A stretch of DNA of 64,000 nucleotides from Corynebacterium halotolerans YIM 70093 = DSM 44683 (GTDB lineage: Bacteria > Actinomycetota > Actinomycetes > Mycobacteriales > Mycobacteriaceae): contig NC_020302.1 of NCBI RefSeq assembly GCF_000341345.1, positions 104,075 through 168,074 of the forward strand, given 5' to 3'. The translations under genes and the position numbers were made by a program. Shown here in pieces: positions 1-64,000 of the stretch (within the stretch, counting starts at the first letter, position 1; each line of letters begins with the position of its first letter). A model generated the notes under the pieces. It had not been told where the DNA came from, did no database searches, and saw nothing but the letters and a program-made list of their open reading frames with translations.

Positions 1-642
1 GAGGGCGCGATGGGCGCGAAGATGCGCAATATCGGCGAGGCCTGCACCGCGGCCAACCGCTTCATCGTCCACGAGTCCGTGGCCGAGGAATTCGCGAACA
101 AGTTCGCCGAGCGCATCAGCGGGCTCAACGTCGGCGACGGCCTCGATGAGGACGTCACCTGCGGGCCGTTGGTCGAGCAGAAGGCACTCGATTCCGTGGC
201 CTCGCTGGTCGACGACGCCGTGGCCTCCGGTGCCCGCGCCGTCGCCGGTGGCAGGCGGGTGGACGGGCCCGGCTACTTCTACGAGCCGACCGTGCTGATC
301 GACGTGCCCGCCGACGCCCGCGTGGTCCAGGAGGAGATCTTCGGCCCCGTCGCCCCGGTCATCACCTTCTCCACCGAGCAGGAGGCCATCACCCTGGCCA
401 ATGCCACCGAGTACGGCCTGGCGTCCTACGTCTTCACCGAGGACCCCAGCCGCATGTGGCGGCTGTCCGACGGTCTCGAGTTCGGCCTGATGGGCTTCAA
501 CTCCGGCGTGATCTCCAATGCCGCGGCCCCGTTCGGCGGCGTCAAGCAGTCCGGCCTCGGCCGTGAGGGCGGCGCCGAGGGCCTCGACGAGTACACCACC
601 GTCCAGTACATCGGCATCCAGGACCCCTACCAAGGGAGATAG
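1..642 (+). CDS. gabD: Aldehyde dehydrogenase, C-terminal part (succinate-semialdehyde dehydrogenase-like), cut by window start
   Basis: The reading frame is already open at base 1, so this is the 3' part of a longer gene; about 213 residues are visible of the roughly 450-490 usual for the family. The motif GEACTAANR near the visible start carries the expected catalytic cysteine of NAD(P)-dependent aldehyde dehydrogenases. The segment EEIFGPVAPV and the C-terminal PFGGVKQSGLGREGG are also hallmarks. The glycine-rich tail and cysteine context resemble GabD-type succinate-semialdehyde dehydrogenases, which oxidise succinate semialdehyde to succinate in the cytoplasm. Substrate assignment is by family resemblance only; the N-terminal cofactor region is outside the window. 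The next gene is on the other strand, so this gene ends its transcription unit. Confidence 0.75.
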   Translation, partial: EGAMGAKMRNIGEACTAANRFIVHESVAEEFANKFAERISGLNVGDGLDEDVTCGPLVEQKALDSVASLVDDAVASGARAVAGGRRVDGPGYFYEPTVLIDVPADARVVQEEIFGPVAPVITFSTEQEAITLANATEYGLASYVFTEDPSRMWRLSDGLEFGLMGFNSGVISNAAAPFGGVKQSGLGREGGAEGLDEYTTVQYIGIQDPYQGR

Positions 643-689
643 GCGGCGCTCTGAACTTCCGTTACTCATTGTGTAATGGGCGTGCCGTA

Positions 690-715
690 TGTCTCGGTTC
701 CTAGGAACCGAGACA
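690..715. repeat. 26-bp perfect palindrome downstream of the aldehyde dehydrogenase
   Basis: Each half reads TGTCTCGGTTCCT followed directly by its reverse complement with no loop. It lies 48 bases after the stop codon, in the otherwise empty 643-908 gap between convergent genes. There is no T-run, so it is a poor Rho-independent terminator. It could be a protein binding site or a bidirectional stop. Confidence 0.6.
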
Positions 716-908
716 CTTCAGTTGGGAGCAAGCGAGGAGTTCTGTCAGTTTCTGACACCCGTGCATACGATTTTTGAACGTCGGCTCCCCATCTCCTCGA
801 ACACCAATTGTCCCTCCGCTCGTGCGCGATGACCTCAAGAGCGAAAGCTCTTCGGGATCTCGGAAGCATGTTCTCCGGGCCTGCCCAATGACTGCCCTTC
901 TACCCCTC

Positions 909-1466
909 CTAAGGAAACAACGTCAGCCACTGCCGCGTCAGGGCCTCGAGCACGAAGTCCTCGTTCTCGCGGTGGCCGCGCACGTAGAGGAAGTAGTAGT
1001 TGCGGTCCAGGCTCATCAGCAGGCACACAAAGTCCTGCCTCCGCTGCCTGTTCTCCGCCAGGCCGGGCATCGTGTGGCTCATGCGCCGGATCATGTCCAG
1101 CCACTCCGCGGCGACCTCCCCGTCCTCCGACATGGCCTGCTCCATCGCGGCGAACTCCACCTTCGTCTCCAGCCACAGGTCGCGCATGCGCTCCAGCCAG
1201 GCGCGTACCGACGCCGCGTCGTGCGGCGCGGACTCGAAGAGCCCGCGGAAGGGCCCGATGATGCCGGGTTCGATCTCCCGCATCTTCGCCAGCACCAGGT
1301 CAGGTTTGTTGCGGAAGTGCAGGTAGAGATTCGCCCGGCTACCGCCGGCGTGCTTGGCGATCTGGTTCATGCTCGTCGCGCCGTAGCCCTGCTCCGAGAA
1401 CAGCTCGAAGGCGACGTCGATGAAGCGCCGGCGGGTCTCGGCTGCCTTCTGTTCCCTGAGATTCAT
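909..1466 (-). CDS. TetR/AcrR family transcriptional regulator
   Basis: This 185-residue protein has a typical TetR N-terminal helix-turn-helix: the segment FIDVAFELFSEQGYGATSMN followed by IAKHAGGSRANLYLHFRNK at residues about 15-55. A helical ligand-binding C-terminal region follows. The frame is open much further upstream, but the ATG at 1466 is chosen because it gives the family's usual N-terminus and is preceded by a GGAAGGA ribosome site at good distance. It faces the aldehyde dehydrogenase tail-to-tail and shares its strand with the peptide transporter behind it. The ligand and target genes are unknown; the flanking dehydrogenase or transporter are candidates only by position. Confidence 0.85.
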   Translation of the reverse strand: MNLREQKAAETRRRFIDVAFELFSEQGYGATSMNQIAKHAGGSRANLYLHFRNKPDLVLAKMREIEPGIIGPFRGLFESAPHDAASVRAWLERMRDLWLETKVEFAAMEQAMSEDGEVAAEWLDMIRRMSHTMPGLAENRQRRQDFVCLLMSLDRNYYFLYVRGHRENEDFVLEALTRQWLTLFP

Positions 1467-1847
1467 CGGGGGCTGTCCTTCCGTTTGCTGGCCGCTTTCA
1501 ATGTATCGGGTGTGAGCAGGCGGGACGTCAACGGCAGGTTGTACCTCCCTTTCGTCGGGTAGGCCTACGTCAGTTTTAGAAGTCCCCTCATTCATGGAAG
1601 TGCCAAAACGCCCACTCCGCGGCGACTGAATCCGGTCAGATCCACGCGGATACTTGCAGCCGTTGAAAGTAGAATCCTGAAACCGCAGGTCAGCGAACGG
1701 GCTAAAAAATTGCTGTTTGTAGGTGCGTGGATTTGATTCGCCATCAGCATCACCGGCACGCAGCTGTGCACCCCCCGACAACAAAAGAACCGGGCCCCGC
1801 ACCCGAAGGCGCAGGACCCGGCCCAAACGGACGGAAACGTCAGAAAC
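1467..1847. other. Intergenic gap upstream of the TetR gene
   Basis: This 381-bp gap separates the TetR gene from the peptide transporter upstream of it on the same strand. It holds the transporter's terminator at 1783-1823 and presumably the TetR promoter. The only other structure seen is a 10-bp palindrome GTAGGCCTAC at 1558-1567. No credible small gene was found. Confidence 0.4.
1783..1823 (-). terminator. Rho-independent terminator of the peptide transporter gene
   Basis: On the minus strand a 16-base-arm GC-rich stem (1808-1823 pairing with 1789-1804 around a 3-base TTC loop, with a few mismatches) is followed by TCTTTT. It lies about 25 bases after the transporter's stop codon. Confidence 0.85.
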
Positions 1848-3374
<1,527 letters not shown>

Positions 3375-3535
3375 GCGGTGTATTTTCCCTCACACCCCGG
3401 CCGGAGGGAAATTAGATAACAGTAGTAGAGCAAAATAACCCGGACGCGCACGCTTCTGACATGCTAAAATATCCCGCTTCCCGGCGCCCGCCCAAGACTC
3501 GCTCCGCAGGTCCCTGCACCACTACATTGGGCACT

Positions 3536-4492
3536 GTGACTACAATTTTCGGCCCATCCGACGCCTTCCCGGAGCCGGGCATCAACCAGGCCCACCAGGC
3601 GGCGCTGCGTTCCATCGCGCGCGTGGTCGACGAGACGGCCACGCCCACCCCACCGGAGCAGGCCCTCCAGCAGATCACCGAACAGCTGAACCTCGGACCC
3701 GCGCTCGTCGTCACGGGCGCCGGTGTGTCCACGGACTCCGGCATCCCCGACTACCGCGGCCCCCGCGGCTCGCTGTCCCGGCACCGGCCGATGACCTACC
3801 AGGAGTTCAGCCACGACCCGGCCGCCTCGCACCGGTACTGGGCGCGCAGCTACGTCGGCTGGCGGCAGATAGATGTCGCGGGGCCCAACCGCACCCATTT
3901 CGCGCTCGTCGAGCTTGAGCGCGCCGGGTTCGTGCACGGTGTCGTCACTCAGAACGTCGACGGCCTGCACCGCGAGGCCGGCTCGGAGAATCTCGTCCCC
4001 CTGCACGGCGATCTGGCCACCGTGATGTGCCTGGACTGCGGGCACCGCGAGGAGCGCCACCTCTTCGACCTCCGTCTGGAGGAGGCGAATCCGGGCTACC
4101 TGGAGTCGGTGGCGCTGGACCCGTCGATGGTCAACCCGGACGGCGACGTCACGCTGCCGCAGTCGGCCGTCGACCGTTTCGTCATGGCCGGGTGCGCCAT
4201 GTGTGGCTCGGCCAGACTGAAGCCGGACGTGGTGTACTTCGGCGAGCCGGTGCCGGTTGAACGCAAGCGGCGGGCGGCGCAGATGCTGGCGGACTCGGCG
4301 TCGCTGATCGTCGCCGGGTCCTCGCTGGCGGTGATGAGCGGCTACCGCATCGCGCTCGACGCGTGCAAGCAGGGCAAACCGGTCGCCGTCATCAACGGCG
4401 GTCCTGGGCGGGCGGACGGCAAGGTGACCACGCTGTGGCGCACGCGGGTCGCACCGGCCTTCGACGCCCTGCTGGACGAGCTCGGGCTGTGA
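3536..4492 (+). CDS. Sirtuin (Sir2) NAD-dependent protein deacylase
   Basis: The Sir2 signatures are all present: GAGVSTDSGIPDYRG for NAD binding, TQNVDGLH, the catalytic HGD, and two zinc-binding pairs CLDC and CAMC. The sequence STDSGIPDYRG is closest to the SIRT4-like (class II) group. The frame is open from an ATG at 3461, but that would add 25 odd residues. The GTG at 3536 gives a 318-residue protein and sits 7 bases after a possible -10 (TACATT), which suggests a leaderless transcript; the start is therefore uncertain. Sirtuins remove acyl groups from protein lysines using NAD. The last 96 bases are duplicated 1.1 kb downstream. Confidence 0.88.
   Translation: MTTIFGPSDAFPEPGINQAHQAALRSIARVVDETATPTPPEQALQQITEQLNLGPALVVTGAGVSTDSGIPDYRGPRGSLSRHRPMTYQEFSHDPAASHRYWARSYVGWRQIDVAGPNRTHFALVELERAGFVHGVVTQNVDGLHREAGSENLVPLHGDLATVMCLDCGHREERHLFDLRLEEANPGYLESVALDPSMVNPDGDVTLPQSAVDRFVMAGCAMCGSARLKPDVVYFGEPVPVERKRRAAQMLADSASLIVAGSSLAVMSGYRIALDACKQGKPVAVINGGPGRADGKVTTLWRTRVAPAFDALLDELGL
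4397..4492 (+). repeat. Direct repeat copy 1 (the real 3' end of the sirtuin gene)
   Basis: This 96-bp segment encodes the last 31 sirtuin residues and stop. It recurs at 5548-5643 with roughly 85-87% identity by eye and exactly the same length. Confidence 0.9.
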
Positions 4493-4632
4493 GGTCGGCC
4501 ACCGTCGAGGGGATTTGACCACGGGTACCGTGGGCACGGAAACACTCACATGTCCGTGCTCCGACGCTCCGCCCGCAACGGGCGGTGCGTCGGGCGACAT
4601 GACCAGCGACGCCCGAAGTTGAGGAGCCCGAT

Positions 4633-5523
4633 ATGTCACAGCTGCTCGCCCTGGCCTGGGACCAGAACAAGATCGCTCTGATCGACCTGCCCGGCGGGGG
4701 ACGCAGGATCATCACCACGGAGACCGGTCCGCACCCGGACGGCGTCGTTTCCGGCGGTGGCACCATCTACTGGACCACGATGGGCGAGGGGGTGCCCGCC
4801 GACAACCCGGAGGGGGCGCTGTACACCGCCGCGGACGGTGGCGTCCACGCCGTCGACTTCGACGGCGGCAACCGCCGCGACGTCGTCCCGCCCGGGCAGA
4901 CGATCACCGGCAAGCAGCTGGCCATCGACAGTGAGGACAACCTGTACTGGGGTAACCGGGAGGGATTCGCCCTGTCCACGGTGCGCACCGACGGTACCGG
5001 TCTGCGCGACCTGGTCAAGCGCGACGGTTCCGGCGCTGAGCGCGACTGGATCGTCGGTGTCGCGGTCGACGATGTGAACGGCCACGTTTACTGGACCCAG
5101 AAGGGTTCCCACGAGGGCGGCGACGGCCGGATCTTCCGCGCCGGGCTCGAGATCCCCGGGGGTGAGACCGCCGAGAACCGTTCCGATATCGAGTTGCTGT
5201 GGGACGACCTGCCCGCCCCGATCAACCTGGAGTACGACGACGGCCAGTTGTTCTGGACCGACCGTGGTCACCATACCGGCGGTAACTCCCTGAACCGCGC
5301 CGCGGTGCCGGCCATCGGGGAGAAGGGCCAGGCCCCGGTCATCCTCGCGGAGGGTTTCGAGGAGGTGGTCGGTCTCGCTGTCGACAAGGGCCAGCAGGTG
5401 ACCTACGTCGCCGATCTGTCCGGCAAGATCTGGGCGGTTCCCAGCCTGGACAACACCTCCATCGAGACGCACGTCGCGCTGGACATGGGGTTCCCGCTGT
5501 CCGGCCTGTACCTGGTCGGCTGA
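4633..5523 (+). CDS. Beta-propeller protein with YWTD-like repeats, function unknown
   Basis: The 296-residue protein has repeated blades with W/F-T signatures (IYWTTMGEG, LYWGNREGF, VYWTQKGSH, LFWTDRGHH), spaced about 45-60 residues apart. This is the pattern of a six-bladed YWTD or SMP-30-like beta-propeller. No signal peptide or membrane segment is visible, so it should be cytoplasmic. The ATG is preceded by GAGGAG 8-9 bases upstream. Propellers of this type range from binding proteins to lactonases; the metal ligands of a lactonase cannot be assigned here. The gene sits between the sirtuin gene and a duplicate of the sirtuin tail, so it may have arrived together with the present sirtuin gene. 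Confidence 0.8.
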   Translation: MSQLLALAWDQNKIALIDLPGGGRRIITTETGPHPDGVVSGGGTIYWTTMGEGVPADNPEGALYTAADGGVHAVDFDGGNRRDVVPPGQTITGKQLAIDSEDNLYWGNREGFALSTVRTDGTGLRDLVKRDGSGAERDWIVGVAVDDVNGHVYWTQKGSHEGGDGRIFRAGLEIPGGETAENRSDIELLWDDLPAPINLEYDDGQLFWTDRGHHTGGNSLNRAAVPAIGEKGQAPVILAEGFEEVVGLAVDKGQQVTYVADLSGKIWAVPSLDNTSIETHVALDMGFPLSGLYLVG

Positions 5524-5547
5524 GTCCCCGCGCGGGGAGCACGGCCC

Positions 5548-5643
5548 GGCGGTCCGGGGCGGGCGGACGGCAAGGTGACCACGTTGTGGCGTCCGCGGGT
5601 CGCGCCGGCTTTCGACGCGCTGCTCGATGAGCTGGAGCTGTAG
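5548..5643 (+). pseudogene. Orphan second copy of the sirtuin 3' end
   Basis: The frame translates as the last 31 residues of a sirtuin (ending FDALLDELEL) and then stops. It matches the tail of the upstream sirtuin over 96 bp without gaps. Most differences are at third codon positions, so this copy diverged while still under coding selection and is not a fresh duplication. No start or catalytic part is present. It looks like the stump of an older sirtuin gene left behind when a sirtuin plus propeller block recombined in. Confidence 0.85.
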
Positions 5644-5663
5644 GACGGGTACTGCCGTGAAAC

Positions 5664-5732
5664 GTCGAAAGCGCATCGTCGAAAGGGCTCGTCCTTTCGA
5701 CCCGCTTGGTCGAAAGCACGTCCCCTTTCGAC
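5664..5732. repeat. Five GTCGAAAG units forming two tandem hairpins
   Basis: The octamer GTCGAAAG occurs at 5664, 5678 and 5709 and inverted (CTTTCGAC) at 5694 and 5725. The units at 5678-5701 and 5709-5732 form two hairpins with 8-9 bp stems and 6-8 base loops. They lie between the sirtuin stump and the convergent XRE gene. No T-run follows either stem. They could be a bidirectional stop or a small dispersed repeat. Confidence 0.7.
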
Positions 5733-5795
5733 GACGTGATCTCGACGAAGAGCCACAGGCGGCTTTCCCACCCGGGCCGGACCCCAGGCCCCGGG

Positions 5796-6194
5796 CTACG
5801 CCTCGACGAGCTCCGGCAGCTCCACGGGCTGGGCCACCTGTGCGGCGTCGGCGACGGTCTGGCGCTGGTGCACCAGATCCAGGCCGCTGCGCACGTGGAA
5901 GACCGCCCCCTTCGGGGAGATGGTCTCCGGCGGGAGCACGGCACCCTGCGGCTGCTCCTCGGCGCCCTCGTAGTCCAGGGAGATGGTCACGCCGAGGGCC
6001 TCGGCGATGTCGAGGATGCGGGCCAGCGCCACACCCTTGGTCTGGCCGCGCTCGAACTGGCTGATCCAGGAGCGGGAGACGTCGAGCTGCTTGGCAATCT
6101 CCGACTGGGTCAGCCCCGCGGCGACGCGGGCGTGCTTGAGGGTGTCGGAGACATCGGCGACGGTGTGGGCGGTGTTCTTGGTCAGGGCGTGCAT
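5796..6194 (-). CDS. XRE/Cro-C1 family helix-turn-helix regulator
   Basis: The 132-residue protein has an HTH_3 domain at residues about 18-72: LKHARVAAGLTQSEIAKQLD followed by VSRSWISQFERGQTKG. This includes the recognition helix and the usual conserved Gln/Ile spacing. The C-terminal 50 residues are acidic or neutral and unlike any domain I recognise. The ATG at 6194 has an AGGAGAG ribosome site. It is transcribed toward the sirtuin region and alone on its strand here. Its targets are unknown. Small XRE proteins of this kind are often autoregulators or antitoxins, but no toxin partner lies next to it. Confidence 0.85.
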   Translation of the reverse strand: MHALTKNTAHTVADVSDTLKHARVAAGLTQSEIAKQLDVSRSWISQFERGQTKGVALARILDIAEALGVTISLDYEGAEEQPQGAVLPPETISPKGAVFHVRSGLDLVHQRQTVADAAQVAQPVELPELVEA

Positions 6195-6392
6195 GGGGGA
6201 GCTCTCCTGCGGGAAAATGGCGGGGATAGCTGACGGGAACTGCAGGCCGGAATCTCCCGGCCTTCGTCTGGGCGCTGCTGAGGCGGCCCCGGCCGGGTGG
6301 GTGCCTACCGGTTTGCCGGGGGAACGACCGCTTCGTCATTCGGTGGCACCGCAGAAAACTTTAGGCGACAAACGCACCCTTGTCGGGGAATT

Positions 6393-6417
6393 GACACGCC
6401 GGGGGTGCCGGCGTGTC
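6393..6417 (-). terminator. Hairpin downstream of the DUF421 gene
   Basis: A 10-bp perfect stem (GACACGCCGG paired with CCGGCGTGTC, 5-base loop) lies 46 bases after the stop of the DUF421 gene on the minus strand. Only a weak pyrimidine tract follows, so its terminator function is uncertain. Confidence 0.5.
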
Positions 6418-6463
6418 GGACCCCGCTTACCGACGCCCACCCACGCGCTCGCCTGCGCGGGCA

Positions 6464-7000
6464 TTACTGCTCCTCCGTGCTCTCCGGGCTCTTGCCGTAG
6501 CGCTCGCGCTCACGGTCGCCCTCCTCCCTGGTGACGATGCTGATGCTGCCGTTCGGCTCCAGGTAGGCGCGCTCCACCTCGGACGGATCCCCGATGCCGT
6601 TCATCCGCAGCTGCGTCATCACCTCCTCACGGGTCATGAACTCACGTTTCATCGTCCTGCGCACCAGCTGACCGTCCTCGATCAGTGGCTTCGGGCCGGC
6701 CTTCGCCAGGCGGGAGAACCACGGGAAGTGGAAGCTCAGCGCGTCAATGACCACGCTCCAGAACAGGATCACCACGATCACGACGAAACCGTCGGCGATG
6801 GTCTTGCTCTCGCCGAGCATGCCGGTGCTCGCGGCGTCGGCGATGAGCACGACCACGAGCACGTCGGTCAGCCCCACGGCGGCGGACTCGCGGCGCCCCA
6901 CGATGCGGATGAGGACGTACAGCAGCACAAAGGTGATGCTCCCGCGGATGAGCAGCTCCGGCAGCGGCACGCTCAGCATCAGTGTCTCGGACCAGTTCAC
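6464..7000 (-). CDS. DUF421 (YetF-like) membrane protein
   Basis: The 178-residue protein begins with about three hydrophobic segments (residues about 15-90) containing LYVLIRIVGRRESA and LTDVLVVVLIADAAS. A soluble tail follows with KPLIEDGQLVRRTMKREFMT and a short acidic C-terminus. That arrangement matches the DUF421/YetF family, whose biochemical role is unknown; some members are linked to spore or envelope stress. The polar IGRRE/LTD motif typical of the family is present. It is preceded on the same strand by the lipase gene with a 341-bp gap, so it probably has its own promoter. Confidence 0.85.
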   Translation of the reverse strand: MNWSETLMLSVPLPELLIRGSITFVLLYVLIRIVGRRESAAVGLTDVLVVVLIADAASTGMLGESKTIADGFVVIVVILFWSVVIDALSFHFPWFSRLAKAGPKPLIEDGQLVRRTMKREFMTREEVMTQLRMNGIGDPSEVERAYLEPNGSISIVTREEGDRERERYGKSPESTEEQ

Positions 7001-7341
7001 GGTTTCGCCCTCTCACGCTCACGGGCCACCCCCGTGGTGGCCCTGACCGCCATTATCCGGGGCCGTGCTCCGGGAGGCCGACCGCGTGGAGGCCTGGGAC
7101 TTCGCGTGCATGGCTTAAATGTCGGCCTGCCGACGCCCGGCGGAGTGCAGGTGGACGTGCAATCACGCCTGCCCCACTCCGCTGAGCCGGGCTGAGCCGG
7201 AAAATACACTTCGCACTCGGTGGTGAACCGGCCTCGAGGTGCATTCTCCCTGTTGGCGGGCCGGCCGCGGAAACCGGAAGTGTATTTTCTCACCGCTCGC
7301 CCTCTGAAACCGCCCCCTCTGAAACCGCACCGGCCCGCCGA
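7001..7341. other. Intergenic gap with inverted and tandem repeats
   Basis: No gene is seen here. A 13-bp motif GAAAATACACTTC at 7200-7212 is repeated as a perfect inverse at 7277-7289, with a degraded third copy (inverse orientation) at 7236-7248. A 15-bp unit, CCCTCTGAAACCGC plus one base, is tandemly repeated at 7300-7329. The gap lies between the end of the lipase gene and the start of the DUF421 gene, so the inverted repeats could be operators for the latter. Confidence 0.6.
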
Positions 7342-8331
7342 TCACCGCAGGTGATCGAGCGCCATGCGCACCATGCGACGCACCCGCCAGTCCCAGGGCA
7401 GGTCGCGGTGGAGGACCACGGCGCGTGGCTCGATGTCCTGGATCCACAGGTTCTGCACCCGGTCGGGGTCCTCGCCCTCCGGGACCTCCAGGAAGCAGGT
7501 CTCGGGCGGCTGGATGACGGTGTCGGCACGGGTGGCGATGCACGTGTAGCTCACGCCCTCGTCGAGGTCCCCGTCCTCGTTGATCGCCTCGATGATGGGG
7601 TGGCCGTGGATCTGCTGGAAACCGCTCGGCCCGAACCAGGCGTGGACGATCGAGTTCGCGATGTTCTCCGCCAGCTGTGTGCGGATGACCGGGTTGACGA
7701 CGCCACCCATCGTCGTGCCGTGATTGGGTACCGCCAGGCACACCAGGTGCCGCACCTTGGGTGCCCCGCCGAGCAGCCGCATCCAGTAGCGGGCGAGGAT
7801 GCCGCCCTGGGAGTGGCCGACGAGGATGACCTGCTCCGCGCCCGTGACCTGCAGGACGGCGTCGATGTACGCGCCGATCTGCTCCGCGGACTCCTCCACG
7901 AGGGCGGTGGCGCGGTTGCCGAAATCGGGGGCGAAGACCGCCCAGCCGTCCTCACGTAGTTCGGTGCCGAGCTCCTGCCAGTCGCCCTTCGTGGAGCCGG
8001 TGCCGTGGATGAGCACCACCGGCCAGGGGTGCGTCGGTGTCGGCCGTGCCCGCCAGTCGTCGTTGAACATTCCGCGGGGCCGCACACGCGCCAGCAGCGG
8101 CAGGGCCTCGGACTCGTCCTCGTCGATGTTGCGGGTGTGCTGCGGGTCATCGTCGTAATTGTCGACGATCTCCCGGGCCACCTCCTCGGGCACCCGGTCG
8201 GCGCGCGCGAATCCGGCGCTGGCCTCGGGTGCGACGTCGGCGGAGCCGTCCCCGGAGGGATCCGGGCGCCAGAAATGGCGCAGGCGTTCGGTCAGCTCGG
8301 TGCGGAGATCGGCGAAACGGTCCTGGGCCAC
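7342..8331 (-). CDS. Alpha/beta-hydrolase, triacylglycerol lipase-like
   Basis: The 329-residue protein has the lipase oxyanion segment VVLIHGTGSTKGDW at about residues 105-118. The nucleophile elbow GHSQGG has its serine near residue 174, and a downstream Asp/His region completes the fold. It resembles esterase/lipase families of actinobacteria that act on acylglycerols. No signal peptide is visible, which is unusual for a secreted lipase, so it may act inside the cell or on small esters. The GTG at 8331 is chosen because AAGGAA lies 7 bases upstream; the open frame runs to 8499 but the extra part is unlike the family. Substrate is unknown. Confidence 0.82.
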   Translation of the reverse strand: MAQDRFADLRTELTERLRHFWRPDPSGDGSADVAPEASAGFARADRVPEEVAREIVDNYDDDPQHTRNIDEDESEALPLLARVRPRGMFNDDWRARPTPTHPWPVVLIHGTGSTKGDWQELGTELREDGWAVFAPDFGNRATALVEESAEQIGAYIDAVLQVTGAEQVILVGHSQGGILARYWMRLLGGAPKVRHLVCLAVPNHGTTMGGVVNPVIRTQLAENIANSIVHAWFGPSGFQQIHGHPIIEAINEDGDLDEGVSYTCIATRADTVIQPPETCFLEVPEGEDPDRVQNLWIQDIEPRAVVLHRDLPWDWRVRRMVRMALDHLR

Positions 8332-8447
8332 GGTCGGGTTCCTTACGTGTACGACGGTTGACCCCCAGGTTAGCCGCGCCGGGCCGGGACCGCCGACCCC
8401 CGCACGGAACCGTTGTGGCCGGTAGGGGAGTTGCGGGCCACGGAAAT

Positions 8448-8466
8448 AAAGATAAGCCTTTCCTAA
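8448..8466. promoter_or_regulatory. DtxR-type iron box upstream of ftn
   Basis: The 19 bases match the DtxR consensus TWAGGTWAGSCTWACCTWA at 16 positions. The box ends 4 bases before the -35 element rather than overlapping the promoter core. That placement fits activation, which is how DtxR is reported to act on ferritin genes in C. glutamicum. Confidence 0.85.
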
Positions 8467-8470
8467 AACA

Positions 8471-8499
8471 ATGACAGGAGCGATCCTTTTTTCTAGCAT
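8471..8499 (+). promoter_or_regulatory. ftn promoter, probably giving a leaderless mRNA
   Basis: The -35 element ATGACA at 8471-8476 and the -10 element TAGCAT at 8494-8499 are separated by 17 bases. The start codon follows 6 bases after the -10, so transcription should begin at or next to the ATG. There is no ribosome site at normal distance. Confidence 0.7.
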
Positions 8500-8505
8500 T
8501 CAGGC

Positions 8506-9018
8506 ATGAGCATGAACGAGAAACTCCACCAGACCATGAACAGCCAGATCATCGCGGAGTTCGAGTCCGCGCTGGTCTACATGCAGCTGTCCTACGAACT
8601 CGACCGCCTCAGCTTCCCAGGCATGAGCTCCTGGATGTCCAACCAGTCCGACGAGGAGCGCTTCCACGCCTCCAAGTTCGCCGACCACATGCTGGCCCGC
8701 GACGTGCGCGTCCAGCTCTCCGACGTGCCTGTCACCCCGACCACGATCAGCACCCCGCTCGAGGCCTTCGAGATCGCGCTGAAGCACGAGCGGAAGATTT
8801 CCGAGATGATCCGCGAGCTGGCGCGCATCGCCGACTCCGTCGAGGACTACGACAGCCGTTCGCTGATCAACTGGTTCCTGGACGAGCAGATCGAGGAGGA
8901 GGACACCGTCTCGCGCATCGTCGATCAGATCAGGCTCGTCGGGGACGACGGCTCCGGACTGCTGCGTATCGACGCCCAGCTGTCCACCGCCCACCCGCGC
9001 AACGACGGCAACCGGTAA
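8506..9018 (+). CDS. ftn: Ferritin
   Basis: The 170-residue protein has the ferritin four-helix pattern. EFESALVYMQLSYEL gives the first ferroxidase glutamate, and SDEERFHASKFADHM supplies the ExxH pair. HERKI and DEQIEEED in helices C and D supply further metal ligands. The length equals bacterial ferritins without heme ligands (FtnA type). It oxidises and stores iron as a cytoplasmic 24-mer. A DtxR box lies just upstream of its promoter and the next genes are also iron-controlled, which places it in the iron-homeostasis regulon. A strong terminator follows. Confidence 0.95.
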   Translation: MSMNEKLHQTMNSQIIAEFESALVYMQLSYELDRLSFPGMSSWMSNQSDEERFHASKFADHMLARDVRVQLSDVPVTPTTISTPLEAFEIALKHERKISEMIRELARIADSVEDYDSRSLINWFLDEQIEEEDTVSRIVDQIRLVGDDGSGLLRIDAQLSTAHPRNDGNR

Positions 9019-9041
9019 CTGTTGGTCCCGGTTTCGCCCCG

Positions 9042-9069
9042 GGCCTCCCGGTTTTCCGGGAGGCCTTTT
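9042..9069 (+). terminator. Rho-independent terminator of ftn
   Basis: A perfect 10-bp stem GGCCTCCCGG/CCGGGAGGCC with a TTTT loop is followed by TTTTC, 24 bases after the ftn stop. Confidence 0.92.
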
Positions 9070-9193
9070 CCGTGGACGGGGCACCCCGGTCCGGCTCCCG
9101 GGTGCGTACCCCGCCGGGGACCGGCGGCCTCTCCGGGGTCAATCGAAAGGAGGAATTTTCCTCGCGCCCATACCCCCGGGAATAACCCGCGGC

Positions 9194-9232
9194 TAAGGTC
9201 AGCCTCACAGAGTTAAGGCAAGCCTAACCTAT
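9194..9232. promoter_or_regulatory. Two adjacent DtxR-type boxes upstream of hmuO
   Basis: The box at 9214-9232 matches the 19-bp consensus at 17 positions. A weaker one at 9194-9212 matches at about 14 and lies one base away. A double site at the promoter fits iron repression of heme oxygenase. Confidence 0.85.
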
Positions 9233-9262
9233 TGGGCTTTACCGAAGAGAGGGGCTTGATTC

Positions 9263-9931
9263 ATGCTCATCGCCAATGAAGCGCCGTTGTCCGTCAGTCT
9301 GCGCGAGTGTACCGCCGCCGCCCACGGCCACGCCGAGCAGTCGCCGTTCATGTCCCGCCTGGTCCGGGGCACGCTGACCCGGGGTGCCGTCGCGGATTAC
9401 GCCGGCCAGCTCTGGTTCGTCTACGCCGCCCTCGAGCGGGCGGTGCGGGGCAACATGCATCTGCCGTACCTGGCGGCGATCGCGGATCCGCGGCTCGAGC
9501 GTCTCGACGCCCTCGAGCGCGACCTGCTGGAGCTGGTGGGACTGGACTGGCGTGAGAAACTCGTCCCCGGTCCGGGTACCGCCGCCTACGTGGCGCGCCT
9601 AGACGAGCTGGCCGACAAGGGGGACCAGCTCGGCCTCATCGCCCACCATTACGTCCGTTATCTGGGGGACCTGGCGGGCGGACAGGTCATCGCGCGCATG
9701 TTGCGTCAGCGCTACGGCATCGGCGAGCGGGGCGTGAACTTCTACGACTTCTCATCGATCGGCAAGATCAAGCCCTACCGCGACGCCTACCGTGCACGTC
9801 TCGACGCCCTCGGCCTCGACGCCCCGGGGTCCGGCTGGCTGATCTCCGAGGCCAACCGGGCCTTCGATCTCAATGGCGGCGTCTTCCGGGATCTCGCCGA
9901 GCGGCACTGCCCGGTCACCGAATCCCTGTAG
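9263..9931 (+). CDS. hmuO: Heme oxygenase, biliverdin-forming
   Basis: The 222-residue protein matches corynebacterial HmuO. The proximal heme ligand is His21 in CTAAAHGHAEQ, and the distal-helix glycine motif GDLAGGQ lies near residue 140. The length equals the family norm (about 215-220). It opens heme to biliverdin, CO and iron in the cytoplasm so that host or environmental heme can serve as an iron source. GAGAGGGG lies 8 bases before the ATG, and two DtxR boxes lie 30-70 bases upstream. No heme-uptake genes (hmuTUV, htaA) are in this window. Confidence 0.95.
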   Translation: MLIANEAPLSVSLRECTAAAHGHAEQSPFMSRLVRGTLTRGAVADYAGQLWFVYAALERAVRGNMHLPYLAAIADPRLERLDALERDLLELVGLDWREKLVPGPGTAAYVARLDELADKGDQLGLIAHHYVRYLGDLAGGQVIARMLRQRYGIGERGVNFYDFSSIGKIKPYRDAYRARLDALGLDAPGSGWLISEANRAFDLNGGVFRDLAERHCPVTESL

Positions 9932-10039
9932 CCGTCTCCCGGGTGTCGCATGTGGGGGTGATGGCAAAGAACGTTCCATCGAGGTCACGGGGCCGGTCGG
10001 GGGTAACGGGTGGAACCTTCATCTGCAATCCGCTGCAAA

Positions 10040-10058
10040 TAAAGCAAGCCTTACCTAA
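10040..10058. promoter_or_regulatory. DtxR-type iron box upstream of the exported orphan protein
   Basis: This 19-bp element matches the DtxR consensus at 17 positions. It lies 68 bases before the ATG of the next gene, which places that gene in the iron regulon. Confidence 0.82.
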
Positions 10059-10125
10059 TCTCGATTTCGGTGGCGGTGCAAGCACGACGCGCCGCCCCCA
10101 CCACGACCAAGGAGAACAAGCGCCC

Positions 10126-10773
10126 ATGAACACCACCCGCTGCATATCGGGGACCACGGCTACGGTTGTCGCCGGCTCTGCGCCGGTGATCCCGGCCGTG
10201 GCCGCCACGGATGGTTCCGGGGTTGCGACCGGAGCCAGCAACGGCGGCACCTTCCCCCGGGGTGCCAGCGCGACCTTCCTCGGCCACCCCGCTTCTCCCA
10301 TGGCGGGTGGCCGGGTCACCGGCAGCGGTGGGGCAGCCTTCGCCGACGGGGAATTCACCTCCCCCGTCAACGCGGAGAACCCCGCCATCGGCTCGCAATG
10401 CAGCGCCGTAACCGCGTTCGACGGCGGTGCCGAGCCGACCGAGGGCGAGGCCGACGACGGTATTCCCCCGATCGCCTCCACTTGGGCGGACCCCCTCACC
10501 CCGGCAACGGGTGAGTTCAGTGCGGTGCAAATGGGCACCTTCGCCGCACAGGGCGCCGTCGACTCCCTTGGCCGTTATGCACCGGACCCCGGAATGGCGA
10601 CGGCCAGTCTGGATCTGAGCTTCGCCGAGTACCACGAACCCGCCCCGACACCGACCGCCGGCAGCTCCTCCGGCGGGCCCGGTCTCGCGGTGTTGTTCGC
10701 GGTGCCCGACGGAACAGCCGCTCCGGCCGCCGACGCGCCGGGTGCCATCCCCGCTCCACAACTACTCGCCTAG
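10126..10773 (+). CDS. Predicted exported, iron-regulated protein of unknown function
   Basis: The 215-residue product begins with a short polar start and a hydrophobic stretch ending PVIPAVAAT, consistent with a Sec signal peptide. The mature part is low in Lys and Arg and rich in Gly, Ala, Pro and acidic residues. It has no C-terminal membrane anchor, no heme-binding HtaA repeat and no family I recognise. Start ATG 10126 has a GGAGAA ribosome site. It lies behind hmuO and carries its own DtxR box, so it is probably induced on iron starvation. A surface or secreted role in iron or heme handling is an inference from that context only. Confidence 0.6.
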   Translation: MNTTRCISGTTATVVAGSAPVIPAVAATDGSGVATGASNGGTFPRGASATFLGHPASPMAGGRVTGSGGAAFADGEFTSPVNAENPAIGSQCSAVTAFDGGAEPTEGEADDGIPPIASTWADPLTPATGEFSAVQMGTFAAQGAVDSLGRYAPDPGMATASLDLSFAEYHEPAPTPTAGSSSGGPGLAVLFAVPDGTAAPAADAPGAIPAPQLLA

Positions 10774-10817
10774 GAGGCCTATACGACCGAATCCTCATCA
10801 TCAACGGAAAGTGCGCA

Positions 10818-10850
10818 GGCCCGGGTACCGGAAGTCCACCCGGGCCTTCG
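10818..10850 (+). terminator. Hairpin terminator after the exported protein gene
   Basis: A 9-bp stem GGCCCGGGT/ACCCGGGCC with an 11-base loop is followed by TTCGT, 44 bases after the stop. Confidence 0.7.
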
Positions 10851-10946
10851 TGCTGCCGAATCCCGCTCCCGTTCCGCCGATGACTGCAGAGCGGATCCAC
10901 ACAAACCCCGCCCGTCGCTACGCTGGCTGGGGAGAGGGAGGATGAG

Positions 10947-12368
10947 ATGAGCGAACTACAGCACGTCAACACCGTCGACGAGGCCATCGACCGCCTCGCC
11001 GAGCTCTACGACCACTCCGCGGACCTCGCGCGCCGGATCCTGGAGAACGGCAACTACGACGACTACCGCGCCGTCGTCTACCCGAAGGTGGTCGTCGACG
11101 TGAAGGAGTGGCGCCCGATCGCCCGCACGGAACCCTTCGGCTACGTCAACGAGGCCGGCCGCTACTCCGCCACCCTGTCCAAGCCGGGCCTCATGCGCAG
11201 CTACCTGCATGACCAGCTGACCCGCCTGACCGGCAACTACCCCTGCGAAATCCACGTCGGCCCCTCGGACATCCGCATCCCACCCGAGTACATTCGCGGC
11301 GTCGAGGGCATCACCGAGGCCCGCCGCGCCGGGGACTCCGCCGACGCCATCCCGCGCCCCACCCTCGACGACGTCCACGACGCCATCGTCGACGGCGAGT
11401 GGGAGGCCTTCCACGGCGAGGAGAAGCCGCTGTTCCAGTTCGGCCCGCAGCGTTTCGACATCGCCTGCGCCCGCATCGAGCACTACACCGGCATCCAGGT
11501 GGACACGGTGCAGAAATACATCCTGTTCACCAACTACGCCATGCACGCCTTCGAGTTCGTGAAATTCGGCCTGCGCCAGATCGCCAGCGGGAAGTCCCGC
11601 TACAGCAGTCTCATCCTGCCCAACGGGCAGAAGATCGACTCCGAGCACGCCGCCCAGGTCGACGTCGACGCGCTCACCCTGGCCTCCCGCTACCAGATGC
11701 CGCGCTATGACCTGCGCACCCCGGACGGCGACGGCATCACCATGATCAACATCGGCGTCGGCCCGTCGAACGCGAAGACGATCACCGACTGCCTGGCCGT
11801 GCTGCGCCCGGAGGCCTGGATCATGATTGGTCATTGCGCCGGCCTGGACGGTCGCATGCGCATCGGCGATCTCATCCTGGGCAACGCCTACCAGCGCCAG
11901 GACCACATCCTCAACGAGCGCATCACCCGCGACATCCCGATCCCCGCGGTGCCGGAGATCCAGCGCGCGCTGGAGGCGAGCGTGGATGAGATCTACGGCG
12001 GCGACCACTCCCTGATGCGCACCGGCACGGTGCTGTCCACCGACGACCGCAACTGGGAGTGGCACACCCCGCGCGAGCTGTGGGAGTGGCTGCGCGGCTC
12101 CACGGCCGCGGCCGTGGACATGGAGTCCTGCGCGCTGGCCACCAACGGGTACCGGTACCGGATTCCGTACGGCACGCTGCTGAGCGTGTCCGACCTGCCG
12201 CTGCACGCGGTGCCGAAGCTGCCCGCCCAGGCGCAGGCGTTCTACTCCAACTCCAAGGAGGCGCACGTGATGTGCGCGGTGCGTGCGGTGGAATCGCTTG
12301 CCGACGACCCCGAGCGCCTGCGCACCAGGAAGCTGCGGCGGGCGATGGGGGAGGTGCCGTTCAGGTAG
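10947..12368 (+). CDS. amn: AMP nucleosidase
   Basis: The 473-residue protein has the N-terminal AMNp domain (residues about 10-170) followed by a PNP/UDP-phosphorylase fold. That fold carries IGVGPSNAKT, the MIGHCAGLDGRMRIGD loop and AVDMESCALATNGYRY, where the conserved Met-Glu holds the ribose. The length is close to E. coli Amn (484). The enzyme hydrolyses AMP to adenine and ribose 5-phosphate and so regulates adenylate pools. GGGAGGA precedes the ATG at 10947; another ATG at 10942 is out of frame. It is monocistronic and convergent with the malonate locus. Confidence 0.93.
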   Translation: MSELQHVNTVDEAIDRLAELYDHSADLARRILENGNYDDYRAVVYPKVVVDVKEWRPIARTEPFGYVNEAGRYSATLSKPGLMRSYLHDQLTRLTGNYPCEIHVGPSDIRIPPEYIRGVEGITEARRAGDSADAIPRPTLDDVHDAIVDGEWEAFHGEEKPLFQFGPQRFDIACARIEHYTGIQVDTVQKYILFTNYAMHAFEFVKFGLRQIASGKSRYSSLILPNGQKIDSEHAAQVDVDALTLASRYQMPRYDLRTPDGDGITMINIGVGPSNAKTITDCLAVLRPEAWIMIGHCAGLDGRMRIGDLILGNAYQRQDHILNERITRDIPIPAVPEIQRALEASVDEIYGGDHSLMRTGTVLSTDDRNWEWHTPRELWEWLRGSTAAAVDMESCALATNGYRYRIPYGTLLSVSDLPLHAVPKLPAQAQAFYSNSKEAHVMCAVRAVESLADDPERLRTRKLRRAMGEVPFR

Positions 12369-12460
12369 GGGAAGAAGCCCGAGTTGTGACTTTTGATGGC
12401 CCTTAAGCCGGAATGGCCATCCTCCCCGTTACTTTTGAGAAAGTTCCGTGATCGACACGG

Positions 12461-13384
12461 CTACCTGCGGGACCGGGCGAGAGTCTCCTGGATTCCGGCG
12501 TTGTCGGTGCACCAGGCTTGCGAATCGCCCTTGACGTCGCGGAGCAGACCGATGAGGTTGTTGCCGGGGGAGACCTGAATCCAGTTGTCCATGCCTCGCT
12601 CAGAGAGCGCGGCCACACCGATACTCCACTGAACCGGTTGGTCGGTAGCGTGGACCAGGTCGTCACTTAGCTGTGATGCCGTCCTGATCATGCGGCCGGT
12701 GGTGTTGGCCAGGAGTGGGAACCCGGGGCGATTCATCTTCACATCTGCCATCGCCTCGCCCAGTGTCCGGCGTGCTGGCATCATCAGCGGGCTATGCGCG
12801 GGCACGGCGACGGCGAGCCGCACCATCCGTTGGGCTCCGGACCTTTGCACCAGAGGCTCCAGCTTCTCAAGCGCAGCCTCTGAGCCGGAGACCGTGATCT
12901 GGCTCGCCGAATTCAAGTTGGACAGCCAGATCTCCTCGCCGTCCTCGCGGAGCTGTTCCGTCAAGCGCGCCAAGGCGGTTTCGTTGAGGCCGATGACAGC
13001 TGACATTCCATACCCAGTCGGCGCAGCGGCCGCCATACCGGACGCTCGCACGTCCACCATGCGTAGGGCATCGGGGAACGAGAGTGCCCCGGCGGCGACG
13101 GCTGCGCTCCACGCACCGAGAGAATGCCCGGCAGCGTATTCGGGCCTCAACCCGGATTCAGAGAGCGTCCGCGCGATCCCCGTCTGCAGTATCAGCAGGG
13201 AGAGTTGTACCGCTCTCGTTCCATGCAGTGCTTCCGCATCATCCAGCGCCCAGGCATCCTCGCCGAGGACCTCCGAGGCTGTCTCCACGTGCTCATGGAC
13301 TACAGGAAGCACCGCCCAATCGTGGAGCATGCCGGGGATCTGGCTGCCCTGTCCCCCGAACAGCAACGTCGTTGTCATCTTCAA
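12461..13384 (-). CDS. mdcH: Malonate decarboxylase epsilon subunit (malonyl-CoA:ACP acyltransferase)
   Basis: The 307-residue acyltransferase has FGGQGSQIPGM at its start and the catalytic GHSLGAWSAAVAAGAL near residue 87. This is the FabD/MdcH fold. MdcH loads malonyl from malonyl-CoA onto the carrier subunit to start the cycle. It is the last gene of the mdc operon and overlaps mdcG by 4 bases. It was distinguished from FabD by this context. Confidence 0.9.
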   Translation of the reverse strand: MKMTTTLLFGGQGSQIPGMLHDWAVLPVVHEHVETASEVLGEDAWALDDAEALHGTRAVQLSLLILQTGIARTLSESGLRPEYAAGHSLGAWSAAVAAGALSFPDALRMVDVRASGMAAAAPTGYGMSAVIGLNETALARLTEQLREDGEEIWLSNLNSASQITVSGSEAALEKLEPLVQRSGAQRMVRLAVAVPAHSPLMMPARRTLGEAMADVKMNRPGFPLLANTTGRMIRTASQLSDDLVHATDQPVQWSIGVAALSERGMDNWIQVSPGNNLIGLLRDVKGDSQAWCTDNAGIQETLARSRR

Positions 13385-14043
13385 CTCCAGGGATCATTGA
13401 CTAGTTCAGGACCTGTGGAAGTACGCAGCATTACCGTCGGCTTCGGGATGAGTCCTACCGATCGGGCGAGTTCAGGGAAGACGACTCCACCCGACGGGGT
13501 CTCCACCAAGATATCGATCCTCGTTCCGCTCGCCTCGGCAGCGGCGCGGGCTGCGGTATCAACAGCCTTGATGGCAGCATCCTCCAGCGGGAGAGGGGCG
13601 TACAGGATGAGGTCCACGTCACTGGACTCCCGAACGGTTTCAGCTCCGGTGACCAGCTCGAATCCTACACTTCCGCCCGGTCCCCAGATCAGGGGAAATC
13701 CCTGGTCATCGAGTACCGTCAGTGCCTGGAACGCCTTGAGCTGCGGACGGTGGATTGGTAGCCCTCGAGCCTCATTTACGGTGACCCGCTCAGTGACGGC
13801 GGTGATCTCCACTTCCGCCGCCCACCGCTGGTGGCGTTCCTTGCCGCGGATGCCGATGGCCAGAGATGCCTGATCATTCGGTCGTGCACGCCGGATCACC
13901 GCCCAGGGAGCGGTGGCCAACGCCTCAGACACCCACGCCTGGTCTGCGCCTGCAGCCTGTTTGCTGAGTTGGGCCACGGCATCGGTGTTCAGTCTCACGA
14001 GGTCATGGACTCGTGGTCCGGTCCCCGCCTGCCTGTTTACCAC
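13381..14043 (-). CDS. mdcG: Holo-ACP synthase of malonate decarboxylase (phosphoribosyl-dephospho-CoA transferase)
   Basis: The 220-residue protein resembles MdcG. It has the nucleotidyltransferase-like GPGGSVGFELVTGAETVRES and the acidic SDVDLILYAP, typical of the family's metal-binding Asp pair. MdcG attaches the 2'-(5''-phosphoribosyl)-3'-dephospho-CoA prosthetic group made by MdcB to the carrier subunit. It overlaps mdcE by 7 bases at its start and mdcH by 4 at its end, so translation is probably coupled. Confidence 0.88.
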   Translation of the reverse strand: MVNRQAGTGPRVHDLVRLNTDAVAQLSKQAAGADQAWVSEALATAPWAVIRRARPNDQASLAIGIRGKERHQRWAAEVEITAVTERVTVNEARGLPIHRPQLKAFQALTVLDDQGFPLIWGPGGSVGFELVTGAETVRESSDVDLILYAPLPLEDAAIKAVDTAARAAAEASGTRIDILVETPSGGVVFPELARSVGLIPKPTVMLRTSTGPELVNDPWS

Positions 14044-14858
14044 TGGGCGTTCACGACCTCGCGGACTTTGAGGGAGAGGGCGCGTGAGTCATGCGCCTCC
14101 TTTGACTCGAGGCGGGAACGCAGGCTGTGATCGGAATCCGAGCGAATGTCACCGAGGGCGCCCACCAGTGTCTTACGCGCCGTCTCGAGATCCTCCTCGG
14201 TGGGAGCTTCCGGATTCTGGGGCGTGATCACCTCGGAGACGGCTCCGAGAGTGGCGAAGGACGCTCCGTCGAAGGCCATGGCGGGAACGGATTCGGCGGC
14301 CTTGTCTAGTTCCTCCACGGTCCGTTGGGTGATGCGAGCGGCTGCCTTCTTGCTCATCACCTGCACCTGGACGCCCTCGTGATCAAGGGCCACGATGCGG
14401 TTGGACTGCAGCCCGGTGGCGAGGAACGCGCCGGAAATCGCGTTGCCGACGATGAAGCTGATTATCGGGCGGCCATTCAACCGTGCCTGAGCGAGCGCGT
14501 TGACGGAGGTGGCCAGGGCATAGTTGATGCCGAAGAGCTCCTCGACGTAGCCATAGGCTTGGCTCGGGACGTCGATGATCAGTACGACCGGCTGCTGGGG
14601 GTCGTCGAGACCGTTGACCCACGCCGCCAGGTCAAGGGATTCTTTGAGCCCAACCTCTCCCTGGCGGACACGCGGAAAGGCGTTGTCGGGGTCGGGGACG
14701 ATGGCCGCCAGCGCAGCCGCGGTACCGTTCAAATCGACTTCACCAGTGAGCAGGGCACCGTGTCCCGGGGTTGCAGCGGTATTGAGGGCAGTGAACCACG
14801 CACGGCCGAATTCCGGCACAGTGAGGGTATCGAGGGTGAGGGTGTCGGGGGTGGTCAT
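14037..14858 (-). CDS. mdcE: Malonate decarboxylase gamma subunit
   Basis: The 273-residue protein has the crotonase/carboxyltransferase-like fold of MdcE. The segments VVLIIDVPSQAYGYVEELFGI and SFIVGNAISGAFLATGLQSNRI form the oxyanion glycines. Together with MdcD it decarboxylates the malonyl thioester to acetyl-carrier. The start overlaps the stop of the upstream mdcCD gene by one base (TGATG), the tightest coupling in the operon. Confidence 0.9.
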   Translation of the reverse strand: MTTPDTLTLDTLTVPEFGRAWFTALNTAATPGHGALLTGEVDLNGTAAALAAIVPDPDNAFPRVRQGEVGLKESLDLAAWVNGLDDPQQPVVLIIDVPSQAYGYVEELFGINYALATSVNALAQARLNGRPIISFIVGNAISGAFLATGLQSNRIVALDHEGVQVQVMSKKAAARITQRTVEELDKAAESVPAMAFDGASFATLGAVSEVITPQNPEAPTEEDLETARKTLVGALGDIRSDSDHSLRSRLESKEAHDSRALSLKVREVVNAQW

Positions 14859-16024
14859 CAGTTGCTCCTAACGGTGATGGCGCGGAAATCTTCGGAAGTG
14901 GGACGGGTAGTGGGGTCAATCTCGGAGAGCTGACGAAGGAGATCATCGGCGCAATCGGCGCGGTGGACCTCCTGCTTGTCGGTGCCGGCTTCGATTACAG
15001 CCCGGCGGATCTCGCTCGCGTTGTCGTCGACCAGGACATCGGCGCGACCGGTGGTCACGCGCTGCTCTCCGCCGATCATGCGCCAGATGGCCGGACGGTC
15101 GGAAGAATCGAGTTCCCCGATGCCCGCTTCCGTTTCGATGACTTCAGGACCGTTGAGTCCGAGTCGGCCTCCACGGGTCATGATTATGTGATCACAGAGA
15201 CCGGCGGCGATGCCCATGCCACCGAAGCACCCGACCATGCCAGCGACTACGCAGACGACCGGGATGTGACGCTGCAAGGCGACAATGGCGGAATGAATTT
15301 CGGCGATCGCCAGCAGACCCAGGTTGGCCTCCTGGAGCCGGATTCCGCCGGTCTCCAGCAGGAGAACGACCCGGATTGGTGTACCCGCCTCAGCATCGAC
15401 GAGCGCGCGTTCAAGGGCCGCGGCTATCTTCGCACCAGAGACTTCGCCGATGCCGCCGCCCTGGAACTTGCCCTCTAGACCGACAACGACGGCCGGATCA
15501 CCGTCGATGGTCCCTCTCGCGAGCACCGCGCCGTCATCGGACTCGGGGACGATGCCCTGCGGCTCGAGGTGTGTGGACTCAAGACGCTCGAAAGGTCCAA
15601 GTATCTCGCGGTACGTTCCCGGATCCAGCACCGCCTTAGTGCGCTGACGGGCACTGAGTTCGGTGAACGGCATTCTTGCGGATTCCTTGCTCAGCACTGG
15701 CGACTCATCGAGGATGGGCGCACTCTCCTCCGCCGTGGCCAGCTCGAAGGCCTGCGACAGGCGCAGGGTCACCATGCCGGGAGTGGCACCGAAGTCGTTG
15801 ATCTCAAAATCTCCCTCAAGATCGTTGCGGAAGAAGAAACGTTCGAGAACGTTTCTCCAGACGGTGTCGAAACCGTCAACGGAGGTGCGAACCGTTACCG
15901 TCGCCTTACCGGGGACGCTCGGCTCCGAGATGAGGATCTCCATGTCACCCGATCCGACAACACCGACATGTGTCTCGCGGTCGAACTTGATCGTTGCGGG
16001 GTACTGCTCAGTGATCGTTTGCAT
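14858..16024 (-). CDS. mdcCD: Fused carrier (delta) and beta subunits of malonate decarboxylase, MdcC-MdcD
   Basis: Residues 1-100 match the acyl carrier MdcC, with GVVGSGDMEILI placing the prosthetic-group serine at Ser25. Residues about 115-388 match the beta subunit MdcD, with ELSARQRTKAVLD, GGGIGEVSGAKIAAALE and GGIRLQEANLGLLAI. In Klebsiella and Malonomonas the two are separate proteins. The frame is continuous here with no internal stop, and the ~15-residue joint contains PILDESPVLS. The fusion would tether the carrier to its decarboxylase. It lies between mdcB and mdcE with overlaps of 17 and 1 bases. Confidence 0.88.
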   Translation of the reverse strand: MQTITEQYPATIKFDRETHVGVVGSGDMEILISEPSVPGKATVTVRTSVDGFDTVWRNVLERFFFRNDLEGDFEINDFGATPGMVTLRLSQAFELATAEESAPILDESPVLSKESARMPFTELSARQRTKAVLDPGTYREILGPFERLESTHLEPQGIVPESDDGAVLARGTIDGDPAVVVGLEGKFQGGGIGEVSGAKIAAALERALVDAEAGTPIRVVLLLETGGIRLQEANLGLLAIAEIHSAIVALQRHIPVVCVVAGMVGCFGGMGIAAGLCDHIIMTRGGRLGLNGPEVIETEAGIGELDSSDRPAIWRMIGGEQRVTTGRADVLVDDNASEIRRAVIEAGTDKQEVHRADCADDLLRQLSEIDPTTRPTSEDFRAITVRSN

Positions 16025-16907
16025 TGTCTGCTCCCAGAATTGATGTGAGGAATAGTGCGCAGGCCAACAGATCTGCGCTGCCGCCGGGGGACAGGCGACG
16101 GAGGGTGAGCTGCTCGTCTAAGGCGGCCAGGGAAGCCGTGGCGATACGATCGTCGGGGAGGAGCTCATCGATGAGGGCGGCCGCCGAGCCCTGGACGAAG
16201 TTGAGCCCCTCGTTCCCTCCACGGTGGAGGATGCAGGTGTCGTCGAGGCTGCTCATGCTTGTCAGGAGACCGCGTAGCTGTCGATCATGATCGGGATAAG
16301 GAGCGTCTCGGGGGCCAGAGCGGCCCATTGCCTGCAGGATTGCGAGCACGTGGGGAAACCCGGAGGCGGCCTCTGAGACCGCTCCCCCCACGCGGTAACG
16401 CTTACGTACCGAAGCTCCCGGCCGCGGCTGGTTGTCGACAAAGGAGTCGCGGATCGAGGCGAGCCGGCCTGCGCGCTGAGTGATCGTGGTCCCGGTGAAG
16501 GGAACATGAACGTCCCGTCCGGCTAGTCCAGCGGTGGCGATGACCATGAGACCGAGATTCCAGATGGCTCCACGATGGGTGTTGACACCTCCGGTCGCTG
16601 CCATCATCTTCTCTTCGCCATGACGTCCGATCCTGCCGACCTCGTCCCGCAGTTCCTGTCCCACCTCTAGGCTCATCCCGGCGTGGGCAAGCTCTCCGAA
16701 TGTCGATTCCAGGGTGCGGGCGGAGTGCCGCATGAGGTGGATGTCCATGTCGCTGTGCCCGCGCTCGCCGTCGGGGCCGACAAGCCCGGGTTTGCCCGGA
16801 AGATTGACCTCCTCGAGCAAAGCTTCAACGGCCCAACGTGCCAACCGGTCCGGTGAAGCAAACGCATTAACCGTGGCCGGCTTCGCGGCAAGCAGTGTTT
16901 CGGTCAT
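16008..16907 (-). CDS. mdcB: Triphosphoribosyl-dephospho-CoA synthase
   Basis: The 299-residue protein belongs to the CitG/MdcB family. It has GKPGLVGPDGERGHSDMD near residue 38 (the conserved P-G-L-V…G-x-H-x-D motif), GGVNTHRGAIWNLGL and HRGGNEGLNFVQGSA. MdcB condenses ATP with dephospho-CoA to make the precursor of the carrier's prosthetic group. It starts 54 bases after mdcA ends, with a GAGGAG ribosome site, and overlaps the mdcCD gene by 17 bases. Confidence 0.92.
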   Translation of the reverse strand: MTETLLAAKPATVNAFASPDRLARWAVEALLEEVNLPGKPGLVGPDGERGHSDMDIHLMRHSARTLESTFGELAHAGMSLEVGQELRDEVGRIGRHGEEKMMAATGGVNTHRGAIWNLGLMVIATAGLAGRDVHVPFTGTTITQRAGRLASIRDSFVDNQPRPGASVRKRYRVGGAVSEAASGFPHVLAILQAMGRSGPRDAPYPDHDRQLRGLLTSMSSLDDTCILHRGGNEGLNFVQGSAAALIDELLPDDRIATASLAALDEQLTLRRLSPGGSADLLACALFLTSILGADNANDH

Positions 16908-16961
16908 CAGAGATTATTCTCCTCGTTGTTGTTCCACGTCAGGAACGTGAAAGCAGTACGG

Positions 16962-18623
16962 CTACCAACTACGGAACTTTGCGGGGGGTTCGTAGAGCCC
17001 ACCGGACCATTCCACGAGTGACTCGATGGAGTGGGCAGCGAGCATGTTCCGGTTAGCTTGTGCGCGGTCGATCCCGAGGTCTTCGGGGAAAGCGACGACC
17101 CCGTCCCGGCGCAGCTGCTCAACATCCTCAGGTCGCGACTCGCGCCCGATAGGTGTTACACCCGCGATCGCGGCGACAGCCTTGCGGCGTTCGTCGAGGC
17201 TCTGGGTCTTGTACAGATAGGCCACGCCCTCTTCCGAGACGAGGTGGGTGAGGTCGTCGCCGTAGACCATCACAGGGGCCAACGACATACCGCTCTTCTG
17301 TCCCACCGCCACTGCATCAAGTTGCTCCACGAACTTCGGATCCGCCCCCGCATTGAAGGTCTCGGCGATCTGAACCACCAGCTTCTTGCCGCGGTGAATT
17401 CCCAACTGCCCCTCACCCTGAGCCATGTCCATCCAAGCTGGAGTGGGATGTCGGCGGCCGCGGGAATCCGAGCCGAGATTTGGAGCGCCGCCGAATCCGG
17501 AGAGACGCCCCGCTGTCACGGTCGATGAGTTGCCGAGAGCGTCGACCTGGAGGGTGGATCCGACGAACATGTCGGCGGCGTAGAGGCCAGCGGACTGTGC
17601 GGCCATGCGATTGGAACGCAGGCTGCCATCAATGCCCGTGGCAAAGATGTCCGGCCGAGCGGCGACGTACCTGCTCATTCCCACCTCGCCGCCGAAGGCG
17701 GAGATCTTCTTCACCCAGCCGGTTTCGATGGCCGGAATGAGACTCGGGTGCGGGTTGAGGGCCCAATGGGTGCAGATCTTCCCCCTGAGGCCTAGGGACT
17801 CCCCGTATGTCGGCAACAGCAGCTCGATCGCAGCGGTATCAAGTCCCACCCCGTGGTTGAGGGAGGTCACCTGATGCTTTTCGTACACGCCGCGGAGGGT
17901 GATCATGGCGAGCAGGACGTGGACGTCGGTGAGTTTTCGCGGATCGCGGGTGAACAAGGGCTCGACCTCGAAAGGTGAGTCTGCTTCGACGACGAGATCG
18001 ACCCAGCCGGCTGGGACGTCCACGCGCGGTAGTTCATCGACGATCTCATTGACCTGCGCAATTACGATTCCCGAGCGGAATGCGGTCGCCTCAGCGATTG
18101 TAGGGGTGTCCTCTGTATTGGGCCCGGTGTACAAATTGCCCTGACGGTCAGCCGCGACTGCCGCAACGAGGGCGACCCTGGGCGTGAGATCGAGGAACAT
18201 TCTGGAGTAGAGCTCCAGATAGGTGTGGATGGCTCCAACATCCAGGGTCCCGTCGCCGACCAGCTGCGCCACACGCGCTGCCTGGGGCCCGGAGAAGGCG
18301 AAGTCGACGCGCCGAGCGATGCCGTCCTCGAAAATGTCGAGATGCTCGGGCCGCGAGATCGACGGAAAGAGCATGTGAAGGTCGTGCACCTGCTCTGGGT
18401 CGACTTGGGCCAGCGCCCGCGAGAGGAAGTCAGCCTGCTTCTGGTTGTTTCCCTCTAGAACGACTCGGTCGCCAGGCCTGATCACTGCTTCGAGGACCTG
18501 GGTGATGTTTTCACTAGGAATGATGTTTCCGTTGACCAAGGAGGATACGGAATTCATGCGATCAGTCTTATCGCGACGGGCGGTGTCCCACTGCCGGGAC
18601 TCCTTCAGGAGCTGAGTGCTCAT
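16962..18623 (-). CDS. mdcA: Malonate decarboxylase alpha subunit (acetyl-ACP:malonate ACP transferase)
   Basis: The 553-residue protein matches MdcA over its full length. It has GDRVVLEGNNQKQADFLSRAL near the start, SLNHGVGLDTAAIELLLPTY, and GKICTHWALNPHPSLIPAIE mid-protein. It swaps acetyl for malonyl on the carrier, the first half-reaction of malonate decarboxylation. It is first in the decarboxylase operon, with GAAGGAATG before the ATG. A 600-bp gap separates it from the madLM permease genes upstream on the same strand, so a separate promoter is likely. Confidence 0.93.
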   Translation of the reverse strand: MSTQLLKESRQWDTARRDKTDRMNSVSSLVNGNIIPSENITQVLEAVIRPGDRVVLEGNNQKQADFLSRALAQVDPEQVHDLHMLFPSISRPEHLDIFEDGIARRVDFAFSGPQAARVAQLVGDGTLDVGAIHTYLELYSRMFLDLTPRVALVAAVAADRQGNLYTGPNTEDTPTIAEATAFRSGIVIAQVNEIVDELPRVDVPAGWVDLVVEADSPFEVEPLFTRDPRKLTDVHVLLAMITLRGVYEKHQVTSLNHGVGLDTAAIELLLPTYGESLGLRGKICTHWALNPHPSLIPAIETGWVKKISAFGGEVGMSRYVAARPDIFATGIDGSLRSNRMAAQSAGLYAADMFVGSTLQVDALGNSSTVTAGRLSGFGGAPNLGSDSRGRRHPTPAWMDMAQGEGQLGIHRGKKLVVQIAETFNAGADPKFVEQLDAVAVGQKSGMSLAPVMVYGDDLTHLVSEEGVAYLYKTQSLDERRKAVAAIAGVTPIGRESRPEDVEQLRRDGVVAFPEDLGIDRAQANRNMLAAHSIESLVEWSGGLYEPPAKFRSW

Positions 18624-19223
18624 AAAATCATTCCTTCATATGTGGTGTGGTGGAAAGAACGCGGTTCGTGACCATCAGCAAGATGAGAATGTTTGCAGCT
18701 GTGCATTTGATTTTGATCGGCAAGCAGAAGCTTGGCCCCTCTGACCGGACCTAAATGTTTTCTGGGGGCCGACGGCGCGGGCGGAGGGAAGCCGACTGTT
18801 ATGACTTCGCAGCTTTCCACCGGGCGCGCTTCTGGTGAGCGGGGGCGACCGGTGCAAAACGGTTCTTGTCCCTGGGGTCCCTCTTGGATGTATTCAGCTC
18901 GTTGATGGTCATGATCACAGGTTAAGAAAAATGAGTGGCGCATCACCACCATCAATTCGGTATCCTTCATGCAGTAACGCATTAATTGGAGAGTCCCCAT
19001 ATTCTTAGCTTTTCTGCGGCGTAGTTGCTTCCGCGCCTGTGGTAGAGGAGCGGAAAGCCCCGGATTGATGCCGGCCCTGGGAGGGTGTCCAGGGTTTGAC
19101 TGCCATCTGGGGCTGTGACCGATCGGGATAGGATGCCCTGTCGGTATCTGCTGAAAGTGGGGTAGGTGGGGGCGCTGGGCTTCGAGTCGGACGGCAGAGG
19201 GCACCCGAAGGAGACCGTTGGGC
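18624..19223. other. 600-bp non-coding gap between madM and mdcA
   Basis: Open frames here lack family features, plausible starts and sensible composition, so no gene is called. The gap is expected to hold the mdcA promoter and the madM terminator, but I could not place a convincing hairpin with a T-run or a clear -35/-10 pair. The composition is AT-richer at 18930-19020. It is large for this locus and could be the remains of a lost gene. Confidence 0.4.
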
Positions 19224-19985
19224 TCACCCGAACAGGATTCGCATTGCGAAGTAGAGAATCGACGGGGCCAGGAGACAGCCGAGACCGGTGTAGAAGGTGG
19301 CCGTCATGGCTCCATAGGGAACCAGGCGCTGATCAGTGGCGGCGAGGCCTCCGGCTACGCCCGAAGTGGTACCCATAAGGCCACCGAAAGCCATCGCTGA
19401 CTTGGGGTTGTTGAGTCCGATGTATCGAGCGACGAGTGGTGTGCCAATCATGACGCCAATTGCCTTGGTGAGTCCTGCTGCAACTGACAATGCGATCACC
19501 TCAGAGCTTGCGCCAATGGCTGTTCCTGTAACTGGGCCGACGATGTAGGTGGCAGCGCCTGCACCGATGGTGGCTAGGGATTCAGGATCCCGATATCCGA
19601 AGGCGTAGGCCACTGCCGCGCCGAGGGCGAACGAGACGAAAATTCCCAGGAGCAGGGAAACCACACCGGCCCCGCCGGCCTTCTTGATTTCCCTGATATC
19701 AACGCCATATGCAGTCGAGATGATGGCAAAATCGCGCAGCATCGAACCGCCCAGAATCGCTAGTCCACTGAAGATTGCGATATCCGCGATCCCGTTCTCC
19801 CCGCCAGTGTAGGTGCCGCCGATGTAGGCCAGTCCTAGCCCAATGATGATGGCGACTGCAGAGCCGTGGACGCGGCCCCGCGTGACTTTCTGGGAGATCA
19901 GACGCGACACCAGCATCATCACGCCGACTATGGCGAATGCGAAAACGAGACTGTTCTTCTCAAGAATTTCGAGCATGAGTTCCAT
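19224..19985 (-). CDS. madM: Malonate transporter subunit MadM
   Basis: The 253-residue protein has about seven to eight hydrophobic segments and matches the MadM family in length (about 254). Segments include AVAIIIGLGLAYIGGTYTGG, the polar DIREIKKAGGAGVVSLLLG, and FGGLMGTTSGVAGGLAATDQ. MadL and MadM together form a cation-coupled malonate importer in the plasma membrane. It starts one base after madL ends. No mdcF-type carrier is present, so MadLM is the uptake system for the decarboxylase. Confidence 0.9.
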   Translation of the reverse strand: MELMLEILEKNSLVFAFAIVGVMMLVSRLISQKVTRGRVHGSAVAIIIGLGLAYIGGTYTGGENGIADIAIFSGLAILGGSMLRDFAIISTAYGVDIREIKKAGGAGVVSLLLGIFVSFALGAAVAYAFGYRDPESLATIGAGAATYIVGPVTGTAIGASSEVIALSVAAGLTKAIGVMIGTPLVARYIGLNNPKSAMAFGGLMGTTSGVAGGLAATDQRLVPYGAMTATFYTGLGCLLAPSILYFAMRILFG

Positions 19986-19986
19986 G

Positions 19987-20436
19987 TCACTTCACCTTTT
20001 CTTCTTGTTTCGTCTTCGGCTTCTCTTCCTGCTTGGACTCCTCCTGGTTTTCCTCTTGGCCAGGCGGCGGCAGAGGTTCGGAGGGGGCGCCGATCCGGGC
20101 CACCACTGGGACGAGGGCGAGGCAGCCGGCGAGTGCAACTCCTCCGGCGATCAGTGCCATCGGGCCGCCGGCGATTGCACTGGACACGTTTTGGATGGAA
20201 GCCATGGCGATCACGATTGGGATGTACATGGCAGACCAAAAGAGGATTCCCTGCTCGGTGGGTTGTGGTAGCAAATTCCGTTTCCGCAGCCAAGCGGAGG
20301 CGAAGATCAGCATCACCATGGCGAAGCCGACGCCTCCGATGTCGGCGTCGACTCCCACGAGCTCACCGATGAGACTCCCGATGATCTTGCCAAGGAGCAT
20401 GCATATCGCCAGGGTGGCGGTTCCATAAAGAATCAT
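19987..20436 (-). CDS. madL: Malonate transporter subunit MadL
   Basis: The 149-residue protein has four hydrophobic segments in residues 1-118 (LAICMLLGKIIGSLIGELVG, GGVGFAMVMLIFASAWL and others) and matches MadL. It ends in a 30-residue Glu/Lys/Gln-rich charged tail (PPPGQEENQEESKQEEKPK) that is not part of the transporter core and should lie on one membrane face. GGAGAAATC precedes the ATG. It is first in the madLM unit and is transcribed divergently from the LysR regulator. Confidence 0.9.
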   Translation of the reverse strand: MILYGTATLAICMLLGKIIGSLIGELVGVDADIGGVGFAMVMLIFASAWLRKRNLLPQPTEQGILFWSAMYIPIVIAMASIQNVSSAIAGGPMALIAGGVALAGCLALVPVVARIGAPSEPLPPPGQEENQEESKQEEKPKTKQEEKVK

Positions 20437-20895
20437 GATTTCTCCTGAAAGCGAAATTTGAGGAATGGATCGCGTACTGGTCTCTGGCGCCAGTAAATTG
20501 AGGAAAACCGTCAGGGGGCGGGAGGTTCATTCGTCCCTCGGGGAGGGGGTGGGCAGAGTCCGAGGGTGGCTCGATGGTGCGCATTCGCGCAGTTCCCCGG
20601 TTTTCCCATCGGGCGGCCTGCCGCGCAGGTTCGCCTTTCTATGCCATGGTCGACGAGGGTTATCCCGCCAAAGACAGTGAACCCCATCTCGTGAAGGGCT
20701 GATAGTGATCATGGACACATTATTGCCACGACATTGCTTCCATCACTAATATGATTTCCGACCCAGTCATGCAAATTCGTATTAGTGAAGGTAGTGGCGA
20801 TAAAGATCTGTATCTTGTGGCTCTTTGCGGAAGTGGAACGAGCCCCATTTGCTCGCCAGGCGCTTGAAGCTTTCTGAAAAGGTGGACGAACAGCA
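20437..20895. promoter_or_regulatory. Divergent promoter region of madLM and the LysR regulator
   Basis: This 459-bp gap holds no gene. It contains a perfect 9-bp inverted repeat, TCACTAATA at 20743-20751 and TATTAGTGA at 20780-20788. The region is AT-rich. This is the expected place for a LysR operator controlling malonate genes; exact -35/-10 elements were not assigned. Confidence 0.6.
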
Positions 20896-21828
20896 GTGAA
20901 TCTTCCGATCAACACCTATCTGGCGCAGCTCACCGGCATTCTTCCAGCTCTGCGGGAACTCGGGAACGGCGAAACTATTACACGCACAGCGAGTAATCTG
21001 GGGGTTTCCCAGCCCGCACTCAGTAGGGCGATAGCACGGTGCGAATCTGAGTTGTCGGTGAAGTTAATTGAGCGCGCTGGCCGAGGCATCGCCCTTACTG
21101 TCGAGGGGCGGCTGCTCGCCGATGCCGCTGCTGAGGCATTGGCAGTTTTCCAACCTGCACTTGAGGATGTGCTGGGCGAACGCAATGCACGTCCGGTTCG
21201 CCTGGGCGCGCTCCGCTCAATTGCCGGACAATTGGGGCCGTTAATGACCCGTAGCCAGCTCACTTCTAATGTGATTATCTCCGAGGGCTCCGCGGACGAA
21301 CTGTTGGAAAAGCTCGATAAGGGTGTCGTCGATGCCGCCATAATTGGGCCTAGGCCTAATGATCCACGATGTGAGTGGACATTTTTGCGGAATCAGGAGT
21401 TTGTTCTCGTTGTGCCACGGGATCACGAGCTTGCTGAGCGGGAGGCGGTGATGCTGGATGAGGTGGCAGGCGAGAGCTTCGTTGCGATGGATGCCAAGTA
21501 CACCACTCGGGATCTCGCCGATGAACTCTGCACTGAGGCGGGGATCTCGCCGTCCATCACTGTCGAGTCCGACAGTCCCCACACACTGCGAATGTACGTT
21601 GCTTCTGGACTGGGACTGTGCATTCTTCCGGACATTATGGCCAGCGCGGATCCCACCATCGCCACCGTCCGCATCCTGCGCCCGAACGGCACTCCTGCTA
21701 CCCGGGAAATCGGACTCGTCAAGATGAAGGCGCGGCCCCTGCCGACCCAGGTGCGCAGTGCATTGCGTTCGCTCTTGGCCAGACCACTGCCGGTTGATCG
21801 TCGCCTTTTAACTGATCAGGGGTGCTGA
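20896..21828 (+). CDS. LysR family regulator, probable activator of the malonate genes
   Basis: The 310-residue protein has a LysR helix-turn-helix at residues about 28-60 (RTASNLGVSQPALSRAIARC) and a periplasmic-binding-like effector domain after residue 95. It stands head-to-head with madL across a 459-bp gap carrying an inverted repeat. Malonate loci commonly carry a divergent LysR gene of this type (mdcR/mdcY). The ligand is likely malonate or malonyl-CoA, by inference from position. The start has no strong ribosome site: a GTG or TTG start nearby is possible. Its GC content is visibly lower than in the flanking core genes. Confidence 0.82.
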   Translation: MNLPINTYLAQLTGILPALRELGNGETITRTASNLGVSQPALSRAIARCESELSVKLIERAGRGIALTVEGRLLADAAAEALAVFQPALEDVLGERNARPVRLGALRSIAGQLGPLMTRSQLTSNVIISEGSADELLEKLDKGVVDAAIIGPRPNDPRCEWTFLRNQEFVLVVPRDHELAEREAVMLDEVAGESFVAMDAKYTTRDLADELCTEAGISPSITVESDSPHTLRMYVASGLGLCILPDIMASADPTIATVRILRPNGTPATREIGLVKMKARPLPTQVRSALRSLLARPLPVDRRLLTDQGC

Positions 21829-22005
21829 TTCTCTTTCGTTCTGCTGCCTGGATTAGGGGAGAAAGAGTGCTCGAAGCATATTGTCCAATCTGAAAAACGA
21901 GTGCTTGGGAAGGGCGATCACCACCTCCTCCAGCCGGTCCGCTCGAAGGTGAAACAGGGTTACCCACTGACCTGCACTGCACCCCCATTTCCCCCCCCGC
22001 CATGC
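21829..22005. other. Gap between the LysR gene and the IS3-family remnant
   Basis: No gene or clear terminator hairpin was seen in this 177-bp stretch. A run of eight Cs at 21991-21998 lies just before the IS end. Confidence 0.3.
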
Positions 22006-22380
22006 CTGGGGTTGCCCGCAAATCGTGGACAGTTAGTTAAGCTGCATTCTCCGCGGCAGCGGTCGCTGCCTGGTGGTAGGCGTTCTCGAAGTCGACCGGG
22101 GGTTGGTTGCCGATCGAGGAGTGCCGGCGCCGCCGGTTGTAGAAGATCTCGATCCACCGGGCGACGGCCTGGCGGGCCTCATCCCGGGTCTTCCACTTCC
22201 GTCGGTCGTAGAACTCGGTCTTCAACGTTGACCAGAAGGATTCGGCCATCGCGTTATCGAAGCAGACTCCCGTGCGCCCCATCGACTGATCAATCCCCAA
22301 CTCCTGGCACACCTGGTAGAGCTGATCACTGGTGAACTGGGTTCCCCGGTCCGCGTTAAGCCGAATTCGGCTTAACGCTG

Positions 22381-22466
22381 ATTATGCCGAGGTTTGTGTT
22401 AAGCCGAGGAATTGTGTTCTGGCCTGTGCTGGCACGGATCGGTGAGGGATTCCTCGGCTTAACGTT
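22381..22466 (+). repeat. Left 86-bp inverted repeat of the RIT element
   Basis: By direct comparison it is the exact reverse complement of 25724-25809. Inside it TTAAGCCGAGGAAT (22399-22412) and ATTCCTCGGCTTAA (22449-22462) form a 14-bp internal inverted repeat, probably recombinase core and arm sites. Confidence 0.92.
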
Positions 22467-22518
22467 TCGGTCGTCGTAGTGTTCGCCGTATCCATCCGTC
22501 TATGGAAAGGAAACGGTC

Positions 22519-23730
22519 ATGGATACGACCGTCACCCAGCTCGGCGTGGTCGTCACCGCAGCGTTGCGGGCAGCCGGGTACAAGGAATCAACGATCGGCC
22601 AGTACCTGAAGACCATCAGGCTCCTCGAAGACTTCATCGACGCCCGTGGCGGGATCTATACATCCGCGTTGGGTGCCGAGTTCGCGGCGCTGACGACAAG
22701 CCCGCGCACCGGCAGGTTCAGCGCCCAGAGGCGGTTCGCCTACAGCCGGGCTGTCAATGTGTGCGACTCTTACCTGCGCACCGGCGAAGTGGATTTATCC
22801 CCGCGTCAGCGCGGTGGGGGTGGCCGGCAGCCGGAAGCAGACGCCTTCACCATGCTCAACGCCATGTGGGAAGCCGACATGTCCGGTCGTGGGCTGGCGC
22901 CCGCGACCCGGGAAGCCTATGGACGAATCACCCGCAGCTATCTCGGGTATCTCGAAGACTGCGGGATTTCCTGTCTTGACGACGCGACCCCGGCTACCGT
23001 TCCCGGGTTCTTCGCATCCCTGCTCGATCACGGGTGGGCTCCGTCGTCCTTGTTCTGGCAGGTGGCGAACTTCCGCCCCTTCGTGAAGTTCACCGGCCGT
23101 GGGGACCTCGTCGACGCGATCGGTCTCGTCGGCGCCCGCCGCTCACACACGATTATTCCCGTCCTGTCCGATGACGATGCACAACGGCTTGTCACCGCAT
23201 GCGCGTCTGCGGACACGGTCAGCCGCCGGGATGCGGCGATCACGCTGCTGGCGCTGATGACCGGGCTGCGGGCCTGCGACATCATCAACCTGCGCTTGAC
23301 CGATATTGATTGGCGGGCCCAGACCATCTCGCTCGTTCAGCAGAAGACGAGCAACCCTGTGACTCTGCCGTTGCCGGGACTGCTGGTTAACCCGCTGGCC
23401 GACTACCTACTGACGCAGCGGCCCGACTCGAATGATGATCACGTGTTCCTGCGCAGTCTGGCCCCACACACCCAGCTCGCCGATCATGCATCCGTCTACA
23501 GAATCACCGCCGAAACGTTCCGGAAGGCCGGAATCACCGATGTGAAAGCCGGAACACGGTTTCTGCGGCACAACGCCGCCTCACGACTGCTGCGGGCGTC
23601 GGTCCCGCTGCCGACGATCGCCGCCGTGCTCGGCCACGCCAGCCAGGAATCGACGAACGTGTACATGAGTGTTGATCAGCAGCGTCTCCTCGACTGCGTG
23701 CTGCCAGTTCCGGCAGGAGCCCGGCCATGA
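22519..23730 (+). CDS. RIT tyrosine recombinase 1
   Basis: The 403-residue protein has a SAM-like N-terminal arm-binding region (residues about 1-200). A phage-integrase domain follows: MTGLRACDIINLRL (catalytic Arg), QQKTSN (Lys), LGHASQESTNVYMSVD (His and the Tyr nucleophile). The box II position usually HxLR reads RFLRHN here, so the first histidine is replaced by Arg. GGAAAGGAAA precedes the ATG. It overlaps recombinase 2 by ATGA. All three proteins are probably needed together for transposition, as inferred for RIT and Tn554-like trios. Confidence 0.9.
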   Translation: MDTTVTQLGVVVTAALRAAGYKESTIGQYLKTIRLLEDFIDARGGIYTSALGAEFAALTTSPRTGRFSAQRRFAYSRAVNVCDSYLRTGEVDLSPRQRGGGGRQPEADAFTMLNAMWEADMSGRGLAPATREAYGRITRSYLGYLEDCGISCLDDATPATVPGFFASLLDHGWAPSSLFWQVANFRPFVKFTGRGDLVDAIGLVGARRSHTIIPVLSDDDAQRLVTACASADTVSRRDAAITLLALMTGLRACDIINLRLTDIDWRAQTISLVQQKTSNPVTLPLPGLLVNPLADYLLTQRPDSNDDHVFLRSLAPHTQLADHASVYRITAETFRKAGITDVKAGTRFLRHNAASRLLRASVPLPTIAAVLGHASQESTNVYMSVDQQRLLDCVLPVPAGARP

Positions 23731-24686
23731 CCGCCGAACACGAGTTCACCAGCGCCTTCGCCGCCGATCTCGACGGGTACCTGGCATTCAAGGAGAAGAT
23801 GGGATTCTACGGAGCCTCCCGGATCGTGTACCTGCGGCGGTTCGACGCCTACTGCACCCGGCTGGGCCGGACCGTTTTCGACCGTGCCACCGTCGAAGGA
23901 TGGGTCATCGACGAGCTGCAACGCTCCAGCACGTACCGGTCGTGGATGTCCTATATCCGCGACTTCGGACGGTGGCTGCACACCCACACCCAACCGGGTG
24001 CCTACATCTTGTCCGATCAGTGGAAATCCTCGTTCACCCGTGCCCATCCCTACCTGCTCACGCAGGATGAGATCGACCGGTTCTTCATCGCCGCGGCCCG
24101 TCTCGAAGCCGCCTCGCCCTGGGCGTGGCAGGCAGCCGCGTTCTTCACGCTCATGCACTCGGCCGGACTCCGGACGATCGAAGCCCGCCACCTGCTGACC
24201 GACCAGGTCGACCTGGCCGGCGGTCACATCGACATCATCGGATCCAAGGGCCACCGCAGCCGCCGACTGCCCCTGACCGCCGACGTCATCGACGTCCTGA
24301 CCGCCTGCGATACGACCTCGCGGGCCCACCTCGGCCCACGAACCCCGTTCTTCGTCTCGTCGACCGGTAAATCGGTCACCCCAGCAACCGTAGGGGTGAT
24401 ATTCAACCGGATCTGGGACCACGCCGGACTGGCCAGGCCCACCGACGGCAGACAGCCCCGGCCCTACGACTTTCGCCACCACTTCGCCTACGCCAACCTC
24501 GAACGCTGGATGACCAACGGCACCGACATCACCGCGATGCTGCCGTACCTGGCCCGCTACATGGGACACGCGACCTTCGATTCGACCTACTACTACGTCC
24601 ACACCTCCCCGGACTTCATGAACGCTTACGCCGACATCACGGCCAGCCAGAGTCAGTCACTGCTGCCGGAGGTCGGTTTCGAATGA
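23727..24686 (+). CDS. RIT tyrosine recombinase 2
   Basis: The 319-residue protein has the integrase catalytic pattern: HSAGLRTIEARHLL (Arg), GSKGHRSRRLPL (Lys), YDFRHHFAYANLE (box II, with Tyr where His is usual before xxR), and RYMGHATFDSTYYYVHTS (His and Tyr). The N-terminal third is a SAM-like DNA-binding region. It is the middle gene of the trio, with four-base ATGA overlaps on both sides, so expression is translationally coupled. The family is TnpB-like by order and size. Confidence 0.9.
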   Translation: MTAEHEFTSAFAADLDGYLAFKEKMGFYGASRIVYLRRFDAYCTRLGRTVFDRATVEGWVIDELQRSSTYRSWMSYIRDFGRWLHTHTQPGAYILSDQWKSSFTRAHPYLLTQDEIDRFFIAAARLEAASPWAWQAAAFFTLMHSAGLRTIEARHLLTDQVDLAGGHIDIIGSKGHRSRRLPLTADVIDVLTACDTTSRAHLGPRTPFFVSSTGKSVTPATVGVIFNRIWDHAGLARPTDGRQPRPYDFRHHFAYANLERWMTNGTDITAMLPYLARYMGHATFDSTYYYVHTSPDFMNAYADITASQSQSLLPEVGFE

Positions 24687-25717
24687 AACGCGACCCCGCC
24701 ACCGATCAGGCGAACGTGTGGGTCTTCGCCCGGGACTTCCTTCACGCCTATCTGCCCAACGTCCGAGGGCTGTCGGTGAAGACGATCGAAGCCTACCGGA
24801 TCAGCCTCGAGTGCTTCCTCGTCTTCCTGACCGACCACGAACATGTTGAACGCGCCCACGTCACCTTCGACCACTTCGATCGATCACACCTGAAAGCCTG
24901 GCTGACCTGGATGAACACCGATCGTGGCTACGCTCCACGCACGATCACGCTCCGCCTATCCGCGATCAAGGCGTTCTTGTCCTACGCCGCGGCCGAGGAC
25001 CTCACCCTCATCGCCGTTCACCAGGCCGCGCAGACGCTGAAGACCCCACCCACCGCCAAGGCACCGATCGAGTACCTCACCGACGACGAAACACGAGCAG
25101 TTCTTGCCGCGCACACCGGGAAAACCAGCAAATCTCGCCGGAACCGGATGCTGCTCATCCTCCTCTACGACACCGCCGCCCGCGTCGGAGAAATCACCGC
25201 CCTGACCCTGCAGAATCTGTCCCTGACCACCCCCGGACACGTCACACTGACCGGCAAACGCAACAAGACCCGCGTGGTGCCCCTGAGCGAGAAAACGATC
25301 GAGCACCTGCACGTCTATCTCGCCGAGTTCCACCCGAACCCGGCACAGCTGCCAGCAACCAGACCCCTCTTCTACAGCCTGCACCACGGGCAGCCGACCC
25401 GCCTATCGACAGACACCGTATCCGCCGTCCTGAAGAAGGCCGCCGAATCCGCACGCGACCACTGCCCCTCCGTGCCAACGAACATCCACTGCCACATGCT
25501 GCGCAAGACCAAGGCCATGGACCTCTACCAACAGGGCATTCCCCTGCCGATCATCATGCGTCTGCTCGGACACGAGAACGCCTCGACCACCCAAGCGTTC
25601 TACGCATTCGCGACCCTGGACATGATGCGCGACGCCATCACCGCCGCCACACCCACCACCGATGCCCCGGCCCGCCTCACCGAGGACACGCTCACAGCCC
25701 TCTACAGCCTCCGATAA
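24683..25717 (+). CDS. RIT tyrosine recombinase 3
   Basis: The 344-residue protein carries the full R-K-H-R-H-Y set: YDTAARVGEITAL (Arg), LTGKRNKTRVVPL (Lys), CHMLRKTKAMDLY (HxLR) and RLLGHENASTTQAFYAF (His and Tyr). Its N-terminal part is a SAM-like core-binding domain. Of the three recombinases it has the most canonical active site. Six bases after its stop the right inverted repeat begins, so nothing else is carried by the element. Confidence 0.92.
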   Translation: MKRDPATDQANVWVFARDFLHAYLPNVRGLSVKTIEAYRISLECFLVFLTDHEHVERAHVTFDHFDRSHLKAWLTWMNTDRGYAPRTITLRLSAIKAFLSYAAAEDLTLIAVHQAAQTLKTPPTAKAPIEYLTDDETRAVLAAHTGKTSKSRRNRMLLILLYDTAARVGEITALTLQNLSLTTPGHVTLTGKRNKTRVVPLSEKTIEHLHVYLAEFHPNPAQLPATRPLFYSLHHGQPTRLSTDTVSAVLKKAAESARDHCPSVPTNIHCHMLRKTKAMDLYQQGIPLPIIMRLLGHENASTTQAFYAFATLDMMRDAITAATPTTDAPARLTEDTLTALYSLR

Positions 25718-25723
25718 CCCGGC

Positions 25724-25809
25724 AACGTTAAGCCGAGGAATCCCTCACCGATCCGTGCCAGCACAGGCCAGAACACAATTCCTCGGCTTAACACAAACCT
25801 CGGCATAAT
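25724..25809 (-). repeat. Right 86-bp inverted repeat of the RIT element
   Basis: It is the reverse complement of 22381-22466 with no mismatch found by eye. Confidence 0.92.
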
Positions 25810-25953
25810 CCGCGTGGAACACCAGGCCCTCGGGGACGTCCCCGCGTAGAGTGTGGGCCATGCGCAGGGCACGCTCCACGAGGTCGGTGGTCTGCGTGGA
25901 ATCCATCGCCCATCCGAGCACGCGTCGCGAGCAACCGTCGCGCACCGCACTGA

Positions 25954-26568
25954 GGCGGCCTGGAGGACAGCGACAACATCTCCGTCATCGGCGGGTTCAC
26001 CCAGGGCACCCGCAGCATCTACACCAAGGATTCCCCGGTGCTCACGCCGGCGGACATGGACGGCCGGAAGATCCGCGTCCAGGAGTCCGACATGCACATC
26101 CGCATGATCGAGCTCATGGGCGGCTCGGCTACCCCGCTGTCCTACGGCGAGGTCTACACCGCCATCCAGTCGGGCGTGCTCGACGGCGCGGAGAACAACG
26201 AGGTCAGCTACGTCACCCAGAACCACCACGAGGTCGCACCCTTCTGGAGCGACACCCAGCACCTGGTGGGTCTGGACTACATGGTCATGCGCCACGACCT
26301 GCTCGAGGCGATGTCCGAGGAGGACCGTGAGATCTTCCTCGAGGAGTGGGACAAGACCATGGTCGAGCACACCGATCTGTGGCAGGAGGAGACCGATCAG
26401 GCCATTGAGGCCGCCAAGGCCGCCGGCGCCACCTTCCACGAGGTCGACCGCGAGGCCTTCAACGAGGCGCTGGCCCCCATCCGGGACGAGTTCCTCACCA
26501 CGGAATTCCAGCGCGACCTCTTCGAGCAGGTCCGCGCCGCCGATCCGGAGCAGGGGAGTGACCAGTGA
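25954..26568 (+). pseudogene. dctP: TRAP transporter solute-binding protein DctP, N-terminally deleted
   Basis: The frame reads GGLEDSDNISVIGGFTQGTR and continues with DMDGRKIRVQ, GGSATPLSYGEVYTAIQSGVLDGAENN and the family C-terminus, ending 4 bases into dctQ. These 204 residues match the C-terminal 60% of DctP proteins (usually about 330). The signal peptide and the first lobe are missing. An in-frame TGA at 25951 marks the junction with the IS3-family remnant. An internal ATG at 26038 could start translation, but the product could not be exported or bind ligand normally. A deletion driven by the IS is the likely cause. Confidence 0.88.
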
Positions 26569-27131
26569 CCACCACCAAGTTCGTGCTCTCCCGGCTCCTG
26601 GGTGTCCTCAGCGTCATCCTCTTCGCGGTGCTCGTGTGCGTGACCGTGTGGCAGGTGTTCACCCGTCAGGTCCTCAATGACCCGTCCACCTGGTCCGAGG
26701 AACTGTCGAAGATCCTGTTCGTCTGGCTGTCCTTCATCGGCTCGGCCTTCCTCTTCGGCGAGCGCGGCCACATCGCCGTCGATTTCGTCGCCCGCAAGTT
26801 CCCGTCGGCAGTACAGAAGGCGCTGGCGGTGTTCGTCCAGGTGGTCATCATCTTCTTCGCGCTCGTCGCGATGGTCTGGGGCGGCTACCTCGCGGCCTCG
26901 ATCGCCTGGAGCCAGAACCTCACGGCCCTGCCGCTCAACATCGGCTGGGTGTACGTCATCATCCCGATCGCCGGCGTGTTCATCGCGATCTTCGCACTCA
27001 TCGACCTGATCTCGATAGCGACCGGAAAGGAACCGCCCTATCCGGACATCGAAGAACCTGAGGAACCCGTGAACCTGGAGGACGCGGAAGACACCAGCCA
27101 GGTCGTCCTCGACGAAGGAGGCCGCAAATAA
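26565..27131 (+). CDS. dctQ: TRAP transporter small membrane subunit DctQ
   Basis: The 188-residue protein has four hydrophobic segments (VLSVILFAVLVCVTVWQVF, LFVWLSFIGSAFLFGERG, VVIIFFALVAMVWGGYLAA, IIPIAGVFIAIFALIDLI). The DctQ signature W-S-E-E-L around residue 43 is followed by a helix with the conserved G-A/S. A 40-residue acidic tail follows. It overlaps dctP by ATGA-type coupling (4 bases) and touches dctM by one base. DctQ joins the binding protein to DctM. With dctP broken, its function depends on a binding protein from elsewhere. Confidence 0.92.
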   Translation: MTTTKFVLSRLLGVLSVILFAVLVCVTVWQVFTRQVLNDPSTWSEELSKILFVWLSFIGSAFLFGERGHIAVDFVARKFPSAVQKALAVFVQVVIIFFALVAMVWGGYLAASIAWSQNLTALPLNIGWVYVIIPIAGVFIAIFALIDLISIATGKEPPYPDIEEPEEPVNLEDAEDTSQVVLDEGGRK

Positions 27132-28444
27132 TGCTGTCACCTGCCGCAGTCGCCGCGCTGATCCTGCTGATCGGCATCATCATCCTCATCGTCGCCTCGG
27201 TGCCCATCGCCGTGGCCATCGGCGTGCCCTCGCTGTTGGCGGCGATGGCCGTCCTCGGCCCCGAGAACGCCGCCCAGGCCGTGACCCAACGCATGTTCAC
27301 CGGCACGAACTCCTTCAGTCTCCTGGCCATCCCGTTCTTCGTGCTGGCGGGCGCGCTGATGAACTCGGGCGGCATCGCCGCCAGACTCATCGACGCCGCG
27401 AAGGTCCTCGTCGGGCGCATGCCCGCCTCCATGGCCAACACCAACGTCGTCGCCAACGCCATGTTCGGTGCCGTCTCCGGCGCGGCGGTCGCCGCCGCCT
27501 CGGCCGTCGGCACGGTCATGACCCCCCGCATGCGCGAGGACGGCTACTCCCGTTCCTACTCGGCGGCCGTGAACGTCGCCTCCGCACCCGCGGGCATGCT
27601 CATCCCGCCGTCGAACACCTTCATCGTCTACTCCCTGGTGTCCTCGACCTCGATCGCCGCGCTGTTCATGGCCGGCGTCGGCCCCGGCCTGCTGTGGGTG
27701 ATCGCCTGTCTGGTCGTCGGCACGCTGCTCGCGCACCGGGAGAACTACAGGCGCACCACCGAGCGTCCCTCGCTGCCCCTGGCGCTGCTGACCCTGTGGC
27801 GGGCGCTGCCGTCCCTGCTGATGATCGTCATCGTCATCGGCGGCATCCTCTTCGGCTGGTTCACCCCGACCGAATCCGCGGCCATCGCCGTGGTCTACTG
27901 CCTGATCCTCGGCTTCCTCTACCGCTCCATCGGGGTCCGCGACCTGCCGCAGATTCTGCTGCGGGCGACCCGCACGACGTCGATCGTGATGCTGCTGGTG
28001 GCGGTGTCCTCGGCGCTGTCGTGGGTGATGGCCTTCGCCCGGATCCCGCAGCTGATCGCCGACGGCCTGCTGGCGGTGTCCGACTCCAAGGTCGTGATCC
28101 TGCTGATCATGATGTTCATCCTGCTGCTGATCGGCACGTTCATGGACCCGACACCGGCGATCCTGATCTTCGTCCCGATCTTCCTGCCGGTGGTCACCGA
28201 GCTGGGGGTGGACCCCGTCCACTTCGGTGCGATGGTCGTGATGAACCTGTCCGTCGGTGTGATCACCCCGCCGGTGGGCAACGTGCTGTTCGTCGGTGCC
28301 CAGGTCGCGGGTCTGCGGATTGAAACCGTGATCGCCAAGCTGTGGCCGTTCCTGGTGGCGATCATCATCGCCCTGTTCGTCGTGGTGTTCGTCCCGCAGA
28401 TCTCCCTGTGGCTGCCGGAGACCATGGGGTTGATATCGAACTGA
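27131..28444 (+). CDS. dctM: TRAP transporter large permease subunit DctM
   Basis: The 437-residue protein has about 12 membrane segments and family motifs: FFVLAGALMNSGGIAARLID, GAVSGAAVAAASAVGTVM, the loop IPPSNTFIVYSLVSSTSIAALFMAG, and GTFMDPTPAILIFVPIFLPV. It is the ion-motive permease that imports dicarboxylates or sugar acids with sodium. It appears intact. Substrate cannot be inferred because the binding protein is truncated. The next gene on the same strand is a LysR regulator behind a terminator. Confidence 0.93.
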   Translation: MLSPAAVAALILLIGIIILIVASVPIAVAIGVPSLLAAMAVLGPENAAQAVTQRMFTGTNSFSLLAIPFFVLAGALMNSGGIAARLIDAAKVLVGRMPASMANTNVVANAMFGAVSGAAVAAASAVGTVMTPRMREDGYSRSYSAAVNVASAPAGMLIPPSNTFIVYSLVSSTSIAALFMAGVGPGLLWVIACLVVGTLLAHRENYRRTTERPSLPLALLTLWRALPSLLMIVIVIGGILFGWFTPTESAAIAVVYCLILGFLYRSIGVRDLPQILLRATRTTSIVMLLVAVSSALSWVMAFARIPQLIADGLLAVSDSKVVILLIMMFILLLIGTFMDPTPAILIFVPIFLPVVTELGVDPVHFGAMVVMNLSVGVITPPVGNVLFVGAQVAGLRIETVIAKLWPFLVAIIIALFVVVFVPQISLWLPETMGLISN

Positions 28445-28462
28445 CCTCCAGGTGAGCACTGA

Positions 28463-28495
28463 GGCCGCGTCCCTAATCCGGGGGCGCGGCCTTTC
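28463..28495 (+). terminator. Rho-independent terminator of the TRAP operon
   Basis: A GC stem GGCCGCGTCCC paired with GGGGGCGCGGCC (one mismatch) and a 6-base loop is followed by TTTC, 19 bases after dctM. Confidence 0.85.
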
Positions 28496-28580
28496 TCGCG
28501 TGGTGGGGTGTTTCGGCTCCGCACGGGGCAGGATGAGGAGTGGCCCAAGGCGGGCAGCAGTGAGAGGAACGGGCGTCGGC

Positions 28581-29468
28581 ATGGAATTACGGCAGTTGAA
28601 GTACTTCCTCGCGGTCGCTGAGGAGCTGAATTTCACGAGGGCCGCCCAGCGCCTTCATATGGCGCAGCCGCCGCTTTCCCAGCAGGTGAAGGCTCTGGAG
28701 GCTGAACTGGGTTTTCCTCTGTTCCGGCGCACCACCCGTCGGGTGGAACTCACGCCGGCAGGGGAGTATCTGGCTCACAAGGTTCAACACCTGTTCGCAG
28801 AGGTCGACCAGACTGTCTCTGAGGCCCGGGAGATCGCCGCAGGAGCAAGGGGAATCATCAGAATAGGATTCGTGGGGACAGCCAGCTACCACATCATGCC
28901 CGAAATCATGGCGTACGCCCGAGAGGAGCTTCCGGACGTACGCGTTGTCGTCGAAGGGGAGCTGCTCACACCTCAGATTGAGGAACGGCTGAAGCAGGGG
29001 GCACTCGACCTGGCGGTCATTCGCCCGCCGGTGACTTCGTCGGAAATCATGGTGGAAGAGCTGCGGCGCGATCCTTTCCAGGTGGCGCTTCCGGAGAACG
29101 ATCCGCTCGCTGCCGAGGCCGGCCCGCTCGATATCGCCGGCCTCCGTGACCGGGACTTCGTGTCCTATCCGGCGAATGCCGCAGCCGCGATCAGCCTCTA
29201 TGCGGCGGCCAGTGAGACAGGCTTTCTTCCCCACGTCGTGCATCAGGCCGACCGAACCTCAACGCTGTTGACACTGGTCGGTGCCGGGGCCGGAATCGCG
29301 GTCGTGCCGGCGGGCTCGGTGTCGGCGTCCCGGCTCCCGGTCCGCTTCCGACCGTTGACGGGAATCCCACCCATCGGACTGGCCGTCAGCGTGCTTGAAG
29401 GGACCACGGATCCGCTGATCGGGAAGTTCAGTGAGGTGATCCGGCGGGTGATCACGCGCAAGGACTGA
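28581..29468 (+). CDS. LysR family transcriptional regulator
   Basis: The 295-residue protein begins MELRQLKYFLAVAEELNFTR with the LysR HTH AAQRLHMAQPPLSQQVKALE at residues about 20-40. A LysR substrate-binding domain covers residues 90-290. The open frame reaches back to 28452, but ATG 28581 gives the canonical MELRQL N-terminus and has GAGAGGAAC upstream. Sequence style (FRRTTRRVELTPAG) recalls BenM/CatM-type regulators of aromatic or organic acid genes. It could control the TRAP genes behind it or the convergent KdgT permease; neither is shown. Confidence 0.9.
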   Translation: MELRQLKYFLAVAEELNFTRAAQRLHMAQPPLSQQVKALEAELGFPLFRRTTRRVELTPAGEYLAHKVQHLFAEVDQTVSEAREIAAGARGIIRIGFVGTASYHIMPEIMAYAREELPDVRVVVEGELLTPQIEERLKQGALDLAVIRPPVTSSEIMVEELRRDPFQVALPENDPLAAEAGPLDIAGLRDRDFVSYPANAAAAISLYAAASETGFLPHVVHQADRTSTLLTLVGAGAGIAVVPAGSVSASRLPVRFRPLTGIPPIGLAVSVLEGTTDPLIGKFSEVIRRVITRKD

Positions 29469-29507
29469 ACGGAGCGTGATGCGCCGCCCAGTCTCTACCT
29501 GCGAATC

Positions 29508-30596
29508 TCAGTCCCGCTCTACAGCGAGTTCCCGGTCAGGGGAGAGGTGCGTGGTGGGGGAGTCCTCGGTCGCGGGCTCGGACTGCTTTTCCAGCTTGCC
29601 CTCGAACAGTGCGTCCTCTGCCGCAGGAGCGACGCCGAACTTCTTCTGTTTGCGGGCGACATACGCGACGAGGAACGGGGTGATAAATGTTGTGACGACC
29701 ACGGCCGTGGCGATCTGGGCGGTCGCCTCCGCCTGTATCGCCTGCAGTGCCGGATCGATGGCCGCGATGGCCGCCGGGGTGGCGATGGCGTTTCCGGCGA
29801 CCGCGGACTCGGCCGCACCCGCCACGACATTGCGGGTGCTCTTCGGGTGGCGACGGATCCGGTGCCACAGGTACACGGCCAGGATGGTGGCGGTGCCGGA
29901 GAACACCAGGGTCATCAGGCCGAGCAGGACACCGATCAGTCCGGAACGCAGCAGTTCCCCGAAGTCGATGCCTGCGCCGATGGCGAAGCCGGCGAAGGGG
30001 ATGATGAGCTTCTCGCCGGGGGCGAGGAAGTTGCGGGCGATCTCGGAGAGGTTGCCCAGCAGGAAGCCGAGGATCATCGGGAAGATCGCCGCCAGCAGGG
30101 TCATCAGCGGGAAGTCGGCCAGGCCCGCGGCCCCGAGCGCGATCATGGTCAGGAAGGGGCCGTCGTTCACCGAGAGCACGGAGATCGAACCCTTATCCGT
30201 CTTCGAGCCGAACTGGGAGGTCAGGGCAACGAAGAGGGAGCCGCTCGAGTTGGACATCGCCGCGATGACCGCCAGCGGCAGCAGGCCCCAGAGATTGCCG
30301 TCCGGGGTGAGGAACGCGACGCACAGACCCACGGCGACGGCGACGCCGAACTTGGAGAGCATCAGCACCGCGCCCTTCTCGATGGAGGGGAGTGCGGTCT
30401 TGAAATTGATCTGGGAGCCGACCGAGATGAAGAACAGCGCGATCAGGACCGTGGTGCCCTCCTTGAAGAGCGCGGTGGTGAAACTGCCGATCTCCAGGAT
30501 CCCGGGGGAGAAGGTGTTGATCATCGCGCCGAGGAAAAGGGGCACGACCATGAGAGCGCCCGGAATCCTGCCGATCATACGAAGTAGTTGGTCCAT
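29508..30596 (-). CDS. kdgT: 2-keto-3-deoxygluconate permease family transporter
   Basis: The 362-residue protein has about 10 membrane segments and the KdgT pattern PGALMVVPLFLGAMINTFSP at its start, then LFFISVGSQINFKTA, MSNSSGSLFVALTSQFG and FAGFAIGAGIDFG. It exceeds E. coli KdgT (327) by a hydrophilic C-terminal tail. ATG 30596 is chosen over a longer frame because GGAGG lies 7 bases upstream. The family imports 2-keto-3-deoxygluconate with protons. No KDG kinase or aldolase is nearby, so the true substrate may be another acid. Confidence 0.85.
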   Translation of the reverse strand: MDQLLRMIGRIPGALMVVPLFLGAMINTFSPGILEIGSFTTALFKEGTTVLIALFFISVGSQINFKTALPSIEKGAVLMLSKFGVAVAVGLCVAFLTPDGNLWGLLPLAVIAAMSNSSGSLFVALTSQFGSKTDKGSISVLSVNDGPFLTMIALGAAGLADFPLMTLLAAIFPMILGFLLGNLSEIARNFLAPGEKLIIPFAGFAIGAGIDFGELLRSGLIGVLLGLMTLVFSGTATILAVYLWHRIRRHPKSTRNVVAGAAESAVAGNAIATPAAIAAIDPALQAIQAEATAQIATAVVVTTFITPFLVAYVARKQKKFGVAPAAEDALFEGKLEKQSEPATEDSPTTHLSPDRELAVERD

Positions 30597-30874
30597 GATT
30601 GGCCTCCATCGCAAGACAATGTGAAAAGGCGGGTCATGTGAGAGTTCTCCCGCATACAACCCAACACTTTGTGGTCTGAGTCATGTTATGAAGGTCACTT
30701 ATATGGAGGGAAATACCTATTACGTCTCGATCAAGATAACTGGCGTATGAGTAATTATTACCTGCTCAGGGAACGGGCGCTGAATGGGATGATCTGCTTT
30801 TCGTGCTGCATGGGGTGGGAAAGGGGTGTCCCTGTGCGGGGTAGGGGCAGATTGCTTTCCGGGTGAAGGCGCGC
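30597..30874. other. AT-rich gap between the KdgT and AraC genes
   Basis: Both flanking genes are on the minus strand, so this holds the KdgT promoter and the end of the AraC gene. The sequence is notably AT-rich (30660-30760). No gene or distinct operator was identified. Confidence 0.35.
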
Positions 30875-31840
30875 TTATTGTCCCAGCGTTCGTCGTCGAA
30901 ACTCCGCCGGAGTGCATCCCTCGGATTTCTTGAAGACCTGTCCGAAGTAGGAGACGTTCTGTATGCCCCAGCGGAGAATGATCTGTTCAATAGGTTGTCC
31001 GGCATGAAGTGGGGAGGCCAGGTCTTCGCGAACCCGCTCGAGCCGGCGCTGGCGTACGTAACGGGCGACGGTCATCTCGGTCTGTGAGAACAGCTGGTGG
31101 AGATACCGCGTCGAGATGAAGGCGGATTCCGCAATGAGTTGTGGATTGAGCTCTGGGTTCTGCAGGTTGGACTCAATGAAGGCCAGGCACCGCTCCCGCA
31201 ATTCATCTGCTGAAGTTTCTGAAGGTTCGCTATTGGTCCTCTGATCGCGAAGCATCTGCTCGATCATCCCTACAACGTGATGCGAGATGCCCGCCCTCGC
31301 TGGCTGTCCAATGGAGCCGTCACCGGCCTTGAGGTGCTTCAGGAAGGACTGTACTGCTGGAGCGAGTCCCTGCTCCGCGTTGTAGCGGATGGCGCTGAGT
31401 TGGTGGAGCTCCTCCGGCGAGCTGCGGAACCGGGTCAATGGGATTTTCACGCTCAATGAGCGATAGCCCTTGGAGCCTTCGATCTTCACGGGAGCGTCTG
31501 AGGTGTAGGTGGTGAATTGTCCGGTTTCGACCTTCGCACGTCGACCGAACTGTGTGAGGTGGAGCGTTCCCGCCAGTTGAAAGCTGACGACACAGAAGGC
31601 ATCCTTCTGTTCCTGAATGTGCTGTTGTGTCCGCTCCGCTGCATGTGGCCCAGACGTCATGGAAAACAGGCTTGTATCCAGAAAAGCCGCCGATCTGATT
31701 CGCCCTTCAAAGCCCTGCGAATTCGGCATGTCGATACCGAAAGGCATCACCGTCCTCTGCACGAGGACCTCCCATGCCAACTTGTCCATGGCTTTGCTTG
31801 GGCCTGGGGTGTTTTCAGGTGTTTCTGGCCCTTTCAACAT
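30875..31840 (-). CDS. AraC family regulator of the divergent aromatic cluster
   Basis: The 321-residue protein has an AraC-binding-like N-terminal domain (residues about 30-190). A two-HTH AraC domain at the C-terminus follows: LIAESAFISTRYLHQLFSQT and the signature IILRWGIQNVSYFGQVFKKSEGCTPAEFRRR. It is divergent from the ring-cleavage dioxygenase operon across a 312-bp gap and is the only regulator next to it, so it probably activates those genes in response to an aromatic compound. Starts at 31840 or at the internal ATG near 31789 are both possible; the ribosome site does not decide. Confidence 0.87.
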   Translation of the reverse strand: MLKGPETPENTPGPSKAMDKLAWEVLVQRTVMPFGIDMPNSQGFEGRIRSAAFLDTSLFSMTSGPHAAERTQQHIQEQKDAFCVVSFQLAGTLHLTQFGRRAKVETGQFTTYTSDAPVKIEGSKGYRSLSVKIPLTRFRSSPEELHQLSAIRYNAEQGLAPAVQSFLKHLKAGDGSIGQPARAGISHHVVGMIEQMLRDQRTNSEPSETSADELRERCLAFIESNLQNPELNPQLIAESAFISTRYLHQLFSQTEMTVARYVRQRRLERVREDLASPLHAGQPIEQIILRWGIQNVSYFGQVFKKSEGCTPAEFRRRTLGQ

Positions 31841-32152
31841 TGGGGTTGCACCTCTTTTCAGGAATTGGAGACACCCTCCAGTTCACGTGCCCCGGGTCTT
31901 CTTTATGGGCCTCGCTCGGCGAGGGGTGAGAGCTCTGGAAATGAGCCGAGGCTGATTTTTATCAATCTACGCACAGGAAGGGCAGGGTGCAACGTGTGTC
32001 ACAAAATAGCGCTTATGAAGCGCAAATCACAGTAGTGCGCGGAATTGAGATTGCTGTTCCCTCTAGTGATACAGATCTCTTTCGACGCTCTCTTAATGTG
32101 TGTCTCACGCCACTGATCGGCGGCAATGCTGAACAAGGAACAGGAGACAGCA
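31841..32152. promoter_or_regulatory. Divergent promoter region of the AraC gene and the aromatic operon
   Basis: This gap contains no gene. A 6-bp inverted repeat GCGCTT-ATG-AAGCGC at 32009-32023 is the clearest candidate operator. The sequence is AT-richer than average. Promoter elements were not placed with confidence. Confidence 0.5.
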
Positions 32153-33124
32153 ATGACTTATCTTCTCGGGTCACACCATGTGACCTTGTCTGTTGCCGGA
32201 GCACAGGAAGACGTCGATTTCCACACCCGGCTTCTCGGTATGCGGTTCATCAAGAAGACCGTTCTCTACGATGGTTCGACCCCCGTCTACCACCTCTACT
32301 ACTCGAACGCGAACGGGGATCCCTCAAGCGTCATCACTACTTTTCCTTGGGCGCAGGCGGGTTTGTACGGGCAGCAGGGCACGAACCAGGCCCGCGAGGT
32401 TCTGCTGGCAGTCCCGTCGACCTCCCTGGACTACTGGGCCAAGCGCCTGGCAGACCACAACGTGGATGCGGAGCAGTCCGAAATCTTCGGTGAGCGTCGC
32501 GTCTCCTTCCGTCATCCGAGCGGCATCGAGTATCAGCTCGTCGGTACGGATGGTGATCCCCGCCAGGGCTACACCGGGCATGGCGTCCCGTCGGAGGCTG
32601 CGATTCACGGCATCCACGGAGTCGGCATCCATGTCTTCGACCAGGATCGCATGGTCGATTTCGGAAACGAGGCGTTTTTCTCCCAGGGAGAGATCACCGA
32701 GGAAGGGGACCGCGCTCGCTTCCGCGCAGGTAGCGACTCCTACGGCAACTGGATCGAGCTCACCGGTAATCGCACCGACCCACAGGGAACCTGGCGTTAT
32801 GGGGCGGGAACTTATCACCATTTCGCGTGGAACCTCGACACCCTGGAGAACCAGGAGAAGGTGAGGTTCGACATCGAAGGTGCCGGCTACACCGACATCT
32901 CAGAGCTCAAGGACCGCACCTACTTCAAGTCCCATTACGTTCGCTCGCCCGGTGGGGCTCTCTTCGAGCTCGCGGTAACTCACGCGGACGGCGGCTGGGA
33001 CTGCGACGAGTCTCCGGAGGAGCTTGGAAAGCGCTTCATGCTGCCGCCCCAGTTCGAGTCCGAACGCGAATCGATCATGTCCCGGCTCGAAACGATCACC
33101 ACCGACGCCAGTATCGAGGAGTGA
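32153..33124 (+). CDS. VOC-family ring-cleaving dioxygenase (hydroquinone type, MhqO/LinE-like)
   Basis: The 323-residue protein contains two glyoxalase/vicinal-oxygen-chelate modules. The first metal His lies in LGSHHVTLSV at the start; the second module has GIHGVGIHVFDQ near residue 155 and ends with SPGGALFELAVTHADGG. It resembles MhqO, MhqE and LinE proteins that open hydroquinones with Fe(II). ATG 32153 with AGGAG upstream fits the family N-terminus (MTYLLGSHHVTL). It heads the operon with a hydrolase 9 bases downstream, the usual MhqE-MhqD pairing. Confidence 0.85.
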   Translation: MTYLLGSHHVTLSVAGAQEDVDFHTRLLGMRFIKKTVLYDGSTPVYHLYYSNANGDPSSVITTFPWAQAGLYGQQGTNQAREVLLAVPSTSLDYWAKRLADHNVDAEQSEIFGERRVSFRHPSGIEYQLVGTDGDPRQGYTGHGVPSEAAIHGIHGVGIHVFDQDRMVDFGNEAFFSQGEITEEGDRARFRAGSDSYGNWIELTGNRTDPQGTWRYGAGTYHHFAWNLDTLENQEKVRFDIEGAGYTDISELKDRTYFKSHYVRSPGGALFELAVTHADGGWDCDESPEELGKRFMLPPQFESERESIMSRLETITTDASIEE

Positions 33125-33133
33125 GCTCAGCAG

Positions 33134-33820
33134 ATGACCGGCCACTTCGTGCAGGAAACTCCGAAAGCGACAGACAACACCGTGTCCGAACCCGAGACAT
33201 ATGGTGCTGCGGCGGCAGATGCGGCACTCGTTATCTATGGGGTGCACGGACGTGGCCAATCACCGGCTTTTATCCGTGAGTTGGCCGACCGGGTGGGTCA
33301 ACTGGATCAGCTTCGCTGGGTGATGCCCGCCGCCCCGGAAAACTCCTGGTACCCAGCGGGGTTCATGGCCTCCTTCGAGGAGAACGAACCATTCCTCGGG
33401 GACGCGCTGAAGACGGTGGAGAGGCACCTCGGAGAACTGTTGGGCAGCCCTGCCCCGGTCGTTGCCCTCGGCTTCTCACAGGGTGCCTGCCTTCTGGCCG
33501 AGTACCTTCTCACCGCGCGGCCAGCAGTGGACGGAATCGTCCTGCATACGGGTGGTTACCTCGGTCCAGACCACCGGACGTTCCACTCGGAACCGGGATT
33601 CGCTGGTACTCCGGCCGCAGTGCTCACCGCGCGCGAGGACGCCTGGGTTCCCCTGCATCGAAGCGAGGAAACTGCGGAAGAACTTACCGCCGCCGGTGCA
33701 AAAGTCACGTTGACGGTTTACGAGGACACCGAACACCACATCAACGATGACGCGGTCGACCGTATCCGTGAACTCCTTAAGCAGGTCACTACCCCCGTCC
33801 CTAAAAACGCAGACAAATGA
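33134..33820 (+). CDS. Alpha/beta-hydrolase, phospholipase/carboxylesterase type (MhqD-like)
   Basis: The 228-residue protein has VIYGVHGRGQSP for the oxyanion region, the nucleophile motif GFSQGACLLAEYLL at about residue 115, an Asp in AREDAWVP and a His in DTEHHIND. This is the YpfH/MhqD carboxylesterase family. It follows the dioxygenase by 9 bases. In other bacteria such pairs detoxify or degrade quinones; this one probably hydrolyses the ring-cleavage product. The substrate is not established. Confidence 0.83.
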   Translation: MTGHFVQETPKATDNTVSEPETYGAAAADAALVIYGVHGRGQSPAFIRELADRVGQLDQLRWVMPAAPENSWYPAGFMASFEENEPFLGDALKTVERHLGELLGSPAPVVALGFSQGACLLAEYLLTARPAVDGIVLHTGGYLGPDHRTFHSEPGFAGTPAAVLTAREDAWVPLHRSEETAEELTAAGAKVTLTVYEDTEHHINDDAVDRIRELLKQVTTPVPKNADK

Positions 33821-33859
33821 CCAGCGTGCACGAATGCACACTCGGAAAGGGAACAGAAA

Positions 33860-35077
33860 ATGACCACTGCAATCAAGACCAACACGTACGAAGACGTCCG
33901 GCTGAACGAAGGCGCGGAGTTCGCCGCTCTCATGGACAGGATCGAGACGTTTATTCCGCTGATCAAGGAGAACGCGGAGAAGAACGAGGAAATCGGAAAA
34001 CTCACCGACGAAACGGTCGCCGCCCTGCATGAGGTCGGAGCGTTCCGTATCGGCGTCCCGGAGGCGCTCGGCGGCTATGAGCTCACGCCCCGCCAGACCA
34101 TCCAGGTGCTCGAGAAGGTGTCCTACGCCGACCCCTCGACAGGATGGGTACTCATGGCGTTGCAGATGATCACGGGTACCACGGGCGCTTACCTGCCCCC
34201 CGAAGCACAGGATGAGCTGTTCGCCGACGGCAATTATCCGCTCATTGCAGGGCAGGGCACTCGGTCGGGAAAGGCGATGAGGGTCGAGGGTGGTTATCGC
34301 GTCAGCGGACGCTGGTCTTTCGGCTCCGGAATGCTGCACGCCACCCACGTCCACTCCGCGGCTTATGACGCGGAGAATGACCGTCCAATTGTCGTGACCT
34401 TCCCGAAGGATCAGGCTGAGCTGTACTTCAACTGGGATGTCATGGGACTGCGAGCTACCGGCAGCATCGACTACTCCTGCGAGGATCTGTTCGTCCCCGA
34501 CACCTACGTCTATGAGCCCACGACCACAGCACCTCTCGCCGGCGGAGCTCTCTACCGCCTGGGATTGGCGAACATGTCCGGCATCTGCCATACGGGCTGG
34601 GCGCTCGGTGTCGGGCGCAGGCTCCTCGACGAGATGAAGGACCTCGCTCAGAAGAAGCACGGATCATCTGGAACTTCAGTCGACACCGACCACTTCCATG
34701 CTGAATACGCTCGTGCTGAAGCCCGGATGCGTTCGGCCCGGGCGTGGGTGATGGACGTCTGGGCGGACAACGAGGCCACCCTGGACGCAGGGGAGCTGCT
34801 CTCCATGGAACAGGAGACCCTGACCCGACTGATGCTCAACAATACGACCTGGGCTGTTCATGAGGTCGGTGAAATCGTCCACTACTGGTCGGCCACGGCG
34901 ATGGCTCGGCGCGGTGATTTGCAGCGCCTCTTCCGTGACCTCAACGTCGGAACCGGCCACGTGACGAGCGGCCCGGTTGTCCTCCAGGCCTGCGGAAAGT
35001 ACCTCGCCGGTCTTGCCCCGGGCGCATTCTGGGCGTTTATCAAGTTGATCGAGCCAGATAAGGAGACAGGGAAGTGA
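33860..35077 (+). CDS. Flavin-dependent monooxygenase oxygenase component (acyl-CoA dehydrogenase fold, HsaA-like)
   Basis: The 405-residue protein has the acyl-CoA-dehydrogenase fold of group D flavin monooxygenases. It has GAFRIGVPEALGGYELTPRQ in the N-terminal domain, GGYRVSGRWSFGSGMLHATH in the beta domain, and WDVMGLRATGSIDYSCEDLFVPD. Such enzymes hydroxylate phenols using reduced FMN or FAD delivered by a separate reductase. The gene that follows encodes that reductase and overlaps it by 4 bases. GGAAAGGGAAC precedes the ATG. By context it hydroxylates a phenolic ring to a quinol. Confidence 0.85.
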   Translation: MTTAIKTNTYEDVRLNEGAEFAALMDRIETFIPLIKENAEKNEEIGKLTDETVAALHEVGAFRIGVPEALGGYELTPRQTIQVLEKVSYADPSTGWVLMALQMITGTTGAYLPPEAQDELFADGNYPLIAGQGTRSGKAMRVEGGYRVSGRWSFGSGMLHATHVHSAAYDAENDRPIVVTFPKDQAELYFNWDVMGLRATGSIDYSCEDLFVPDTYVYEPTTTAPLAGGALYRLGLANMSGICHTGWALGVGRRLLDEMKDLAQKKHGSSGTSVDTDHFHAEYARAEARMRSARAWVMDVWADNEATLDAGELLSMEQETLTRLMLNNTTWAVHEVGEIVHYWSATAMARRGDLQRLFRDLNVGTGHVTSGPVVLQACGKYLAGLAPGAFWAFIKLIEPDKETGK

Positions 35078-35670
35078 GCAACGCTGCAGTCGAGAACAAA
35101 CCCGATATTCAGTTCACCCGCACAATGAATTTCGGTGACACAATGCCTGCGACCAATCCGACCGACGTTGCCCAGGACCTCAAGAACGCCTTCCGTAACC
35201 ATCCCGCCGGCGTCGCTGTCGTCACTGCGGATCCCGGCGACGGACCTGTTGGGCTCACAGCGACGAGTGTGAGTTCTGTGTCCATGGATCCGCCGGTGAT
35301 CGCCTTCTCGCTGTCCGCCGTCTCCTCGGCGACGCCGGGAATCCGCAATTCTGAGCACGTGGTAGTGCATCTCCTGAGCAAGGAGCAGATCGAGATTGCC
35401 CAATTATTCGCCACCAGTGGGATCGACCGCTTCGCCGACACGTCGCTGTGGGGCAGGCTATCCACCGGTGAGCCCTACCTTCGCGATGCCCATGTGTGGA
35501 TGCGCGGCAGGATCACCGGGACCATTGACGTCAACGGTTCCACGCTGGCTGCCGTCGAGATTGTTGAGAGTCAGTGCACATCGACCCACGGGCGGGTCCC
35601 CCTCGTCTACTGCAATCGCACCTGGCACCAACTTTCCGAGACCAGCACAGTGAACGAGGTAGAGAAATGA
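35074..35670 (+). CDS. Flavin reductase component of the two-component monooxygenase (HpaC-like)
   Basis: The 198-residue protein has the flavin-reductase fold. PAGVAVVTADPGDGPVGLTA and SVSSVSMDPPVIAFSLS lie in the first half, then SEHVVVHLLSKEQIEIAQLF and VWMRGRI in the second. It starts at a GTG that overlaps the oxygenase stop (GTGA). It has a ~35-residue N-terminal extension before the domain, so an internal ATG start near 35125 or 35143 is also possible. It supplies reduced flavin to the oxygenase, using NAD(P)H. It overlaps the next gene by ATGA. Confidence 0.87.
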   Translation: MSNAAVENKPDIQFTRTMNFGDTMPATNPTDVAQDLKNAFRNHPAGVAVVTADPGDGPVGLTATSVSSVSMDPPVIAFSLSAVSSATPGIRNSEHVVVHLLSKEQIEIAQLFATSGIDRFADTSLWGRLSTGEPYLRDAHVWMRGRITGTIDVNGSTLAAVEIVESQCTSTHGRVPLVYCNRTWHQLSETSTVNEVEK

Positions 35671-36668
35671 TCACGATGCAGGCACCGCACTGCAGTGTCA
35701 CCACCCCCCAGGTGACCAGCCACCGCGGTCGATTCTGGATTCCCGGCGAAATTGTGGAGACCGATGCCGGACCGGCCCAGCGTGCACCGCTCTATGTGGA
35801 GTGGGAGGTCAAGGATCAGGAGACCACACGGCCCCCGCTCGTGCTGATCCACGGTGGTGGCGGCCAGGGCACGGACTGGTTGAGCACCGTGGACGGGCGT
35901 CCCGGGTGGGCGCACCACTTCGTGGAGGCCAGCTACCCCGTCTACGTTGTGGACCGGGCGGGCCATGGTCGTTCGCCCTATCACCCGGCCGCCGTCGGGC
36001 CGATGGGTCCGCCCTTCGGTTACGGCCCGGCGCAAGGCCTGTTCGTTCCCCCGGAACGCGCGGAGGAGCAGACTGCATGGCCGTGGGGGAGGGAACCGGG
36101 AGACCCGCACTTCGACCAGCTGGTCGCTGCCTTTGGTCCGCTCCCTGAGGATCTCGGATACTCTCAGGATCTTGATGCGGACCGGCTCGCCCGCCTGCTT
36201 GACCTGATCGGTCCCGCGATTCTGGTCACCCATTCGGCCGGCGGTCCCGTCGGCTGGGTTACGGCGGATCGTCGCCCTGACCTCGTCACCGCGATCGTCG
36301 CGATCGAACCAATGGGACCGGCTTTCGTCGAGTTTCCGGGTATGGGCCGTCTTGACTGGGGTCTGACAGCGACTCCGGTGACGTATGAGCCGTCGTTGAA
36401 CAGCCCGGCAGAAGTGGAACAAGCTCCGCCCGAGTCCCGTCGTATGCCGGGACTCACTGGCACCGACGTCCTCGTCGTCACCGGTGGAAGTTCTGCATTC
36501 GCCGACTTCGCCGATGACATCGTGGAGTACCTGAATCACGGCGGAGCGCAAGCAACGCGCGCTCACCTGCCTGAGTTCGGGATCTCCGGGAATGGACACG
36601 CCATCATGCAAGAGCAGAACTCGGAAGAAACGATCCGTCCTGTTCTCGAGTGGCTCGACAGCCGGTAA
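35667..36668 (+). CDS. Alpha/beta-hydrolase of the aromatic cluster
   Basis: The 333-residue protein has LVLIHGGGGQGTDW (oxyanion region), YVVDRAGHGRSPY, and the nucleophile elbow THSAGGPVGW near residue 190. A late GNGHAIM supplies a plausible catalytic His. An insertion of about 50 residues (GYGPAQGLFVPPERAEEQ) separates strand and elbow, larger than in most esterases. It is last in the operon, with ATGA coupling to the reductase. It probably cleaves an ester or a C-C bond in a ring-fission product. Confidence 0.8.
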   Translation: MITMQAPHCSVTTPQVTSHRGRFWIPGEIVETDAGPAQRAPLYVEWEVKDQETTRPPLVLIHGGGGQGTDWLSTVDGRPGWAHHFVEASYPVYVVDRAGHGRSPYHPAAVGPMGPPFGYGPAQGLFVPPERAEEQTAWPWGREPGDPHFDQLVAAFGPLPEDLGYSQDLDADRLARLLDLIGPAILVTHSAGGPVGWVTADRRPDLVTAIVAIEPMGPAFVEFPGMGRLDWGLTATPVTYEPSLNSPAEVEQAPPESRRMPGLTGTDVLVVTGGSSAFADFADDIVEYLNHGGAQATRAHLPEFGISGNGHAIMQEQNSEETIRPVLEWLDSR

Positions 36669-36687
36669 GCAAGATGAGCTGAACGAC

Positions 36688-36727
36688 TGATGATCGGGGT
36701 AGGTCCGCAGACCTACCCCGATCATCA
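36688..36727. terminator. Long perfect hairpin after the first aromatic operon
   Basis: A 17-bp perfect stem (TGATGATCGGGGTAGGT and its complement, 6-base loop) lies 20 bases after the hydrolase stop. There is no strong T-run, but its position fits a terminator. Confidence 0.7.
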
Positions 36728-36926
36728 GGCTTAGCGCGGCCTTCCCAAATGAGCGCTCCGCTTTGCGAAGACGTGTCCGAGTGGCTCAGCAGACTTTGGT
36801 CAACGGGGCACTCCAGCAGTTGAAAGCCAGGAAAGAACAAAAACTCGCTGCATGACGAAATACTGGCAGTTCAATCTAAAAGATTCTCATTCATTTCGAG
36901 TTGGGTCGTCAGGAAAGGACCAGAAC

Positions 36927-38000
36927 ATGGGAATTCGCGCGTTTACCCATGACACTCTCGCACAAAGGGTCATCCTGGACACCGGGCGAGTGGTTGACAG
37001 GGTGTTGGGCGAGGCAGAACGGTTGAGGGTGAGTAGGCCGATGCTCATCTCCACGGAGGGCACCCATCAGGTGGCCGAGAGGCTGGCCGTAGCTCTACCG
37101 CCAGCCCTGCATTGGCAGAATGCGGTGCAGCACGTGCCGCGGGAGGTCGCCGACGCCGCGACCGCTGCCGCCCGGAAAGCCGGGGCGGACGGGTTGATCT
37201 GCATCGGTGGGGGGTCAGCCACTGGTTTGGCGAAGGCGGTGGCATTGGAGACCTCGTTGCCGATCATCGCGGTGCCGACGACCTACGCCGCCTCGGAGGC
37301 CACGCCGGTGTGGGGGATCACCGAGGAGCGCACCAAGACCACCGGCGTCGACCCGGTCGTGCTGCCCACGGTCGTCGTCTACGACGCTGACCTGGTGGCC
37401 ACCCTGCCCCGCGGCATGGCAATCGCTTCCGGGCTTAACGCCATGGCGCACGCCGTGGACTCCCTGTGGGCGCCGAAGTCGGACCCGATCAACCGGGCAC
37501 TGGCACTTGAATCAGTCCGGGCACTGGCGCCCGCATTGAGGAAGTTGGCCAGCGGGGATGAACAGCACGCCCGGGAGCAGGCACTCTACGGCTGCTACCT
37601 CTCCGGCGTGGCCTTCGCCTCCGCGGGCTCGGGCCTGCACCACAAAATCTGCCATGTGCTCGGCGGCACCTTCAACCTACCGCACGCCGAGACCCACGCG
37701 GTGGTCCTGCGCCACGTGATGGCTCTCAACCTACCGGCTGTACCGAACGCAGCTGATGCCCTGGCCACTGCATTGGGAGGTGAGGACGCAGTCAACGAAC
37801 TCGACCGGCTGTCCCACGACGTGGGCGCACCACATTCACTGGCTGACCTTGGCATGCCGGAAGACGGGATACCGGAAGCCGTTGACCGGATTCTTGCCGC
37901 AGCGCCGACAAACAACCCAGTACCGCTGACCTCTGCCAACCTCACCGCCCTTTTGGCCACCGCTTTCAGCGGCGAGCATATGGCCGTCGTCCCGCACTAG
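36927..38000 (+). CDS. Maleylacetate reductase
   Basis: The 357-residue protein belongs to the iron-alcohol-dehydrogenase superfamily, maleylacetate reductase branch. It has [20 protein letters not shown] and [17 protein letters not shown] for NAD(P) binding, and [23 protein letters not shown] with the metal histidines. It reduces maleylacetate to 3-oxoadipate. ATG 36927 is preferred ([25 protein letters not shown] upstream) over the longer frame. Hydroxyquinol 1,2-dioxygenase follows 11 bases later and makes its substrate. Confidence 0.93.
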
Positions 38001-38011
38001 GAGAAGCACTC

Positions 38012-38947
38012 ATGCCCACCGCCACCGAAACCACGACCCATCACACCGAGATCTCCGCTGCTCAGCGCCGTGTCGAGGACGATCTCGTCGACCGCGTCGT
38101 CGCCTCCTTCGACGACTGCGATAATCCTCGCCTGAAGTTCCTCATGCAGCGCCTGACGGTGCACCTGCACGAGTTCATCCGGGACGTGCGCCTGACCGAG
38201 GAGGAGTGGAACACCGCGATCGAGTTCCTCACCCAGGTAGGCCACATCACCGATGACAAGCGCCAGGAGTTCGTCCTGCTGTCGGACACCCTGGGTGCAT
38301 CGATGCAGACCATCGCGGTCAATAACGAGGCATATGAGGACGCCACCGAGGCGACTGTCTTCGGCCCCTTCTTCGTCGACGAGGCACCCGAGGTCCCGCT
38401 CGGGGGAGACATCGCCAACGGTGCGACGGGCCAGCCGGCGTGGATCGAGGGCACAGTCACCGACACCGACGGCAACCCCGTTCCGAACGCGCGGATCGAA
38501 GTGTGGGAATGCGACGAGGACGGCTTTTACGACGTCCAGTACGGCGACGACCGCACCGCCGCCCGTGCTCATCTGTACACCAATGACCAGGGCGAGTACC
38601 GGTTCTGGGGCCTGACACCGGTGCCGTACCCGATCCCGCACGACGGGCCGGTCGGTCGGATGCTCACCGCAGTGGGCCGGTCCCCGGTGCGCGCGGCGCA
38701 CCTGCATTTCATGGTCACCGCCGAGAACCTGCGCACCCTGGTCACCCACATCTTCGTCGACGGCGACCCCCAGCTGGAGATCGGCGACTCCGTATTCGGG
38801 GTCAAGGACTCGTTGATCAAGCGCTTCGAGCAGCAACCGGCCGGTACCCCGACCCCGAATGAGCGCGACCTGGGGGACCAGACCTGGACCAAGACTCGCT
38901 TCGATATCGTGCTCGCCCCCGCAAACCCCGTGTATGAGGAGAACTGA
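38012..38947 (+). CDS. Hydroxyquinol 1,2-dioxygenase
   Basis: The 311-residue intradiol dioxygenase has the N-terminal helical dimer domain (residues 1-110) and a catalytic beta-sandwich. The Fe(III) ligands are the two tyrosines in [15 protein letters not shown] and two histidines in AAHLHF. The sequence [17 protein letters not shown] is typical of the hydroxyquinol subgroup. It converts hydroxyquinol (benzene-1,2,4-triol) to maleylacetate. With maleylacetate reductase and the phenol monooxygenase it completes a resorcinol-type pathway to 3-oxoadipate. Confidence 0.92.
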
Positions 38948-38952
38948 TCATC

Positions 38953-40809
38953 ATGGCCGTCAACACTTCCGCTGATTTCAGCACTGACGTCTTTATCATG
39001 GGCTCGGGGCCCGCCGGCTCCTCGGCAGCCCTCTTCCTGTCCACCTACGGCATCGACTGTGTCGTGGCCAGCAAGTACTCCAACACCGCCAACACCCCTC
39101 GAGCGCACATCACCAACCAGCGCACCGTGGAGATCATGCGCGACATGGGCATCGAGGACCAGGTCAAGGCCGAAGAAGTCCCGCACCACATGATCGGCGA
39201 GACCGTCTTCTGCACCGCCATCAACGGCGAAGAGTTCGGACGCGTCCGCTCCTGGGGCACCGGCCCGGACCGGGAGGGCGAGTACATTGCAGCCTCCCCC
39301 TCGCTGAACTGCGACCTTCCCCAGACCCACTTCGAGCCGATCCTGGTGCGCAACGCCATGGCCCGCGGGGCGGTCTTCCGCTGGAAGACCGAGTACGTCT
39401 CCCACGCCCAGGACGCCGAGGGGGTGCACACCGTGGTCCGTGACCGGCTGACCGGTCAGACCTACACCGTGCACTCGAAGTACCTCATCGGCGCGGACGG
39501 TGGCCGCTCCCAGATCGCCGCCGACCTCCAGCTGCCGATGGACGGGCAGATGGGAGTCTCCGGGTCCATGAACATCCACTGCGACATGGACCTGACCGAG
39601 TACTGCCAGGACCGCCAGTCCTCCCTGTACTGGGTGCTCCAGCCGGGTGCCTCCGTCGGTGGCATCGGCCTGGGCCTGGTGCGCATGGTCCGGCCCTGGA
39701 ACGAGTGGCTGGTCACCTGGGGTTACGACATCAATCAACCGCCGCCGGAGATGGACGAGGCCAAGGCCGCCGAGATCGTCCGCAACCTCGTCGGCATTCC
39801 CGATCTGGACATCAAGGTCCATCACTGGTCGCTGTGGACGGTCAACGACATCTACGCCACGGAGAACATGAAGGGGCGTGTGCTCTGTGTCGGCGATGCC
39901 GTTCACCGCCACCCGCCGGGCAACGGCCTGGGGTCGAACACCTCCATCCAGGATTCCTACAATCTGGCGTGGAAAATCGCCCATATCCTCAAGGGCAAGG
40001 CCGGTGAGGAGCTCATTCAGTCCTACCAGGACGAACGCGTCCCCGTCGCCCGCCAGATTGTGCGGCGCGCGAATAAGTCCATCGCCGAGTTCGATCACGT
40101 GCTGGATGCGCTCGGCATCGACCCGGCGGATGACGCGGACACCATGCAGGCGGCGATGGATGTGCGCAAGCAGCCGACTGCGGAGGGCGAGCGCCGCCGC
40201 CAGGCGCTGCATAAGGCCCTGGAGATCAAGAACTACGAGTTCAACGCGCTCGGGGTGGAGCTGGGGCAACGCTACGAATCCGCCGCAGTGGTCTCTGACG
40301 GGACCGACTGGCCTGAGCCCGATCGGGATCCGCAGCTGCACTATCAGCCGACTACCCACCCGGGTGCGCGTCTGCCGCACGCCTGGCTGAACACCCCGAG
40401 CCCGGCTGCACCGAAGGTCTCCACCCTGGACATCTGCGGGGATGGTCGCTTCACCATCTTGACCGGAACCAATGGACAAGCATGGGTGGATGCCGCCAGG
40501 CAACTGTCGCAGGAATTGGGTTTCGAGCTCCCCGCCTACAAGATCGGCCCCGACCAGGACTACACCGACACCTACGGCGACTGGGCCCGACTCCGGGAGA
40601 TCGAGGACGACGGCTGCCTGCTGGTCCGGCCCGACAACCACGTCGGTTACCGCGAGGCACGCCTGGTGTCAGATCCCACCGCAGCGCTTCGCGACGCCTT
40701 GGAAACCGTGCTGCATCTCAATGCTGACACCGCTAGGCAGCAGCACGAGCAGCAGGATTCGGTCCTCCGGCTCAGTCACCGAGAACTGCAGACCACCAAT
40801 GCTCAGTAG
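38953..40809 (+). CDS. FAD-dependent phenol monooxygenase (resorcinol/phenol hydroxylase type)
   Basis: The 618-residue protein has the PHBH-family FAD fold. GSGPAGSSAALFLSTYG lies near residue 18, IGADGGRSQIAADL near 180 (DG motif), and RVLCVGDAVHRHPPGNGLG near 310 (GD motif). A C-terminal thioredoxin-like domain from about residue 430 is typical of TfdB and phenol hydroxylases. It is the last gene of the operon, 5 bases after the dioxygenase. Context makes it the ring hydroxylase that yields hydroxyquinol, most simply from resorcinol; hydroquinone or 4-substituted phenols are alternatives. Confidence 0.88.
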   Translation: MAVNTSADFSTDVFIMGSGPAGSSAALFLSTYGIDCVVASKYSNTANTPRAHITNQRTVEIMRDMGIEDQVKAEEVPHHMIGETVFCTAINGEEFGRVRSWGTGPDREGEYIAASPSLNCDLPQTHFEPILVRNAMARGAVFRWKTEYVSHAQDAEGVHTVVRDRLTGQTYTVHSKYLIGADGGRSQIAADLQLPMDGQMGVSGSMNIHCDMDLTEYCQDRQSSLYWVLQPGASVGGIGLGLVRMVRPWNEWLVTWGYDINQPPPEMDEAKAAEIVRNLVGIPDLDIKVHHWSLWTVNDIYATENMKGRVLCVGDAVHRHPPGNGLGSNTSIQDSYNLAWKIAHILKGKAGEELIQSYQDERVPVARQIVRRANKSIAEFDHVLDALGIDPADDADTMQAAMDVRKQPTAEGERRRQALHKALEIKNYEFNALGVELGQRYESAAVVSDGTDWPEPDRDPQLHYQPTTHPGARLPHAWLNTPSPAAPKVSTLDICGDGRFTILTGTNGQAWVDAARQLSQELGFELPAYKIGPDQDYTDTYGDWARLREIEDDGCLLVRPDNHVGYREARLVSDPTAALRDALETVLHLNADTARQQHEQQDSVLRLSHRELQTTNAQ

Positions 40810-41179
40810 AGCGCAGTAGCGCGACGACAGTGGAGACCCTGGCGTTGGAAAGCGGCCCCACACGAAGGGGAGAGGAACCGCCCCGGGCACAGAAGTGTCC
40901 GGGGCGGTTTCGCCGAATTGTGGCTCCAGCGGGTCTGCTGCCCACATGTCTCCGAGCCTGGCAGATGGCCTGTGGACAGCGTGCAGATTAGTGAGCTCCG
41001 GTTTTCAAAGGGATGGCTGACCTGTGCGTGATAACCAGAATGACGCAGCATGTACGGGTTCGGGTCTCTATATAATTGCCCTGCCCATGTGTCCTGCCTT
41101 CAGGATTCGTTACCCACTCTGGAAAAGTCAGTTTTTTGCGTCATCTCTGCGCCCACTCAGTCGTGGAGGCATTCGCCCG
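40810..41179. other. Convergent gap after the hydroxyquinol operon
   Basis: It contains the terminator at 40876-40912 and no credible gene. A TATAAT hexamer at 41071-41076 is present, but no gene follows it on that strand and the -35 is poor. Confidence 0.4.
40876..40912 (+). terminator. Rho-independent terminator of the hydroxyquinol operon
   Basis: An 11-bp stem AACCGCCCCGG/CCGGGGCGGTT, extended by a further GCAC/GTGT stretch with one mismatch, ends in a TTTCG tail. It begins 66 bases after the stop. Confidence 0.85.
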
Positions 41180-42706
41180 TCAGACCACCGTTCCCACGGG
41201 CTGACCCACCTCGGCAAGAATCTCGTCCAGCGTGGCCTCCGCACCCTTCTCGTGCAGTGACCGCAGCACCCGCGCGTAGGGCTCGGTGAAGGCGGGCAGG
41301 TCCGCCAGATCACCGAAGAGTTCCCGGTCGCGCAGGAACGCGAGAATGTCCACGCGGTTATGGGAGGCATTCTCCTGCAGCCGCCCGGCCAGGCGGTCGA
41401 CCACCGTGATCGACCGGCCCTGTTCATCCACGCCCTCGGCGTAGCGGGCCCAGGAGGCGACGATCGCGGCGGAGAGGGTGACGTCTCCGCCGTTGGCGAG
41501 GTTCTCGCGCACGACCGGCAGCAGCCACTTCGGGATGCGGTCGCTGGACTCGGCGCACAGCCGCGGCACGGTGTCCTTGACCGCGGCGTTGCCGAAGCGC
41601 TCGATGAGCTTGTGGCGGTAGGCGTCCAGGTCGACGCCGGGCAGTGGGCGCAGCGTCGGGGTGGCCTCGCGTTCCATGTAGGCCAGCAGGAATCGGCGGA
41701 AGCGTTCGTCAGCCAGGACGCCGTGGACCATGTGGTGGCCGGCCAGATGCCCGAAGTAGCACAGGCCCTGGTGGGAGGCGTTGAGCAGGCGCAGCTTCAT
41801 CAGCTCATAGGGCACCACGTCATCGACGACCTCGACGCCGACCCGCTCGAAGGCGGGGCGCCCGGCCACGAAGCGGTCCTCGAGCACCCACTGGGTGAAG
41901 TCCTCGGCCACCACCGGCCAGGCGTCGATGTAGCCGGTGGCGGCGATCTCGGCGCGGTCGTCGTCGGTGGTCTCCGGGGTGATGCGGTCGACCATGGAGT
42001 TCGGGAAGGCGACCTCACGGCGCATCCACTCGGCCAGGGCGGGGTCCACGGACTCGGCGAAGGCGAGGAAGTAGTGCTCGGCGAGGTCGCCGTTGCCCTG
42101 GATATTGTCGCAGCTCATCACGGTGAACGGGGCCATTCCGGCGGTGCGGCGGGTTTGCAGGGCGGCGGTGATCAGTCCGAAGAAGGTGCGCAGCGAATCG
42201 TGCCGCCCGGCCCGGAGCTCGGCACGGTCGTGGGCGATGTGCCCGTTGCCGTGGTCGAACTCGCCGGTGGCGGGGTCGATGTTGTAGCCGCCCTCGGTGA
42301 CGGTGAGGCTGACGATGCGGATCCGGGGGTCGGCGAGCGTTGCCACGGCGGCCGTGGGATCGTCGGGGGTGAAGATGTAGTCGATGATGCTGCCGATGAC
42401 GCGCTGTTCGACATGGCCGTCGGCGACCTTGGTGCTCAGCGTGTAGAGGTGGTCCTGGCCAGCGAGGGCGTCGCGCATGCGGACATCGCCCGGCATGACG
42501 CCCATGCCGATGATGCCCCAGTCGAGCGCCTCGCCGGACTGCATCAGGCGGTCCAGGTACATGGCCTGGTGGGCGCGGTGGAACCCGCCGACACCGAAGT
42601 GGACGATGCCGGGGGTGATGCGGGAGCGGTCGTAGTGGGGGACGGCGGTGCCGGAGACCTCGGTGATGGTGCCGAGGTTGGTGTTGTTGAGCTGGAGCGG
42701 GGACAT
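41180..42706 (-). CDS. mtlD: Mannitol/D-arabitol dehydrogenase (polyol-specific long-chain dehydrogenase)
   Basis: The 508-residue protein is of the mannitol dehydrogenase/fructuronate reductase family. It has VHFGVGGFHRAHQAMYLDRL at residues 34-53 for NAD binding and KLRLLNASHQGLCYFGHLAG with the catalytic Lys-Asn-His set. The frame extends upstream, but ATG 42706 follows GGAGAGAAACC and starts the family N-terminus. It oxidises D-mannitol to fructose or D-arabitol to xylulose. It lies 26 bases after rbtT, the C. glutamicum order. Confidence 0.93.
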   Translation of the reverse strand: MSPLQLNNTNLGTITEVSGTAVPHYDRSRITPGIVHFGVGGFHRAHQAMYLDRLMQSGEALDWGIIGMGVMPGDVRMRDALAGQDHLYTLSTKVADGHVEQRVIGSIIDYIFTPDDPTAAVATLADPRIRIVSLTVTEGGYNIDPATGEFDHGNGHIAHDRAELRAGRHDSLRTFFGLITAALQTRRTAGMAPFTVMSCDNIQGNGDLAEHYFLAFAESVDPALAEWMRREVAFPNSMVDRITPETTDDDRAEIAATGYIDAWPVVAEDFTQWVLEDRFVAGRPAFERVGVEVVDDVVPYELMKLRLLNASHQGLCYFGHLAGHHMVHGVLADERFRRFLLAYMEREATPTLRPLPGVDLDAYRHKLIERFGNAAVKDTVPRLCAESSDRIPKWLLPVVRENLANGGDVTLSAAIVASWARYAEGVDEQGRSITVVDRLAGRLQENASHNRVDILAFLRDRELFGDLADLPAFTEPYARVLRSLHEKGAEATLDEILAEVGQPVGTVV

Positions 42707-42732
42707 GGTTTCTCTCCTGGAGGGGGCGTGGG

Positions 42733-44130
42733 TCAGTGGCGGGTGGACTCGGCGTCGGTGAGGTCGTCGATCTTGGCGTCGCCGTCGATGGCCGGAACGC
42801 CGTCGAAGCCGGGCTGGGTGCCCTTGAGCTGCAGCGACATCCAGCCGGACAGGAAGTAGAGGGCGACCATCACCAGGACCAGCCCGGTGGCGCCGATGAG
42901 CGGGTGCAGGACGGCCACGAGCAGCGGGCCGACGGCGACCGCGCCGCCGACGCCCAGGTTGTAGGTGGCCATCGCGGCACCGGGGTGCTTCGGATCGAGG
43001 GAGACCGCGAGTGCCGAGAGCGGGACGTAGCCGGCCAGGGAGACGCCGAAGAGTGCGCCGGCGACCAGGGTGATCGCGAAGGCCACGGTGTCGGAGGCAC
43101 CCAGCCACAGGGCGACGATCGGGATGAAGTAGACCATCGCGAGCGTGACGGCGCAGGCGACGGCTCCGGCCCAGAACACGGTGCGCGCCCAGCCGAACTT
43201 ATCGCCGAGCTTGCCGTAGAAGGGATTGAAGGGCAGGTTCACCGCGTAGATGACGGTGGTCAGGATGAGGAACCAGCCCAGCTGCCAGCCCAGGTCATCG
43301 GTGAAGAAGGAGGGGAAGAACACCGCCATCGCGTACGTCGGGATGGAGTTGATGGTGCGGATATAGGTGACGAAGCGGGCGCGGCGGTCGTGGCGCAGTA
43401 GCCGGAATCCCTGACCGAGCGTCTGGCTCACCGCCTCCGGGTTTGAGACCAGTGGGAACCGGCCCCGGCGCTCTTTCACGCCGAGCAACGCGATCAGCGA
43501 GCCGATGAGCACCAGGCCGAGGGAGACCCACAGCGTCTGATAGAAGGTCAGGTCGAAAAACTGCATGGACACGGTGGCGGTCAGGGCGCCGAGGGTGGGC
43601 AGGCCGGCGGAGAATGCCACGTAGAACCAGCCGACGCCGGTGCCCAGCTGCTGGGCCGGGGCGGTGGCGGTGATCCACACGAGGAAGCCGTAGGCGAAGA
43701 AGGGGTAGCCGAAGCCGCGCAGGCCATAGGTGAGGAAGATCAACCAGGTCAAGTCGGTGGTCAGGGCGACGCAGAGGAACGCCAGCTCGAAGGTCACCCA
43801 GACGGCGGCGCCGAGCATCATCACCTTGCGCGGGCCCCACAGGTCGGAGAGCGCGGCGGCGAAGAAGGCGGCGATGGCCACGGCGACGCCGTAGACGGTG
43901 ACCAGGGTGCCGGCCAGCGAGACGCTGAAGCCATGCTCCGAACTCAGGAAGGGTTCGAGGATATTGGTCTCCACGCCGTCGCCGATCATGAAGATGGTCA
44001 GGCCGACGAAGCCGAAGATCAGGGGACGGGGGATGCCGAGTCGCTCGACCAGTCCGCCGGCGCCGGCGCGCGGTGCCGGGGGCGGGGTGTCGGCTGCTGG
44101 GCCGACGGCGGAGGTCGTGTGCAATGCCAT
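42733..44130 (-). CDS. rbtT: MFS polyol transporter (RbtT-like)
   Basis: The 465-residue protein has about 12 membrane segments. MFS motif A lies between helices 2 and 3 (AALSDLWGPRKVMMLG), and the segment GYVPLSALAVSLDPKHPGAA lies in the second half. The N-terminal 25 residues are Ala/Pro-rich and polar. RbtT proteins import ribitol, arabitol or mannitol with protons. It is first in the rbtT-mtlD operon, divergent from the DeoR-type regulator; the shared gap carries two palindromic operators. A GGGAG ribosome site precedes the ATG. Confidence 0.88.
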   Translation of the reverse strand: MALHTTSAVGPAADTPPPAPRAGAGGLVERLGIPRPLIFGFVGLTIFMIGDGVETNILEPFLSSEHGFSVSLAGTLVTVYGVAVAIAAFFAAALSDLWGPRKVMMLGAAVWVTFELAFLCVALTTDLTWLIFLTYGLRGFGYPFFAYGFLVWITATAPAQQLGTGVGWFYVAFSAGLPTLGALTATVSMQFFDLTFYQTLWVSLGLVLIGSLIALLGVKERRGRFPLVSNPEAVSQTLGQGFRLLRHDRRARFVTYIRTINSIPTYAMAVFFPSFFTDDLGWQLGWFLILTTVIYAVNLPFNPFYGKLGDKFGWARTVFWAGAVACAVTLAMVYFIPIVALWLGASDTVAFAITLVAGALFGVSLAGYVPLSALAVSLDPKHPGAAMATYNLGVGGAVAVGPLLVAVLHPLIGATGLVLVMVALYFLSGWMSLQLKGTQPGFDGVPAIDGDAKIDDLTDAESTRH

Positions 44131-44200
44131 GGGTTAACTCCCTGTGGGCGGGGATGTATCCGTGGGCAGATGTGCGCTGCCTCACGCTGACCACACCAAT

Positions 44201-44248
44201 CTAACGCCATAGTGTTAGAAAAAAGCAAGAACTAACATTTTTATGTTA
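44201..44248. promoter_or_regulatory. Two palindromic operators between rbtT and the DeoR-type regulator
   Basis: CTAAC-N8-GTTAG at 44201-44218 and TAACAT-N4-ATGTTA at 44233-44248 lie in the 161-bp divergent gap. They are typical of a DeoR-family operator pair. A possible -10 TAAATT (44280-44285) ends 6 bases before the regulator's ATG, so that transcript may be leaderless. Confidence 0.75.
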
Positions 44249-44291
44249 ATTACCCGTGGTTTTCGCTGCGGCGGCGTGCTAAATTCGCCCC

Positions 44292-45161
44292 ATGACCCGA
44301 GTAATCCCCGCCACCACTCAGGAGCGCCGGCGCGAACGAATCGTGGCCTTCGTCACCCGCCACGGTTCCGCCCGAGTGGAGCAGCTGGCGGAGCACTTCG
44401 ATGTCAGCGCGATGACCATCCATCGTGACCTGGAAGCGCTGGCCACCGAACACCTGCTGGAACGGATCCGGGGTGGCGCCCGCTCCGTCTCGCCCTCGAT
44501 GAGCGAACTCGGGGTGGGGCAGCGGCGCCAGCTCCACCGTGACATCAAGGAAGCGCTGTGTGCCGCCGCCGCCCGGCTGATCCCGGAGGGAACGGTCGTC
44601 GCCGTCGACGATTCCACTACATTGGAACCCCTGGTGGAGGGGCTTCCCGAGAGCAGCCCCTCGGCCCTGATCACCCACTCGCTGAAGGCAATGAGCGATC
44701 ATCGCAACCGTGCCGGGATGACCGGGATCCGGATGATCGGCTGCGGGGGGCTCTACTTCGCGGAAACTGACTCGTTCCTCGGGGCGACCACCTCGGAACA
44801 GCTCTCCCGCCTGTCGGCCGACATCTCGTTCGTGTCCACCACCTCGGTGCGCGCCGTCACCGGGGGAGGGGCCGCACTGTTCCACCCCGACATGGAGGCC
44901 GCGGACACGAAACGCACCCTCATCGGAATCGGGGCGACCCGCGTGCTCGTGCTCGACTCCAGCAAATTCGACGCCCCCGGCGTCTTCCGGGTCGCCCCGC
45001 TCGAGGAGTTCGACCACATCGTCGTCGACTGGCGGGTCAGCCCCACCCAGCGGGAACTGCTGGCGCAGTCCCCGGCCCACGTCCACGTCGTGGGGCCGGA
45101 CGGCACGGGATACGACGAACACCCCGACACCACAACGGACGAAAAGGAAGACCGCCCATGA
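44292..45161 (+). CDS. atlR: DeoR-family regulator of the polyol genes (AtlR-like)
   Basis: The 289-residue protein has a DeoR HTH at residues about 8-60 (RRERIVAFVTRHGSARVEQL, then FDVSAMTIHRDLEALA). The DeoR C-terminal sugar-phosphate sensor domain follows (VVAVDDSTTLEPLVEGLP and VLVLDSSKFDAPGVFRV). In C. glutamicum the orthologous AtlR represses rbtT-mtlD and its own operon until arabitol or mannitol is present. Here it stands divergent from rbtT and overlaps xylB by 4 bases, the same arrangement. Confidence 0.88.
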   Translation: MTRVIPATTQERRRERIVAFVTRHGSARVEQLAEHFDVSAMTIHRDLEALATEHLLERIRGGARSVSPSMSELGVGQRRQLHRDIKEALCAAAARLIPEGTVVAVDDSTTLEPLVEGLPESSPSALITHSLKAMSDHRNRAGMTGIRMIGCGGLYFAETDSFLGATTSEQLSRLSADISFVSTTSVRAVTGGGAALFHPDMEAADTKRTLIGIGATRVLVLDSSKFDAPGVFRVAPLEEFDHIVVDWRVSPTQRELLAQSPAHVHVVGPDGTGYDEHPDTTTDEKEDRP

Positions 45162-46546
45162 CGCTCGTACTGGGGATCGACAGCTCCACACAGTCCTGCA
45201 AGGCCGTGCTCGTCGACGCCGCGACCGGCGAGGTCGTCGGCCAGCAGCGCGCCTGCCACCCCACCGGCACCGAGGTCGACCCCGCCGCCTGGCTCACGGC
45301 CATGGACACCGCCACCGCAGGGCTGATCGAGCGTGCCGACGCCGTCTCCGTCGCCGGCCAGCAGCACGGCATGGTCGCCCTCGACGAGCACGGGGAGGTG
45401 GTCCGGCCCGCGCTGCTGTGGAACGACACCCGCTCGGCCACCGCCGCCGAACAGCTCATCGAGGAACTCGGCGGACCGGCCGCCTGCGTGGAGCAGACCG
45501 GCAGCCTGCACGTCGCCTCCATCACCGCCACCAAACTGCGGTGGCTGCGCGACCACGAACCGGAGAATGCCGCCCGCACCGCAAGCGTGCTGCTTCCGCA
45601 CGACTACCTCACCTGGCACCTGGGTGGCCGCCGGCGCAGGACCACCGACCACGGCGACGCCTCCGGCACCGGCTACTACAGCACGCGTCAGCGCCGCTGG
45701 CTGCCGGAACTCGCGGAACAGGCCCTCGGCCGCGCCGTCGAACTGCCGGAACTGGCAGAGCCGAACGAACAGGTCGGCACCCTGGCCGGGGCACCCGGGG
45801 GTGCGGCCATCGCGCCGGGCACCGGGGACAACATGGCCGCGGCCCTGGGCCTGGGCCTGCGCCCCGGCGACGTCAGCGTGTCCATCGGCACCTCCGGCGT
45901 CGCCTCGGCGGCAGTGCCGGACAGCGTGCACGACCCGGCGGGTCTGGTCACCGGCTTCGCCGACGCCACCGGCGCCTATCTGCCGCTGGCCTGCACCCTC
46001 AACGGGGCGCGCGTGCTGGAGCTGGGACGCCGCATCCTCGGCGTGGAGTGGGATGAGTTCGACGCCCTCGCCCTGGCCGGGGAACCCGGCGCCGGTGGGC
46101 TCGTGCTCCAGCCCTACCTAGACGGTGAGCGCACTCCCAACCGCCCGAGCGCCACCGGCGTCCTGGTCGGCCTGAGCAGCGCCACCACGCGGGAGGACTT
46201 CGCCCGCGCCACCGTCGAGGGCCTGTTGTGCTCCCTGCGGGATGCCGTCGGCGCTGTCAATGACGCCACCGGGGTCGAGGCCGAGCGCGTGCTGATGATC
46301 GGCGGGGGAGCCCAGTCGGAGGCGGTGCGCACAATTGCGCCGGAGATCTTCGGTGTCGACGTCGTGGTGCCGGACCCGGCCGAGTACGTCGCCCTCGGGG
46401 CCGCCCGCCAGGCAGCCTGGGTGCTGTCCGGGGCGGAGCAGCCCCCGCAGTGGCCGGTCCCCGGCACCGGTGCGGTGGCCCGAGAGCGCAATCAGGACAC
46501 CCTTGACCGTTACGCGAAGCTGCGGGAGGCTACCGCGGGGTGGTGA
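45158..46546 (+). CDS. xylB: Xylulokinase
   Basis: The 462-residue FGGY-family kinase has the phosphate-1 motif LGIDSSTQSCKAVLVD at its start, GQQHGMVALDE, ALLWNDTRS, and the second-domain GVASAAVPD and RVLMIGGGAQSE. The length equals XylB (about 460-484). It phosphorylates D-xylulose formed from D-arabitol, feeding the pentose phosphate pathway. It overlaps the regulator gene (ATGA) so both are made together. With RbtT and MtlD it completes arabitol use. Confidence 0.92.
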   Translation: MTLVLGIDSSTQSCKAVLVDAATGEVVGQQRACHPTGTEVDPAAWLTAMDTATAGLIERADAVSVAGQQHGMVALDEHGEVVRPALLWNDTRSATAAEQLIEELGGPAACVEQTGSLHVASITATKLRWLRDHEPENAARTASVLLPHDYLTWHLGGRRRRTTDHGDASGTGYYSTRQRRWLPELAEQALGRAVELPELAEPNEQVGTLAGAPGGAAIAPGTGDNMAAALGLGLRPGDVSVSIGTSGVASAAVPDSVHDPAGLVTGFADATGAYLPLACTLNGARVLELGRRILGVEWDEFDALALAGEPGAGGLVLQPYLDGERTPNRPSATGVLVGLSSATTREDFARATVEGLLCSLRDAVGAVNDATGVEAERVLMIGGGAQSEAVRTIAPEIFGVDVVVPDPAEYVALGAARQAAWVLSGAEQPPQWPVPGTGAVARERNQDTLDRYAKLREATAGW

Positions 46547-46612
46547 TCAGGGTCCGGGCTGGCTGAGTTTTTATCGACGTCCTGGGGCTACTGCGCCGGG
46601 GCACCGGCAGGT

Positions 46613-47374
46613 CTACTGCGCCGCCTTGGAGTCACCGTCGATGGGGAACTGCTGTCCTGAGATCGTCCGGGCGTGCGGGCCGCTGAGGAACACCGCGAGC
46701 GCCCCGATATCCGCCGGATCCGTGAAGGACTTGATCGCCTGGTTCTCCATTCCCGCGGCCTTCTCCTCCTCGATACTTCGTCCCGAAAGCTCAGCCCGCC
46801 CCTCGAACACCCGGTCCAGGCGTTCTCCCTGTACCGCGCCGGGGTGGATCGAGTTGACCGTGATGCCGTGCGGCCCGAGCTCCAGGGACAGGGTCTTGGT
46901 GAATCCGATCAGGCCCCACTTGGTGGTGGAGTAGGCGATACGGTTCGGATACCCGAAGCGACCGGCGAGTGAGGACATGACCAGGATGGAACCACCACCG
47001 CTGTCCTTCAACAAGGGCACGATCTGATGAACCACATTGAAGGAGCCGTTGAGATTGACGTCGACCACGGACCTCCAGGCCGCGGGCTCGTAGTCCTCCA
47101 CTGGGGCAGTGGGGCCGGCGATGCCGGCGTTGCTGACCAGGACGTCGAGCCCACCCCACTTCTCCCGGAGAGCGCGGACGAGCCGGACGACATCCTCCTC
47201 AGAGGTGACATCGCCGACGCTGCCGCTGAGGTTCTCCCGGCCGCCCAGGACGTTGTCCACGGCACCCTGATCGACGTCAAAGACGTGGACCTGGCTTCCC
47301 TGCGCCAGGAAGGCCTGGGCGATGGCCCATCCAATTCCGCTGGCACCGGCTGTGATCAGAACTCGCTGAGTCAT
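46613..47374 (-). CDS. Short-chain dehydrogenase/reductase (SDR)
   Basis: The 253-residue protein has the cofactor loop TAGASGIGWAIA (Ala in place of the second usual Gly), NAG in LVSNAGIAG, and the catalytic Ser in MSSLAGRFG with YSTTK. SDRs of this type reduce or oxidise hydroxyl groups with NAD(P). It follows the acetoacetyl-CoA synthetase-like gene by 44 bases on the same strand, so a 3-hydroxybutyrate-dehydrogenase-like role supplying acetoacetate is plausible. No diagnostic substrate residues can be assigned, and the gene could equally serve a polyol or aromatic pathway. Confidence 0.83.
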   Translation of the reverse strand: MTQRVLITAGASGIGWAIAQAFLAQGSQVHVFDVDQGAVDNVLGGRENLSGSVGDVTSEEDVVRLVRALREKWGGLDVLVSNAGIAGPTAPVEDYEPAAWRSVVDVNLNGSFNVVHQIVPLLKDSGGGSILVMSSLAGRFGYPNRIAYSTTKWGLIGFTKTLSLELGPHGITVNSIHPGAVQGERLDRVFEGRAELSGRSIEEEKAAGMENQAIKSFTDPADIGALAVFLSGPHARTISGQQFPIDGDSKAAQ

Positions 47375-47418
47375 GGCTTTTCCGCTCCCTATCTTCGTGC
47401 TGTCGATTCCGGTAGATC

Positions 47419-49467
47419 CTAGGCCGCCTGACCGGAACGACGGGCGGCTGCAAAGGCCCGGAACCAGTCCAGGGCCTCGGGGTTTTTCACCGAGTCGCGG
47501 TTGACGGGCTTTCCACCGGGGCGGGAACTGAACATCCGCTTGAGGGGCACCTCCAGCCGTTTCATCGTGTGGGTCACCGGGATCGCCGGTGTCTCGATGA
47601 TCTCGTCCGGAACGTGGCGGGCACTCGCCCGGTCGCGCAGGGTCTGCCGGATACGATCCCGCAAGGCGTCGTCCAGCACGGCACCGTCGGCGAGGACGAC
47701 GAACAGCGGCATCCAGTAGCCACCGTCTTCCTCCTCGACGCCGAGCACGAGGCAGTCCTCGAGCTCATCGATCTCCTGCAGCGCGTCATAGATATCCGAC
47801 GGTCCGATGCGCACGCCCTGCCGGTTCAGGGTGGCGTCGGCGCGACCGTGAACCATGAATTCGCCCTGTTCGGTGCGGGTGACCCAGTCGCCGTGCATCC
47901 ACACCCCGGGCTCCGCCGTGAAGTAGGACGACTGGTAGCGCTCGCCGGTCTCATCGCCCCAGAGGAACAGCGGCATCGAGGGCAGCGGGCGGGTGACCGC
48001 CATGGCACCGACCTCATTGATCAACGGCCGACCATCATCATCGTGAGCTGCTGCGGCGACGCCGAGCAGTGGACCCTGCAGGAACCCCAAGTGCACCGGT
48101 TCCATCGGGTTGGAGCCAAGGAAACCGCCGCAGATATCGGTGCCGCCGGAATCCGAGCCCAAGTGCACATCATGTTTGATCGCCTCGTGGACCCAGAGCC
48201 AGGTACTCGGCGGCAGTGGGGAACCAGTCGACAGGATGGAGCGTAGCGCCGAGAGGTCACGCCCGCGCCGGGGGTCCAGGCCGGACTTCTCCACCATGGA
48301 CAGGTACGCCGCGCCGGTGGCGAACTGGGTCACCTTCAGATCCGAGATGATCTGGAAGTGGTGGTCCTTACCGGTCACCTTCGGGGAACCGGCATAGGTG
48401 ACGATGGCCGCGCCAACCAGCAGGTTCTGTACCAGCGTGTTCCACACCATCCAGGAGGTGTTGGCGGCGACATAGTAGACGTCACCCGGTCCCATGTCCT
48501 GGTGCAGCGAAATGCCCTTGAGGCTGTCCAGCACCATCCCGCCGTGGCCGTGCACGATCCCCTTCGGTTCCCCGGTGGTGCCGGAGGAGAACAGGACCCA
48601 CAACGGGGCGTTGAAGGACACCCGCTCATAACGCGGAGGAGTTGGCGTGCTGACGGCTTCATCGAAGGCCACCCGTTGGCGGTCTTTGTGGGCATGTCCG
48701 ACCATCTCGCCGGCCACGCGATGCGGCTCCAGCGTACGGACCAGGACGGTGGCCATCAGTGAGGGGAGGTTCTCCTCGACCTCGGCCGTGTGGGAACGCC
48801 GCTCCAGTTCCTTACCGCCGAAGACGTAGCCGTCGCAGGCGAACAGGACCTTCGGTTCCAGCTGTCGGACCCGCCGCACACTGGCCTCTGCGGAGAGATC
48901 TGGGGAGTTGATGGTCCACACCGCGCCGATGGAGGCTGCCGCCAGGAGGCCGATCACGGCTTCCGGGATATTCGGCAGCACCGCCGCCACGCGATCGCCG
49001 GGTTCAACGCCCAGGTCTTTCAGGGTGCGTGCCAATGAAGCGACCTGGGACTCGAGTTCGGCCCAGCGGATCGCCGTGCGACGGCCGTCCTCCTCCACCT
49101 GCATGATGGCGGGGTTATCGCGCAGGGCAGGGTCGGACGCGTGGCGAAGCACGTTCTCGGCGAAATTGAGACTTACACCCGGGAACCAGGTGGCGAAAGG
49201 CATGGTGTCATCCGTCAGCACGGAACTGTCGGCGAAACCGTTGCCGAGGACGTCGAAGTACTCCGGGATCGCCCGCCAGAATTCCGTGGTCTCCGTGACC
49301 GACCAGTGCCACAGCGCCCGGAAGTCCGGCAGCTGACGATCAAAGCGTCGTTCTGACCACCGGGCGAACCGGCTCATCTCGCAGTTGCGGAGCTCTTCCT
49401 CGGTCGGCCGCCAGGTAACGGGGGCGTGTTGCTGAGGCGTTGATTCGGTGACGATGGCAGTGGACAT
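47419..49467 (-). CDS. aacS: Acetoacetyl-CoA synthetase-like acyl-CoA ligase
   Basis: The 682-residue ANL-family ligase has an acetyl-CoA synthetase-like N-terminal domain (WHWSVTETTEFWRAI and FPGVSLNFAENVL, the acetoacetate-CoA ligase start). It also has LFSSGTTGEPKGIVHGHGG for ATP binding, SDSGGTDICGGF, GDWV and KR near the end. It activates acetoacetate, or a related short acid, to its CoA ester. The length fits AacS (about 650-680). A transporter gene lies 75 bases upstream and an SDR 44 bases downstream; whether the carried acid is acetoacetate or aromatic is open. Confidence 0.85.
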   Translation of the reverse strand: MSTAIVTESTPQQHAPVTWRPTEEELRNCEMSRFARWSERRFDRQLPDFRALWHWSVTETTEFWRAIPEYFDVLGNGFADSSVLTDDTMPFATWFPGVSLNFAENVLRHASDPALRDNPAIMQVEEDGRRTAIRWAELESQVASLARTLKDLGVEPGDRVAAVLPNIPEAVIGLLAAASIGAVWTINSPDLSAEASVRRVRQLEPKVLFACDGYVFGGKELERRSHTAEVEENLPSLMATVLVRTLEPHRVAGEMVGHAHKDRQRVAFDEAVSTPTPPRYERVSFNAPLWVLFSSGTTGEPKGIVHGHGGMVLDSLKGISLHQDMGPGDVYYVAANTSWMVWNTLVQNLLVGAAIVTYAGSPKVTGKDHHFQIISDLKVTQFATGAAYLSMVEKSGLDPRRGRDLSALRSILSTGSPLPPSTWLWVHEAIKHDVHLGSDSGGTDICGGFLGSNPMEPVHLGFLQGPLLGVAAAAHDDDGRPLINEVGAMAVTRPLPSMPLFLWGDETGERYQSSYFTAEPGVWMHGDWVTRTEQGEFMVHGRADATLNRQGVRIGPSDIYDALQEIDELEDCLVLGVEEEDGGYWMPLFVVLADGAVLDDALRDRIRQTLRDRASARHVPDEIIETPAIPVTHTMKRLEVPLKRMFSSRPGGKPVNRDSVKNPEALDWFRAFAAARRSGQAA

Positions 49468-49542
49468 GGGGTTTCCTCCGGGGAATATCTGCGCTTGAGC
49501 GGAAGCGGATTAAGTGGTCAGAATGTGGGGTCCAAACCCGAC

Positions 49543-50904
49543 TTAGTCGGCCATGGCGGCGTTCCGCCGGCCCATCAACAGGGACAGCGCGGCCACACCG
49601 GCAATGACGAGGGGCACGGCGAAGGCGATGAAGACCCGCTCCGGCGCCATTCCGCCGGCCAGGATGTAACCGACGATGATCGGTGCGACGACTGAGACCA
49701 GGCGGCCCAAGCCGATCATCCAGCCGATTCCGGTTGCCCGGGAGCGGGCGGAGTAGACGGTGGGGGCCACGGCGTAGAACCCGGCGATCGCTCCGGTCGT
49801 CAGCACACCGAGGAGGAATCCGACGGCGATGGCGACCGGCACGATGTCGAAGATCAGGCCGAAGAGCAGGTAGGAGCCGGCGGCGGCGAACAGCGTCAGG
49901 AACAGCAGGTGGCGACCGCTGAAGCGGATGGCCAATGCGGCGAAGATGAAGCAACCCAGCACGCCACCGAGGTTGGCGCCGATGCCCATGGTGATGCCCA
50001 GCTGCGGGTCCCCACTGACGTTGGTCAGGATCGTCGGGATCCAGGTGTTGGCGAAGTAGTAGGAGGCCACGAGCAGGCCGTAACCGACCCACAGGGCGAT
50101 CGTCAGACGCAGCGTCGGCGGAGTGAGCACCTCGCGGATGGTTCCCTTGTTCTCCGCGGGGTTCTCTTCAGTGGGGTCCCGGTCCGGCAGTTCGCTCAGA
50201 GGCGCCAGGTGCATCTTGCCGAGGATCTGGTTGACCCGATTGAGGGCGTTGGCGGGGCGCCGTCCCAACAGGTAGTCGAGTGACTCCGGCAGCAGGGCCC
50301 AACTGGTCAGCAACGCGATGGCAGCCAGGATGGTGCCGGCGATGAACATGGCGTGCCACCCGAACGCGGGGATGAGCGGACCGGCGATGGCACCGGCGAT
50401 TGTGGCACCGATTGGGTACCCCGCCGCGTAGATGGCGATGGCGGTGGTGCGACGTGCATCCGAGGAGTACTCCGCCACCAGCGCGTTGAGATTGGCCATC
50501 ATGCCGCCGATACCGAGGCCGGTCACCACCCGCCACAGGATCAGCATTCCGGCGGTCGGTGCCGTGATGGTCAGCACCATGCCGGCGACAATCAACACCA
50601 GCATCGCCAGGGTGAGGGGGCGACGGCCGAAGCGATCCGCCAACGGGGTCAGGAAGATCGAGCCGATGGCCATACCGAAGAGGCTCGCGCTCAGGACATA
50701 GCCCAGAACGTCCGGGCTGATGCCCATCTGCTCCTGGATCTGCGGTGCGGCAAACGCCATGATGCCGACCTCGAAGCCATCCAGGATCACGAGCATCAGG
50801 GCAATGGAAACCGCGGTGATCTGAAACTTCGACATCCGACCCTGCCGGACTTCAGCGAGGACCTGCTCCGGTCCTCGGATGGAGTGTTGCGCCGTGAGTG
50901 TCAT
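49543..50904 (-). CDS. MFS transporter, aromatic acid:H+ symporter type (BenK/PcaK-like)
   Basis: The 453-residue protein has 12 membrane segments with the AAHS signatures LVILDGFEVGIMAFAAP in helix 1 and LADRFGRRPLTLAML between helices 2 and 3. A central 40-residue hydrophilic loop carries LLGRRPANALNRVN. Family members import benzoate, protocatechuate or related acids with protons. A 232-bp gap with two inverted repeats separates it from the IclR gene upstream on the same strand. The exact substrate is unknown; it is distinct from the VanK-type gene at 53061. Confidence 0.87.
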   Translation of the reverse strand: MTLTAQHSIRGPEQVLAEVRQGRMSKFQITAVSIALMLVILDGFEVGIMAFAAPQIQEQMGISPDVLGYVLSASLFGMAIGSIFLTPLADRFGRRPLTLAMLVLIVAGMVLTITAPTAGMLILWRVVTGLGIGGMMANLNALVAEYSSDARRTTAIAIYAAGYPIGATIAGAIAGPLIPAFGWHAMFIAGTILAAIALLTSWALLPESLDYLLGRRPANALNRVNQILGKMHLAPLSELPDRDPTEENPAENKGTIREVLTPPTLRLTIALWVGYGLLVASYYFANTWIPTILTNVSGDPQLGITMGIGANLGGVLGCFIFAALAIRFSGRHLLFLTLFAAAGSYLLFGLIFDIVPVAIAVGFLLGVLTTGAIAGFYAVAPTVYSARSRATGIGWMIGLGRLVSVVAPIIVGYILAGGMAPERVFIAFAVPLVIAGVAALSLLMGRRNAAMAD

Positions 50905-50956
50905 TGGAACCCTTCCGTTACGGGCGATGTGTGACTGCTGCCGCCCTAGGTATCTG

Positions 50957-51059
50957 GTGTGACCGGAAGCATATTGAGGTCCAGGTCACACTGTCAGTAC
51001 ATTGGCTCCAAGTTCCTCATGAAGGAATTGGCGACCGCCCACTACACCTGTTCAGGTGT
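50957..51059. promoter_or_regulatory. Inverted repeats upstream of the aromatic MFS gene
   Basis: GTGTGACC at 50957-50964 and GGTCACAC at 50984-50991 form an 8-bp inverted repeat 19 bases apart. ACACCTG-TT-CAGGTGT at 51044-51059 forms a second. Both lie between the IclR gene and the transporter, the natural place for IclR binding. Confidence 0.6.
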
Positions 51060-51136
51060 GTATTGTTCGTGGTTTTCCGCCTCTATTTGCGGAGTTGACC
51101 TGCCGGAATAATGGTTCTCGGGCGCGGATTCCGTAA

Positions 51137-51937
51137 TCAGGAACGTGCGACGGTGAAGTCTCCGAACAGCTCATCCTGGACTTGCTGGGCAGCATCCCGA
51201 AGGGCCGCCACATACTCAGGTATCCGCTCCCGTTGGAAACGCACGCTCGGGATCGCGACGGTCAGAGCGGCCACCGGCCGGGCATCGGGCCCGATAACGG
51301 CGACCCCCACGCCGACCACCCCCTGCTCGGTCTCTTCCATGCTCAGGCCGTAGCCGACCCGTCGAACCTGCGTCAGCATCCGCTTCAGCATCTTCATGGT
51401 GTGTACCCGGCGGGTGGGCCACTCTGCCAAACCCCTGCGGTAGATCTCCTCCACCTCCTGGTTGGACAACTGCCCGAGAATCGCCTTTCCCCCGGCAGAG
51501 ACAAAGGCGGGCATCTCATCATCGACCCGCCTGATCACTCGCAGAATGGCATCCGGTTCGACTCCTTCGATGAAGCGAATGTTGCCCCCGTGCAGCATCA
51601 TGACCTGCACGGTATCCTTCACCCTTGCCTGCAGTTCCGTCAGTGGCTGGAGGGCGACGTCGCGAAGTGCAGGCTCCGTCACCCAGTCTGGGGCGGTGCT
51701 CGATAGCACCGCCCCCATCCGGTAGCGCCGCGAGAAGTCCTGGACCGTGAAATCACGTCGCGTGAGTGTGGACAGTAGGCGGTGCGCCGTCGATGCCGCG
51801 ATGCCGAGGTGCTCGGCGGCCTCCTTCACTGAGATCGAGTCGTGGTCCCGCAGGTAGATCAGCAGCCTGAGGGCACGGTCAACTGATTCGACGGGCGCCG
51901 GTGGCTCCCCCGATGGCACCTCATCCCGCGACGCCAT
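51137..51937 (-). CDS. IclR family transcriptional regulator
   Basis: The 266-residue protein has the IclR winged HTH at residues about 18-70 (DRALRLLIYLRDHDSISVKE, AEHLGIAASTAHRLLSTLTR) and the effector-binding domain to the end (GKAILGQLSNQEVEEIYRRG, YGLSMEETEQGVVGVGVAV). It starts 22 bases after the amidohydrolase gene, so the two are cotranscribed. It probably controls the aromatic transporter gene behind it and its own operon in response to an aromatic acid. Targets are inferred from position. Confidence 0.88.
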   Translation of the reverse strand: MASRDEVPSGEPPAPVESVDRALRLLIYLRDHDSISVKEAAEHLGIAASTAHRLLSTLTRRDFTVQDFSRRYRMGAVLSSTAPDWVTEPALRDVALQPLTELQARVKDTVQVMMLHGGNIRFIEGVEPDAILRVIRRVDDEMPAFVSAGGKAILGQLSNQEVEEIYRRGLAEWPTRRVHTMKMLKRMLTQVRRVGYGLSMEETEQGVVGVGVAVIGPDARPVAALTVAIPSVRFQRERIPEYVAALRDAAQQVQDELFGDFTVARS

Positions 51938-51959
51938 GGTCGGCCGCCCCTTCCATTCC

Positions 51960-52841
51960 CTACTTCACACCGAGGGCCTTGAGTGCATTGTCCTTGAAGA
52001 TCCGCGGCCGTACCTCGTCCTTGACCGGAAGCTCCTCGAAATCGGTCAGCCACTTCTCCGGAGTCAGCAGCGGATAATCGGTGGCGAACAGCAGCTTGTC
52101 TGCCAGCATGTTGGAGGCGAACCGCACCAGTGACTCCGGGAAGTACTTTGGACGCCAACCGGAGAGATCGATGTAGACATTCGGCTTGTGGATCGCGATT
52201 GAATTGGCCTCGTCCTGCCACGGTACGGAAGGGTGGGCCATGATGATCTTCAGGTCCGGAACTTCCGCAGCGATATCGTCGAGCAGCAGGGGGTTGGAGT
52301 AGCGCAGCTTGATGCCGCCGCCGCCGGGCATTCCCGCGCCGATGCCGTTCTGGCCGGTATGGAAAAGTGCCGGGACGCCGAGCTCGGCGACCTTGCGCCA
52401 CAACGGCAGGTACTGCGGATCAGAAGGGTCGAAGCCCTGCAGGGAAGGATGGAACTTCATACCCCACACGCCCAGTTCCTCCACCTGGCGCACGGCCTCG
52501 ACGATGGCGTCCTCACCGGTGCGCGGGTCCACACTGCCGAAGGGGATCAACACGTCGTTGTTCTTGTGGGCGGCCGCGACGAGGTCATCGATTGAATTCG
52601 GCAGGTGGCCGAGCTGAGTGCGGGCATCCACGGTGAACATCACCGCCGCCATGTTCAGGCCGCGGTAGAGCTCGGCGATCGCGTCGGCCGACGGAATCCG
52701 CTCGCCGCCCTTGAAATAGGCCGCGGAGGCGTCGATGTACTCCTGGGGCATGGCATGGTGCCCGCAGGTGTCGGTCTCGTAGTGCACGTGCATGTCGATC
52801 GCTTCAATGGCGGCGAAATCGACCGCGGACTCATAACGCAT
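51960..52841 (-). CDS. Amidohydrolase-2 family protein, possible aromatic acid decarboxylase or hydrolase
   Basis: The 293-residue TIM-barrel protein has the metal motif IDMHVHYET at the start. It also has WGMKFHPSLQGFDP, LFHTGQN, IIMAHPSVPW and LLFATDYPLLTPEKWL with the late conserved Asp. That set is the ACMSD/gamma-resorcylate decarboxylase and amidohydrolase_2 group (about 290-330 residues). Those enzymes use one divalent metal to decarboxylate or hydrolyse ring-derived acids. It is first of a two-gene unit with the IclR regulator. A decarboxylation step on a benzoate-like acid imported by the neighbouring MFS protein would fit, but lyase versus hydrolase chemistry cannot be read here. 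Confidence 0.82.
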   Translation of the reverse strand: MRYESAVDFAAIEAIDMHVHYETDTCGHHAMPQEYIDASAAYFKGGERIPSADAIAELYRGLNMAAVMFTVDARTQLGHLPNSIDDLVAAAHKNNDVLIPFGSVDPRTGEDAIVEAVRQVEELGVWGMKFHPSLQGFDPSDPQYLPLWRKVAELGVPALFHTGQNGIGAGMPGGGGIKLRYSNPLLLDDIAAEVPDLKIIMAHPSVPWQDEANSIAIHKPNVYIDLSGWRPKYFPESLVRFASNMLADKLLFATDYPLLTPEKWLTDFEELPVKDEVRPRIFKDNALKALGVK

Positions 52842-52976
52842 GGTGGTGGCTCTTTCGGTGTGATGGTCGTGACCCGATGTGTCAGTCTATGTGGTTCACT
52901 CCGGCCATCCAGGCGGTTTCCGGAAATTGCCGGCCCCGCTGGGCGATGATCACCAGTGCGGATGGGGGTGGGGGAC

Positions 52977-53027
52977 AGAGAAAAGCTGACATCACGGAAG
53001 GGACGGTGCCCTTCCGTGATGTCAGCT
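52977..53027 (-). terminator. Rho-independent terminator of the van operon
   Basis: A 19-bp perfect stem (52984-53002 with 53009-53027, 6-base loop) is followed on the minus strand by TTTTCTC. It lies 34 bases after the vanK stop and before the amidohydrolase start. Confidence 0.93.
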
Positions 53028-53060
53028 GTTGGGGTGCTGGTGAGCGGGAACGGTGCAGTA

Positions 53061-54431
53061 TCAGGAGAGCGGCGCCGGTACGGTGTCCTCCTCGGCCGCA
53101 TCTGCTCCTCGGGTGGTGGACGCGGAGTTCTCCGTTCCGAGGTAGGGGCGGATGCCGATCAGCGCCACGGCGGCGAAGACAACGACGACAGCCACACCCG
53201 CGTAGAGGTAGACCGGGGTCCAGCCGGCGTCGAGCAGGGCGCCGACGGTGATGGGGGCGAAGATCGCTCCGAAGCGGCCCACCCCGATGCCCCAGCCGAC
53301 GCCCGTGGTTCGCAGGGCGGACGGGTAGGAGGCCGGGGTGACGGTGTACAGGCCGGCCACGCAGCCGTTGATGAGCATGCCGACCAGCACGCCGCTGAAG
53401 AAGGCCAGCGTCGGGATGGAGGTGGTGGTGATGAACACCACCAGGGTGACGGCGGAGAGCACGGTGAACACCATGAGCGTGTGGCGGGCATTGAACCTGG
53501 TGGTCACCAGCCCGTACAGCAGGGAACCGAAGGTGCCGCCGAGGGTGAGCGCCAGGCCGCCGATGATGCCCTGATTCTCGGACATACCCGTTTCCACCAG
53601 CAGCTTGGGTGTCCAGGAGTTGGCGAAGTAGAAGCCGAACATGATGAAGAAGAAGGCTGCCCAGAGCTTGTAGGTGGTCATCTTGAACGGGCCCGACAGC
53701 AGGCTCGAGAGCTTGACCTGGCCGGCCTCGGAACCGGCCTCCGGCGCACCGAGTCCGGTGGTGCCGAGCTTTCCGATCCGGCGGGCGATCTGCTGGGCCT
53801 TCGCCTCCGCGTCAGCGGGGCGCTTCACCCGGAGGTAGTCCACCGATTCCGGGATGCTGAGGATGACCAGCACGAGAGCCGCCAGGGTGGCCGCGGCACC
53901 GGCTGCGAAGACCGAGCGCCAGCCGAAGGCCGGGATCAGCTGGGCGGCGAGCAGACCACCGAGCGTGGCGCCGAGGCCGTATCCGGCGGTGTAGATGCTC
54001 ACCGCCATGCCACGGTTCTTGTTGTTCGAGTACTCGCTGGTGATGACGGTGACCGTGGCTAGGATGCCGCCGATGCCGATGCCGGTGACCACCCGCCAGA
54101 TGCTGAGTTCGATGGCGGAACCCGCGGTGGCGGACAGGGCGAGTCCGGTGAGGTTGATGATCAGCGCAACGATGAGGATGCGGCGGCGGCCGAGCCGGTC
54201 GGCGAAGGGGCCGAGTATCAGGGAACCCAAGGCCATGCCGACCAGGCCGGAACTGAGCAGTAGTCCGAGTTGGCTGCCGTTGAGCCCGAATTCCTCGGAC
54301 ACGGAATTGGCGGTGAAGGCCAGGGCGAGGACGTCATAGCCGTCCAGCGCATTGAGGAAGGTCGCCAGCGCGACAATGTACCACTGGAAACCACTCATGG
54401 GAGTGGTGTCGATGGCTTTTCTGATGTCCAT
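53061..54431 (-). CDS. vanK: MFS vanillate transporter, aromatic acid:H+ symporter type
   Basis: The 456-residue protein has 12 membrane segments and the AAHS signature NALDGYDVLALAFTANS in helix 1, GPFADRLGRRRILIVALIIN in the first loop, and the central VDYLRVKRPADAEAKA. It is third in the vanABK order known from C. glutamicum, 11 bases after vanB, and ends at a strong terminator. Import of vanillate (and possibly protocatechuate) follows from that order. A similar gene at 49543 shares the fold but not the operon. Confidence 0.88.
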   Translation of the reverse strand: MDIRKAIDTTPMSGFQWYIVALATFLNALDGYDVLALAFTANSVSEEFGLNGSQLGLLLSSGLVGMALGSLILGPFADRLGRRRILIVALIINLTGLALSATAGSAIELSIWRVVTGIGIGGILATVTVITSEYSNNKNRGMAVSIYTAGYGLGATLGGLLAAQLIPAFGWRSVFAAGAAATLAALVLVILSIPESVDYLRVKRPADAEAKAQQIARRIGKLGTTGLGAPEAGSEAGQVKLSSLLSGPFKMTTYKLWAAFFFIMFGFYFANSWTPKLLVETGMSENQGIIGGLALTLGGTFGSLLYGLVTTRFNARHTLMVFTVLSAVTLVVFITTTSIPTLAFFSGVLVGMLINGCVAGLYTVTPASYPSALRTTGVGWGIGVGRFGAIFAPITVGALLDAGWTPVYLYAGVAVVVVFAAVALIGIRPYLGTENSASTTRGADAAEEDTVPAPLS

Positions 54432-54442
54432 GGGGCTGCCTT

Positions 54443-55450
54443 TCAGGGCACGTCAATGGTGAGTTGGACGCTGCGGCCGGGCGGGACCGATTCCGGGGAA
54501 GCAACCCCAGAAGCAACCCGGGACACACAGGCGCAGAGCTTGGTGGAGGCCGTCTTCTGCTTATCAGAGAAGAAGACGTCGCGGTGGTCGATCTGCCCCT
54601 CGGCCTCCAGGACCTTGACCTGGCACAACCCGCATTCACCGCGTCGGCAGTCCGACATCATCTCCACGCCGACCTTTTCCAGGGCCTCGAGGATGGATTC
54701 GTTCTGGCCGATCTCCGTGGAGACCCCCAGGCGTGGGATGGTGACGGAGAACTGTTCCGGCTGGAACCAGCCGCTGTTGCCGAAGGTCTCGAATCGCAGG
54801 TTGGTCGGGTCCAGATCGCTGGCGTGCCAGGCCCGGCGGATGGCGTCCATCAGGCGGATGGGCCCGCACATGTAGAGCTCGGTGTCCGGGGTGGCCCCGG
54901 CGATGATCCCCGGGATGTCGAGCAGCGTGCCCTCGGAATCGAAGTAGATGTGCAGCCGCTCGCCGTGCTCGGCTGCCAGTTCCTCCCGGTAGGCCATGGC
55001 TTCCGGTGACCGGGCCGCGTAGTGGATGACATAGTTGGCACCGAGCCGGCGGAGCAGGGACGCCATGCCGCGGATCGCGGTGATGCCGATGCCGCCGGCC
55101 ACCAGGACGTAATCCGGGGCGCCCACCCGCAGCGGAAAGTCCTGCAGGGGACCGGCGATGCGCAGCCGCGTACCGACGCCCAGGGAATGCATGTAGGTGG
55201 ACCCGCCCCGGGAGTGCGGGGTATGGAACACGCTCAGGGACAGCTCGCTGCCGTCCTCCGTGGCGTCGACGATGGAGTAGGAGCGGGTCGCCTCGACGCC
55301 GTCGATGTCGACCACGACTTTGAGGTGCTCGCCCGGACGGACCCGCTGTGGCGTACTCGGACGCAGGGTGATGCGCCGGATCCGGTCGGCGATCTCCGTG
55401 CTGGCGATGACTTCGGCGTCCTGCCAGACGATGGAATTTGAGGTGGCCAT
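54443..55450 (-). CDS. vanB: Vanillate O-demethylase reductase subunit
   Basis: The 335-residue protein is a phthalate-dioxygenase-reductase type. It has an FAD/FMN-binding barrel (residues 1-110, EHLKVVVDIDGVEATRSYSI), an NAD-binding domain (VLVAGGIGITAIRGMASLLR near 120), and a C-terminal plant-type 2Fe-2S domain with cysteines in SDCRRGECGLCQVKV and LCACVSRV. It passes NADH electrons to the VanA oxygenase. It is 3 bases after vanA ends and 11 bases before vanK. Confidence 0.92.
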   Translation of the reverse strand: MATSNSIVWQDAEVIASTEIADRIRRITLRPSTPQRVRPGEHLKVVVDIDGVEATRSYSIVDATEDGSELSLSVFHTPHSRGGSTYMHSLGVGTRLRIAGPLQDFPLRVGAPDYVLVAGGIGITAIRGMASLLRRLGANYVIHYAARSPEAMAYREELAAEHGERLHIYFDSEGTLLDIPGIIAGATPDTELYMCGPIRLMDAIRRAWHASDLDPTNLRFETFGNSGWFQPEQFSVTIPRLGVSTEIGQNESILEALEKVGVEMMSDCRRGECGLCQVKVLEAEGQIDHRDVFFSDKQKTASTKLCACVSRVASGVASPESVPPGRSVQLTIDVP

Positions 55451-55453
55451 GAG

Positions 55454-56575
55454 CTACGCCTCCTTCTTCGGGGCGAAGGTGGTGGGGATGTCGAGGCGCC
55501 CCTCCGCGGCGAGCGCCTTTTCCAGGATGCGGCGGACCCACATGCCGCCGGCGTCGATGTTGAGGCTGTAGAACTCGTGGTCCGGGTTGGCGTCAATGGC
55601 ATCCTGCTGGGCGGTGAGCATGTCCTCGTCCTCACCGAAGACACCGTGGACTCCCTCGCGCAGCTGAGTGGTGATCAGCTGGCTGTCCAGCCGGTAGTTG
55701 CGCTGGAAGGACCAGAAGTAGTGGGAGGAGCGGTCGGACTCCGGGGTGATGGTGTTCATGACGTAGCCGTTGACGCCCTGGCTGCGGTCTCCTTCGGGAG
55801 CGCCGGTGCCGGCCTTGGCCACGCCGACGTCGATGCAGATCGTGGAGGGGTAGTAGTAGTGGATGATCTGCCAGCGGTCGACCTTGCCCTCGAAGCCGGG
55901 GAACTTGTCATTCATGTTCTTCTGCCAGAACGGCGGGGCATCGATGTCGTGCATCCAGCGCGAGACGGTGACGGAATCCTCGGTGTGAGTGACCTCGAAG
56001 TCGGACTCGCTGAGCTCATCCTGTCCGATGGTCGAGGCGTGGACGAACTCCTCGTGGGTCAGGTCCATCAGGTTGTCGAGCACCAGCTGATAGTTGCAGG
56101 CGGCGGCGATGGTCTTGCCGTCACCGGTCCAGTCCGGGTGGTCCATCTGGTGCATGTCCGGCACCAGCGTCGGGTCGGCGAGGGTGGGATCGCCCAGCCA
56201 GACCCAGATGTAGCGGTGCTGCTCGACGACCGGGTACGACGGCACGGCGGCTGAGGGGTTCAGCGTCTCCTGGGCGGGCATGGACATGCACCGGCCGGCC
56301 GAGTTGTACACCAGGCCGTGGTAGGGGCACTGGATGCCGTCCCGCCCGGTCAGCTTGCCCTTGGACAGCGGGGCGAGGCGGTGCCAGCAGGCGTCTGCGA
56401 GGGCCACGGCGCGGCCGTCCTGGGTGCGGTAGAGCGCCAGCGGCTTATTCGCGATGGTGCGGGAGGTGATGCCCTTGGAGGTGACTTCGTGGTCCCACGC
56501 CGCGACGTACCAGGCATTGAGGGGGTGCGGCAGAATCTTGGCGGTGGTGGTTGAGGGGGATGTGGCGATAGTCAT
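55454..56575 (-). CDS. vanA: Vanillate O-demethylase oxygenase subunit
   Basis: The 373-residue protein has the Rieske motif CWHRLAPLSKGKLTGRDGIQ followed by CPYHGLVYN (CxH and CxxH, residues about 60-85). The mononuclear iron site LDNLMDLTHEEFVHAST lies near residue 165. VanA O-demethylates vanillate to protocatechuate and formaldehyde. It is first of vanABK; its promoter overlaps a palindromic operator 28-51 bases upstream. The length is slightly longer than VanA of Pseudomonas (about 350). Confidence 0.92.
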   Translation of the reverse strand: MTIATSPSTTTAKILPHPLNAWYVAAWDHEVTSKGITSRTIANKPLALYRTQDGRAVALADACWHRLAPLSKGKLTGRDGIQCPYHGLVYNSAGRCMSMPAQETLNPSAAVPSYPVVEQHRYIWVWLGDPTLADPTLVPDMHQMDHPDWTGDGKTIAAACNYQLVLDNLMDLTHEEFVHASTIGQDELSESDFEVTHTEDSVTVSRWMHDIDAPPFWQKNMNDKFPGFEGKVDRWQIIHYYYPSTICIDVGVAKAGTGAPEGDRSQGVNGYVMNTITPESDRSSHYFWSFQRNYRLDSQLITTQLREGVHGVFGEDEDMLTAQQDAIDANPDHEFYSLNIDAGGMWVRRILEKALAAEGRLDIPTTFAPKKEA

Positions 56576-56602
56576 GAGGCTCCACTCGTCGTCTATCTAG
56601 GG

Positions 56603-56626
56603 AACTATCTAAACTGTTAGATAGTT
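56603..56626. promoter_or_regulatory. VanR operator
   Basis: AACTATCTAA-N4-TTAGATAGTT is a perfect 10-bp inverted repeat with 4-base centre in the vanA-vanR gap. The reported C. glutamicum VanR site has the same 24-bp layout and a closely related left half. Confidence 0.88.
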
Positions 56627-56790
56627 AGTGTGGTGAGTCACAATCTAAACCGCTATGTGTCTCAAGGCAAGGGGTAAGGCGAAATGCCCCCGATTTCCTC
56701 CCCCTTGGGGCGGTGTCCTTCGGGGGGCGCGCACGCTCCGGCAATTTCAAACGGCTTGGGATTGCTGGTCAGGCAGGGTAGAAAGAGTGC

Positions 56791-57408
56791 GTGACTCTTA
56801 GGAATGCGCTGCTGGCCCTGTTGTCTTCTGGCCCGATGACCGGGTACGACGTGGCGAAGAGGTTCGCCTCGTCCGTGGGGTTCCTCTGGCACGCGGCAAA
56901 TTCCCAGATCTATCCTGAGTTGCGGAAGCTGGAGAGCGAAGGGCTCCTGGACTCCCGCGAGGTCCCCTGGGGTTCGAAGGGCGTCACCAAGACGGAGTAC
57001 TCCATCAACGAGGCCGGCCTGGAGGCGCTGCGGCAGTGGCAGGACGAACCGATGGCCTACACGCCGGACCGCGATCCTGCCCGGTTGAAGGCGGCCTACT
57101 TCGAGATGTCCACGCCTCAGGCGGCGGAGAACAACCTGAGCGAACACCTCTCCCACTTCGAGAATCAACGCGCACAGGCGCAGGATGAGATCAACCGGAT
57201 CGACGCCGGTACCAGCCCGAACCTGGTCCGCCGCCTGCAGGGGACCCCGGAGGAAAAGCGGGCCGCGACCATCGCTTTCAAGCGCTTCGCCTACGAAGGA
57301 CGCGTGGCCCAGGCGGAGATGGAGATCCAGTGGGCCCAGAGGGGCCTGGAGCTCCTCGAGAAGCTCTACGGGCCGCGTGAGAGCTGGGGTGATCTGAGGG
57401 AGGGGTAG
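56791..57408 (+). CDS. vanR: PadR-like vanillate-responsive repressor
   Basis: The 205-residue protein has the PadR winged HTH at residues 1-85 (LRNALLALLSSGPMTGYDVA, QIYPELRKLESEGLLDS) and a helical Vir_act_alpha_C-like C-terminal half. It is divergent from vanABK and faces the operator. In C. glutamicum VanR is released by vanillate, and that mechanism is expected here. It starts at GTG 56791 with a weak ribosome site; an internal start is unlikely because it would cut the HTH. Confidence 0.9.
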   Translation: MTLRNALLALLSSGPMTGYDVAKRFASSVGFLWHAANSQIYPELRKLESEGLLDSREVPWGSKGVTKTEYSINEAGLEALRQWQDEPMAYTPDRDPARLKAAYFEMSTPQAAENNLSEHLSHFENQRAQAQDEINRIDAGTSPNLVRRLQGTPEEKRAATIAFKRFAYEGRVAQAEMEIQWAQRGLELLEKLYGPRESWGDLREG

Positions 57409-57484
57409 CGGGGTCCGAGGAGTTTCGCGGTTGAAGGGTCGGGATTTGGCGGAGGTTGGCTACAAGCACCAGAGTCCTTCCCGG

Positions 57485-58027
57485 CTGGGGTTGCCCGCAA
57501 ATCGTGGACAGTTAGTTAAGCTGCATTCTCGTCGGCAGCGGTTGCTGCCTGGTGGTAGGCGTTCTCGAAGTCGACTGGGGGTTGGTTGCCGATCGGGGAG
57601 TGCCGGCGCCGGCGGTTGTAGAAGGTCTCGATCCACCGGGCGACGGCTTGGCGGGCCGCGTTGCGGGTCTTCCATTTCCGGCGGTCGTAGAACTCGGCCT
57701 TCAACGTCGACCAGAAGGATTCGGCCATCGCGTTGTCGAAGCACACTCTGGTACGCCCCATCGGCTGATCGATCCCCAGCTCCTGGCACACCTGGTAGAG
57801 CTGACCACTGGTGAACTGGGTTTCCCGGTCAGCGTGGAACACCAGCCCGTCCGGGGCCTCACCGCGCAGGGTGTGGGCCATCCGTAGGGCCCGTTCCGCC
57901 AGGTCCGTGACCTGGGTGGAATCCATCGCCCAGCCCACCGCCCGTCGTGAGCAACCCTCGCGCACGGCGCACAGGTACAGCCAGCCTTCTCCGGTGTGCA
58001 GGTAGGTGATGCCGAGGGGAACCCCAG
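57485..58027 (-). mobile_element. Short IS3-family remnant, second copy
   Basis: This 543-bp element shares its left edge (CTGGGGTTGCCC) and transposase sequence with the copy at 22006. Its right edge is CTGGGGTTCCCC in inverted orientation (58016-58027), so terminal repeats are present although OrfA and the front of OrfB are missing. It looks like an internally deleted derivative. Confidence 0.75.
57516..58014 (-). pseudogene. Truncated IS3-family transposase (OrfB)
   Basis: The frame reads GITYLHTGEGWLYLCAVREG, then GWAMDSTQVTDLAERALRMA, FHADRETQFTSGQLY and NAMAESFWSTLKAEFY. It covers the integrase core from just after the first catalytic Asp to the C-terminus. In the usual DITYL motif the Asp is replaced by Gly at the truncation point, so the active site is incomplete. 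No OrfA exists. The product could at most be an inactive fragment. It lies between vanR and the IclR gene and shares the orientation of the first copy. Confidence 0.85.
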
Positions 58028-58086
58028 CACCGAGACGCTAAGTCGGAGCTTTATCGGCAATGGCACCGGTGAGCTAACGTTTCCTT

Positions 58087-58884
58087 ATGGCATCCAACGA
58101 GAAAAAGTCCCCGGCTCCCCAGAAGCCACTGCTGGTTCTGGGGAAGATCAGCGCCATCCTGGATGCTTTCACCCTGACGCGTCCCACGTTGACGTTGGGG
58201 GAAATCCGGGAGGCGACGGGGATGCCGACTTCTACGGTGCAGCGTCTGGTGACGAACCTGGTGGCTCAGGGCTTCCTGGATCGGGAGGACGACTCTTTCC
58301 GGATAGGCATGAAGATGGCCTATTGGGCGGCGCCTGCCACACGCGGAGTGGCGATGCTGGATTTGTTCGCGCCGTTGTTGAAGGCTCTGCGGGATCACAC
58401 CGGCGAGACGGTGTGCTTCTTCCAGTCGGAGCGGGAATACCGCGTGTGTGTGGCGATGGCGGAGACCCGTCACGCCCTGCGCCGTGCGATGCACGTGGGG
58501 GCCATTCTGCCGTTGCACGCCGGATCGGCCGGCCAGGTCCTCCTCGCCTGGAATCCCGAGCTGCTGAAGCAGGTCCTAAGTGCGCCTCTGCCACCACTGA
58601 CCGAGTTCACCATCACCAGTTCTGAGGAGCTGGAATCTGAAGTGCATGGCACCCGACGAAATGGTTTCTCCATCACTATTGGGCAGCGTGACGACGCCGG
58701 CGCGGGCATGTCCGCGCCCGTCTTCGATTCCACCGGCACTCTGGTGGGGGCCGTGACGATCAGTGGACCCACCCTGCGCATGCCGTACGAGGTCTGCGCA
58801 GGATGGGTCGAGGATCTGCTGTCCACGGCCGAGCGGATGACACGCCTGATCGGGGGACGTTTCCCCGACGAGGCGGATTCCTAG
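58087..58884 (+). CDS. IclR family regulator of the downstream CoA-lyase/glycerate cluster
   Basis: The 265-residue protein has an IclR HTH at residues about 18-70 (GKISAILDAFTLTRPTLTLG, IREATGMPTSTVQRLVTNLV) and an IclR effector domain (HAGSAGQVLLAWNPELLKQV). It is convergent with the glycerate kinase gene, overlapping its 3' end by 4 bases. IclR proteins commonly sense glyoxylate, pyruvate or aromatic acids. Its position and lack of other nearby targets make it the likely controller of the 58881-64000 operon, although it does not face that operon's promoter. Confidence 0.87.
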   Translation: MASNEKKSPAPQKPLLVLGKISAILDAFTLTRPTLTLGEIREATGMPTSTVQRLVTNLVAQGFLDREDDSFRIGMKMAYWAAPATRGVAMLDLFAPLLKALRDHTGETVCFFQSEREYRVCVAMAETRHALRRAMHVGAILPLHAGSAGQVLLAWNPELLKQVLSAPLPPLTEFTITSSEELESEVHGTRRNGFSITIGQRDDAGAGMSAPVFDSTGTLVGAVTISGPTLRMPYEVCAGWVEDLLSTAERMTRLIGGRFPDEADS

Positions 58885-59900
58885 ATGGTGACCCCGCCGG
58901 CTGTCGGCGAGGATGCCGCCCAACTCTGCAGGGTGCCTACCAGAGTCCGACCGGCACGGGCCATGGCTGCGTCGTCAGTGGCGACGATGATCTGCGCGAA
59001 ATTTTCCGCGTAGGCACCCAGGTCCTCGGAGACGGATCCGACGATGGCGATGACCGGCAACTCGCGTTCATCCCGCCGGACCCGGCGCAGGATGGCCTCG
59101 ATGATCTTGCCCTCCCCGGTCTGGGAGTCGAGGCGCCCCTCGCCGACGACGACGGCGTCGGCCTCCCGTAGGCGGGTATCGAAAGCGATAGCGTCCAGGA
59201 TGTAGTCCGCACCCGAGACGAGTTCGGCTCCGTAGTGGGCCCACAGGCCACCGGAGAAACCGCCGGCCGCGCCGGTGCGCGCCACCCCGGTGGGATCCTG
59301 GGGGAACTCGCGGGCCTGTTCCTGCAGTCGTGCGGTTAGCAGCTCGACCATGGCGGGATCCGCACCCTTCTGGGGCCCGAAGATCTTTGCCGCATCCGTG
59401 AAGGTGGTGGTGACGTCGGAGAGCACGACGATGCTCGCATCACCCAGTCCTCCGCCGTCCTCGATCGCTTGCACGGCCCCGGCGCCGCCGTCCGTGGTGG
59501 CGGAGCCGCCGGCGGCGACCAGGATTTTCCGGGCACCGTAATGCACCGCGGCGCTGATGAGCATTCCGGTGCCGTAGGTGCTGGCGGCCACGGGATCCCG
59601 GGGGCCGTCGTGGGGCACGGTGATCCCGCTGGCCTGGGCGAGCTCGACGATGGCCGTGCCGTCCGGGGTCATCCCGATGCCAGCGGTCAGGGGAACTCCC
59701 CACGGGTTCCGGGAGGGGACTTCCACGATCTGCGCGCGGAGGGTCTGGCAGAGTGCGGTGAATGTTCCTTCACCGCCGTCGGCCACGGGCAGGGGCACCG
59801 GGGTGGCACCGGCCGCGGCAACCCCGGTGCCGACGGCGGCCGCCACCTCAGGTGAGGAATAGGTGCCCTTGAAGCTGTCCGGGGTGATCAGAATCCTCAC
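58881..59900 (-). CDS. Glycerate kinase (GlxK/GarK type)
   Basis: The 339-residue protein has ITPDSFKGTYSSPEVAAAVG at the start, PVADGGEGTF, and VAAGGSATTDGGAGAVQAIE, all hallmarks of class II glycerate kinases making 2-phosphoglycerate. The length is slightly under E. coli GarK (381). It is last of a five-gene minus-strand unit and overlaps the dehydrogenase by 4 bases. It would return D-glycerate from the upstream reductase to glycolysis. Confidence 0.92.
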   Translation of the reverse strand: MRILITPDSFKGTYSSPEVAAAVGTGVAAAGATPVPLPVADGGEGTFTALCQTLRAQIVEVPSRNPWGVPLTAGIGMTPDGTAIVELAQASGITVPHDGPRDPVAASTYGTGMLISAAVHYGARKILVAAGGSATTDGGAGAVQAIEDGGGLGDASIVVLSDVTTTFTDAAKIFGPQKGADPAMVELLTARLQEQAREFPQDPTGVARTGAAGGFSGGLWAHYGAELVSGADYILDAIAFDTRLREADAVVVGEGRLDSQTGEGKIIEAILRRVRRDERELPVIAIVGSVSEDLGAYAENFAQIIVATDDAAMARAGRTLVGTLQSWAASSPTAGGVTI

Positions 59901-60886
59901 TTCAGCACCTCCGGGTTGACCAGGTGCGGGGGCTCCTGACTGGTCACCATCGCCACGGCATTCAGGGCGCTCAGGCGGGACATCTCGGCCCGGACCGGGA
60001 CAGTGGCGGAACCGACATGGGGCAGCAGCATTGTGTTCGGCAACTCCGTCAGGCCCTCAGCGAGGCGGGGTTCATCCTCGTACACGTCCAGCCCCGCTGC
60101 CGCGATCTCGCCATCACGCAACGCAGCAACCAGTGCCTTCTCGTCCACCACGGGACCTCGGGCGGTGTTGATGAGGATCGCGCCAGGCTTCATGAGCTTG
60201 AACACGTCGGCATCCACCAGATGATGGGTCTGCTCGGTCAGTGGCACGTGCAGGGAGAGGAAGTCGCTCCGGGTAACCAGCTCATCCCAGGGGACCTGCT
60301 GCACCCTGTCGGCGAATTCCCCGAGCTCCTCGCGGCCCACCGGCCGATCGCCGGGCGGGCGCGGGGAGAACAGCACCTCCATGCCGAAACCCAGGGCCCG
60401 CCGGGCGACGGCCCGGGCGATCCGTCCGAAGCCGGCCAGACCCAGCACCGACCCCGAGATATCGCGACCGAGCAGCAGTTCCGGCTCCCAGCCGCGGAAC
60501 CGTCCTTCGCGGACCATGCGGTCAGCCTCAATGACACGGCGGCTGGTACCGAGGATCAGCGCCATCGCGACGTCGGCGGTGGCGTCAGTCAGGACCCCAG
60601 GAGTGTTACCCACCAGGATGCCGTGAGAGGTGGCAGCCTTGACGTCGATGTTGTTGTACCCGACGGCGAAGTTGGACACGCCCTTCACCTGGGCCTCGGC
60701 CAACAGATCGGCGTCGACGGTGTCACGCAGCTGGGTGAGCACGACGTCGTAGTCCCCGGAGGAGCACAGCTCCCGCAGCCGGGAATAGCTCGGCGGCTCC
60801 GGAAGGACGGTGACGGAGCCCTTTTCCTCGAGCAGGGGGAGACCGGGGCCGGGGATGGGGGTGGTGACGAGGAATCGCGCGTCCAT
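59897..60886 (-). CDS. D-isomer-specific 2-hydroxyacid dehydrogenase, hydroxypyruvate/glyoxylate reductase-like
   Basis: The 329-residue protein has AVGYNNIDVKAATSHGILVGN, the NAD fold LGLAGFGRIARAVARRA near residue 150, and the catalytic set NTARGPVVDEKAL (Arg), DVYEDEP (Glu) and LLPHVGSAT (His). The sequence TPGVLTDATADVAMALIL is typical of glyoxylate/hydroxypyruvate reductases. ATG 60886, 2 bases after the lyase gene ends, gives the family start. By operon context it reduces hydroxypyruvate to D-glycerate for the kinase that follows. Confidence 0.9.
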   Translation of the reverse strand: MDARFLVTTPIPGPGLPLLEEKGSVTVLPEPPSYSRLRELCSSGDYDVVLTQLRDTVDADLLAEAQVKGVSNFAVGYNNIDVKAATSHGILVGNTPGVLTDATADVAMALILGTSRRVIEADRMVREGRFRGWEPELLLGRDISGSVLGLAGFGRIARAVARRALGFGMEVLFSPRPPGDRPVGREELGEFADRVQQVPWDELVTRSDFLSLHVPLTEQTHHLVDADVFKLMKPGAILINTARGPVVDEKALVAALRDGEIAAAGLDVYEDEPRLAEGLTELPNTMLLPHVGSATVPVRAEMSRLSALNAVAMVTSQEPPHLVNPEVLK

Positions 60887-60888
60887 GG

Positions 60889-61845
60889 TCAGCTCACTTT
60901 CACGTAGGCCGGGGAGGTGGTGACCCACTCGAAGGCCTCGGCCTTGGAACGGGCACCTTGGGCTGCCTTGGAGCGGTTGGGCTCGCCCAGTTCAACCAGA
61001 AGATCCTCCGAGAGCTGCACCAGGTGCCCGAACTTCTCCGGGCTGAGCCACTCAGGCTGGGTGGCGAAGAGAAGATCCTCGCTGGAGGTGTTGCCGCTCG
61101 CGCCGGGGGCGAAGGGGCAACCGCCGAGTCCGCCCAGGGCGCCGTCGACCACGTCTGCGCCGGCGGAGATGGCGGCCAGGGTGTTGGCCACGCCCAGCCC
61201 CCAGGTGTCGTGGCCGTGGAAGACGATGCGTCGTTCCGGTGTCTCCTGTCGGACACGGGAGATCAGTTCAGTGACCTGGGTGGGGACGGCCTGGCCGAGG
61301 GTGTCGCAGATGACGATGTCCTCGGTGCCCGCCGCGCGGGCGTCATTGGCGATGGCGAGCACCCGCTCGGGGTCCACGGCTCCTTCGAAGGGACAGGTGA
61401 AGGAGGTGGCCAGGCACAGTTGAATTCGGCCAGCGACGCTCTCTGTGATCTGTACGGCCTCAGGGAGTGCGTCCAGGCTGGCGTCGGTGGTGCGCCCGAT
61501 ATTGGCCTGGTTGTGGGCATCGGTCACTGACAGGCAGTACTGGAAGTTCCGGGCCCCGGCCTCCGCGGCCCGGGTGATGTGGCGCGGGGTGGCCACCCAG
61601 ATCCAGCACTTCTCGAGCTCCTCCGGAGTCAGCGCGGCGACCACCTCCAGGGTGTTGGCCATCGGCGGGACCAGGTCGGGGCGGGCCATGGACCCCAGCT
61701 CGATGCCCGGGACGCCCAGCCGCAGCAGCTCCCGGACGATCTCGACCTTCTTCTCGGTGGACAGAACCTTGCCGGTCAGCTGCAGTCCGTCCCGGAGGGT
61801 GACGTCGCGAAGCTCGGCGCGGGGCTCGAAGGTGTGGTTGCTCAT
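60889..61845 (-). CDS. HMG-CoA lyase-like hydroxyacyl-CoA lyase
   Basis: The 318-residue TIM-barrel protein of the HMGL/DRE family has RDVTLRDGLQLTG at the start, HGHDTWGLGVANTLA (metal histidines), and the signature cysteine loop GGLGGCPFAPGASGN. HMG-CoA lyases cut 3-hydroxy-3-carboxyalkyl-CoA to acetyl-CoA plus a keto acid. The start motif is DVTLRDGLQ rather than EVGPRDGLQ, a deviation that may alter substrate choice. It lies between a CoA-transferase and a hydroxyacid dehydrogenase, overlapping the former by 4 bases. Confidence 0.88.
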   Translation of the reverse strand: MSNHTFEPRAELRDVTLRDGLQLTGKVLSTEKKVEIVRELLRLGVPGIELGSMARPDLVPPMANTLEVVAALTPEELEKCWIWVATPRHITRAAEAGARNFQYCLSVTDAHNQANIGRTTDASLDALPEAVQITESVAGRIQLCLATSFTCPFEGAVDPERVLAIANDARAAGTEDIVICDTLGQAVPTQVTELISRVRQETPERRIVFHGHDTWGLGVANTLAAISAGADVVDGALGGLGGCPFAPGASGNTSSEDLLFATQPEWLSPEKFGHLVQLSEDLLVELGEPNRSKAAQGARSKAEAFEWVTTSPAYVKVS

Positions 61846-63089
61846 GCGTGCACGCTCTCCTTGGCGGTGGCTTCGGCGATCTCTTCCTCACTGAGCTGGA
61901 GCAGCCCGGAGAGGATTTCGTGGTTGTGTTCGCCCAGGTCTGGGCCGAGGTGGTGGATGGGCAGGGACTGTTCCCCGATCACGGGCACGATGCCCGGGAA
62001 GCCGACATCGGCCAGTTCCTCCTCGCCGGTGGAGACGTCGAATTTCTGGATCATGTTCCGGGCGTTGTACTGCGGGTCCTCGCTGATGTCGGCGGCAGTG
62101 TAGATCGGACCGGCCGGAACGCCGGCCTCGCCCAGGATCTCGAGGGCCTCGGCGGAGGTCCGGAGAGCAGCCCAGGCGCTGATGGCGGCGTCGAGTTCCT
62201 CACGGCGCTCCCAGCGGGCGGCGTTGGTCTGCAGGCCTGGGTCGGTGGCGAGGTCGGGTCGGCCGATGGTCTCCATGTAGCGTTGGTAGATGGAGTCGCC
62301 GTTGCCAGCGACGACGATGCTGGCGCCATCCGCGCAGATATAGGCGTTGGTCGGGGCGATACCCTGCATCCGTCCGCCCACGCGTTCACGGGTGACGTCG
62401 TAGGCCTGGTAGTCGGGGATGAGTGATTCCATCATGGAGAACATCGCCTCGTGCAGAGCGACGTCGATCATCCGCTCCGGAAGCGGGACGGGGCCCTGGC
62501 CGGTGGGCTTGAGCGCCTCCCGCTGATAGAGGCTCATCACCGCGCCGAAAGCGGCGTAGAGGCCGGCGATGGAGTCCCCGATGGACACACCCACCCGTAC
62601 AGGCGCCCGGTCCGGGTCGCCGACCAGGTTGCGGAAGCCGCTGTAGGCCTCGGCGACGGCCGCGAAGCCGGGGCGGTGGGACAGGGGACCTGTCTGACCG
62701 AAGGCGGAGATTCGGCTGATCACCAGATCGGGATTGATCTCGTTGAGCACCTCCGGGCCCAGACCCCACTTCTCCAGGGTGCCGGGGCGGAAGTTCTCCA
62801 GCAGCACGTCGCATTCGGCGACGAGCGATTTGACGGCCTCCCGGCCTGCCTGGGAGCGCAGATCCAGGACAACGGACTTCTTGTTGCGGTTGATGGTGCG
62901 GAAGAGCATCGATGTGGTGCCCTTGTACAGGCGCCAGTTGCGCAGCTCGTCGCCGGTGCCGGGACGTTCGATCTTGATCACCTCGGCGCCGAAGTCGGCC
63001 AGCAGACGACCGGCGGTGGGGGCGGCGATGTAGTTGCCCAGTTCCAGAACCCGGACACCGGCCAGGGGCTGGGGGGTGTTGTCAGTCAT
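61842..63089 (-). CDS. Class III acyl-CoA transferase (CaiB/BaiF family)
   Basis: The 415-residue protein has VLELGNYIAAPTAGRLLADF and EVIKIERPGTGD at the start, KKSVVLDLRSQAG near residue 70, and RVGVSIGDSIAGLYAAFGAV with the catalytic Asp near residue 168. Such enzymes move CoA from a donor such as succinyl-CoA to a carboxylic acid. It is coupled to the lyase gene (ATGA overlap), so its acid is probably the lyase substrate. The donor acyl group is not readable from the sequence. Confidence 0.9.
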   Translation of the reverse strand: MTDNTPQPLAGVRVLELGNYIAAPTAGRLLADFGAEVIKIERPGTGDELRNWRLYKGTTSMLFRTINRNKKSVVLDLRSQAGREAVKSLVAECDVLLENFRPGTLEKWGLGPEVLNEINPDLVISRISAFGQTGPLSHRPGFAAVAEAYSGFRNLVGDPDRAPVRVGVSIGDSIAGLYAAFGAVMSLYQREALKPTGQGPVPLPERMIDVALHEAMFSMMESLIPDYQAYDVTRERVGGRMQGIAPTNAYICADGASIVVAGNGDSIYQRYMETIGRPDLATDPGLQTNAARWERREELDAAISAWAALRTSAEALEILGEAGVPAGPIYTAADISEDPQYNARNMIQKFDVSTGEEELADVGFPGIVPVIGEQSLPIHHLGPDLGEHNHEILSGLLQLSEEEIAEATAKESVHA

Positions 63090-63171
63090 GATGAGCTTGT
63101 CCTCTTGTTGATGATGTGTGGGAGATCGGGGGGTAGTTCCCGGTCCGGTTCCCGCCCGGCCGGGAACAGAG

Positions 63172-64000
63172 TCAGATGAAGATGCCGAGCACCAACGTGC
63201 AGCCCAGTGCCACCACCGAGGCCACGGAGACGCCGAAGGAGCAGGATTTCAGCGTGCCCTTGGTGGTCTGTCCGAGCATCGACTGCAGCAGCCAGAAGGT
63301 GTTGGAGGTGACGTGGACCAGGAAGAGGGAGCCGGCGCCGGCGGCCAGGGCGATCAGCACGGGGTCCAGTCCGATCTGGGAGGCGACCGGTGCCAGCAGA
63401 CCCGCGGCGGTGATCGCGGAGATCGACACCGAGCCGACGGCGATGTGCAGCACCGCGGCGATGGCCCACACCGTGATGAGAGGGGCGAAGGAGTTGGCGG
63501 TGAAGTAGTTGCCCAGGATGTCGCCCATGCCGCTGGCCGCGACGACGGCGGCCAGGGAGCCGCCGGCACCGGTGAGAATGAGAATCTGTCCCGACTCCCG
63601 GAAGCCGTCGACCACGGCCTTTTCCACGCGATCGTGGCCGATCGTGTGCCGGGCGACCATGCTGGTGCCCAGCAGGCCGATCAGCAGGGCGACCACCGGG
63701 GATGCCAGCAGTTCCACCACCGGGTGGAGCATGCCGGCCATCTCCAGGATGGCTCCGGTGGCGATCAGCACCAGGGCGAGCAGCATCGGTGTGAACAGCA
63801 GGACGAGGTTCGGCTCCGTGGACTCACGCACGGTGCGCTGCTGCACCTGGTGGGGCAGCAGGGCTACGCGGCTGCCGTGGCCGTCGATGAGCTCGTTGTC
63901 CGGACCGCCGACGACCGGTGCTCCTCCGCCGGAGCCACCGGAGCCGCCGACACCATCGGTGCCCGGCTGCTGTCCACCGGTGCCGCCTGTGCCGCCGTTG
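63172..64000 (-). CDS. GntP family permease, C-terminal part with glycine-rich loop, cut by window end
   Basis: About 275 residues are visible, with the frame open to base 64000 and no stop. The last 200 residues have five to six membrane segments (FTPMLLALVLIATGAILEMA, ITAAGLLAPVASQIGLDPVL) and the GntP C-terminal motif HVTSNTFWLLQ. Before these lies a hydrophilic stretch of about 50 residues rich in Gly, Thr and Ser (GGTGGTGG, GGSGGSGGG), a loop longer than I expect in GntP relatives. The family imports gluconate and other hydroxy-acids. It is 82 bases upstream of the CoA-transferase gene, so probably first in the operon. Confidence 0.85.
   Translation of the reverse strand, partial: NGGTGGTGGQQPGTDGVGGSGGSGGGAPVVGGPDNELIDGHGSRVALLPHQVQQRTVRESTEPNLVLLFTPMLLALVLIATGAILEMAGMLHPVVELLASPVVALLIGLLGTSMVARHTIGHDRVEKAVVDGFRESGQILILTGAGGSLAAVVAASGMGDILGNYFTANSFAPLITVWAIAAVLHIAVGSVSISAITAAGLLAPVASQIGLDPVLIALAAGAGSLFLVHVTSNTFWLLQSMLGQTTKGTLKSCSFGVSVASVVALGCTLVLGIFI

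Follow-up and report, generated by a model that had tools for sequence, protein, structure and literature searches.

End marks of an apparently intact RIT element in Corynebacterium halotolerans suggest how it moves between H-x-D codons of IS3-type transposase genes

How does a RIT (recombinase in trio) element move, and what do its ends retain of that movement? RIT elements have been described in Cupriavidus metallidurans and pHG1 (PMC3414803; PMC2864759), with rit elements named on the latter (PMC2864759). The parts of these reports considered here list a trio of neighboring tyrosine-recombinase genes that overlap by 4-8 bp, in ~3.5 kb (PMC3414803), a terminal inverted repeat with an overlapping palindrome, and insertions in transposase genes (PMC3414803; PMC2864759). 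In 2012, RIT mobility was, according to the same part of PMC3414803, still to be demonstrated and the need for three recombinases unclear, and the comparison table of a 2023 research paper still has "not tested" for the target specificity of RITs, for their empty site and for their movement (PMC10214605, in the part considered). In this study, we analyzed a RIT element in a 64,000-nucleotide stretch of the C. halotolerans YIM 70093 genome (contig NC_020302.1), here called the window, and its end marks suggest an answer.

The element spans positions 22356-25814 (~3.46 kb) and carries three recombinase genes, apparently intact. As the original prediction had stated, ritA (22519..23730, + strand), ritB (23727..24686, +) and ritC (24683..25717, +) overlap by ATGA at each gene junction and encode tyrosine recombinases; their translated ORFs have 403, 319 and 344 amino acids. 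Pfam identified a Phage_integrase domain in each of them; catalytic residues were judged by one alignment of six proteins and one RitC sequence search of the PDB. All three large ORFs between the inverted repeats are recombinases and fill the available space. RitA has ~110 extra N-terminal residues, with SAM-like Pfam matches only at 117-191; RitA with two core-binding domains and RitC with an extra C-terminal helix are RIT features in the part of PMC8138268 considered. A repeat search placed the terminal inverted repeats at 22375..22466 (left, +) and 25724..25815 (right, -). They had been predicted as undecayed over 86 bp and are indeed nearly identical, with a length of 92 nt and one mismatch (91/92 matching, 99% complementary). 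No stop codon interrupts the ritA, ritB and ritC frames.

The two ends differ by extra bases at the left end, a 20-bp palindromic spacer, TTAAGCCGAATTCGGCTTAA (22356..22375), which the right end lacks and which occurs at two places in the genome at <=2 mismatches. Between this palindrome and the unused (rit-left) end lies an inner crossover hexamer, CGCTGA (22376..22381, +). The hexamer belongs to an exact match to CGGCTTAA-CGCTGA-TTATGCCG (22368..22389, +), the putative rit-left core.

The interrupted gene encodes an IS3-type transposase, as had been proposed. Its C-terminal part (22037..22349, -; Pfam rve_3 and rve_2 at 22037-22312), read in frame from the junction, begins beside the element with the Asp codon context D-R-G-T-Q-F, and the upstream remnant (25815..25951, -) ends with ...EGLVFH at the other junction. 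IS similarity stops near 25951, where the interrupted copy is itself shortened, and the upstream frame has just 57 amino acids. The original prediction that the empty site could be reconstructed from another IS copy in the window also held: an uninterrupted copy (about 57519..57968, -) contains it (GTGTTCCACGCTGACCGG), and it is also readable in a second one at G000:C1:770007-770458. The outer crossover hexamers on the palindrome side (22350..22355, -) and at the used (rit-right) end (25809..25814, -) both read CGCGGA on the - strand.

A second genomic copy (L006) is identical over 3,441 bp and lies, in opposite orientation, at the equivalent codon of a different IS copy. The outer 6-bp sequences of L006 are unequal. 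The IS flanks of the two copies are 93% alike and the element is identical, so the two host IS copies must have diverged before the RIT element entered them. The oppositely oriented second copy, the one-sided palindrome and the fixed target motif are features beyond the original prediction.

For a wider comparison, 11 two-ended insertions from six hosts were analyzed; they are not 11 independent lineages, because two are in the same genome as the window and five in one other genome (G539). The end-finding script sought TTATGCCG/CGGCATAA and GAATTC, so the conservation of these letters is partly selected for. The insertion site is the H-x-D motif of the transposase catalytic site in 11/11 copies, with the 20-bp spacer on its C-terminal side in every one, and the C-terminal flanks tested have integrase-core domains (Pfam). 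The rit genes run in the transposase direction in six copies and opposite to it in five. Between H and D, each of the 33 hexamers codes for S, A or T. In 8 of the 11 insertions the outer hexamers of the two junctions are unequal, and the element's own hexamer equals one outer hexamer in all seven copies for which an oppositely oriented sister reveals the used-end hexamer. Four copies were left out of the set: L026 has the palindrome at both ends, L063 and L064 have a single end each, and L065 has an internal deletion and ends one base off the search motif. They, too, lie at this target motif, and in each the palindrome is C-terminal of it. Chance figures of 3.5e-6 for the codons and 0.001 for the palindrome side assume independence among related copies; we do not count them as evidence.

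These counts bear on the pentamer CCGCG, which had been noted as flanking the element and is indeed present at 22351-22355 and 25810-25814. Its presence on both sides, and its single occurrence in the closest uninterrupted IS copy, would fit ordinary transposition with a 5-bp target duplication. However, the outer 6-bp sequences are unequal in the sister copy and in 8/11 insertions, so the pair is not a target-site duplication, which would also account for neither the one-sided palindrome nor its fixed side; we find this reading hardly credible. Rather, CCGCG is part of the crossover hexamer (reverse complement CGCGGA, His-Ala-Asp codons), equal on both sides here by chance. Very improbable, too, is a single RIT entry into the IS, with the element copied along with the IS and later flipped in place by end recombination. 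Such a history could explain why the window copy and L006, and likewise L036 and L038, lie in related IS copies in opposite orientations, but the hexamer between palindrome and IS should then stay constant, and it differs in both pairs (CGCGGA/CTCCGA and CGCCGA/CAGCGA, respectively). The 100% identity of the element against 93% in the flanks and the five copies of G539, which occupy four different transposase contexts, also argue against it. L036 and L038 share 339 bp of identical C-terminal-side flank, yet their junction codons are GCC and AGC. The target hexamers in G539 are deduced ones; an uninterrupted copy of the L036/L038 IS was sought and not found. Both target duplication and in-place inversion were rejected, since hexamers differ between junctions and between sister copies.

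The element is probably a recently active RIT of an actinobacterial subfamily that integrates as a dual-core, double-stranded circle at H-x-D codons via a 6-bp crossover. Excision would yield a double-stranded circle. At its joint, the 20-bp palindrome would be separated by 6 bp on one side from the right inverted repeat and by 6 bp on the other from the left one, and the joint would carry a pair of opposed cores for tyrosine recombinases, each of the form CGGCTTAA-CNNNGA-TTATGCCG. Modeled in this way, the joint is a palindrome with 101-bp arms and one mismatch. Either core could recombine with the H-x-D codons (C|NNN|GA) of an IS3-type transposase gene; use of the left core would give one rit orientation and use of the right core the other, with the palindrome ending up C-terminal of the target whichever is used. 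The hexamers of element and target may differ; as in Tn916-type integration, the element's would then be retained at one junction and the target's at the second. Because the element hexamer would stay at one junction and the target hexamer at the other, no target-site duplication would arise, and because hexamers would be shared out between junctions, the element would carry codons from earlier targets. Crossover positions 2-4 clearly exchange; the length of six is taken from arm symmetry and may not be exact. The anatomy, the fixed target motif, the two orientations, the palindrome side and the distribution of hexamers are read directly from the sequences; the circle, the order of strand exchange and the assignment of recombinases to arms we infer.

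Alternatively, a folded single strand could integrate, in the manner of integron cassettes or of the route suggested for SEs. The inverted repeats would then pair with the palindrome as the tip, leaving one double-stranded core, and a single strand exchange would be followed by replication, with either strand usable and both orientations resulting. The near-perfect palindrome of the modeled joint is consistent with this route, which would also fix the palindrome side relative to the target, and for SE elements the use of a single-stranded circle, or of the form arising from its replication, has been proposed (PMC10214605, in the part considered). However, it predicts that the element hexamer lies predominantly on a single side, which the same part of PMC10214605 reports for SEs. 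Among only five informative copies, three (L035, L036 and L037) have it on the palindrome side and two (L034 and L006) have it opposite. Overall, we consider the folded-strand route unlikely.

The sharing of hexamers in the double-stranded circle model resembles that of the conjugative transposons Tn916 and Tn1549, although only in crossover behavior. In Tn916, circle ends are likewise joined by 5-7 nt that may mismatch the target. For Tn1549, the part of PMC5871717 considered describes circle ends joined by 5-7 nt with no match to the target needed, implying no target duplication. A non-matching crossover sequence divided between two junctions is common to these elements and ours (8/11 unequal, 7/7 with the element hexamer). 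They have one integrase, one core and AT-rich targets (PMC5871717 in part, and general background), in contrast to our element, which has three recombinases and a pair of cores flanking a palindrome and whose target is a protein-coding motif. Tn916 membership would entail a single integrase, an excisionase and conjugation genes; here, all three large ORFs are recombinases. Like our element, SEs and GInts encode at least two tyrosine recombinases and insert site-specifically, but they have four conserved genes instead of three recombinase genes. In the parts of the sources considered, the 6-bp spacer that SEs retain serves as both fingerprint and footprint (PMC10214605), and the attachment sites of the circles formed by GInts are variant (PMC5385486). 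The SE circle has one 6-bp spacer between motifs, and the element's 6 bp lie mainly on one side (PMC10214605, in part); both sides occur among the five informative copies here.

With known RITs, the element shares three adjacent recombinase genes (4-bp overlaps), a size of ~3.46 kb, inverted repeats with an overlapping palindrome and a transposase target; RitC shows 33.9% identity over 86% to the pHG1 trio. In contrast, a fixed target codon, a 20-bp spacer between two cores and hexamer exchange are unreported in the considered parts of PMC3414803 and PMC2864759. RIT is a known family; within the literature searched, the main 2013 RIT paper lying outside it, a junction with two cores and the targeting of a codon seem to be new. 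The sequences yield exact, PCR-checkable predictions of the circle joint, the two cores, the 6-bp exchange and the target codon. They also suggest that the RIT element parasitizes other mobile elements at codons that leave these little room for change, and a functional H-S-D, H-A-D or H-T-D motif could accordingly remain after excision.

RitC searches at E <= 1e-60 matched 1/101 genus genomes (its own only) and 3/397 order genomes, own genome included. At E <= 1e-80, matches occurred in 2/396 phylum and 2/394 class genomes, own genome included in each, and in 2/101 genomes around G539; all these genome sets overlap. A scan of genome contigs gave one locus, and phage records contained four RitC matches with <40% identity. 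Weaker RitC matches occurred in 419 plasmid records, and among the 60 matches listed, 14 beyond close relatives were fetched.

The 20-bp spacer recurs in half of these distant RIT-like loci (7/14) and, together with hexamers, in 7/10 distant RITs with repeats tested. With the seeds used, no inverted repeat in L050, L056, L057 or L060 was convincing, and no 20-bp palindrome above shuffled controls was found in L054, L059 and L062. The weakest spacer positive is L061, with a score reached by 10/200 shuffles, and for L058 the repeat bounds were set by hand. We lean slightly toward a family-wide reading, in which RITs would combine the dual-core att-site design with lineage-specific coding-motif targets and the capture and rewriting of target codons. 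If so, two opposed cores around a 20-bp palindrome would let the circle enter its target either way, and RIT lineages would be specialized on short, nearly invariant motifs of other mobile elements' enzymes: the IS3 H-x-D motif, IS21 transposase and IstB, IS66, group II intron reverse transcriptase and tyrosine recombinases. To our knowledge, such a design would be without a known parallel among other tyrosine recombinases. The target motifs of the proteobacterial and actinobacterial RITs in the sample are other than H-x-D, and 8 of the 14 distant loci adjoin genes of other mobile-element enzymes.

The RIT element in the window carries three recombinase genes, ritA (22519-23730), ritB (23727-24686) and ritC (24683-25717), which overlap successively by ATGA and each match the phage-integrase family in Pfam. 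They are enclosed by inverted repeats of 92 nt with one mismatch (22375-22466 and 25724-25815), and an extra 20-bp palindrome (22356-22375) forms the left end; a genome-wide search allowing ≤2 mismatches found only two sites for it. The 9-base motif TTAWGCCGA occurs eight times in the window, counting both strands, each time within the element. The interrupted gene encodes an IS3-type transposase according to Pfam. The hosting IS copy ends near 25951 and is followed by a gene for a TRAP transporter solute-binding protein (DctP; 25951-26568) that lacks its start; the Pfam match of this gene is confined to the rear of the DctP profile.

One further RIT copy is present in the genome (L006, G000:C1:2240052-2243511) and is identical to the window copy over 3,441 bp. 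It occupies the same codon in a different IS copy (93% alike in the tested IS flank), with its rit genes in the opposite direction relative to the IS. Two uninterrupted IS copies give the empty site, GTGTTCCACGCGGACCGG and GTGTTCCACGCTGACCGG. The codons across the insertion site read His-Ala-Asp, of which the Asp is presumably the second of the catalytic residues in IS3 transposases.

Besides these two copies, we found two-ended insertions of the same subfamily in Brevibacterium jeotgali (L023), on plasmids of Mycobacterium riyadhense (L024) and Rhodococcus opacus (L025), in genome G398 (one copy, L028) and in genome G539 (five copies, L034 to L038), which brings the total to 11 insertions from six hosts. 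One layout is common to all of them, read in the transposase sense: a His codon, a hexamer CNNNGA or TNNNGA, the element, the palindrome and a second hexamer, after which G and Q come close to the Asp (D-R-G-S-Q-Y, for example). The palindromic spacer was 20 bp long in 11 of 11 and lay on the C-terminal side each time, the script itself having sought its central GAATTC. The rit genes run along the transposase direction in six insertions (L006, L024, L025, L034, L036 and L037) and against it in five (the window copy, L023, L028, L035 and L038).

Four further loci, omitted from this count, obey the same rule as far as they are readable. In R. opacus VOC-14, an internally deleted derivative of about 450 bp (L065:4650-5115) sits at an H-S-D motif with its palindrome toward the C-terminal side. 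This derivative appears to be non-autonomous, a form that could be mobilised in trans by the RIT enzymes. Two other R. opacus plasmids carry one-ended remnants at the same transposase motif (L063:4500-4900 and L064:4500-4900), the latter adjoined by an IS30 transposase gene whose end sits right beside the palindrome. On an Arthrobacter sp. U41 plasmid, a RIT with the C-terminal half of an IS has a palindrome at each end (L026:1056-6509), an arrangement that would result if two copies placed opposite to each other had recombined. Of the three rit genes in the M. riyadhense copy (L024:267-4054), ritA alone is split, by an IS630-family transposase gene.

Three hexamers belong to every insertion, two outer ones at the IS junctions and an inner one that separates the palindrome from the end not used. 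The outer hexamers are unequal in 8 of the 11 insertions, so no target duplication is present. The original prediction was sound except for the CCGCG pentamer that it described on both sides of the window copy. Three G539 copies of like orientation have CAGCGA as their inner hexamer and the two reversed copies have CGCCGA, from which the hexamer carried by each end of a proposed circle can be told. In all seven copies whose recombining end is known (five in G539, the window copy and L006), the element's hexamer equals one outer hexamer, and the remaining one is presumably that of the target. The element's hexamer lies beside the palindrome in L035, L036 and L037, and L034 and L006 have it at the opposite junction; in the window copy and L038, the outer hexamers equal each other. 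The IS copies of L036 and L038 are identical over 339 bp of the C-terminal-side flank and their upstream frames end alike, but they differ in the codon adjoining the palindrome (GCC against AGC), which is best read as element sequence left behind in the gene.

A double-stranded RIT circle, in which two opposed cores (recombinase sites around one hexamer each) flank the palindrome, would explain the fixed palindrome side, both orientations, the hexamers and the absent duplication. We infer this circle and its strand order; it would resemble that of Tn1549, whose ends are joined by 5 to 7 nt of heteroduplex (PMC5871717). A folded single-strand route, of the kind discussed for SEs (PMC10214605), is less favoured because the element's hexamer occurs on both sides, albeit in only five informative cases. 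The palindrome, repeat and target arms differ in sequence, so that, speculatively, each might be served by its own recombinase.

RIT elements are a known family (PMC3414803, PMC2864759 and PMC8138268), and PMC3414803 already reports the inverted repeat with an overlapping palindrome, varying ends and insertion into a transposase gene. No description of a dual core, codon target or hexamer exchange was found among the RIT papers listed (15 of 131 matches in one search), although an earlier one is possible, and a literature search on the targeting of transposase motifs returned no paper on it. What is added here is a rule for the target and a model of RIT movement that is both concrete and testable.

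The wider family was sampled in 14 more distant RIT-like loci from plasmids. Among the ten with usable inverted repeats, a 20-bp palindrome with flanking hexamers abuts one end in seven and did not exceed controls in three. Neighbours of these ten were judged from flank translations and Pfam: eight adjoin genes for mobile-element enzymes, one (L053) adjoins a YhcG nuclease gene and one (L058) was assigned no target. Over the whole sample this is 8 of 14, targets having been assessed in ten. The enzymes are a tyrosine recombinase (L049), an IS66 transposase (L061), integrase-core transposases (L062, and L055, where the next gene is istB), IstB (L054 and L059, at ...LIIL and ...VLLL), an annotated site-specific integrase overlapped by L051, whose target fragment had no Pfam match, and a group II intron reverse transcriptase (L052), split after G-T-P-Q with both flanks matching. 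In L054, L059 and L062 the fit to the target gene is limited to one flank. Read by eye, the target sites are presumably motifs that are conserved or catalytic, such as H-x-D, P-Q-G-G, Walker B and the active-site Tyr. In L052 (2642-6125), from Rhodococcus pseudokoreensis, the second recombinase is annotated as two pieces.
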